From: a virus
Strand: one strand, 5' to 3'
Length of the DNA stretch: 30,375 nucleotides
IMG/VR virus record: IMGVR_UViG_3300044632_002802
Coordinates: 1-30,375 of that record
Each line of letters begins with the position of its first letter. Within the stretch, counting starts at the first letter, position 1. Below are positions 1 through 30,375 of this stretch, piece after piece. The notes beneath the pieces are model-generated. The model did not search any database. It had not been told where the DNA came from and was given only the letters and a program-made list of their open reading frames with translations. The position numbers were made by a program, and so were the translations under genes.

Positions 1-64
1 AAATTATTTCTAAAATAATAGCTAATGCCCTGCAGGGTTTTTGTCGATTAGAACATGTTTAAAA

Positions 65-769
65 TTACTTAGAAGATTTGGATGTCTTATATCTTGAGTC
101 AATTTGAGCAACCAGTGCGTGTCTCTGACAGCTTTCTGGCGGAAATTCAAACATACCAATCCCGTCTACTCCCTTGAGTCTGTTAAGGGCATCCGTTAAG
201 CCATTTTTGCTACTTTTTTCTAAATCTGTTTGAAACTCATCGCCAGCAATACATATTTTACTATCCTTGCCTAAACGAGTTAACAACAAGTGCATTTGTT
301 CACAACTACTGTTCTGCGCTTCATCCATAATAACAAAAGATTTTTCAAATGTCATTCCTCTCATGTATGCAAGAGGTAAAATCATTACCTTATTACTTGC
401 AAAATATCTTCCAGCGGTTGCTTTGCCTACCAATTTTTCTAATATCATCTTAATTGGCATAACAAAAGGATCGAACTTCTCTTCAATATTTCCAGGTAGA
501 TATCCAAGTTTTTCACCAGCAGTTACATACGGTCGTGTAACAACAATAGTATCGATCTCTCCAGCCATCAACATCCTAAGAGCACATCCAACCGCTACGG
601 TTGTTTTACCAGTTCCTGCGACTCCGTACAATATGGATACGGGATTGCTCAACACAGTATCAACTGCAGATTGCTGAAACGAATCTCTTGGCTTGAAAGC
701 GCTATACACATAAGTGCCAGTTTTAAGCTCTTGCGCAGCCTTCTTCTTAGCCTTCGTATTCTTGCTCAT
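65..769 (-). CDS. phoH: PhoH-family P-loop ATPase
   Basis: This 234-aa protein is a PhoH-like ATPase, a family common in large phages and thought to act in RNA metabolism or phosphate-stress physiology; its phage role is unsettled. The Walker A motif GVAGTGKTT is at about residues 49-57, and the Walker B motif FVIMDEAQN is at about 145-153, with a PhoH-type TRPYV segment between them. The first 15 residues are Lys-rich. I start at the ATG at 769 because AAAAGAGGT lies just upstream; a TTG 18 bases further upstream would put that ribosome-binding site inside the gene. It sits 4 bases after the stop of the next gene upstream and is the last complete gene on the left. The family call is secure; the function in infection is not. 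Confidence 0.93.
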   Translation of the reverse strand: MSKNTKAKKKAAQELKTGTYVYSAFKPRDSFQQSAVDTVLSNPVSILYGVAGTGKTTVAVGCALRMLMAGEIDTIVVTRPYVTAGEKLGYLPGNIEEKFDPFVMPIKMILEKLVGKATAGRYFASNKVMILPLAYMRGMTFEKSFVIMDEAQNSSCEQMHLLLTRLGKDSKICIAGDEFQTDLEKSSKNGLTDALNRLKGVDGIGMFEFPPESCQRHALVAQIDSRYKTSKSSK

Positions 770-773
770 AAAT

Positions 774-1187
774 TTACCTCTTTTCAATAATTATCCAACG
801 CAAATCTTTTGGGTCATGACTATACGAGATATTACCCAAAATATGTTTCTTTCGGTTTTCAGAAATATCAGAAAACTCTTGTTGTACAAAATTCCAAAAT
901 GTATGCTTAACTCTTATTTTGGAACCAGAATTTATTTTTAATTTAATTTGATATAAATCTTTATTAAATTGTTTTTTTATTGACTCTATTTTTTGCTCGA
1001 CAAGATTCATCTCCACTACTTCTGCCCAACCATCTTCTAAATAGCTAGTTTCAAGAGAATAGCGCAGGTCGTGCTTAAAGCTATCAAATAATTTAGTTTT
1101 TTGATATAAACTAAGAGGTCGAGTATAATGAAAATACTCTCCATAGTCTTTGAATATAATTGGGTCTTTTTTCCCAGTAATTACCAT
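774..1187 (-). CDS. hypothetical protein, 137 aa
   Basis: I do not recognise this protein. It is 137 aa, charged, rich in Lys, Tyr and Phe, with no signal peptide or membrane segment. The middle (about residues 55-95) has heptad-like spacing of Leu, Ile and Val and could form helices. It lies 9 bases after the stop of the upstream small gene and 4 bases before the PhoH start, so it is read as part of the same minus-strand operon. The AGAGGT site of phoH overlaps its stop codon, which suggests coupled translation. Its own ribosome-binding site is weak. Confidence 0.72.
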   Translation of the reverse strand: MVITGKKDPIIFKDYGEYFHYTRPLSLYQKTKLFDSFKHDLRYSLETSYLEDGWAEVVEMNLVEQKIESIKKQFNKDLYQIKLKINSGSKIRVKHTFWNFVQQEFSDISENRKKHILGNISYSHDPKDLRWIIIEKR

Positions 1188-1196
1188 ACTATTTTT

Positions 1197-1478
1197 TCAA
1201 ATGACTGGCACTCTATCCTGCAAGACTCTAATTTCACATAAAGATATAATCTTATGATTTTTAGCATCTAAAGAATTATCCATAAAGTCTGCTATCATTT
1301 TATTTTCCACTGATAAACCTTTACCTTCTAAAAATATGCTTTTAACCTCTGAGGGAAGAGAATTAATGTCTTGATCGTCACATTTGATAATATGATCTAT
1401 CATATCTTTTTTTGGTAAAACAAAGAATGTAACATTCTTGTCCATTAAAGCGTTGCGTATATTTTCTTTTGTAAACAT
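1197..1478 (-). CDS. hypothetical protein, 93 aa
   Basis: This is a small unknown protein beginning MFTKENIRNAL. I chose the ATG at 1478 because it falls directly after the stop of the upstream virion gene (stop at 1481-1483). A TTG at 1517 would overlap that gene by 37 bases. The protein is mixed alpha/beta in appearance, with short hydrophobic stretches and no motif I can name. No strong Shine-Dalgarno sequence is visible; an AGGT lies about 16 bases upstream. Position between an Ig-like virion protein and phoH suggests co-transcription but gives no clear role. Confidence 0.65.
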   Translation of the reverse strand: MFTKENIRNALMDKNVTFFVLPKKDMIDHIIKCDDQDINSLPSEVKSIFLEGKGLSVENKMIADFMDNSLDAKNHKIISLCEIRVLQDRVPVI

Positions 1479-1480
1479 GA

Positions 1481-2491
1481 TTAAATATTTGAACCTGTAA
1501 ACATATATCGGAACCAACGACTTCTGCCTCCTGGCAGAGTATACTCTGGAACAACAATCATTCTTGTTAGTCCAGCATATGGTCCATTCTTCTTTGTATC
1601 AAGCATAGACTTAAGACTTTCTTCGTAATTTTTCTTCAATGTGTCCAAATTCCCAAATACACTTTGCGCTCTTTCCACAGAACCAAATACTAACTGTGGC
1701 TCTTGAAACTGCAAAGACATCATCATCTCACGCAGAGCATCTACAACAGCTCCATAGATAACTGGAGTATAAGCCCTTTCTGGCATTGAGTTTAAGGCAT
1801 AATAAGATACCGCTGGATAATAATTATACCTATTTAGTCCATTTTGTAAAAATTGATATAATTGACCATCATCAAACCATCTAAAATTATAATCACAATT
1901 CACTACATCATATGTAGAAAGTGGATTTTCAAATATTACTTCTCCCTTAAAATAATTAATAGTCACACCAGAATCTACTATTTCTTGGTTTCTGTACACT
2001 CGAACGCCAGCACTCTGGTTCCATCTAGGAAACGTAAATTTAAAATTAGTTTTATTTCTGCTTGGTTTAGATTGCTCAAAATAAATAGGGATATTCATTG
2101 CAGAGCGTATGTGATATTCTAAAGCAACTCTTAAATCATTGACTACACCCCAATATGCGTTTTCTTCAGTAGGCTTTTCATTTACAATGACTGATTGTAT
2201 AGTGATTTTTTCTTCATCATCTAATAAATATGTCCATGTAATAGTGTAGTTGCCAACGGAAGCATCACTAGCGATAGACCATTCATAAAAATAGTAACCA
2301 TCCTGAACAGTAGAAGCAGTTGCTAAATCAACTACAGGATCAGCGTATGCGTCATCCTTAATAATACTCACACGCACATCTTCGGCAGCTTTTGCTCTAC
2401 CATCAATGTCTGTAACCTTCAAAAAAAGACTATTAATAGTGCCTTGTGAAAAATTACCAATATTTTCTGCAATTTGTCCGTATGTAGTCAT
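1481..2491 (-). CDS. virion structural protein with N-terminal Ig-like domain
   Basis: This 336-aa protein has two parts. Residues about 15-105 read as an Ig-like or BppU-N-like beta sandwich: alternating beta strands, a DGYYFYEW strand, then a GNYTITWTY strand. The rest is mixed, with a conserved-looking central segment rich in aromatic residues and a C-terminus (about 305-336) with the look of a structural phage protein, GPYAGLTRM followed by a Gly-Arg-Ser-Arg-Trp stretch. Neck, head-tail connector or baseplate-associated are all possible. It sits between a CHRD-like virion gene and small unknown genes. The Shine-Dalgarno site is poor and the start is the first ATG, 8 bases after the preceding stop codon. 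Structural role is moderately likely; the exact position in the virion is not known. Confidence 0.7.
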   Translation of the reverse strand: MTTYGQIAENIGNFSQGTINSLFLKVTDIDGRAKAAEDVRVSIIKDDAYADPVVDLATASTVQDGYYFYEWSIASDASVGNYTITWTYLLDDEEKITIQSVIVNEKPTEENAYWGVVNDLRVALEYHIRSAMNIPIYFEQSKPSRNKTNFKFTFPRWNQSAGVRVYRNQEIVDSGVTINYFKGEVIFENPLSTYDVVNCDYNFRWFDDGQLYQFLQNGLNRYNYYPAVSYYALNSMPERAYTPVIYGAVVDALREMMMSLQFQEPQLVFGSVERAQSVFGNLDTLKKNYEESLKSMLDTKKNGPYAGLTRMIVVPEYTLPGGRSRWFRYMFTGSNI

Positions 2492-2499
2492 ACTAATAT

Positions 2500-3315
2500 T
2501 TATGATGTCCTGAAGGAAACTCCTGTAGAACTATTACTAGATGCAATTCTAAAAGCAACAGTTCCAGAACGAGTCGATATTGCTGATGGTGAATAAATTG
2601 GATATCCACCTATTCTGCCATTTGGAAATGTAGAAGTGTCAATTGTCACATAAAAATTTTTAGAAGCTAATAATGATGCTACTGAGCTATCTACTTGTTG
2701 AATATTATCTATTTTTGAAGAGTTAGCAGGAATATTAACAGATATAACAGGATTTGCTCTTGAACCTAAAACAGCAGGGCCCCTAATGCTAATTCTGCTC
2801 GGGATGATACCTGATTGCAATTTCCAAAATGACTTTATCTTCATAGAAGATGTAATTTCATCAAAATCAATTCTGGCAAATCCAGTTTCGTTGTTTCGCA
2901 ATCCAAGTTGAACGGAGTCTAGTAGCATCTCTAAGCGAAATATGTTATCTTGTCTTTTTTCGTATGCCTCAATAGAACTTATAATATCATTAGGATTAGT
3001 TTGTAAAGACAATGAAGAATTCCAGCCAGTTTGACCAACTGAAACTAATTCATCTTTTTCTGGATCAAAATTACTTGAATTTTTACCATAAATTCTAAAA
3101 GTATAAACACTCGTTCCTAGCCTGTCTGCGGGAATAGTAGCAGTATATGTGTTAACGGTACCCTTACTAAGATTGAAACAATAATTTGACACATTACCAA
3201 GAACAAACTCTGTGTTACCAGTTATTCTGCTAACAAACATATTTTTATGATCATGAACAAGCGCATAATATGCGCCGGGATATTGAGTCGTAAATGTAAA
3301 GACTAGATTAGCCAT
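2500..3315 (-). CDS. putative virion protein with CHRD-like domain
   Basis: This 271-aa protein starts at the ATG at 3315 (MANLVF), preceded by AAGGGTGA at good spacing; an in-frame GTG 9 bases upstream is less likely. The N-terminal 80 residues look beta-rich. Residues about 107-240 resemble the CHRD domain, a beta fold first described in chordin and also found in bacterial surface proteins. The two signature strands are visible: SRISIRGPAVLGSRANPV at about 173-190 (family pattern HIHGPA..G..GPV) and FYVTIDTSTFPNGRIGG at about 221-237 (family pattern YVNVHT..P.GEIRG). The His and Glu of the family pattern are replaced here. It overlaps the protease gene upstream by 8 bases. A receptor-binding or virion decoration role is inferred from the fold and context. 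Confidence 0.68.
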   Translation of the reverse strand: MANLVFTFTTQYPGAYYALVHDHKNMFVSRITGNTEFVLGNVSNYCFNLSKGTVNTYTATIPADRLGTSVYTFRIYGKNSSNFDPEKDELVSVGQTGWNSSLSLQTNPNDIISSIEAYEKRQDNIFRLEMLLDSVQLGLRNNETGFARIDFDEITSSMKIKSFWKLQSGIIPSRISIRGPAVLGSRANPVISVNIPANSSKIDNIQQVDSSVASLLASKNFYVTIDTSTFPNGRIGGYPIYSPSAISTRSGTVAFRIASSNSSTGVSFRTS

Positions 3316-4147
3316 AAGAATCACCCTTGAATGCAGCTTCCATTTTCTGCATAAAGTCTGCTACACTATTAATAGGAATATTCCTCATACGACAATCTCC
3401 CAGCAGATTTATGCTACAACCACAAACTATAGAAGCAGCCATACTACTGCCGGAAGCTTTCATATAAGAATCAGAAGGAAATGTAGACCAACTATTGCTG
3501 GCATTTATATCAATAAATAATTTATTTCTTTCTGATACAAATTCACATGAACCATCTTTAGATGAACTGCAACATATAACGCCATCAAAAGCTGCAGGAT
3601 AAAGTATCTTATTCCCACGAGTTACTTCTTTTCCAGAAGAAGCAATAACAATACATCCAACATCAACTGCTTTTTTAATAACTTTTTCTAAATATCTATC
3701 ATGTATAGGAGAGCCAGCGCATATTAATATAATATCAACATTATTTGCGATAGACCAAATAATCCCAGCCGTTAAATTATTTGTATCTCCATCACCAAAG
3801 TCATCCATAACCTTACAAAAATAATACCTTGCAGATGGAGCCATCCCCATTATAGTGCCAGGATTTGATCCTGCAAGAATACCAGTCACTATAGTGGCAT
3901 GACCATGCTCGTCCCATACTGTAGACTTAGATGACAACAAATCTACAAAAGATAGCTCTGAATGCCCTCCAATATTTGACATATCACTGTGAGCAGGAAC
4001 TCCAGTGTCCAAAATTGCAATTTTTACATTACCAGGATTAACATTTGGTATATGAAAGCCAAAGTTTACTGGAAGATATTTTACTGGCTCTTTAATATTT
4101 TTGACAGATTTTTTTCTATCAATTGGCTTCTTGAGTATGAGCTGCAT
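3308..4147 (-). CDS. subtilisin-family (S8) serine protease-like protein
   Basis: This 279-aa protein has the S8 catalytic triad in the expected order: Asp47 in AILDTG, His81 in DEHGHAT, and Ser235 in ASGSSMAAS. There is no signal peptide and no recognisable propeptide, only a Lys-rich 30-residue N-terminus. The segment that normally carries the oxyanion-hole Asn (AAAGN in subtilisins) reads IASSGKEV, so Lys173 stands where Asn is expected. The enzyme may therefore be weak, altered or structural. The ATG at 4147 is preceded by GGAGA at about 9 bases and lies 29 bases inside the upstream gene. It is embedded among virion genes, so it could process a virion protein or act on a host surface protein. 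Family assignment is secure; activity is uncertain. Confidence 0.88.
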   Translation of the reverse strand: MQLILKKPIDRKKSVKNIKEPVKYLPVNFGFHIPNVNPGNVKIAILDTGVPAHSDMSNIGGHSELSFVDLLSSKSTVWDEHGHATIVTGILAGSNPGTIMGMAPSARYYFCKVMDDFGDGDTNNLTAGIIWSIANNVDIILICAGSPIHDRYLEKVIKKAVDVGCIVIASSGKEVTRGNKILYPAAFDGVICCSSSKDGSCEFVSERNKLFIDINASNSWSTFPSDSYMKASGSSMAASIVCGCSINLLGDCRMRNIPINSVADFMQKMEAAFKGDSYG

Positions 4148-4832
4148 TCACAAAATCTCCAATATCCTGTATGTGTATTTTTTCTTTTATATGAATATTT
4201 GGAGTACACTCATTAAGCTTCAAAAATATTACATCTTTATTCATAACAAAACCAGATAAAGCACAAAATATGTCATCAGTAATGATATTTTTAACCGTAT
4301 TGCATTCATCATATCTTTTAATTAAATTTTGTCTTACTGGAACGTGCCACAGTCTATTATCTTCTGCAAAAAATGCATTTTTAACATACATACGTAACAT
4401 GTCGTTTTTTATTGCAACACCAGAATCAGATCTGTTTTTGCGTGTTTTATTTTTTATCTTTATATAAAACTTAGGCTCCAACAATGAAACTGAGAAATAT
4501 TTTGCAATAGATTCCCATATTGAGTAATTACTAGAATTATAGATACATTCTTGAATATTTTCTATGCTATGATACTTATTAAGTAAAAATTTAGATAACA
4601 ACAAATCTGTGTCAGCATTGACAATCAAATCATATTTTTTTGATAACTCACAATAATTCACTACATTAACGTTTCCACCTATGCATGGAAAAGTAATTTC
4701 ATCCATAGAATTTTTTTCTAGTAAATCAAATTGTACGGGAGTTGCGTAGTAAGTTTGCAAAATATTTTGCAGATAAGAAGCTACAAAACAAGACCATTCA
4801 ACTTGAGGCAATGATAAAAGTATCTTTTTCAT
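4119..4832 (-). CDS. possible GT-B glycosyltransferase (GT9-like)
   Basis: This 237-aa protein begins with a Rossmann-like strand and helix (MKKILLSLPQ) and then has a YDLIVNADTD segment at about 68-76. Near the C-terminus VKNIITDDIFCAL followed by KDVIFLKLNECTPN (about 180-212) resembles the nucleotide-sugar binding end of GT9 heptosyltransferases, where ITNDT..A..G is followed by a strand and a Pro. It is shorter than typical GT9 enzymes (about 330 aa), so a domain may be reduced. It neighbours a GT4 glycosyltransferase two genes upstream, which supports a sugar-related role. The call rests on pattern resemblance only; an unrelated Rossmann protein is possible. No strong ribosome-binding site is seen. 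Confidence 0.5.
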   Translation of the reverse strand: MKKILLSLPQVEWSCFVASYLQNILQTYYATPVQFDLLEKNSMDEITFPCIGGNVNVVNYCELSKKYDLIVNADTDLLLSKFLLNKYHSIENIQECIYNSSNYSIWESIAKYFSVSLLEPKFYIKIKNKTRKNRSDSGVAIKNDMLRMYVKNAFFAEDNRLWHVPVRQNLIKRYDECNTVKNIITDDIFCALSGFVMNKDVIFLKLNECTPNIHIKEKIHIQDIGDFVNAAHTQEAN

Positions 4833-4833
4833 A

Positions 4834-5424
4834 TTATAAGTCTATCTTTACTGCATTTCGCATTACGCGATCTTCAACATCCACATCAGAACTGTCTTCT
4901 GATGAAGAATTATCATCTGAATAATTTTCAGACATTCTCACAGACTTACTGGTTGCTTGCTTAATAGATTTACCCTTGACAGACATTTTTTGTTTCATTT
5001 TTTCTATTCGTTCTTGCTTTTCCGATTCGTTTAACATAATCAACTGTCCGCCATTTATCAAACGACTAATTTCATCGGGCATCTTACCATACGTATTCAT
5101 TATAGAATCAATTGATTTAATATCGTCAAGTCCCATGAATTGAATTTTAGGCTCTAGCCCATTTACGATAACACATTTTCCTCCAGGAGAGCCAATATAT
5201 TCTTTTTCTACCTTGCTAGAAGATACCTGTGGCTGCAAACGAGGTCCAACGACTGCGTCTTTTTGGCTTAAAGGAAACCCTGCAGTATTCTTATCATTCA
5301 AAACAATAAGACCTATACTTCTTAGCTTACTTTCAATTCTACTGAATTCATCAAAACTAATACGGTATAGTCTGTCACTTATAATGACTACTTTATCTTC
5401 ACTATGATCAAATATGGCTAGCAA
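4834..5424 (-). CDS. hypothetical protein with acidic Ser/Asp-rich tail, TTG start
   Basis: I do not recognise this 196-aa protein. The best start is a TTG at 5422-5424, with AAAGGA about 9 bases upstream; no ATG lies near, and this start overlaps the stop of the GT4 gene by 7 bases. The N-terminal 40 residues look like a small alpha/beta unit. A Pro/Gln/Ser linker follows, then a region with SPGGKCVIVNGLEP. The C-terminal 60 residues are low complexity, first Lys/Met-rich and coiled-coil-like, then Ser/Asp/Glu-rich. Such a tail is likely disordered. It is one base upstream of the GT9-like gene stop-start junction and clearly part of the same operon. Confidence 0.68.
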   Translation of the reverse strand: MLAIFDHSEDKVVIISDRLYRISFDEFSRIESKLRSIGLIVLNDKNTAGFPLSQKDAVVGPRLQPQVSSSKVEKEYIGSPGGKCVIVNGLEPKIQFMGLDDIKSIDSIMNTYGKMPDEISRLINGGQLIMLNESEKQERIEKMKQKMSVKGKSIKQATSKSVRMSENYSDDNSSSEDSSDVDVEDRVMRNAVKIDL

Positions 5425-6779
5425 CTTATACGTTCCTTTATAATGTTAAAAATACTTTTTGCTGACGCATGATTCTCTGTGAATTTTTGCAGATCTTTAT
5501 TTTTCTCGACATATTTTTTATAATTAATATACATATCTTTCATTCCATCGGCAAGACTATTTATAAAAGATTCCGATGTTAAATCTGCCATTATGTGTTC
5601 ATCCCAAAAATATGCGCCAGTAGCGTTTACTGGAACTTTAGAAAGACGGTCTATATCTAAAAGCATACTGTTTTTATTATTTAATATATCTTGCATGGCA
5701 CTGACATTAGTTCCTATTACAGGCAGTCCACACAAGCTTGCTTCAAGATAGGGCAAACCATATCCTTCGCCCCTAGAAGGCAAAACAAAAGCGTTACAAG
5801 CCCTGTATATGCTTGCTATGCTTTCTTCATTAAGCTCTTTTGTAACTCTCATAATATGAGGTGGGTTTTTTAAATTCAAATCATGTATGATTTTTTCAAC
5901 TTCATCTTTTACACCACTTGCTGGGCCAGATATTCTTTTTTTACGACACACAAGGATAAGTGTTACGTCATCCACATGACTAAATGCTTTACAATAAGCT
6001 TTTAGTAAAGCATCTGGTCCTTTTCTGTAGTTCCAATTAAAAACACTTATAAATTTAAAACTTTTTGCTTGAGCAGAGATATCAGCCTTATGACCCGATG
6101 TGTTATAAGTAAAACTGTCAACGATGCCAGGTACTACAAAAATTGGTCCACTAAAATGCTGAGATATGACACTTTTGCAAAAATTAGAAGTTGTCCATAT
6201 TTCATCGTATCTTTTAAATATATCAGCAAAATTACTAGGAATAGTATAAGATTCAACGGTTGTATATAAAATTGATTTTTTCTTCCCACGTGCAGTATCG
6301 AAAGAAGGCACAATACTGTCTATAACTACGTCACCCACAGTGCTATGAGTATAAGGAAAGCTAGATCCAACAATAAGATCATTGCCTATTAATCTGGGAT
6401 GAGAATGGTCTATGGCATTTACAGATAGACTAATTCCGTTTTTCTTCAAACATATAGCTAAATTTCTGTTTACCTTACCGTAACCACTGTAATCCAGAAA
6501 TTGTCCCCTTAATAATATTCCAGAACTATCTTTGTTTTTTTCTTTCATCACCATTTGAGATGATTGCTCGCTTTCTTTTTGAAGAGACGATTCAAGACTT
6601 GAACTTGCATCCCATTCGATTGGATAAAATGACCCAGATCTAATTAGTTTTCGGAGTGAGGCGCTTTTTAATAAATCTTGTTTAGATAATTCATAAAAAT
6701 CTACCACTTCTGTTGGAGAAAAGTTTTTATCAATATCAGAAATATAAACAGAATGACCTGTACGGTTTTGGACCTTCAT
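5418..6779 (-). CDS. GT4-family glycosyltransferase
   Basis: This 453-aa protein is a retaining GT-B glycosyltransferase of the GT4 type, which transfers a sugar from a nucleotide-sugar donor. The C-terminal domain carries the EX7E motif in SRGEGYGLPYLEAS (Glu338 and Glu346). KFISVFNWNYRKGPDALLKA at about 242-261 is the typical strand-loop opening that domain, with the donor-site Arg and Lys. The acceptor-side domain begins near residue 87 with LLRGQFLDYSGYGKVNR, including the Gly-rich loop. The first 85 residues are an extra, poorly conserved segment with a Ser-rich linker. It is the first gene of a minus-strand run divergent from the plus-strand gene at 6827. It may modify virion glycans, DNA or host surface. 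Family secure, substrate unknown. Confidence 0.9.
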   Translation of the reverse strand: MKVQNRTGHSVYISDIDKNFSPTEVVDFYELSKQDLLKSASLRKLIRSGSFYPIEWDASSSLESSLQKESEQSSQMVMKEKNKDSSGILLRGQFLDYSGYGKVNRNLAICLKKNGISLSVNAIDHSHPRLIGNDLIVGSSFPYTHSTVGDVVIDSIVPSFDTARGKKKSILYTTVESYTIPSNFADIFKRYDEIWTTSNFCKSVISQHFSGPIFVVPGIVDSFTYNTSGHKADISAQAKSFKFISVFNWNYRKGPDALLKAYCKAFSHVDDVTLILVCRKKRISGPASGVKDEVEKIIHDLNLKNPPHIMRVTKELNEESIASIYRACNAFVLPSRGEGYGLPYLEASLCGLPVIGTNVSAMQDILNNKNSMLLDIDRLSKVPVNATGAYFWDEHIMADLTSESFINSLADGMKDMYINYKKYVEKNKDLQKFTENHASAKSIFNIIKERISC

Positions 6780-6821
6780 AGTTCTTTATCGAAAGGTTTA
6801 ACATATATTTTTTTATAATAA

Positions 6822-6829
6822 TATTTATG
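6822..6829 (-). promoter_or_regulatory. weak T4-late-like promoter motif (CATAAATA)
   Basis: The minus strand reads CATAAATA here, seven of eight matches to the T4 late promoter core TATAAATA. It is about 43 bases upstream of the GT4 start at 6779. It overlaps the ATG of the plus-strand gene. In such AT-rich DNA a seven-of-eight match can arise by chance. Confidence 0.2.
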
Positions 6830-7375
6830 CAATATACATATGATACAGCAGGCTACACAAAAGGCTTTATGATACTTGGCTCTTCCAAAATCAGGACACT
6901 AGAAAGCCTAACTGACAACGTAAAAAAATTGACATGCAGTGAAGTAAGTTCCAACTTTTATGATACTGACAGATATCCAATAAGTGGAATACCAATGTTT
7001 TTTTACAGAATGATTAATGGGAAATCAGTACTAAGAATAATAAATTCACAAAATATTGATGGTCTTGAAGGAAGCTTTGCAAACTTAAATGATAAAACTG
7101 TGCTAAATGGATGCTCAGTACAAGTAGCTTCAAATGGACTTAATGATTATTTATTAAATTTTCAAAAACTAACTGATTTGAATTACATTCCTACCAATAA
7201 GCATACAGACTATTCTGGAATACAATGGCTTTTAGATGATGACTATTCTCTAGCAGTTGTTACCACAACACAGCAGCCAAGAGCTTTTAAAAAATTTATA
7301 TTTGGTCATAAATTAATATTATGCGGAGAATATTCAGATGGCTTTTCCCCCGTTGCGCTAATTGATGAACAATAA
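6827..7375 (+). CDS. hypothetical protein on the opposite strand, possibly upstream part of a decayed virion gene
   Basis: This 182-aa reading frame is on the plus strand, unlike every other gene here. I do not recognise the protein. It has beta-rich stretches and no membrane segment. No Shine-Dalgarno sequence precedes the ATG, which sits in a run of A and T. It ends at TAA 7373-7375 and is followed within 6 bases, in another frame, by a clear fragment of a LamG-type domain (7381-7530). Large virion and fibre proteins often place such a domain after other beta domains, so the two pieces may once have been one gene. It could also be an intact small cargo gene acquired independently. No other gene lies on either strand of this stretch. 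Confidence 0.5.
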   Translation: MQYTYDTAGYTKGFMILGSSKIRTLESLTDNVKKLTCSEVSSNFYDTDRYPISGIPMFFYRMINGKSVLRIINSQNIDGLEGSFANLNDKTVLNGCSVQVASNGLNDYLLNFQKLTDLNYIPTNKHTDYSGIQWLLDDDYSLAVVTTTQQPRAFKKFIFGHKLILCGEYSDGFSPVALIDEQ

Positions 7376-7380
7376 AATAA

Positions 7381-7530
7381 GTGACTTCTGGATTAGTAGT
7401 GCATTTAGATGCAGGAAATACAGTGTCATTCTTCAATGGAAAAATTGCTTTAGCAAGGATATATGACACTGCCCTTACTTCTGCTCAAATTTTACAAAAT
7501 TACGATGCCGTAAAGTCAAGATTTTCTTAA
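7381..7530 (+). pseudogene. internally deleted LamG/concanavalin-like domain remnant
   Basis: Fifty codons from GTG to TAA read VTSGLVVHLDAGNTVSF and then directly FFNGKIALARIYDTALTSAQ followed by ILQNYDAVKSRFS. The first part matches the opening strand of phage and bacterial LamG-like domains (SGLVLHLDAGN). The second part matches the last strands and closing helix (NG.IA..RIYN.AL...EI.QNYNA.K.RF). In intact domains these two parts are separated by roughly 150-200 residues, so the core sandwich is missing. The reading frame differs from the one ending at 7375, and an in-frame TAA (7378-7380) stands directly before the GTG. Its stop shares bases with the convergent CCA-enzyme stop at 7527. 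A nonfunctional remnant is the simplest reading. Confidence 0.6.
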
Positions 7531-9095
7531 GATGTAAAGTTGCTTAATAAAAACTGTTTTGCTTCTATTTTGTCTTTTATTACACCAGAGTCTTGAGCTT
7601 CTGCAAGAGCATTCTGCATCAAATTAATAAAACCCGTTTTTGGATCTTTCCCTGGAAAAATTTCCATAATTTCTTTTCCATTCAGAAGCGGTTTTATGCC
7701 AACTTTTGCTCTTTCTTCTATAAATTGCTCTATGGTTTTTATTTTATCATGCTTTCCTTTTACTTCATCATCGTAATCTACTCCACCTTTACTCATAGAA
7801 TCAGCAATAGAGTGCATGAAAGTCAACCACCAAAGTCTAGTCTTTGAATCATCTGCAATGTTCATAGATTCAAAGTCTCTCAAAAACTTACCTATAGATT
7901 TAGGACTATGCATCTCGCCATGTGGACGCATGTGCTCCTGAACTACTTTGCCGATTAAATCTCTTTCGTTGCCAAAACCAAGTCTTTTTAAAATTTCAAC
8001 TGCTAACTCCGCAGAAACATTCTCATGTCCTGGGTAAGATGAAGCTCCTGGAGTAGATTTGCTAGGACGAACTAATGACGGATCCATCTTGCCAAAATCA
8101 TGGAATATCGCAGCCATTACAGCAACTAAACGTTCTTTGTCAGAAACGCCAGCATCAATAAGCATATTATTTAAATTTTTTACAACATGCACAGTATGCT
8201 CAAGCAAATTGTACTGATGCTTTGGATTGTTTTGATCCATATGAATTGGTTTAAATCCATAAAGTTTTGTATGGTGAAAAACAGGCAAATAAAGACCACT
8301 GGAAAAGAAATGTCTTACTGCATCAGCTGGCCTTTTTCCTAAAACTAATTTTTCTAATTCTTTTCTAGCACGCTCTGGAGCAACTTTCTCAAGATAAGAC
8401 TTGTGAACTTCTGGATGCTTTAAAGCTTCTACTAAGTTATTATCTAATTCAAAGCCGTACATTTGAGATAAAAATCTTAAAGCCCTCAAAGCTCTTAGCG
8501 GATCTTCTTTTAACGTAACAATTGGGTCTACTGGAGTTCTTAAAATTCCCGTCTCTAAATCCTTGACCCCACCAACATAGTCTTCTATTTCTTCAGTATC
8601 TATGTTGTAATAAATAGCGTTAATAGTTAAATCTCTTCTTTTGACATCTTCCTTTGGATCATCAGTAGAGGATATCTCAGGGACTCTACTAGATTGATTA
8701 TATTTCTCTGTACGCATGGGTACAAATTCAACCTTAATACCGCTTATATCTATAGCACCAACTTTAAGGCCAGCGCTTGTCTTTTTTTCTCCTGGTTGAG
8801 TTTTTTCTAAGCTAACAGCATAAGGATCTTTAGTATTCACACCACCATTTTTTTGCATGTCATATTTTCTAACAATTTCTGCAATCACATTCCCATCTCC
8901 ACCAGTCACTGCTATATCTATGTCATCAGAAATTTTTCCAAGCAATCTGTCTCTTACCCAACCACCAGCTATTCTTAATTTAAGATTGGGAAAAAACATA
9001 TCTCTTGCAGACTTGATGATACTAAATATAAAGCGTTCTTGCTCAGTTAATTGAACAGAACTAGAAATTTTATTAGCTGTCTTATACCAATTCAT
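7527..9095 (-). CDS. cca: CCA-adding tRNA nucleotidyltransferase with HD domain
   Basis: This 522-aa enzyme belongs to the class II nucleotidyltransferases that add or repair the 3' CCA end of tRNA. The catalytic head shows RIAGGWVRDRLLGKISDDID at about 41-60, with Asp58 and Asp60 as the metal ligands. RRDLTINA is at 153-160, GGVKDLETGILRTP at about 175-188, the RALRALRF helix near 201-208 and the ER..KE motif near 241-246. A C-terminal HD phosphohydrolase domain is intact: His300, His332-Asp333 in FHDFGK, His357 and His388. Some bacterial CCA enzymes have such a domain with phosphatase or phosphodiesterase activity. The ATG at 9095 (MNWYKTAN) is chosen because the longer frame to 9158 runs through a terminator hairpin. 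No Shine-Dalgarno site is seen. It probably maintains tRNAs during infection. Confidence 0.92.
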   Translation of the reverse strand: MNWYKTANKISSSVQLTEQERFIFSIIKSARDMFFPNLKLRIAGGWVRDRLLGKISDDIDIAVTGGDGNVIAEIVRKYDMQKNGGVNTKDPYAVSLEKTQPGEKKTSAGLKVGAIDISGIKVEFVPMRTEKYNQSSRVPEISSTDDPKEDVKRRDLTINAIYYNIDTEEIEDYVGGVKDLETGILRTPVDPIVTLKEDPLRALRALRFLSQMYGFELDNNLVEALKHPEVHKSYLEKVAPERARKELEKLVLGKRPADAVRHFFSSGLYLPVFHHTKLYGFKPIHMDQNNPKHQYNLLEHTVHVVKNLNNMLIDAGVSDKERLVAVMAAIFHDFGKMDPSLVRPSKSTPGASSYPGHENVSAELAVEILKRLGFGNERDLIGKVVQEHMRPHGEMHSPKSIGKFLRDFESMNIADDSKTRLWWLTFMHSIADSMSKGGVDYDDEVKGKHDKIKTIEQFIEERAKVGIKPLLNGKEIMEIFPGKDPKTGFINLMQNALAEAQDSGVIKDKIEAKQFLLSNFTS

Positions 9096-9099
9096 ACGG

Positions 9100-9105
9100 A
9101 TTATA
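9100..9105 (-). promoter_or_regulatory. possible -10 element (TATAAT) of the CCA gene
   Basis: The minus strand reads TATAAT at 9105-9100, only four bases before the CCA-enzyme ATG at 9095 and just downstream of the capsid-operon terminator. Its position would put transcription initiation at or next to the ATG, giving a leaderless message, which fits the lack of a Shine-Dalgarno site. No good -35 at 17-base spacing is visible; TTGTCT lies 13 bases upstream. The call is tentative. Confidence 0.28.
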
Positions 9106-9114
9106 TTAGTACAT

Positions 9115-9151
9115 AAAAAGACAACTGCCCTCCTTTCGGAGAGCAGTTGCC
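9115..9151 (-). terminator. rho-independent terminator after the major capsid gene
   Basis: On the minus strand GGCAACTGCTCTCC and GGAGGGCAGTTGTC form a 14-pair stem (with two G-T pairs) closed by a GAAA tetraloop, followed at once by TTTTT (9119-9115). It begins 29 bases after the major capsid stop codon. This is the strongest intrinsic terminator in the window. It separates the capsid operon from the CCA gene, and it would be read into protein if the CCA gene began at 9158. Confidence 0.93.
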
Positions 9152-9180
9152 AAAACAATTCACGTGTTACTAATTATGAA

Positions 9181-10053
9181 TTAGGATGCACGATAAACTT
9201 CAATCTTCGAGATGGCGTAATCGTTCATGACAACGATTCCGACTTCTTCGTAGATAACCCAACCGAGGCGAAGCTTCTTTGGATCGTCCGCTGGGAGGAC
9301 AGTGATGTCCTGGCGGATTGGAAAGGCTCCAACGGTGTCGGGAGAAGCACATACCAAAACGGTCTGGGCGTCGAGCTGGGAGCTGACGTGGATGTCAGCA
9401 GTCCAGAGGTGGCCATAAAGACCGGTGGTAAGGATCTCACGAGTTGTAGCCTCATCGTAGAAAGTCTTGCCAAAGACACGGAAGCGAGCATACTGAAGTG
9501 GGTGAGCAACAACCTTGCTTGCGACAAGATCGTGAGTCTCAATCAAACGGTATGCAACGTTGAGCGAGTCAGTGGTCAAGTCGCCAGTGTTGCCAACGAC
9601 CTGATCATTGCGGGTATCGGCAGCAGCAATCAGAGCGCTGAAGATGTTACGATCTTCTTCCTTCTGAATGGCTTCCTTAGCCTTGATCTGGGCACGGTCA
9701 ACAATATAGAAACGACGAGCCTTGATTTCGCTCAAACGAATTGTTGGGTGAGCAGCGATCTCAAAAGTGGGGACGAGAACTTCTTCGCCTTCCTGAATCT
9801 GATCGGGAACTGCACCCTGACGGGCAATAACAGTTGCTGTAGAGGCAACATCGCGCTCATAGCGGGGTAGAGCGCCCTGTGGGAGCTCATCCACCATGAG
9901 AAGCTTGCGGCCTACAGCCTGATACTCTAACGAACGGCGGATTGGCTCCACCATGGCCTGTGCGAGAGCAGTACGGCCTTCCTCAGTAGCGAGGGCTTGG
10001 GCAATCACTGCCTCCTTCTCATCATAGGTCAAACCATCTTTATTTAATGACAT
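9181..10053 (-). CDS. major capsid protein (HK97 fold)
   Basis: This 290-aa protein has the appearance of a compact HK97-fold capsid subunit. An N-terminal helical stretch runs to about residue 50, followed by RKLLMVDELPQGALPRY, then VPTFEIAAHPTIRLSEIKAR and the long helix RAQIKAKEAIQKEEDRNIFS (about 120-140, the spine-helix region). The A-domain-like C-terminal half contains LGWVIYEEVGIVVMN. There is no obvious delta domain, consistent with scaffolding being supplied by the neighbouring 1925-aa protein. The ATG at 10053 (MSLNKDG) follows AAAGGA at good spacing; a TTG 18 bases upstream would include that site. Composition is visibly richer in G and C than neighbouring genes, with CTG, GAG, ATC and GCC codons, as expected for a gene tuned for very high expression. 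A strong terminator follows. Confidence 0.93.
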   Translation of the reverse strand: MSLNKDGLTYDEKEAVIAQALATEEGRTALAQAMVEPIRRSLEYQAVGRKLLMVDELPQGALPRYERDVASTATVIARQGAVPDQIQEGEEVLVPTFEIAAHPTIRLSEIKARRFYIVDRAQIKAKEAIQKEEDRNIFSALIAAADTRNDQVVGNTGDLTTDSLNVAYRLIETHDLVASKVVAHPLQYARFRVFGKTFYDEATTREILTTGLYGHLWTADIHVSSQLDAQTVLVCASPDTVGAFPIRQDITVLPADDPKKLRLGWVIYEEVGIVVMNDYAISKIEVYRAS

Positions 10054-10084
10054 GTTTGTATATCCTTTCAAAGTTTTATTTTAT

Positions 10085-10114
10085 TATATTGATCTCAACA
10101 AGAATACCAATATA
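10085..10114 (-). promoter_or_regulatory. inverted repeat between decoration and capsid genes
   Basis: TATATTG (10085-10091) and CAATATA (10108-10114) form a seven-pair AT-rich stem with a 16-base loop between the decoration-like stop and the capsid ribosome-binding site. No T run follows it in the minus direction. It could be an mRNA stability or processing element that separates capsid message from upstream message, but it is weak and may be chance. Confidence 0.25.
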
Positions 10115-10117
10115 AAA

Positions 10118-10687
10118 TTACTGAACATTCATGTAAAAACGAAGGAAAGTGCCGAGAGACAAGCTGCCGTTTACTGCAGCAGTGTTTCCTGCAACTCCAC
10201 CATCATCAACGCCTGGGACACCACTTGGATAAGCACGTGGTCCGTCAATGATATATCCAATCTGATTTCCCATACTGGAAGAAACACTTGTCAACTTGCC
10301 GTTACCGTTGCAGTAAAGAGCTGCACCAGCTGTATAAGATTGAGCTGTATCGTATTGGTCGGTGTAAAATTCTCCGATACCAGTATATACAGTCATCTTA
10401 CCAGAACCGACAGTTTCATTAAAGAAATCAGAAACACGGTTCTGAGTTGCACGAGTACCACCAGCAGCATTTACGACCAAAGAAGCTCCGTAGGGCTTAT
10501 TTGGACCAGTTGCTCTTGCACTGTCTGCAGCAATACCAAACACGATGTCAGTATCAGAACTCTTTCTAACTACTGAGGACTCAGCGCCTGAATTTGCGCT
10601 AAGCTTAACGCCCATTCCCTCAACAATATCAGTAGCAGTAGTTGGGAGCTGGGTTGCTATTGTGTGAAAAACTTCAATTAAAGCCAT
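10118..10687 (-). CDS. putative capsid decoration / head-stabilisation protein
   Basis: This 189-aa protein lies immediately upstream of the major capsid gene, where decoration proteins commonly sit. It is small, Gly/Ala/Ser/Thr-rich and beta-like: GVKLSANSGAESSVVRKSSD is followed by VFGIAADSARA, then YTGIGEFYTDQYDTAQ and YTAGAALYCNGNGKLTS. This layout resembles DUF2190-type and similar head decoration proteins, in which short barrels carry many small residues, though no unique signature is present. The ATG at 10687 is preceded by AAAGGAG at good spacing, among the best ribosome-binding sites in the window, consistent with an abundant virion protein. An alternative is a head fibre or minor capsid protein. 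Confidence 0.65.
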   Translation of the reverse strand: MALIEVFHTIATQLPTTATDIVEGMGVKLSANSGAESSVVRKSSDTDIVFGIAADSARATGPNKPYGASLVVNAAGGTRATQNRVSDFFNETVGSGKMTVYTGIGEFYTDQYDTAQSYTAGAALYCNGNGKLTSVSSSMGNQIGYIIDGPRAYPSGVPGVDDGGVAGNTAAVNGSLSLGTFLRFYMNVQ

Positions 10688-10721
10688 TTTTTTTATTCTC
10701 CTTTAAGAATTAATTTGCAAG

Positions 10722-13700
10722 TCATTTAAAAGCATTACGTAACTTAGCAGCCTCGCTCTCATCTGCCATCTCGACCTGCTGTTGGAGACGGAATAGAGAA
10801 GCAATCTTACCCTTCAAGTCAGTCGAAGCATTTTTATGACTGCTTACTTCGCTGATTACGAGTGGCTGCTCAACTCCACTCGACGCAACCTTCAGACCCT
10901 TGGTAGCACTTGGGCGATTAAACATCGCCTTCTCGAGGTCACGAAGCTGAGATACATCATATCTCTGGAGCTCCGAGAGCTTTGCTGGCATTTGTTCGGC
11001 TTTAATTATGCCGTTTTCAACCATTTTAGCAGCAAGCTTGATAGCAACCTCATTGCTGGCACTACTGGCCTTCTTAGATTTATAGTTTTTTGCACCGCCC
11101 TGACCATCTTGGCCGCCGGTGATTTGATTTTGTTTTTCGCCCTCAAGACCTAGTTCGGACTCGTGACCAAGTTGACCGTCACCTGCTGGAATGCTGGGAA
11201 CATCAACCTTGAAGCCTTCGCCCTTTTCAGCAGAAAGCGGCTGACCACCATTTTCTGGAACATCTGGAGTGTCGGCAGAGAAGCCCTCCTGAGTACTGTC
11301 CTTGTGAGGCTTACCATTCGATACTTGACCGATGTCTGGATCATCCTGCACTGTGTGCACAGAAAGGCCCATATCTTTAGCCAACTTAGCAAGAGCTTGA
11401 TCGAACATATTTGACGCCTTACGGTACTTGCCTGTATGGTCTTTTCCTTGACCTTGCTGGCCGCCTGTCACTGCATTCTGCATTTCACCCTTGTTTGGCT
11501 CACCTTCAAAATGTCCATCACCATATGGAATTTCTGGAGCATCGGCCTTAAAGCCTTCACCATGCTCGCCAGACAATGGCTTGCCGCCGTTGGTGGGAAC
11601 GTCAGGGGAATCGGCAGAGAAGCCTTCCTGAGCACTATCCTTGTGAGGCTTGCCGTTAGCAACTTGACCCACGTTGTCCTGTGCACTAGTCTGCTCTAAC
11701 TTGCCATTTTTAGCCTGCTTATTTAGAGCAGAACGTATTGAGTCAACATCTATATTTAGTTTGTTGACGCCTACGATACGGCCATGGCGCAATGCATTGG
11801 CCTCTTTCTCAAGTAGATTTAACTGATCATTTGTAGATGCGCTCTTAGGAGCTTCTTTCATAATATCTGCTTCTTCAATTGCAGATGGCTCCTCAAAAGA
11901 TTCTTCCATATCAGTCTCCTCCTCGGTTTCTGGTTCAGTGAGCTCTGTTTCTTCAGAGGAAGGCTCCATGCCTTCTTCTGACTCTGGCATTTCAATCTCT
12001 ACGTCGAGATCTTCGCCACCCTCCATGTCGGACATATCATCGCCCAATTCAATATTTAAATCAAAGCCTTCATCTTCATCAGTCTCATCACGATAACCTG
12101 ATGGCATTTCCTCTTCACTTGGCTCATCCATGTCCATATCCTCATCAATTTCTTCGTTGAGATCAGAATCATCGTAACCCTTTGGATTCTCAGACATGTC
12201 ATCACTGTCTTCACCCATATCCATATCTTCATCAGAATCAAATGGATCTTCTTCCATATCCTCTTCTCCGATTGCAATCTTTATTGATTGATCTTCAGAA
12301 AGAGATTCTGCATAAACTTCTTCAGGAGATATGTACTTGGATTTTAAGTCTTCGCAAGCCTGAGCAGCCTTATTGAGAGCAAGGCCATTTCTAATGAAGT
12401 CTTCTACGCATTCATGCATGCCGTCTCTTTCAGACCAAGTAGAAGCAATCTTATTAGCTAGCTTGGTTGTGTAGACATTCTCGTCAGAAAGTGATCCGCA
12501 GACACATTCTGCAAGATTCTTACCTTCACATGGACCACTAAGTGCAAGTGCATTTTCACCATATCTATTAGCAAGCTTCTCTATGCATCTTGCCATGGGG
12601 AATTCTCCGTGCACTGTAAATGCTTGCTTAAAGAAACCCTTTATGTCATCAGAAGAGGCTTCCTTAATTGTGCCCAAAAGTCCCTTGTCATTAATCTTAT
12701 TTAGCGCAGATGCCTTATCTTGCATAGACATGCCGTCAAAGCTGTCTTCAGAAATGCCAACTGAAGCAAGAGCTTTGATTATGGCATTTTTCTTACGCTG
12801 GCAAGGAGTGCAAGAAGCCTGCTTTGCAACTGGAGCCCACTCCCACTGAGCATAAACATGCTTTGGATCATTAGTCTTAGCAGCAACTCTAACTCTATAA
12901 ATTTGACCACTATCCAAACACTGCCAGTGCTCTTGATCAAGCTTAATGGTATTACGCTCACCACTGATTGGGCTAATGCTTCCAAAATCTCCCTTAGATG
13001 CAAACTTTTTCATAGTATCTGCACTAATTCTTGTAGAAGCAGCAACGGCCATGCCTCCCATGCCTGGGATACCGCCTGGAGCTGGAGCACCCATACCCAT
13101 GTCTGGAGCAGGGGATGCTGCACCTTCTCCACCTAAGCCCTTCTCTGGAGACTCTGGTTCAGCAGTTACATCTTCTTGATCAACATCACCATCGGTAATC
13201 TTGTCGAGTAGAGATGCATCTGGAACAATCTTGATTGTATAATTTAATCCACATCCAGGACCATTGCACTTGGATTTTCCTCCAAGAACGTCTACGTCCT
13301 GACCCCCACACACAACACACACTGCGCCTGGTGGCTTGGGCTTACTTTCTTCCATTTCTCCACCGCCCATATCTCCGCCTGCGAGAGGATCTGCACCCAT
13401 TGGAGCAGCACCTGCATCAGCTGGAGCTCCAACAGTGAGTGCTTCAACTCCGGGAGCGCCAGCTGGTGGAGCTCCACCTGGAAGCTGCATTCCCATGCCC
13501 ATTCCTGCTGGATTTAAACCAGCGGGCATTTGACCGCCAGCAAGCTGAGCCTGCTTTTCAAGCTTCTCAAGATCAGATAGTAAAGAAGCTCTCTTTGTCT
13601 GAACTGACTCTTCGTTTAAATCAGAAGTTACAACATTTGACTCGACTGAAGATGCCCATTTCTCAAACGCAGCTCTTTCTTGATCAGTTACCTTGGAAGC

Positions 13701-16499
13701 CATTTTGCAAGTGGCTTCAACAAGACCATTTTCTTCGTCAACGTCAACTGCAACGGGAATGATTTCGACATTCTGTCCGAGATTCTCATTCACCATATTT
13801 TGAGCAAACTTATGAACAGCTGCAATAAAATCTTTACCAGATGAAACTTCCATGCCGAGGTCATCCTCTGCACTCATGCAGACTTTGATCATTCCGTCCT
13901 CTGGCAATGACATTTCGCTAAATGCTTTACGGAACATATTTGAATCATCTTCATTCTCAGATGTTGCGCTTTCAAATCTTTCTACAGCGAGATCTTCTGC
14001 CTGCTGCATTGCCAGCTTGTTGTTGGATACGAAAGAGAGAGCTGCAAGAACATCTTCTGCAGAAGATGCACCCAGGTTGTCTCCAACAGCAGCCAAAACT
14101 GCATCTACTGGCTCAACGCCATAAACTTCTGAAGCAACTTTAGAGAAATTTGCAAGACGAGTGTTGTTTGACTTACGAGCGCTCACAGCCCATGGAGCTG
14201 CATTCATAGCAACAACCACCTTTGCCTTGTTGTGTCGTGAAGAATCGGAATTAATAAAGCTTACGCTGTTTTGTATGTCTTCAGATCCAACGCCATAAAA
14301 TGCCATCGCATCAGCAATGGCTGCCTGAGCTTGCTTTATGAGATCTTGAGCAGAGGCTTTCTTTGTGGACTTTCCAGCAAGCTGACCTTCTGTCGTGACA
14401 GTTGGCTCAGACCAACTGAATGTTTTTTGCAGCATTTCTAATTGTCCCTGCTGGGCAACTGATGTCCAATCAGAAGGAATGTTTGCGAACACTTCTCTAC
14501 TGATGTCATTCCATTGAGCTTCTGTAATCACTTCAGGGAAAGAACCCCAACGAGCCATGTATCCGCCAGTCTTAGAGTTAAGGGTGGCTTCAACAACTGT
14601 CTCATATGCAGTTCCCTGACGAGGAGTAGCTGAAGTTCCTCCAACATCACTGTAGGACTTGCCAGCACCAAGCTGCTCTTTGCTTTCGGTGGTAGCAGTG
14701 TGAGCTTCTCCCTTGCGGGCATGAATGCCCTTCATGTCAGAGAGTTGAGATTCGGTAGTAACCTCTCTCATTTCGCCTGTGCGTGACTGTGCAACTTTGT
14801 TTTGATTTGAGCTTTCCATGGATGTAATTGACTCCTCTGAAGTTTTGTTCAAGTATGAATTTAAAATTTGACGAGCGGCGTGCTTTGGATCATGATTGAT
14901 AATTTGCTGTGTTTCTGCATCGAAAGAATCTATGCTAGACCATTTAACTAAACGGTCTCCCTTTAAATAAGCAATGTGCACTTCTCCATCATTGTCTGAA
15001 GAAATAACTATTGTGTCATCGCCTTGTGTAAATTTGTATCCTGAATTTTCTGACATAAATTCTCCGTTGGTGTACATAAGACTAGATAAATTATTTAGCC
15101 TATTTGTTATACTATTAGATATTTTAATAAAATCCTTTATAGAATCTGCTTTAACTGGAATAAAATTTGGTTTAGTTACTCTGCCAATCTCATCTCCAAA
15201 TTCTTGTATTTGAGGAGAAGCAGAAGTAGGCATAGACTTAATCATTGCAGGAGCTTGCTGTTGCGGCATAGCCATGCTTGGCTGCATAGAAGGGACAGCA
15301 GCCTGCGAAGGCTGAGGCATTGCAGAAACTGGCATTTGCGTAGCGGATTGGGGCCTAGAAATAGGACTTGCTGGGGCATTTGTGCCATAAGCAATTTGAG
15401 ATTCCGTAGGACTGGGCAAAACTGCGTAGCCCATTTCAACTAATTCATCTGAGATTTTCTGGATATCAGAGCAAACTTTAACAATATCAGATACATACTC
15501 TAAGCTTACCTTGCTCTTTTGAGCCATCATAGAGCGCGCAACACGCTCAAGCTGGTTCATCGCATCATTTAATTCATTGATTTCTTGCTTACCTGCAGCT
15601 TTATGCAAGCTGCATTGTCCAGAAGCACATTCCATGCCAAATGAAGAGTCTTGGTCCATGGAAGTTCCAATCTTAGCAAGAGTGTCACGAAGGTCTGCCA
15701 CCTTCTTAAGTAAGCCAGTGGGGTTTATAATATCACTTACTAAGCAGTCATGACATGCTGGGTTGACAACAAAACTGTCTTCTATAAATTTAACACCATA
15801 GTTATGCTCAAATATCTGTTGACTGGCAAACTTGTTGTGTTTCTTTTCTCCCTTTTTGCATCCACACACTGGACATGGCTCTTCACCCGCATTGGCACTT
15901 TTGTGATATTCACATTCATGATCTCCAGTATAATTTTTCTTTTTTCTTTCTCTAATATGAGAGCAATATTCTTTTGCATTTGCAGCGCGTGTATGACATA
16001 CAGAGCAGCAAGAATACTTTACACTACAGCCCATACTGCTTCCAGTGACGTAACCAGCTTCTATGCCTCTAGCAAGTCTTGGATACGCAACTTTGTCAAC
16101 CATATTAATAGTATATATTCCACCACGAGTATCATCCCACCATGCATGAACAACTTTACCTCTAGCCTTTTCAACGTCATCGTTTTGGTGATTAACAAAT
16201 ACAGGAACTCCAATAAAAGTTTTGGCTGCTTTTTTTAATTCATTTTCACTAAAATAATCTCCATTGTCATTTACTTCATCTTTCTTAATTGCAAAAACTT
16301 TTACAAAAAGATGATCTGGATTTTCTTTGACAGCTGAAACTATATCAAATCCGCCAAGGTCTATATTCTTTATATGGTCATCAAATGTTTTTTCTTTTGA
16401 TGCAAATTTTTGAATAGGAGAAAGATTAATTTCATCCCAATTTTGCGGTAAATTTAATGGCTCTATTTGTCTTTCAGATGTAATTGTGAATTTATCCAT
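10722..16499 (-). CDS. 1925-aa prohead protease fused to scaffold-like region
   Basis: The N-terminal 260 residues resemble caudoviral capsid-maturation serine proteases: NDNGDYFSENELKKA, then VFVNHQNDD with His104, then GYVTGSSMGCSV with Ser154/155. The His-Ser spacing of about 50 is as in HK97-type proteases. Right after the Ser comes a Cys-rich insert (CCSVC, CPVCGC) that may bind zinc. Beyond residue 270 the chain looks like a scaffold: a Pro/Gln/Met linker (about 375-430), helical Ala/Lys-rich blocks, a Gly/Pro/Met linker (about 985-1057), a zinc ribbon (Cys1061, 1064, 1078, 1083), another Gly/Pro/Met stretch, a very acidic region (about 1410-1550), and two copies of a 113-residue repeat (from about 1608). 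Many K-x-A-[S/Q] motifs are scattered throughout. AAAGGC precedes the ATG. It lies between portal and capsid, as protease/scaffold genes do. Confidence 0.85.
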   Translation of the reverse strand: MDKFTITSERQIEPLNLPQNWDEINLSPIQKFASKEKTFDDHIKNIDLGGFDIVSAVKENPDHLFVKVFAIKKDEVNDNGDYFSENELKKAAKTFIGVPVFVNHQNDDVEKARGKVVHAWWDDTRGGIYTINMVDKVAYPRLARGIEAGYVTGSSMGCSVKYSCCSVCHTRAANAKEYCSHIRERKKKNYTGDHECEYHKSANAGEEPCPVCGCKKGEKKHNKFASQQIFEHNYGVKFIEDSFVVNPACHDCLVSDIINPTGLLKKVADLRDTLAKIGTSMDQDSSFGMECASGQCSLHKAAGKQEINELNDAMNQLERVARSMMAQKSKVSLEYVSDIVKVCSDIQKISDELVEMGYAVLPSPTESQIAYGTNAPASPISRPQSATQMPVSAMPQPSQAAVPSMQPSMAMPQQQAPAMIKSMPTSASPQIQEFGDEIGRVTKPNFIPVKADSIKDFIKISNSITNRLNNLSSLMYTNGEFMSENSGYKFTQGDDTIVISSDNDGEVHIAYLKGDRLVKWSSIDSFDAETQQIINHDPKHAARQILNSYLNKTSEESITSMESSNQNKVAQSRTGEMREVTTESQLSDMKGIHARKGEAHTATTESKEQLGAGKSYSDVGGTSATPRQGTAYETVVEATLNSKTGGYMARWGSFPEVITEAQWNDISREVFANIPSDWTSVAQQGQLEMLQKTFSWSEPTVTTEGQLAGKSTKKASAQDLIKQAQAAIADAMAFYGVGSEDIQNSVSFINSDSSRHNKAKVVVAMNAAPWAVSARKSNNTRLANFSKVASEVYGVEPVDAVLAAVGDNLGASSAEDVLAALSFVSNNKLAMQQAEDLAVERFESATSENEDDSNMFRKAFSEMSLPEDGMIKVCMSAEDDLGMEVSSGKDFIAAVHKFAQNMVNENLGQNVEIIPVAVDVDEENGLVEATCKMASKVTDQERAAFEKWASSVESNVVTSDLNEESVQTKRASLLSDLEKLEKQAQLAGGQMPAGLNPAGMGMGMQLPGGAPPAGAPGVEALTVGAPADAGAAPMGADPLAGGDMGGGEMEESKPKPPGAVCVVCGGQDVDVLGGKSKCNGPGCGLNYTIKIVPDASLLDKITDGDVDQEDVTAEPESPEKGLGGEGAASPAPDMGMGAPAPGGIPGMGGMAVAASTRISADTMKKFASKGDFGSISPISGERNTIKLDQEHWQCLDSGQIYRVRVAAKTNDPKHVYAQWEWAPVAKQASCTPCQRKKNAIIKALASVGISEDSFDGMSMQDKASALNKINDKGLLGTIKEASSDDIKGFFKQAFTVHGEFPMARCIEKLANRYGENALALSGPCEGKNLAECVCGSLSDENVYTTKLANKIASTWSERDGMHECVEDFIRNGLALNKAAQACEDLKSKYISPEEVYAESLSEDQSIKIAIGEEDMEEDPFDSDEDMDMGEDSDDMSENPKGYDDSDLNEEIDEDMDMDEPSEEEMPSGYRDETDEDEGFDLNIELGDDMSDMEGGEDLDVEIEMPESEEGMEPSSEETELTEPETEEETDMEESFEEPSAIEEADIMKEAPKSASTNDQLNLLEKEANALRHGRIVGVNKLNIDVDSIRSALNKQAKNGKLEQTSAQDNVGQVANGKPHKDSAQEGFSADSPDVPTNGGKPLSGEHGEGFKADAPEIPYGDGHFEGEPNKGEMQNAVTGGQQGQGKDHTGKYRKASNMFDQALAKLAKDMGLSVHTVQDDPDIGQVSNGKPHKDSTQEGFSADTPDVPENGGQPLSAEKGEGFKVDVPSIPAGDGQLGHESELGLEGEKQNQITGGQDGQGGAKNYKSKKASSASNEVAIKLAAKMVENGIIKAEQMPAKLSELQRYDVSQLRDLEKAMFNRPSATKGLKVASSGVEQPLVISEVSSHKNASTDLKGKIASLFRLQQQVEMADESEAAKLRNAFK
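11055..11680 (-). repeat. two-copy 339-bp (113-residue) repeat inside the scaffold gene
   Basis: The protein reads VGQVANGKPHKDSAQEGFSA in copy one and IGQVSNGKPHKDSTQEGFSA in copy two, offset by 339 bases. The match continues through DSPDVP/DTPDVP, NGGKPLS/NGGQPLS, GEGFKADAP/GEGFKVDVP and NAVTGGQQGQG/NQITGGQDGQG, each ending near a KAS motif. The copies differ at many third positions, so the duplication is old and selected at the protein level. The repeat is rich in Gly, Asp and Pro and probably flexible. Function unknown. Confidence 0.9.
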
Positions 16500-16501
16500 T
16501 T

Positions 16502-16915
16502 TTATGCCTTTACAAATCTAGGAATATCAATATTTTCAAGGTTATCTACGGTGTAGTTAATTTGACCCTTTGGCCATGGGATACCGTATTTTTCTTTTAA
16601 AAAAGATAACGCAGAAGCCATATTGGTAAAATATTTTCCATAAGGAGAATATGTTTTTACAACATCTCTTACGGCTAATGGTGGCAGTTTCTTGATACCA
16701 GCAAAATAAGATTTTTCGCCGTATTTAGTTTGAGCTGGACTACAAACTACATAGTAATCACTATTCGTAGTATAGTCATGACCTTCCCACCTTCTATACG
16801 ATCCGGGCCCTACTTCTGCCGTATATCTTTCGTGCAATGGTGCTGTGCGCTCCGAGTAAGCTTCACGCCAAGTAATATTGCGATCTTTAATTCTTTTGGC
16901 AGATAATTTTATCAT
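16502..16915 (-). CDS. hypothetical protein, 137 aa, between portal and protease
   Basis: I do not recognise this protein. It is 137 aa, basic and aromatic-rich, with RRWEGHDYTTNSDYYVVCSP in the middle and a C-terminal helix-like ALSFLKEKYGIPWP. There is no signal peptide or membrane segment. AAGG lies about five bases before the ATG. Its stop is two bases before the start of the 1925-aa gene, so translation is probably coupled. Position between portal and prohead protease is often taken by small head-assembly proteins, but nothing in the sequence confirms that. Confidence 0.72.
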   Translation of the reverse strand: MIKLSAKRIKDRNITWREAYSERTAPLHERYTAEVGPGSYRRWEGHDYTTNSDYYVVCSPAQTKYGEKSYFAGIKKLPPLAVRDVVKTYSPYGKYFTNMASALSFLKEKYGIPWPKGQINYTVDNLENIDIPRFVKA

Positions 16916-16979
16916 AATAACCTTGTAACATATTCATTTAATAAAATATATTGTTTTTCCTTTTAAATGCAGGAATATA

Positions 16980-19244
16980 TTATGAATTGTCACTGTTATC
17001 ATAAATCAAATTTTGATAAGTGATTTTTAGTTCATCCCCATCTTCGTAATAAATACTTTCATCATCATTTACACTAGCTTTTTTAGCCATCAATGCTTTT
17101 CTTTGAGCTATTGTATCTTTAATATTATTTATTATAATTTGCGTTACAAGTTCAACATTTGTGTTTAAAGCACTTTCTTTGATTCTTACAACACGCCAGC
17201 CCATATTTGCAAGCTTCATGTCTCTTTGCTTGTCTCGCTCTACAGCATCTACGTCAGAATGCCAAAAATCTCCGTCTGCTTCAAAATTAATCATAATATC
17301 AGGGAATGCAAAATCTAAAAGATACGCATTCTTTTCTCCTGGAACTTGAAACTCATATTGAGCAAAAAGTCTTAGTGGAATATTCAAAGACTTGATAATA
17401 CTAAACAACTTCTGCTCAGGCTTGGTCAAAAATATTTGTTTTGACTCTGGAGCTTGCTCTTCAACTTTTTTCTGTTTTGGTTCCTTACCACGCTTATATA
17501 CGCGCATGCCAGCATCAACTCCTGATTGCATGCCATCCATAGCTGGATAAAATTGAGCAACCTTGGTCATATCGTCTGAACTAGCAGCAGCTCCCATTGG
17601 CGGAGTTGGAGGAGCGCCACCCACTGGAGGTCCTGGCGGAGGAGCGCCAGGTCCTGGGCCAGCTAAGCCTGGCGGCATGCCGCCGCCGCCCATGCCAAGA
17701 TCTAAACCACCACCAGGAGGTCCGCCAAGGCCTAAATCAAGACCGCCCATTCCGCCACCTGAATCTGGACTACCACCAATCACCTGACCACCCTTACCAG
17801 CAGTAATCTGCTCTTCACGAAGTCTATTGATCTCTTGATCATAATCAATATTATATTCAGTAAGAAGCTTTTGAGAAGATATCAACCCCTTGTCATGAAG
17901 CTGCATTAGTCCTTGCAAATACTGACTATTATCACGCAACCTTAAATCATTCCATTTCATCTTTGGATAAAGCCATACAGTCTCACCAACTAATTTGCTT
18001 TTTTGAGTATCAACAAAACCTTGCATTTGCGCAACTGGTAAAAAGATATTTTTTTCAACCCAAGATGAAAGCTCCATACGCCAAGTTTCTAATCTTCTGA
18101 TCAAAGTCTCAACGCCAACTGCAGCAGCGCTATATGCTGCCATTTCTCCGTTAAGAAGAGTTTGAGGCAACATAAGACCGTCCAGCATTTCTTTTCCAAT
18201 CATTTCAAGCTGATTAGAAATATCGTGTATTTTACCAGTTGCTCCTATAAAATCCATTTCAAATGCATGGTGAGTCACAATAGTAAGATTAGGATCGTTT
18301 GCAACAGCAGCGAGTTGTCCTTGCACATCTGCAATATCAAATTCAGAAGCTGGTCTTTCTGCATTGCCAACTTTAACAACTCTTACAGGAAGGATATGAC
18401 GCTCTGCCATAATCCAGTTGGCAGTCATTAACTTTGTCTTATATGAAATGATTGTAAACAGTCTTCGCAATAAACTTTCTCCATAAGTTCCATATGGAGA
18501 ACCCTTGTGTCGTATATGACTAATGCATCTTGGACTCAGCGGAATAGGTCTACCAGACAATACATACTCTTTAATAGAATCTGGAATTCTGTCATAAACA
18601 TTTTTGGGCTTCTTCTGAGCAACAACCCTTTTAAGATCATCGTCTGGAATTAAAGCAACAGTGGGCTCATCTGCAAGCTGAGTATTTTGAACTTCTATAA
18701 AATCAGGATTTAAAATTAGTAAACGCTTTATGGTCCCATCGGGGTGATTGCAGATATTACCATTTGGAAGATGACCCATGCCACGACATACTGGACATTC
18801 TATTTCTGTAAAAACAAATACATCACCCAACAAAAAATATTCATGACTTATTTTTCTAAGCCAATACTCTAGATTTAGTTTTTCCGACATGTGCTCAAAA
18901 TATGCAAGAACCTTTTTGTCCTTACACTCAAGTGCAAAGCCATTCATTGGGAATCCTGCATAAAAATCTATGCCAGCAGCAGCTTTTGGTTCGTTTTCGT
19001 AATAAAATCTAGCCCATTGATAAACTTCTTTTCTTTTACTTGCAATCTGCCAATTTTGTGGTGTATGCAAAGGGCTAAAAAACATTGGCTGTGTAAATAT
19101 TGTCCCGGCATTGCCTCCAACGTATTGAGCAGCTTTTGTTAAAGGTAAAGATACAGCTGAAGAATTTGCGTATTTGCGAACATCAAAGTTAGAATTATGT
19201 TCTGCGTTACCTGTTTCTTGTTCTTTATTGATTGACTTTGCCAT
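16980..19244 (-). CDS. portal protein with C-terminal Vsr/DUF559-like nuclease domain
   Basis: Residues about 1-485 form the portal: an N-terminal region with QWARFYYENEPKAAAGIDFY, a Cys-containing insert CPVCRGMG..CNH near 170-190, the ISHIRHKGSPYGTYGESLLR segment, and a clip/stem-like helical section with MAAYSAAAVGVETLIRRLE. A Gly/Pro/Met-rich flexible linker follows (about 486-558). Residues about 605-712 then match a DUF559/Vsr-type PD-(D/E)XK nuclease: TKPEQKLFSIIKS, QYEFQVPG, YLLDFAFP (Asp644), INFEADGDFWHSD (Glu655, Asp657, His662) and ERDKQRDMKLANMGWRVVRI. The key acidic residues are present, so the domain may be active. The total of 754 aa is long for a portal because of this fusion. 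The gene starts five bases after the stop of the zinc-ribbon frame upstream. Confidence 0.9.
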   Translation of the reverse strand: MAKSINKEQETGNAEHNSNFDVRKYANSSAVSLPLTKAAQYVGGNAGTIFTQPMFFSPLHTPQNWQIASKRKEVYQWARFYYENEPKAAAGIDFYAGFPMNGFALECKDKKVLAYFEHMSEKLNLEYWLRKISHEYFLLGDVFVFTEIECPVCRGMGHLPNGNICNHPDGTIKRLLILNPDFIEVQNTQLADEPTVALIPDDDLKRVVAQKKPKNVYDRIPDSIKEYVLSGRPIPLSPRCISHIRHKGSPYGTYGESLLRRLFTIISYKTKLMTANWIMAERHILPVRVVKVGNAERPASEFDIADVQGQLAAVANDPNLTIVTHHAFEMDFIGATGKIHDISNQLEMIGKEMLDGLMLPQTLLNGEMAAYSAAAVGVETLIRRLETWRMELSSWVEKNIFLPVAQMQGFVDTQKSKLVGETVWLYPKMKWNDLRLRDNSQYLQGLMQLHDKGLISSQKLLTEYNIDYDQEINRLREEQITAGKGGQVIGGSPDSGGGMGGLDLGLGGPPGGGLDLGMGGGGMPPGLAGPGPGAPPPGPPVGGAPPTPPMGAAASSDDMTKVAQFYPAMDGMQSGVDAGMRVYKRGKEPKQKKVEEQAPESKQIFLTKPEQKLFSIIKSLNIPLRLFAQYEFQVPGEKNAYLLDFAFPDIMINFEADGDFWHSDVDAVERDKQRDMKLANMGWRVVRIKESALNTNVELVTQIIINNIKDTIAQRKALMAKKASVNDDESIYYEDGDELKITYQNLIYDNSDNS

Positions 19245-19249
19245 TTATT

Positions 19250-19477
19250 TTACACTCTTGTTATGGAAACATTACTTAAATCACATCCGCAATTTACACA
19301 TTTATTACCGTTTTTTGAAGAATCTGCAGAATTATCAGAATTACATATTGGACAGATTTTTTTCTGTCTAGAATATATATTACCTTTATCGGGTTTCATA
19401 AAGGAGAAAGCACGGTCTAATGCCCTATTAAAAGGAGAAGTAGAAGCATTAGACGCAGACTTAAGATTTAACTGTTC
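19250..19477 (-). CDS. zinc-ribbon extension reached by -1 frameshift from the upstream gene
   Basis: This 75-codon open stretch lies in the -1 frame of the gene ending at 19468 and fills what would otherwise be a gap of over 220 bases. Its C-terminal half encodes CPICNSDNSA then a 15-residue spacing to CVNCGC, a clear CxxC...CxxC zinc ribbon. There is no start codon with a Shine-Dalgarno site; the only ATG (before KPDKGN) is preceded by pyrimidines. The frame opens exactly at a run of nine A followed by G, which contains the A_AAA_AAG heptamer in the correct zero-frame phase. Joined to the upstream gene it gives a 404-aa product. Its TAA is five bases from the portal ATG. A sequencing indel in the A run would give the same picture. 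Confidence 0.7.
   Translation of the reverse strand, partial: EQLNLKSASNASTSPFNRALDRAFSFMKPDKGNIYSRQKKICPICNSDNSADSSKNGNKCVNCGCDLSNVSITRV
19415..19454 (-). promoter_or_regulatory. stem-loop downstream of the slippery run
   Basis: GTCTAATGC and GCATTAGAC on the minus strand are perfectly complementary over nine bases with a 22-base loop. The stem starts 22 bases after the A_AAA_AAG heptamer. That is further than the 5-9 bases usual for frameshift-stimulating structures, so its role is uncertain. No T run follows it, which argues against a terminator. Confidence 0.4.
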
Positions 19478-20463
19478 TTTTTTTTTAAGTTAAATGGACC
19501 GATGGAAATTTTGTTAAAAGTAGCTGGGTTTACCAACTTGTCTTCATTTCCTCTTAATACTTCCATTCTTGATTCAAGAGTAGAGTATTGAGGCATCCAC
19601 GGACGACCTCTTGTTCCAGGCAATAACTGCAAATTATTGCCAACTGGAATATTGCGGTTAACTTCAAACCTTCTATTAATATAGCCGCCGACATAATTTC
19701 CTTCAGCATCACGATATGGAGCATTGTACTTGTCCATAACATTGCCACGCCAAATGGCTTCAAAATCAATGTCTAAAACGTCATCTATTTTCAAGCCAAA
19801 TCCCTTATTTTGCTCTACTAAATGCAAGCCACTTTGTATATCTCTACTAAATGGACTTAAAGAGGTTTGGCCAGGACCAGACATAATAGTTCCATGCATA
19901 ATGCTTTTATGTTGAGCTGTTTTTGTGAGATTAAATTTGCCTACAGAACTCTGCTTTCTTTCAGACTCTGCCACATCTCTAGCTAGCTTCATAACATGCA
20001 TGGTACTTGCAGTAGCGATGTCCATCTCTTCTTCCTGAACTTGTGGAGGATGTATTTTTGAATACATATCAAATAATCTATTAGCTATATCTACTGCATC
20101 TTCTGACTGTGGATCAACTTCAAAAAACTGACTTAATCCAGCTTTAAAATCGTCTGCTATATCAGTTGCCCCAATAGATTGAGAAAAGTACTCATTCCAC
20201 GCAGCATCCATAGAAGACTTAATGTCGCCATATGCGAAAGACTTTAACTTTTCGTACATTTGAACATGATTATCAAATACAGGCACAGATATGGTTTCAA
20301 CTTCTGTGTCAATGTCTTTATTTGGAGCCATAAGAAGCCCAGAACTATCTTTCGCCTCATCAGACATCTCAATGTCACTGAACTCTTCTGCTCCTTGAAT
20401 GGTGGGAGGAGGAGTCATTTCAATAGATTTTTGTGCGAACTTAGACAAATTAAACTTAGGCAT
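19468..20463 (-). CDS. head-module protein, unknown function; zero-frame product
   Basis: This 331-aa protein starts at the ATG at 20463 (MPKFNLSKFAQ), with GGAG six bases upstream; a TTG 12 bases earlier would swallow that site. The N-terminal half is acidic and probably partly disordered, with LSKFAQ, MKLARD and LTKTAQ motifs. The C-terminal third is denser and looks conserved: YINRRFEVNRNIPVGNNLQL followed by PGTRGRPWMPQYSTLESRME. The final codons run TTA AAA AAA AAG AAC AGT TAA, so ribosomes that slip by -1 at the A run continue into the zinc-ribbon frame. It sits just before portal in a compact operon. I cannot name the family; a role in portal or capsid assembly is inferred from position. 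Confidence 0.82.
   Translation of the reverse strand: MPKFNLSKFAQKSIEMTPPPTIQGAEEFSDIEMSDEAKDSSGLLMAPNKDIDTEVETISVPVFDNHVQMYEKLKSFAYGDIKSSMDAAWNEYFSQSIGATDIADDFKAGLSQFFEVDPQSEDAVDIANRLFDMYSKIHPPQVQEEEMDIATASTMHVMKLARDVAESERKQSSVGKFNLTKTAQHKSIMHGTIMSGPGQTSLSPFSRDIQSGLHLVEQNKGFGLKIDDVLDIDFEAIWRGNVMDKYNAPYRDAEGNYVGGYINRRFEVNRNIPVGNNLQLLPGTRGRPWMPQYSTLESRMEVLRGNEDKLVNPATFNKISIGPFNLKKKNS
19477..19486 (-). other. A9G slippery site (candidate -1 frameshift)
   Basis: Nine A followed by G on the minus strand, read in the zero frame as TTA AAA AAA AAG. It contains A_AAA_AAG, the same heptamer used by the E. coli dnaX programmed frameshift. An A run this long can also cause transcriptional slippage. 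The zero-frame stop follows two codons later. Confidence 0.6.
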
Positions 20464-21097
20464 TTTTATCTCCAAATAATTTATCTATTGCTCTTTCTCT
20501 AGCAGACTTTGGCTTTTCGGATTGAGGAGAAGCAATTTTAGACCACAATGACTCGACCACATCTGTAGATCTTAAAGATTTAGATATTTTCTTTTCTTCG
20601 ACAGAAGCAACCTTTTCTTCAGAAGCAGAAGGCGTATCTATGCGGTCAAAAGCACCCTTATCAAATAAGCTAATTCTGTCTTTACGAATAGATCCGTGAG
20701 ATCCGGCATTCTTTGCAGCTGGAGAAAAATTACCTTTGAATCTTGTAAGGTCATCAGCAATATCTGGCGCTATTTCTTGCTTGACATTTGGTAAAAACTC
20801 TGATTTTTTCTCAACAATACCTACCTGATTGTCAGCTGGCACTGAGTCTGGAGTGAATATTGACCTAGAAGAAGACTTGCCAAAATAATTATCTGCAGGA
20901 ACATTCGCGTCACTTGTAGAGGAACTTCTAGTAACTTTTTTATTTAATAAAGTGCCATCAGATTGTGCAGACTTTTTACTTACCTGCTTCCTGAAAAAAC
21001 TTTCTAAAACAGATGGATCTACTGGAGTCTCTGAGCTCTTAGATGATTTTTCATTAAATATAGATGACTTTCCAGCATCTTTGTTTTTAAATATCAT
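20456..21097 (-). CDS. hypothetical protein, Ser/Lys-rich, likely disordered
   Basis: I do not recognise this 213-aa protein. It is low complexity, rich in Ser, Lys, Asp and Ala, without a hydrophobic core or membrane segment, and looks largely disordered. It has a repeated short phrase, NVPADNYFGKSSSRS and SVPADNQVGIVEKKS, and near the end WSKIASPQSEK, one of the K-x-A-S motifs common in this block. The start shares ATGA with the upstream stop and its own stop lies eight bases inside the next gene, so translation is coupled on both sides. A scaffold-associated or assembly role is conceivable but only from context. Confidence 0.75.
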   Translation of the reverse strand: MIFKNKDAGKSSIFNEKSSKSSETPVDPSVLESFFRKQVSKKSAQSDGTLLNKKVTRSSSTSDANVPADNYFGKSSSRSIFTPDSVPADNQVGIVEKKSEFLPNVKQEIAPDIADDLTRFKGNFSPAAKNAGSHGSIRKDRISLFDKGAFDRIDTPSASEEKVASVEEKKISKSLRSTDVVESLWSKIASPQSEKPKSARERAIDKLFGDKNA

Positions 21098-21696
21098 TTT
21101 GTATATCCCAATCTTTTTAAGGTGTCTGCAAGCATTGTCTTACGCATCTCAAATTGTTCTGCAAAAATACTAGAAGCAACCTTTTTCTGAGCTGTCCCCT
21201 TTTCATCTGGAACAAACTTTAAACTACCTTCATCTGTTGGCTCTTGGATATCAGTTTTTGGAACACTTTTAAAAGATATTTTAAAATTTTTGCCATGTTC
21301 TATCTCACATTCAACATTGAATGCTGAGCAAAAATCAGAAACAATTTGTTTTGCCTCTTGCAAAGATACTTTCTTTTGACCAGTATGAACAGGAATAATA
21401 AAGAATCCGCTGATATCGCCATTCGATGCTATAGAATAACTAACTAAATTTTCTAACTTTTTGTCAACGGTTCTTTCGGGAACGCCAAGCCTATTTACCA
21501 AAATATCCGTTACAAAATCTCGAATATTTTGATCATCTATATTTTTAGCAACATTAGCAACGGGCGCTGGCTGTTCAGGAGGAACTGACGGACCTCCCTG
21601 CATATAAGCAGAAGCAGGTTCAGGAGGCGCTGATTGCGCCGTCCTGAACATCTGCGTCTGCATTTCTTTCCTAATTCCTACAGGCAAAATAGCCAT
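21094..21696 (-). CDS. hypothetical protein, 200 aa
   Basis: I do not recognise this protein. After a Pro/Ala/Gln-rich N-terminal 45 residues comes a helical stretch, NIRDFVTDILVNRLGVPERT, then an alpha/beta unit with SGFFIIPVHTGQKKVSLQEA and CEIEHGKNFKISFKS. The overall size and pattern of residues 45-150 suggest a small globular domain. The C-terminal 35 residues are helical and include KKVASSIFAEQFEMRKTMLA. Its last bases overlap the next gene as ATGA. Co-transcription with the portal block is clear; the job is not. Confidence 0.75.
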   Translation of the reverse strand: MAILPVGIRKEMQTQMFRTAQSAPPEPASAYMQGGPSVPPEQPAPVANVAKNIDDQNIRDFVTDILVNRLGVPERTVDKKLENLVSYSIASNGDISGFFIIPVHTGQKKVSLQEAKQIVSDFCSAFNVECEIEHGKNFKISFKSVPKTDIQEPTDEGSLKFVPDEKGTAQKKVASSIFAEQFEMRKTMLADTLKRLGYTK

Positions 21697-21707
21697 ATTA
21701 AAGCTCC

Positions 21708-22430
21708 TTAATTCTGTACAGAAAGTAGAGCTTCAATAAACTCCTTTGGCCAAACATTGTCCCAATACTTACGGAAATGAGACTTTTGCTTATCGGTGAG
21801 GTTAGCTATCTTGACAAACTTTGGTTGCTCAGAAGCCATTTTGTCAGACCAACAAGATTCTTTTGCAGACCAGCAAGATTCTTTTTCGTCCTTGCCACTC
21901 TTGCCACTCTTGCCACTCTTGCCTTCATCTGAATCATCAATAACAACCTCTTCTCCATCTTCATGAGAAGTTGCTGCGTGAGCAAATCCAGCTTCATGAG
22001 AAGTTGCTAGTGTCAAAATAACTTCATCATCATTAACCTTTTCAATACTTGCTATTTTTAGGCCATCATCTTTGGCTTCAGCCTTCTTCTTGTCTAAGAT
22101 AGCTTGCTGAAGAGCAGCTGGCAATTTCTTTTGAGCAGAAGTTAAGCCTGACTTACCAGAAGCACCTGACTTACCAGAAGCACCTGACTTACCAGAAGCA
22201 CCTGACTTACCAGAAGCACCTGACTTACCCTTAAAGTGCTCCAGCACTTCCTTGGGCATCTTACCGCCCTTAGTCGTCTTTTCCATCATAGCTTCCTTGC
22301 CAGCTTCCTTGACGGGAGCTTCAGCAGAAGATGCGACCTTAGTCATTCCGTTACCCTTGACACCATCAATAAGGTCTTGGAATGATTTTTGAGATCCGTT
22401 TACGTAAATTTTGTTAGAAAAAAATTGCAT
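21708..22430 (-). CDS. hypothetical protein with Gly-X-Y repeats
   Basis: This 240-aa protein has about ten Gly-X-Y triplets (alternating GKS and GAS) near residues 70-100, encoded by an 18-bp tandem repeat, and a second short GKS run near 170-180. There is no proline in the triplets, so a stable collagen helix is doubtful. Other features are a duplicated ESCWSxK phrase near 185-200, a TSHE duplication near 145-160, and K-x-A-S motifs (TKVASSAE, LKIASIE). The C-terminus, RKYWDNVWPKEFIEALLSV, is the most globular part. GGAGG at 22440-22444 precedes the ATG, a strong site, and a T4-late-like promoter lies further upstream, so this gene may be abundantly expressed late. Function unknown. Confidence 0.78.
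   Translation of the reverse strand: MQFFSNKIYVNGSQKSFQDLIDGVKGNGMTKVASSAEAPVKEAGKEAMMEKTTKGGKMPKEVLEHFKGKSGASGKSGASGKSGASGKSGASGKSGLTSAQKKLPAALQQAILDKKKAEAKDDGLKIASIEKVNDDEVILTLATSHEAGFAHAATSHEDGEEVVIDDSDEGKSGKSGKSGKDEKESCWSAKESCWSDKMASEQPKFVKIANLTDKQKSHFRKYWDNVWPKEFIEALLSVQN
22147..22230 (-). repeat. 18-bp tandem repeat, four perfect copies plus a partial
   Basis: The plus-strand unit CCTGACTTACCAGAAGCA is repeated four times from 22147 to 22218 and then partly. On the coding strand it encodes the alternating GKS GAS triplets. Perfect identity suggests recent slippage-driven expansion, so copy number may vary between related phages. Confidence 0.95.
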
Positions 22431-22467
22431 ATAGTTGTTCCTCCAAATGGTCCTTTTTATTAATAAG

Positions 22468-22475
22468 TATTTATA
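22468..22475 (-). promoter_or_regulatory. T4-late-like promoter core TATAAATA
   Basis: The minus strand reads TATAAATA exactly, in a 54-base intergenic gap, about 38 bases upstream of the ATG at 22430, with a strong GGAGG ribosome-binding site in between. In T4 this octamer is recognised by the late sigma factor gp55. It would drive the block from 22430 through portal. Whether this phage has a gp55-like factor cannot be seen in the window. Confidence 0.5.
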
Positions 22476-22484
22476 AATTTTCCT

Positions 22485-23087
22485 TTATGATATAAGGCAG
22501 TCTCTATAATTATGTAAACTTTCTTGTCTAATTTGATCTGCAAAATCATAAAGTTTCTCAGAAACGGCGGGATCTGACTCGGAAACCTCCCTAGCTATCT
22601 CAACAACTTCATTACTCACTTGAGCAAGTTTCCATGGGATACTAAACATTCTTTCAGCAACAGTCATTGGGACTGCGTCTGAAATAGGCAAACCAGAAGA
22701 TACTTTTTCTTTTATTTCATCTTTTAAAATTTCATCAGAAAAATTAGTTGTCTCTGACTTCGCTATTTTTATCATAGAATTTGAAGAGTCTTTGGCGTAC
22801 TTGTCCCATTCAGAACTATTACTCATCAGAGATTTTAACCACTCTTCATGACATTCACTCCAAATTTCTTGTGCACTCTTTTTTGCTTCTTTTGTACGCT
22901 TCTCTCTATAACAATTGTCAAAACAACGACCATTTCTGATCCAGTAGCCTTGAACACCATCATACTGAGCTTGCTTAATCATAGTTAAAGATTCTGCAAC
23001 GCCATCTAGCTGCGATGCATGCTTGCTAAGCCCCTTGATCTCTAAACTTTGTGCGGTCAAAATTATATCTTTTATTAAATTAATCAT
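22485..23087 (-). CDS. hypothetical protein, helical, 200 aa
   Basis: I do not recognise this protein. The start is the ATG at 23087 (MINLIKDI), with GGAGAT about eight bases upstream; an in-frame GTG lies six bases earlier. It is almost wholly helical. The N-terminus has the pattern ILTAQSLEIKGLSKHASQLD then SLTMIKQAQYDG, and a Cys/Trp-rich segment GYWIRNGRCFDNCYREKR follows near 48-65, with another Cys in WSECHEEW. Further on are MIKIAKSE and WKLAQVSNEV. Its stop precedes the intergenic gap holding a late-type promoter. It might be a head or scaffold-associated factor by position only. Confidence 0.75.
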   Translation of the reverse strand: MINLIKDIILTAQSLEIKGLSKHASQLDGVAESLTMIKQAQYDGVQGYWIRNGRCFDNCYREKRTKEAKKSAQEIWSECHEEWLKSLMSNSSEWDKYAKDSSNSMIKIAKSETTNFSDEILKDEIKEKVSSGLPISDAVPMTVAERMFSIPWKLAQVSNEVVEIAREVSESDPAVSEKLYDFADQIRQESLHNYRDCLIS

Positions 23088-23092
23088 AAACA

Positions 23093-23926
23093 CTATCTCC
23101 GTGTTAATAATATTGATTTAGGCATAAACTTCCTTCCAGGAAATCCATACGAAACAATATTCATAATTATATATTGGCTTGGATGATCTGCTGTTTCGTC
23201 ATATGCTTTTAAAACCTGACGCTTACTACTCCTGGAAAAGAAAACACGATGAGGTTCTATATCTTTAGTAACAGTGTGTCCTTTTTGCGTATGATAAGTC
23301 ACTCTCATAACTTGATTATTAGAAATAGACCATCTTAATGCCTCAAAAATATTGCCAAATTTTGGGATATTAATTACGTCCTGTTTTGCTGGGGCTGACA
23401 CAGGAGTCACAACAACATTAGGAATAGGCTTAGCTGGAGATGGAACTTTTATTTCCTTTTTTGTCTCTTCCGGTTTTTTTTCATCTTTATCTAAATCTTC
23501 AGTTTTATCTTCAACGTCCTGAGCTTCTTCTTTTTGAGCAGTTTTTATATTCTTAATAAGCACAACGGAATTGTCAAATTTTTTGAATAAAGGCTCACAA
23601 TAATCTCCAACAGAAAAACCGTTTGACTTGAACCATCCGTCTTCCATCTCTAAAGCATATTTGCATGGACATGAAGACTTTACACTTGTCAAATCATGCT
23701 CTTTAATTCTTTTAATGTCTTGAATTTTTCCAGATTCATCTATAAATGCGATGTCTAAAGGAATAAAAGTATTCATTCCCCAAAAACTTAAAGGTTTTGA
23801 ATTTTGAAAAACAAACAGCATGCCACTATCTTTATCTAAAGATTTCCTAAACATTAACCCTTGACTTTGCTGTTCCGGGGTCTTTGCAACTTCTACATAG
23901 ATTTTTTTTGAGTTACTCAATTTCAT
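23093..23926 (-). CDS. DUF192 domain protein with WYL-like C-terminal domain
   Basis: Residues about 8-112 match DUF192: EVAKTPEQQSQGLMFRKSL, GMLFVF, then FWGMNTFIPLDIAFID and the closing ALEMEDGW...FSVGDYCEPLF. DUF192 proteins are small beta proteins of unclear function, often secreted in bacteria, but no signal peptide is present here. An acidic/Lys/Pro linker (about 130-180) leads to a second domain, about 187-277. There, VMRVTYHTQKGHTVTKDIEP, FFSRSSKRQVLKAYD and QYIIMNIVSYG resemble the WYL fold, an SH3-like sensor or ligand-binding module often found in regulators. The WYL resemblance is less certain than DUF192. The ATG at 23926 lies 14 bases inside the upstream small gene. Confidence 0.8.
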   Translation of the reverse strand: MKLSNSKKIYVEVAKTPEQQSQGLMFRKSLDKDSGMLFVFQNSKPLSFWGMNTFIPLDIAFIDESGKIQDIKRIKEHDLTSVKSSCPCKYALEMEDGWFKSNGFSVGDYCEPLFKKFDNSVVLIKNIKTAQKEEAQDVEDKTEDLDKDEKKPEETKKEIKVPSPAKPIPNVVVTPVSAPAKQDVINIPKFGNIFEALRWSISNNQVMRVTYHTQKGHTVTKDIEPHRVFFSRSSKRQVLKAYDETADHPSQYIIMNIVSYGFPGRKFMPKSILLTRR

Positions 23927-24122
23927 TGAATTTAAAACCTTTGTATTTTGCCCTTATAGTAAAGTCATCAACATCTTCATTTTCTATAGATATTACTAAT
24001 CTTTTTGTTGCAGATCTTAAATATTCAACTTCTATGTCATTCCAAAAACCACTGTGACGCAAAAAATCTAAGCATAGTGCACGATCTCTCTCACTATTAT
24101 ATCTATAACTTAATTGCATCAT
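23913..24122 (-). CDS. small hypothetical protein, 69 aa
   Basis: This 69-aa protein starts with two Met codons and overlaps the previous stop as ATGA, then overlaps the next gene by 14 bases. It is charged and looks alpha/beta: a helix around SERDRALCLDFLRHSGFW and strands RLVISIENED and FTIRAKYKGFKF. No family recognised. Tight overlap on both sides is good evidence that it is translated. Confidence 0.72.
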   Translation of the reverse strand: MMQLSYRYNSERDRALCLDFLRHSGFWNDIEVEYLRSATKRLVISIENEDVDDFTIRAKYKGFKFNEIE

Positions 24123-24520
24123 GCTCTAAAAATAGAATTGCCCCTTTTTGGCACATCAAAATTATTTTCACTAACTTTTCCTAAACCCTTATGATGTACA
24201 TTGGTCTTTAATGCAAACGTACAATCGTCATCAGACAATATCATTTTTTCCAAAAGCTTTGCACCGTTTGCGGTAATAACAGCGTTACTCATGTCACCCT
24301 TAATAAGACCAGCAAGCTGCAGCTCAACAAAGTCAGTAGTATGCATATTAATTGGTTTAGCTATTTTTATATTAGAATTTCCATCAACAGAAGAAACAAA
24401 AAGAGAATATAAATTTTTAGCCTGCCTAGAATGAATGCTAATAAAATTTAGATTACTAACATTTATAGTTTTATTATTTACCAAAAAATCAACGAGAGAT
24501 GACTGACTTACTTTTTTCAT
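24119..24520 (-). CDS. hypothetical protein, 133 aa, possible winged-helix segment
   Basis: I do not recognise this protein with confidence. Residues about 62-95, DFVELQLAGLIKGDMSNAV followed by ITANGAKLLEKMI, have the helix-turn-strand pattern of a winged-helix domain (L..AGLI....ITa.G..LL), but the unit is short. The N-terminus starts MKKVSQSS, similar to MKKVAR in another gene of this block, and IKIAKP follows near residue 52. It shares ATGA overlaps with both neighbours. A DNA-binding regulator or an assembly factor would both fit; neither is shown. Confidence 0.7.
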   Translation of the reverse strand: MKKVSQSSLVDFLVNNKTINVSNLNFISIHSRQAKNLYSLFVSSVDGNSNIKIAKPINMHTTDFVELQLAGLIKGDMSNAVITANGAKLLEKMILSDDDCTFALKTNVHHKGLGKVSENNFDVPKRGNSIFRA

Positions 24521-25305
24521 GGATTACCCCACAGATTTGCACGATAAGGATACGAAGTTTCATAGCCCATTTCTTCAGAACCGCTAAGAAATGGATAAGG
24601 CTCATTACGTAATTCTCGCCAATAAAATCCAACCTTTGTATCACTAGACTGATTGTCTTCTAAACCCATTTGATATCTTCTTTGCTTTTGCTTCATGTCC
24701 TGTCTTGCATAAGTCTCTTCATCTACATCACTCCATCTGAATACTCTTTCTTCTGTTGGAAGATCAAGATTAGAATAAGGACCCTGTACAGATGAACTAA
24801 TATCAATATCTATTGCAATTTTTATATTAGAAGAATTTTGTTTTTTTATATAAGAACTAATTAAAAACTTAAGATATCCTATTTTTTTTATGTTATACTC
24901 ATACAATTCAATTCTTGACAGGACTACTGCAATTTGTTCAGCGGTTGCATGACTCATGCGATCAGCAGCCATGCATGAAATGTTTCTAATATGTTTTATA
25001 CAAGACCTATCTTTTAAAACAGAATGCTGACTTTTGCTTTTAACGTAGTTGAAACATTTTTGCAAAACACGGAGCCCATGAACAGTAATACCACCAGCAA
25101 TAGCCTTGACATTAATCTCAATTTTTTCCCATTCGTCTTTTAATTTTACTACTTGTTCTTTTTGCAAATCAGATAACCTTTGCAAAAAAAGATCAACGTT
25201 TTCTACAGAGCTGTTTTCTAAAGAAATAATCTGGGATCCATTAATGGCATATCCATAGTAATTTAATTCTGCTTGAATAGCCTGCAATTTTGAATCATGA
25301 GTCAT
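24517..25305 (-). CDS. hypothetical protein, helical, 262 aa
   Basis: I do not recognise this protein. The N-terminal two thirds are helical with coiled-coil-like stretches (VDLFLQRLSDLQKEQVVKLK). Three scattered Cys occur between about 88 and 112, and a segment around residue 160 reads NIKIAIDIDISSS. The C-terminal 80 residues are aromatic and polar: ERVFRWSDVDEETYARQDMK, later GFYWRELRNEPYPFLSG, and look extended rather than globular. The start overlaps the end of a 48-codon basic gene by 11 bases; the stop overlaps the next ATG by 4. Position suggests head assembly. Confidence 0.75.
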   Translation of the reverse strand: MTHDSKLQAIQAELNYYGYAINGSQIISLENSSVENVDLFLQRLSDLQKEQVVKLKDEWEKIEINVKAIAGGITVHGLRVLQKCFNYVKSKSQHSVLKDRSCIKHIRNISCMAADRMSHATAEQIAVVLSRIELYEYNIKKIGYLKFLISSYIKKQNSSNIKIAIDIDISSSVQGPYSNLDLPTEERVFRWSDVDEETYARQDMKQKQRRYQMGLEDNQSSDTKVGFYWRELRNEPYPFLSGSEEMGYETSYPYRANLWGNP

Positions 25306-25441
25306 TGCACTTCTTCCCCACTAAGTCAGAGGCATACTCTTGTGGATACAGAAGAGTAAAATAACGACACAATTTTTTCTTATTGTTTCTTTTTACTTTT
25401 TTTAGTTTATTTTGAAAAGTACTAGAATTAAATTTAATCAA
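25295..25441 (-). CDS. small basic protein, 48 aa, TTG start
   Basis: The apparent gap between two genes holds an open frame of 48 codons. It begins with TTG at 25439-25441, six bases before the end of the upstream gene, preceded by GAGGAG at 25449-25454, a strong site at about seven bases. The product starts MIKFNSSTFQNKLKKVKRN, is strongly basic in its first half, then has CRYFTLLYPQEYASDLVGKK and ends CNDS. Its TGA overlaps the next gene start by 11 bases. Compact overlaps and the good ribosome-binding site support it; the biased, AT-rich composition and TTG start are reasons for caution. It might bind nucleic acid. Confidence 0.55.
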   Translation of the reverse strand: MIKFNSSTFQNKLKKVKRNNKKKLCRYFTLLYPQEYASDLVGKKCNDS

Positions 25442-26015
25442 GCTCTAACTCCTCGTTGTTTGAGCCTACGAAAATCGTTTTCTGTTCTGAAACGAAAGGC
25501 TTAGGCTTAGCATCCGAGGTTATTTTTGATGATTCGACTGTATTATCCTTTTTGTCCTCTTTCTTTGAAGAAGGCTTTTTCTTAAAACTTTTTCTAGTTT
25601 CAGTAATTTTCTCAGGCTTTGAGTCCACTGGAGCCTTAACCTGCTTAGCTTCAGCTGCAGGAGATGAAGCGTCAGAGCAAGAAAGCAGACCAGCAGCAAC
25701 AAGCTTATCAAGTTCAACACATGTTGGATCATCTTTCAGCAAGACAACAGTGTCTCCTGAATTAAGGGGACTCTTCAGAAATTGTGAAACTATGATTTTT
25801 TTTGAACTGTTAGTATAAACTTTCTTTTCTGCATTTGCTGCATTTTTAGCGTCATTATCAATAGCTTCAACATAGCCGTTATGAATTGCCCATACTAATT
25901 CATGGTGACCAATTTTATCTTTAGTTAAATCAAAAAACACACCACGCTTTAAAACCAAATTCAAACCACCAAGCACTATTTCTCCGGTAATTTTTTCTGT
26001 TGTTCTAAATTTCAT
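25434..26015 (-). CDS. hypothetical protein with Lys-rich linker, 193 aa
   Basis: I do not recognise this 193-aa protein. The first 55 residues form a beta-rich unit (TGEIVLGGLNLVLKRGVFFD then LVWAIHNGYVEAID), resembling small head or tail-completion type domains with a Gly-rich strand pair, but no family can be named. A second short unit covers about 70-115 (SSKKIIVSQFLKSPLNSGDT). The rest is a disordered Lys/Ser/Pro/Glu linker ending in TIFVGSNNEELELD, an acidic tail. AAGGA lies about 11 bases before the ATG, which overlaps the upstream stop as ATGA. Confidence 0.75.
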   Translation of the reverse strand: MKFRTTEKITGEIVLGGLNLVLKRGVFFDLTKDKIGHHELVWAIHNGYVEAIDNDAKNAANAEKKVYTNSSKKIIVSQFLKSPLNSGDTVVLLKDDPTCVELDKLVAAGLLSCSDASSPAAEAKQVKAPVDSKPEKITETRKSFKKKPSSKKEDKKDNTVESSKITSDAKPKPFVSEQKTIFVGSNNEELELD

Positions 26016-26452
26016 ATTTTTTTAATCCTTTTCTTGGCCAAATTGCCAGACAACTGCTCAGGCTTGCTATCCCTATTATCGTCAGCCATCAAAGTAAATA
26101 TGCGAAAAGTACGCGAAAGTGGACCGTCATTGGTTGTAAAATTCAACTCTTGTCCAGACTCCCCGTATGGCATTTGACCCTGATCCCTACCAACATAGGA
26201 CTCAAATGGATCATCTGGATCAAAATCAGTCCATGGGTGATCGCCTGGAGCTATATGATCATATTTACTAGCACCACCTATAGATCCAGACGCGTCTGGA
26301 GCTTCATCGGGAAAACCCTGATCTCCAATTCTAGTTAACTTAGGAGATTCGCCAGAATTTGGACCAACATATCTCTTGTATGGATCTTTCCTATCAAGAG
26401 GATGTTCAAATGCTGCTGGCCAACCAGTGCCACGTCTGGCTACTTTTTTCAT
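26012..26452 (-). CDS. hypothetical protein with internal repeat, 146 aa
   Basis: I do not recognise this protein. It is rich in Gly, Pro and Asp and looks extended. A short phrase occurs twice: DPYKRYVGPNSGESP near residue 23 and DPFESYVGRDQGQMPYGESG near 82. N-terminal MKKVARRGTGW and C-terminal GNLAKKRIKK are basic ends. The segment TFRIFTLMADD near 114 is the most hydrophobic part. ATGA overlaps tie it to both neighbours in the block between TerL and portal. Confidence 0.72.
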   Translation of the reverse strand: MKKVARRGTGWPAAFEHPLDRKDPYKRYVGPNSGESPKLTRIGDQGFPDEAPDASGSIGGASKYDHIAPGDHPWTDFDPDDPFESYVGRDQGQMPYGESGQELNFTTNDGPLSRTFRIFTLMADDNRDSKPEQLSGNLAKKRIKKI

Positions 26453-27165
26453 GACAAAAGTAACTCTCGTTTTTTATCAATTATAGATTTAATAATAGAA
26501 TTTTCGCTGTCATTTAAATCTCTGCCAGCAGATGCAGCTTTGTAGGCTATATAAAAAGCGGCAGCATCTAGCTTTTTAACAGAATCTAAATCTCCAGTAG
26601 TATGCATTGACTTAACTTCAGAAGAGTCTCCAATATGAGACAAGTTTTTCTTTACATCCTCTGAAGGTACGCCGTCAAAATTAACAAAGCGTTCAGGGCT
26701 ATTTGGCAAACCAGAAGCAGAATCAGCGACATTAGCAGGAACCTGCTTTGAACCCTTTTTGCCTATATATTTTTCAAATAAATCTTTTTGCTTAGTAAGA
26801 TTTTTTTCTGCCTTTGAATAAGCTTCACGATAAGCTTGATCATGCATTTCTGTTGCAACATTTATTCTAGGAACCTCTTCTCTTATATTGTCATTTTTTC
26901 TTATTGAATATTTTAATTTTTCATCCATTTGAGCTTCAAGAGTCTGAGAATCAGACTTATTTTCTTTACTCATCTTGCCTTCGATAGTCACATCTTTATC
27001 AGAAGATTCGACTCTATCCAATACTGCTTCAGCTATTTCTGGGACATCTGATATTCCAGTGCCCTGATCTTTTCTATGCTGATCAAGATCAGAAGCTAAA
27101 CTAGCTGTTTTTACATTATCACTTTCAGAAAACAAAGATTTGACCCATTTTTTTAAATTAAACAT
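26449..27165 (-). CDS. hypothetical protein directly downstream of terminase, 238 aa
   Basis: I do not recognise this protein. I start at the ATG at 27165 (MFNLKKWVKSLF), with AAAGG eight bases upstream and the TerL stop two bases away; another ATG at 27186 lies inside TerL without a ribosome-binding site. The N-terminus is an amphipathic helix, followed by a charged, Lys/Asp/Glu-rich and mostly helical chain including VKTASLASDLDQ, YREAYSKAEKNLTKQKDLFE and a C-terminal AAAFYIAYKAASAGRDLND helix. It may be a packaging or head-assembly helper by position only. Confidence 0.75.
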   Translation of the reverse strand: MFNLKKWVKSLFSESDNVKTASLASDLDQHRKDQGTGISDVPEIAEAVLDRVESSDKDVTIEGKMSKENKSDSQTLEAQMDEKLKYSIRKNDNIREEVPRINVATEMHDQAYREAYSKAEKNLTKQKDLFEKYIGKKGSKQVPANVADSASGLPNSPERFVNFDGVPSEDVKKNLSHIGDSSEVKSMHTTGDLDSVKKLDAAAFYIAYKAASAGRDLNDSENSIIKSIIDKKRELLLS

Positions 27166-27167
27166 TT

Positions 27168-29042
27168 TTAAAACCTTTTGCTCCATTTTTGTTGTTGAAG
27201 TGTATTGCCAATAGGAACTCCTGACATGCTTCTAAAGACAACATCTTCTCCTACAGGATTTACTGATAATCTAACTAATTTTCCTTGAGGCAATCTTGTC
27301 ATAGTGTCATTCATGCAAGAATAAGCTGCACCAGCCAGAGCATCTACAACATCATCTGTTTTTACCAAGCCGTCTTTTTTAGCAAAAACACGGTATCCAG
27401 TTGGGGTATATCTGCGCTGCAGATACAACATTTCATTTTTTAATAAATCATGCTCTGGAATATCAAGTCTACCGGCAGAACATAAGTCATATAAATTATC
27501 ATATATAATAATTTTATATCTTTTTGTAAATCTAGTCATTTTTGCTGGAACACTATGTTTTTTAAGATGGTCAATGCTGTGTTGGGAGTTCCATTGATCA
27601 AAAGTAACAAGTTCAAAATTATACTTTTTACTCAAACTAATAATGTAATTATCAACTTCTTCTGTAAGAATTGGTTTTCCCTCTGCAGGCTGCCAATACT
27701 TCAAATGATCTACCTTTACTTTAAAATCCATCTTATTTGTTTCTGGATTTACAAAAAGCTCTCTATGGACAACACAAAGAGCATAGTTGTGAGAAGAAGT
27801 TGCTGGATCTAAATGGCAAAAATAGGTAAAGCCAGCCTCGCCGTGATCTTTGAGATGCAAATTGTTACTAAATGCCTTTTCAACCATATCTCTTGTAAAG
27901 AAAGTTTGTCCAGCTGTGCCACTAAATTCTGCACCAAACTCCATCATGAATTCTTCTTCTGTCATATTTGCAAATTTTTCACGAAGTAATTCTTGAGTCT
28001 GGTTTGGATTAACCTTCCATGTTGGAAGCTTGCACATTACCCTGTGAGATACTGCACTACTTTTCCTATATAAATCATAAAACACACCTTCTTTACCACG
28101 AGGAGAACTAATGCATATAATTTTACCATCATAAACGTCTTTTGTAGATTCCACTCCATATGGATCAATCACTTTTTCTTTGCGTACATATGTGGCAGTG
28201 GCAGGTGCTAATGTTCTGTATATACTTTCTCCGCCGCTACTACCAGCAGTTTGCTTATATAAGCCAATTTCATCAAGCAATAAACAATAGCAAGAAATAC
28301 CTGCTAAAGAATCAGAGTTACTGTGACCACAACGAATAATTACAGAGCCAGGACTGGTAGGCAATCCACGAGAGGCAAGCTCAGCATTTCGCACTTTATC
28401 CGCAGGAGTCAATAAATGAATTTGTTCAGATAAAATTCCAGATGGAACTATTTTATCAGCAAAATATGAACTATTAATAATTTTATCTTTTATTTCATTA
28501 AACAAAACTTGAGCTTGAGCCGAACTGTTTGCAACAGTAAGAATGGTGAATGGAGCTCCTGAACCTAAACCATAAAGCTTATAAGGGTCTCCTTCAGGAG
28601 CTTCTAGAAGTTTTGCTGCCTCATAGCATGCTAATATTGAAACAATAAAGTCTTTCCCGCTCCTGCGCCCCCACACAAGAACCAGCTCGCTCTTTGTGGT
28701 TCCGTTGTCTTTTTTGAAAAACAAATCACTTATATCTTCATCTTCAAAGTTATTTTCTTTACATAAGTTTATTTCTTCATCTGAAAGGGATAAATTTTCA
28801 TTACCAACACTATTAGCATAAAAAGCTTTTAACATAATTCTCTGAAAAGGGTATAAATCGATAGGAGTGGGCTTTCTATGAATTAACCCCAAATATTTTT
28901 CAGACTCAATAAATTCAATTATACTAGGAATACGACCAGCATCAGCGGCTGTAATTGTAACGTTCTTAACCGCTTCCTTTAAGCCTTCGAGATCTAAAAA
29001 GAGATCTGACTTTTTCTTTGGTCTTCCTGATTTACCCATCAT
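27168..29042 (-). CDS. terL: terminase large subunit
   Basis: This 624-aa protein is the DNA-packaging motor and nuclease. The ATPase half has the Walker A variant VWGRRSGKD at about 123-131 and Walker B YCLLLDEIGLY at about 252-262 with Glu258 catalytic. A coupling-type motif, CISSPRGKEG, is near 310-319. The C-terminal RNase H-like nuclease has its acidic residues in CHLDPATSS (Asp412), VTFDQWNSQ (Asp482) and VKTDDVVDALAGA (Asp563/564/567). Length is typical. The N-terminus MMGKSGRPKKKS is basic. The start ATGATG lies 11 bases inside the upstream gene. No small terminase subunit is recognisable in the window. Confidence 0.95.
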   Translation of the reverse strand: MMGKSGRPKKKSDLFLDLEGLKEAVKNVTITAADAGRIPSIIEFIESEKYLGLIHRKPTPIDLYPFQRIMLKAFYANSVGNENLSLSDEEINLCKENNFEDEDISDLFFKKDNGTTKSELVLVWGRRSGKDFIVSILACYEAAKLLEAPEGDPYKLYGLGSGAPFTILTVANSSAQAQVLFNEIKDKIINSSYFADKIVPSGILSEQIHLLTPADKVRNAELASRGLPTSPGSVIIRCGHSNSDSLAGISCYCLLLDEIGLYKQTAGSSGGESIYRTLAPATATYVRKEKVIDPYGVESTKDVYDGKIICISSPRGKEGVFYDLYRKSSAVSHRVMCKLPTWKVNPNQTQELLREKFANMTEEEFMMEFGAEFSGTAGQTFFTRDMVEKAFSNNLHLKDHGEAGFTYFCHLDPATSSHNYALCVVHRELFVNPETNKMDFKVKVDHLKYWQPAEGKPILTEEVDNYIISLSKKYNFELVTFDQWNSQHSIDHLKKHSVPAKMTRFTKRYKIIIYDNLYDLCSAGRLDIPEHDLLKNEMLYLQRRYTPTGYRVFAKKDGLVKTDDVVDALAGAAYSCMNDTMTRLPQGKLVRLSVNPVGEDVVFRSMSGVPIGNTLQQQKWSKRF

Positions 29043-29388
29043 CTTTACTCAAATAAATGAAGCCTGCTTTTTTGAACAACTGTTTGTACTCTGTTTTTTC
29101 GCCCAAATAAACGAAACAATCAGCATCGTTGCAGTCTTCCAGTACTCCATTTTTAGCGGAAACTTTCCACCAAAAAACATTTGGACTATCAAGCTGTAAA
29201 ACTATTTCAAAAACCCTAAGCTCTTCTTCAGATATACCAGATGCAGCAACATGAGTTGCTTTGTAAACACTTTTTGATGCTAAATTATGAGAAAAGGGTT
29301 TTGACTTAGTCTTACATATTTTGCTAAAGCAATCATTTACTTTAGCGACATGATGTTTTGGAATAATTATATGATATATATATTCCAC
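29032..29388 (-). CDS. hypothetical protein, 118 aa, GTG start
   Basis: I do not recognise this protein. It starts at GTG 29386-29388 and reads VEYIYHIIIPKHHVAKVNDC, mixed alpha/beta, with VFEIVLQLDSPNVFWWKVSA in the middle and LGEKTEYKQLFKKAGFIYLS at the end. Four Cys residues are present without a ribbon pattern. The GTG lacks a good Shine-Dalgarno site, so a different start remains possible. Its stop lies within the TerL start region. A small terminase subunit would be expected near here, but this protein is short and shows no DNA-binding helix-turn-helix, so I do not claim it. Confidence 0.65.
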   Translation of the reverse strand: MEYIYHIIIPKHHVAKVNDCFSKICKTKSKPFSHNLASKSVYKATHVAASGISEEELRVFEIVLQLDSPNVFWWKVSAKNGVLEDCNDADCFVYLGEKTEYKQLFKKAGFIYLSKDDG

Positions 29389-29420
29389 ATATTTTTTTAA
29401 AACAAAACTAAAAGTTTCCC

Positions 29421-29428
29421 TACTTATA
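29421..29428 (-). promoter_or_regulatory. possible late-promoter-like motif TATAAGTA
   Basis: The minus strand reads TATAAGTA, one mismatch from TATAAATA, in the 60-base gap before the gene at 29388 and 33 bases from its GTG. The spacing resembles the exact match at 22468-22475. It could drive TerL expression, but AT-rich composition makes chance matches likely. Confidence 0.22.
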
Positions 29429-29448
29429 TTTTTAAAAATAATTACTCA

Positions 29449-30222
29449 CTAAGCATTTTGTTGAGCCTGAGATATTTGAGCAGCAGCAGCAGATTGAGGA
29501 ACTTGTCTAACCGTGTTCTTGTTCAAGAAATCCATAAAGTTGTTTCTCCATGTTCTATGTCCACTGTGAGCAACAGAAATAAAAGGATCTAGATAAACCT
29601 TATTTCCAAGCTCCCTCCATTTTAAACAAGTCAGTATATCTTCACTAATGTATCTGCCGCCAAGAACTCCGGTCTGAAATACATGCTTAAAAACTTTTGG
29701 ATCTTGACTTATTGTATATGGAGGGCACGCTTTCCACAAAATATTAATTGCATTTTTACTCAACCTTAAAAATCCAGTTGGCACAGAAGCAACTTCCATT
29801 AGGCCATTCTGAATAGTAATATCTCCAATTAGATTAACTGGAAAGTCTTCAATTTCTGACTTTTTGGGATATATGCCAGCGACGAAGTCAACTGGATGAC
29901 TGAGTAATCTTAAAAACTGTTGTGGATCCCAAGAAATATCTGAATCAATATAAACTAAATCATCATAATTGTTTTCGTATGCATATGCAAACAAATCATT
30001 ACGAGCCTTCTCCACAAGAGCATCATAACATACATAAATAGGATCTATCAAAATATTATTTTTGACACATTCTCTTTCTGTCAAGAGCATGCTGTGATTA
30101 TACCATGCATCTATTCTGCCATCATATGCAGGTGTTGCAATCATCACTTTTCTTTTAGGCTTAACGCTATTTTTTTCTACTGATGAAGTGCTTTTTGTGG
30201 TTGTATTCTTTTTCTTTGCCAT
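29449..30222 (-). CDS. GT-A fold glycosyltransferase
   Basis: This 257-aa protein follows the GT-A pattern seen in many phage glycosyltransferases. A Lys/Thr/Ser-rich N-terminal 24 residues precede the first strand, KVMIATPAYDGR. ARNDLFAYAYENNYDDLVYI leads into the metal-binding DSD at residues 93-95. VDFVAGIYPKK, then ASVPTGFLRLSK, SEDILTCLKWRELG and a closing VAHSGHRTW complete the fold, the last His being a likely metal ligand. The C-terminus is Ala/Gln-rich and disordered. It lies upstream of TerL with 60 bases between them. Donor and acceptor are unknown. Confidence 0.85.
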   Translation of the reverse strand: MAKKKNTTTKSTSSVEKNSVKPKRKVMIATPAYDGRIDAWYNHSMLLTERECVKNNILIDPIYVCYDALVEKARNDLFAYAYENNYDDLVYIDSDISWDPQQFLRLLSHPVDFVAGIYPKKSEIEDFPVNLIGDITIQNGLMEVASVPTGFLRLSKNAINILWKACPPYTISQDPKVFKHVFQTGVLGGRYISEDILTCLKWRELGNKVYLDPFISVAHSGHRTWRNNFMDFLNKNTVRQVPQSAAAAQISQAQQNA

Positions 30223-30229
30223 AATAAAT

Positions 30230-30375
30230 CTATATCGGCAATTTTACTACTACAAAATATTCATCTTTGTCTAAATCATTTCTTTCTTGAATGTCAATGT
30301 CGTCAGTATAATTATTAAACATATTTTTAATTTCATTTTTAGAAAAACCAACACACATTTTTTTTACAATAGATG
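30230..30375 (-). CDS. C-terminal part of a gene cut by the window edge
   Basis: A frame runs open from the right edge to TAG at 30230-30232, seven bases before the glycosyltransferase start. The 48 visible codons read IYCKKMCVGFSKNEIKNMFN, continue through an Asp-rich segment (DDIDIQERNDLDKDEY) and end FVVVKLPI. The spacing fits the operon. The final strand pattern resembles the end of small Rossmann-fold enzymes such as methyltransferases, but too little is present to name it. An ATG inside the fragment could also start a 43-aa protein. Confidence 0.55.
   Translation of the reverse strand, partial: SIVKKMCVGFSKNEIKNMFNNYTDDIDIQERNDLDKDEYFVVVKLPI

Follow-up and report, generated by a model that had tools for sequence, protein, structure and literature searches.

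At the oxyanion site, sedolisins naturally carry a residue other than asparagine. In eukaryotic subtilases the oxyanion asparagine is near-constant and PC2 has an aspartate at this site, according to passages of one publication (PMC4182778). The same passages describe human PC1/3 N309K, a disease mutation of a secreted convertase in which asparagine is replaced by lysine at the oxyanion position and the triad is otherwise intact; removal of the propeptide is slowed but complete, and the protein is secreted but has no activity on added substrate. The subtilase fold can also serve in a non-catalytic job, as in the C. difficile pseudoproteases CspA and CspC, two of whose triad residues are mutated according to part of a further publication (PMC6636752). 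The phage protein described here resembles PC1/3 N309K in its residues, but its lysine is the natural state and is kept in a relative, and unlike CspA and CspC it keeps the triad.

The window, a 30,375-nucleotide stretch of DNA that makes up IMG/VR virus record IMGVR_UViG_3300044632_002802, is part of the genome of a huge phage with kinship to Bacillus phage G. One ORF is the sole Peptidase_S8 match in this record (PF00082, 78.3 bits against a curated cut-off of 21.8), and its only PHROGs match is phrog_3677 "protease" (E 1.6e-32). The gene and the sites discussed below are located as follows.

3308..4147, minus strand: S8 (subtilase-fold) gene, 279 aa, from ORF, Pfam, subtilisin alignment, and model
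4094..4147, minus strand: N-terminal extension, residues 1-18, in the place of the intracellular-subtilisin propeptide, from fold alignment ranges
4007..4009, minus strand: codon of Asp47 (subtilisin Asp32), from alignment
3899..3901, minus strand: codon of His83 (subtilisin His64), from alignment
3629..3631, minus strand: codon AAA of Lys173, at the site of subtilisin Asn155 (oxyanion hole), from alignment and codon list
3443..3445, minus strand: codon of Ser235 (subtilisin Ser221), from alignment

Asp47, His83, and Ser235, which correspond to subtilisin Asp32, His64, and Ser221, occur in the expected order and in DTG, GHxT, and GSSM contexts, as in Peptidase S8. An earlier note on this DNA had proposed Asp47, His81, and Ser235 as catalytic residues. 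Subtilisin alignment bears out the aspartate and the serine, but the histidine was misassigned: it is His83 (within DEHGHAT), a position that holds His in 37/37 canonical viral S8 rows, while the column of position 81 holds Asn in 23/37. The same note had reported that the oxyanion asparagine is replaced by Lys173, and this observation holds with the triad present, in that the phmmer alignment pairs the GK of ASSGKEV with the GN of subtilisin and sets Lys173 on Asn155. Another asparagine might have filled the oxyanion position, but none is there by sequence alignment. Asn179 is six residues past Lys173 and beside a loop of low model confidence, so that, judging by the model, rescue of the oxyanion hole by Asn179 is unlikely. 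The window protein differs from an active subtilisin-type endopeptidase in the oxyanion asparagine, which is itself not universal given the aspartate of PC2, and differs from Csp-like subtilase pseudoproteases in its intact triad. Its cleft is altered too, with Cys at the Ser125 position and Ser at the Pro225 position, as is the case in many family members.

Structure prediction, which had been suggested as a check, gave a subtilisin fold with a pLDDT of 92.2 from a 47-row alignment that included 37 canonical S8 rows; residues 175-177 are below pLDDT 50. Subtilisins and intracellular-subtilisin precursors match the model at Z about 29-31. The match to 7xr8_C has VIA Z 31.2 and rmsd 2.5 over 255 residues, and that to 2wv7_F, the precursor of a B. 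clausii intracellular subtilisin, has Z 30.1. In these fold alignments, mature subtilisins start at model residue 19-20 and intracellular-subtilisin precursors at 1-2, so about 18 N-terminal residues of the window protein sit where the intracellular-subtilisin propeptide sits. The earlier description of a protein with neither signal peptide nor propeptide is accurate in that the N-terminus is charged (read by eye) and there is no subtilisin-type prodomain, but it overlooks these ~18 residues. The label "virion-region" in the same note applies to the gene, which is located ~5 kb downstream of the capsid gene. Intracellular subtilisins (2wv7, 6f9m) have in common with the window protein the absence of a signal peptide by eye, a short N-terminal extension, and the fold. 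They differ in that the window protein lacks the oxyanion asparagine and also the LIPY/F motif, which part of PMC6220982 describes in the intracellular-subtilisin N-terminal propeptide and which is absent, as read by eye, from the window N-terminus MQLILKKPIDRKK.

The top match to the window protein among phage records is the S8 protein of Bacillus phage BSP14 (33.6% identity). Unlike the window protein it has Asn at the oxyanion site, and unlike the window BSP14 has no annotated glycosyltransferase gene near its S8 gene. In the open-licence literature, searched by title and start of abstract, we found no paper on phage subtilase pseudoenzymes; a paper on Paenibacillus larvae phages (PMC4168068) contains the term "subtilisin-like" once. 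The word "subtilisin" as a whole word is absent from a jumbo-phage survey (PMC7824862).

Relatives were gathered by means of a 336-aa gene (21 loci) and the capsid protein (best 80 of 113), and their contigs are as long as 548 kb. When the relatives' ORFs and 18 whole records were searched with profiles, 28 distinct S8 members emerged, the window included; L024, whose protein is identical to that of L023, and L178, a near copy of L177, were dropped. Of the members, 11 were scanned with Peptidase_S8 and every one gave a match (E up to 0.1), including L012 and L032, which have no triad. The genes around the S8 gene of the window, and the head protein that places the phage, are these.

2500..3324, minus strand: gene directly downstream of S8, with a relative at the same place in the related contig L002
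4119..4832, minus strand: p240, a companion gene that overlaps the S8 start and accompanies standalone S8 across the tested loci and records
4834..5424, minus strand: p200, a conserved neighbour gene, from locus comparison
5418..6779, minus strand: GT4-type glycosyltransferase, upstream of p200, from Pfam, PHROGs, and locus comparison
9181..10071, minus strand: major head protein, 53% identical to Bacillus phage G gp27

The genes p200, p240, and S8 lie side by side in this order in 21/21 members with a long enough locus. The GT4 gene precedes them in 18 of the 21, with none in the fetched stretch of L025, L027, and L142. In 10 of the 21, including the window, the 336-aa gene comes after S8 in the same locus. 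p240 and S8 are found together in 28/28 loci that hold either (107 loci scanned, several being the same phage twice). Ten of the 18 whole records have a standalone S8 gene with adjoining p240, one of these pairs being frame-broken; seven have neither, and in one the sole S8 protein is 743 aa long. A second, longer S8 protein (571 and 945 aa) is encoded in two of the ten. No standalone S8 gene of the window's family without p240 was found in the loci and records tested. p240 matched no recognised Pfam family when 10 members, and then 7 relatives among 10 proteins, were scanned. The idea that p240 is a glycosyltransferase of family 9 was not adopted, as Pfam gave no such match and a PDB profile search returned a GT9 chain only at E 0.69. 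The product of 2500..3324 has a CHRD-domain match below the Pfam cut-off (E 0.0029), as does its L002 relative (E 0.022).

Several other genes of the window, all on the minus strand, were noted. The portal protein (754 aa, 16980-19244; phrog_16240, E 3.8e-43) has at its C-terminus (residues about 607-708) a match to a DUF559 / MTES_1575-type endonuclease, which could represent either fusion of a nuclease to the portal protein or invasion by a nuclease gene. A 1925-aa protein (10722-16499) is encoded between the portal and capsid genes, and a DUF192 domain (23093-23926; E 2.4e-29) with a weak C-terminal WYL match is encoded between the portal and terminase genes. The gene at 21708-22430 has a collagen-like match below threshold (E 6e-5) and contains a tandem repeat of 18 nt; in L026 and L037, genes with many GxSG repeats are found upstream of the 336-aa gene. 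A tRNA nucleotidyltransferase (polyA-polymerase head and HD domain) is encoded at 7527-9158, and L002 has an ORF resembling such an enzyme, by eye, near its glycosyltransferase gene. L201, a contig of 1.36 Mb from a MAG titled Armatimonadetes, encodes a capsid protein 57% identical to that of the window; the 20.8 kb retrieved from it lack the S8 cassette, and p240 had no match in the genome. This locus is possibly a prophage or a misbinned phage, and a possible hint at the host.

The 28 collected S8 members fall into three states. Triad and oxyanion Asn are both present in 10 (L139, L140, L158, L174, L176, L177, L186, L195, L204, and L210, the gene of the last being split by a frameshift), the triad is kept and Asn replaced by K, D, E, Q, or S in 13, and the entire triad is lost in five (L012, L032, L142, L205, and L209). 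None of the 27 members readable whole has a partial triad. The aligned site is Lys in the window and L002, Glu in L207, Gln in L170 and L208, and Ser in L010 (Lys if a one-residue gap is allowed), L011, and L130. It is Asp in L025, L027, L206, L022, and L023, which recalls the natural non-Asn residues of PC2 and sedolisins; the phage family differs from these in having Lys, Glu, Gln, and Ser beside Asp. Because an Asn occurs one residue past the aligned position in L010 (AAGKSN) and L011 (SRFSNK), and two residues before it in L130 (AANAS), 10 of the 13 Asn-less assignments are clear-cut and three are alignment-dependent. The aligned column holds Asn in three of the five triad-less members, in a stretch that is badly aligned, so these members lend no support to a strict order in which Asn is lost first and the triad later.

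In contrast, the other S8 proteins sampled do not vary at this site. Asn is present in 80/80 other viral loci (best 80 of 168, representing 38 clusters at 75% identity), which were retrieved with three canonical phage S8 proteins as queries (those of BSP14, L008, and Moorella phage MTATph1) and with search patterns in the HPDL and GHxTH regions, away from the oxyanion site. Asn is likewise present in 39/39 bacterial aligned segments covering the site; these derive from the 39 best-scoring S8 loci from the phylum of one MAG (titled Armatimonadetes), 38 of which gave alignments. Variability of the site therefore marks the window's phage family among the S8 proteins sampled. The fold of the window protein is ordinary, and what is unusual is that the oxyanion residue differs throughout an entire lineage among members whose triads are intact. 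This family seems to include everything from enzymes to non-enzymes.

Conservation of the lysine in homologues had been named as a point to check, and the residue is kept in the one close relative found: L002, a 94-kb phage contig, has an S8 copy 72% identical to that of the window, in which the SSGKEVTRGN stretch is unchanged. Scans that used the S8 protein of the window or of L010 singly matched only L002 and L010 itself, and a close-pattern search of bacterial genomes for S8 relatives gave none. Between window and L002, the S8 gene is under strong purifying selection (dN 0.20, dS about 2 and near saturation, dN/dS about 0.1), and we regard it as a live gene. The neighbouring products p200, p240, and p275 are 53-57% identical, the GT4 protein 65%, the 336-aa protein 76%, and the capsid protein 97%. 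The Lys173 codon is AAA in both phages, and since a single change at its third position would turn it into an Asn codon while synonymous sites are near-saturated, Lys173 is probably kept by selection.

The reading we favour, and to which we give close to an even chance, is that the product of the window gene, a standalone subtilase-fold protein of cytoplasmic type, carries out limited cleavage, in cis or of a partner, and works with p240. It probably acts together with the p240 protein, a partnership suggested by gene co-occurrence. The Ser-His-Asp triad, seemingly under selection, probably still attacks a peptide bond, and with Lys173 in place of Asn in the oxyanion hole the protein would be expected to be a poor general protease. 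The behaviour of PC1/3 N309K suggests a tethered or partner-presented cut without general proteolysis. The likely job would be a limited cut, made once or slowly, of its own N-terminal extension, of p240, or of a phage protein held by the pair. The fold may have a second role in binding p240 as a complex; because the five triad-less relatives keep the gene pair, such binding alone would suffice for the phage, even without chemistry.

Nearly as simple is the reading that the window protein is a catalytically dead pseudoprotease, solely a binding or structural subunit with its triad left over, although we consider it somewhat unlikely. It is consistent with the five relatives that have no triad and still hold gene and companion, with the divergence of the oxyanion site and several cleft positions, and with the loss of trans activity that the same Asn-to-Lys change caused in PC1/3, as passages of PMC4182778 describe. 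Moreover, when capsid identity is equal, the S8 proteins of two Asn-less members resemble each other less than those of two Asn-keeping members: at 80-90% capsid identity the mean S8 identities are 27.9% (19 Asn-less pairs) and 40.7% (20 Asn-keeping pairs), the pairs being non-independent, which points to some relaxed constraint. The retention of individual residues, however, argues against a left-over triad. In an alignment of 37 canonical rows with 9 Asn-keeping, 13 Asn-less, and 5 triad-less members (L114 was left out of the baseline rows of the canonical alignments, this comparison, and the tree; omission of the frameshifted L210 leaves 27 of the 28 members in the retention table and last tree), Asp47, His83, and Ser235 are kept in 13/13 Asn-less members, seven of which share as little as 22-32% identity with the window protein. 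Gly233 and Pro184 are likewise retained in all 13, and all five positions are kept in 0/5 triad-less members, whereas Gly49, Asp79, and Gly101 are kept in every member, including the triad-less (5/5). This pattern suggests that the triad is kept for function and not for fold. It looks as if the triad is selected where present and lost as a set elsewhere, with no one- or two-residue intermediate among the 27 readable members. Other cleft positions are less constant in Asn-less members (Ser125 7/13, Leu126 4/13, Gly127 10/13, Gly154 7/13, Met222 2/13, and Pro225 1/13), but Asn-keeping members have also diverged at Met222 (kept in 0/9) and Leu126 (1/9), so this divergence is partly a trait of the entire family.

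A tree built without active-site columns places the 27 members on one side of a branch from the canonical rows (100/100). On this tree the Asn/non-Asn state changes at least 5 times and the letters at least 9 times, and well supported branches force 3 Asn/non-Asn changes for the Asn-less group. Triad loss is one change on the best tree, but this is borne out by only 54% of bootstrap trees. Owing to long branches the deep order is uncertain, and the change counts are blind to gain versus loss. The earlier note had suggested a pseudoenzyme or the use of another residue. As judged from sequence, the five triad-less relatives are very probably non-catalytic pseudoproteases, but since the triad is kept in 13/13 Asn-less members and lost at all three positions in five, a plain pseudoenzyme is not the best reading of the window protein, which more probably retains restricted catalysis, in cis or on one partner.

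A fully active protease, whose oxyanion would be stabilised by the ammonium group of Lys173, by a backbone NH, or by Asn179, appears improbable. Purifying selection on triad and lysine would fit this explanation, as would the low model confidence of the loop beside Asn179, and the oxyanion site can tolerate change, since conversion of the natural Asp of PC2 to Asn made no measurable difference according to the same passages (PMC4182778). Those passages also report, in contrast, that PC1/3 N309K is inert in trans and that kex2 has markedly lower activity when its Asn is changed to Asp, and in the phage family 10 of the 13 Asn-less members have no Asn within two residues of the site, and cleft positions are altered. 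That the protein is the prohead (capsid maturation) protease of the phage, as might be supposed from a gene ~5 kb downstream of the capsid gene, is very improbable, given that a head-maturation-protease match (phrog_18299, E 1.7e-12) sits instead in residues 62-194 of the 1925-aa protein, that 32/50 capsid loci of at least 17 kb have no S8 in the fetched stretch, that S8 matches of the window's family are absent from 7/18 whole records (possibly fragments), and that five relatives are triad-less.

Restricted catalysis in the window protein can be extended to the family in a proposal that we put forward tentatively. The oxyanion residue would be free to vary (N, K, D, E, Q, or S) while the triad is selected, and the proteins would be single-turnover enzymes, restricted to cleavage in cis or of a partner and with p240 as an obligate companion, that form a stepping stone to the pseudoenzymes of sister phages. 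One phage lineage thus holds the natural Asn, several replacements with intact triads, and total triad loss, beside the same companion gene. These are natural test proteins for triad chemistry without a classical oxyanion hole, and with such a series beside one companion gene the effect of losing catalytic parts is directly testable.
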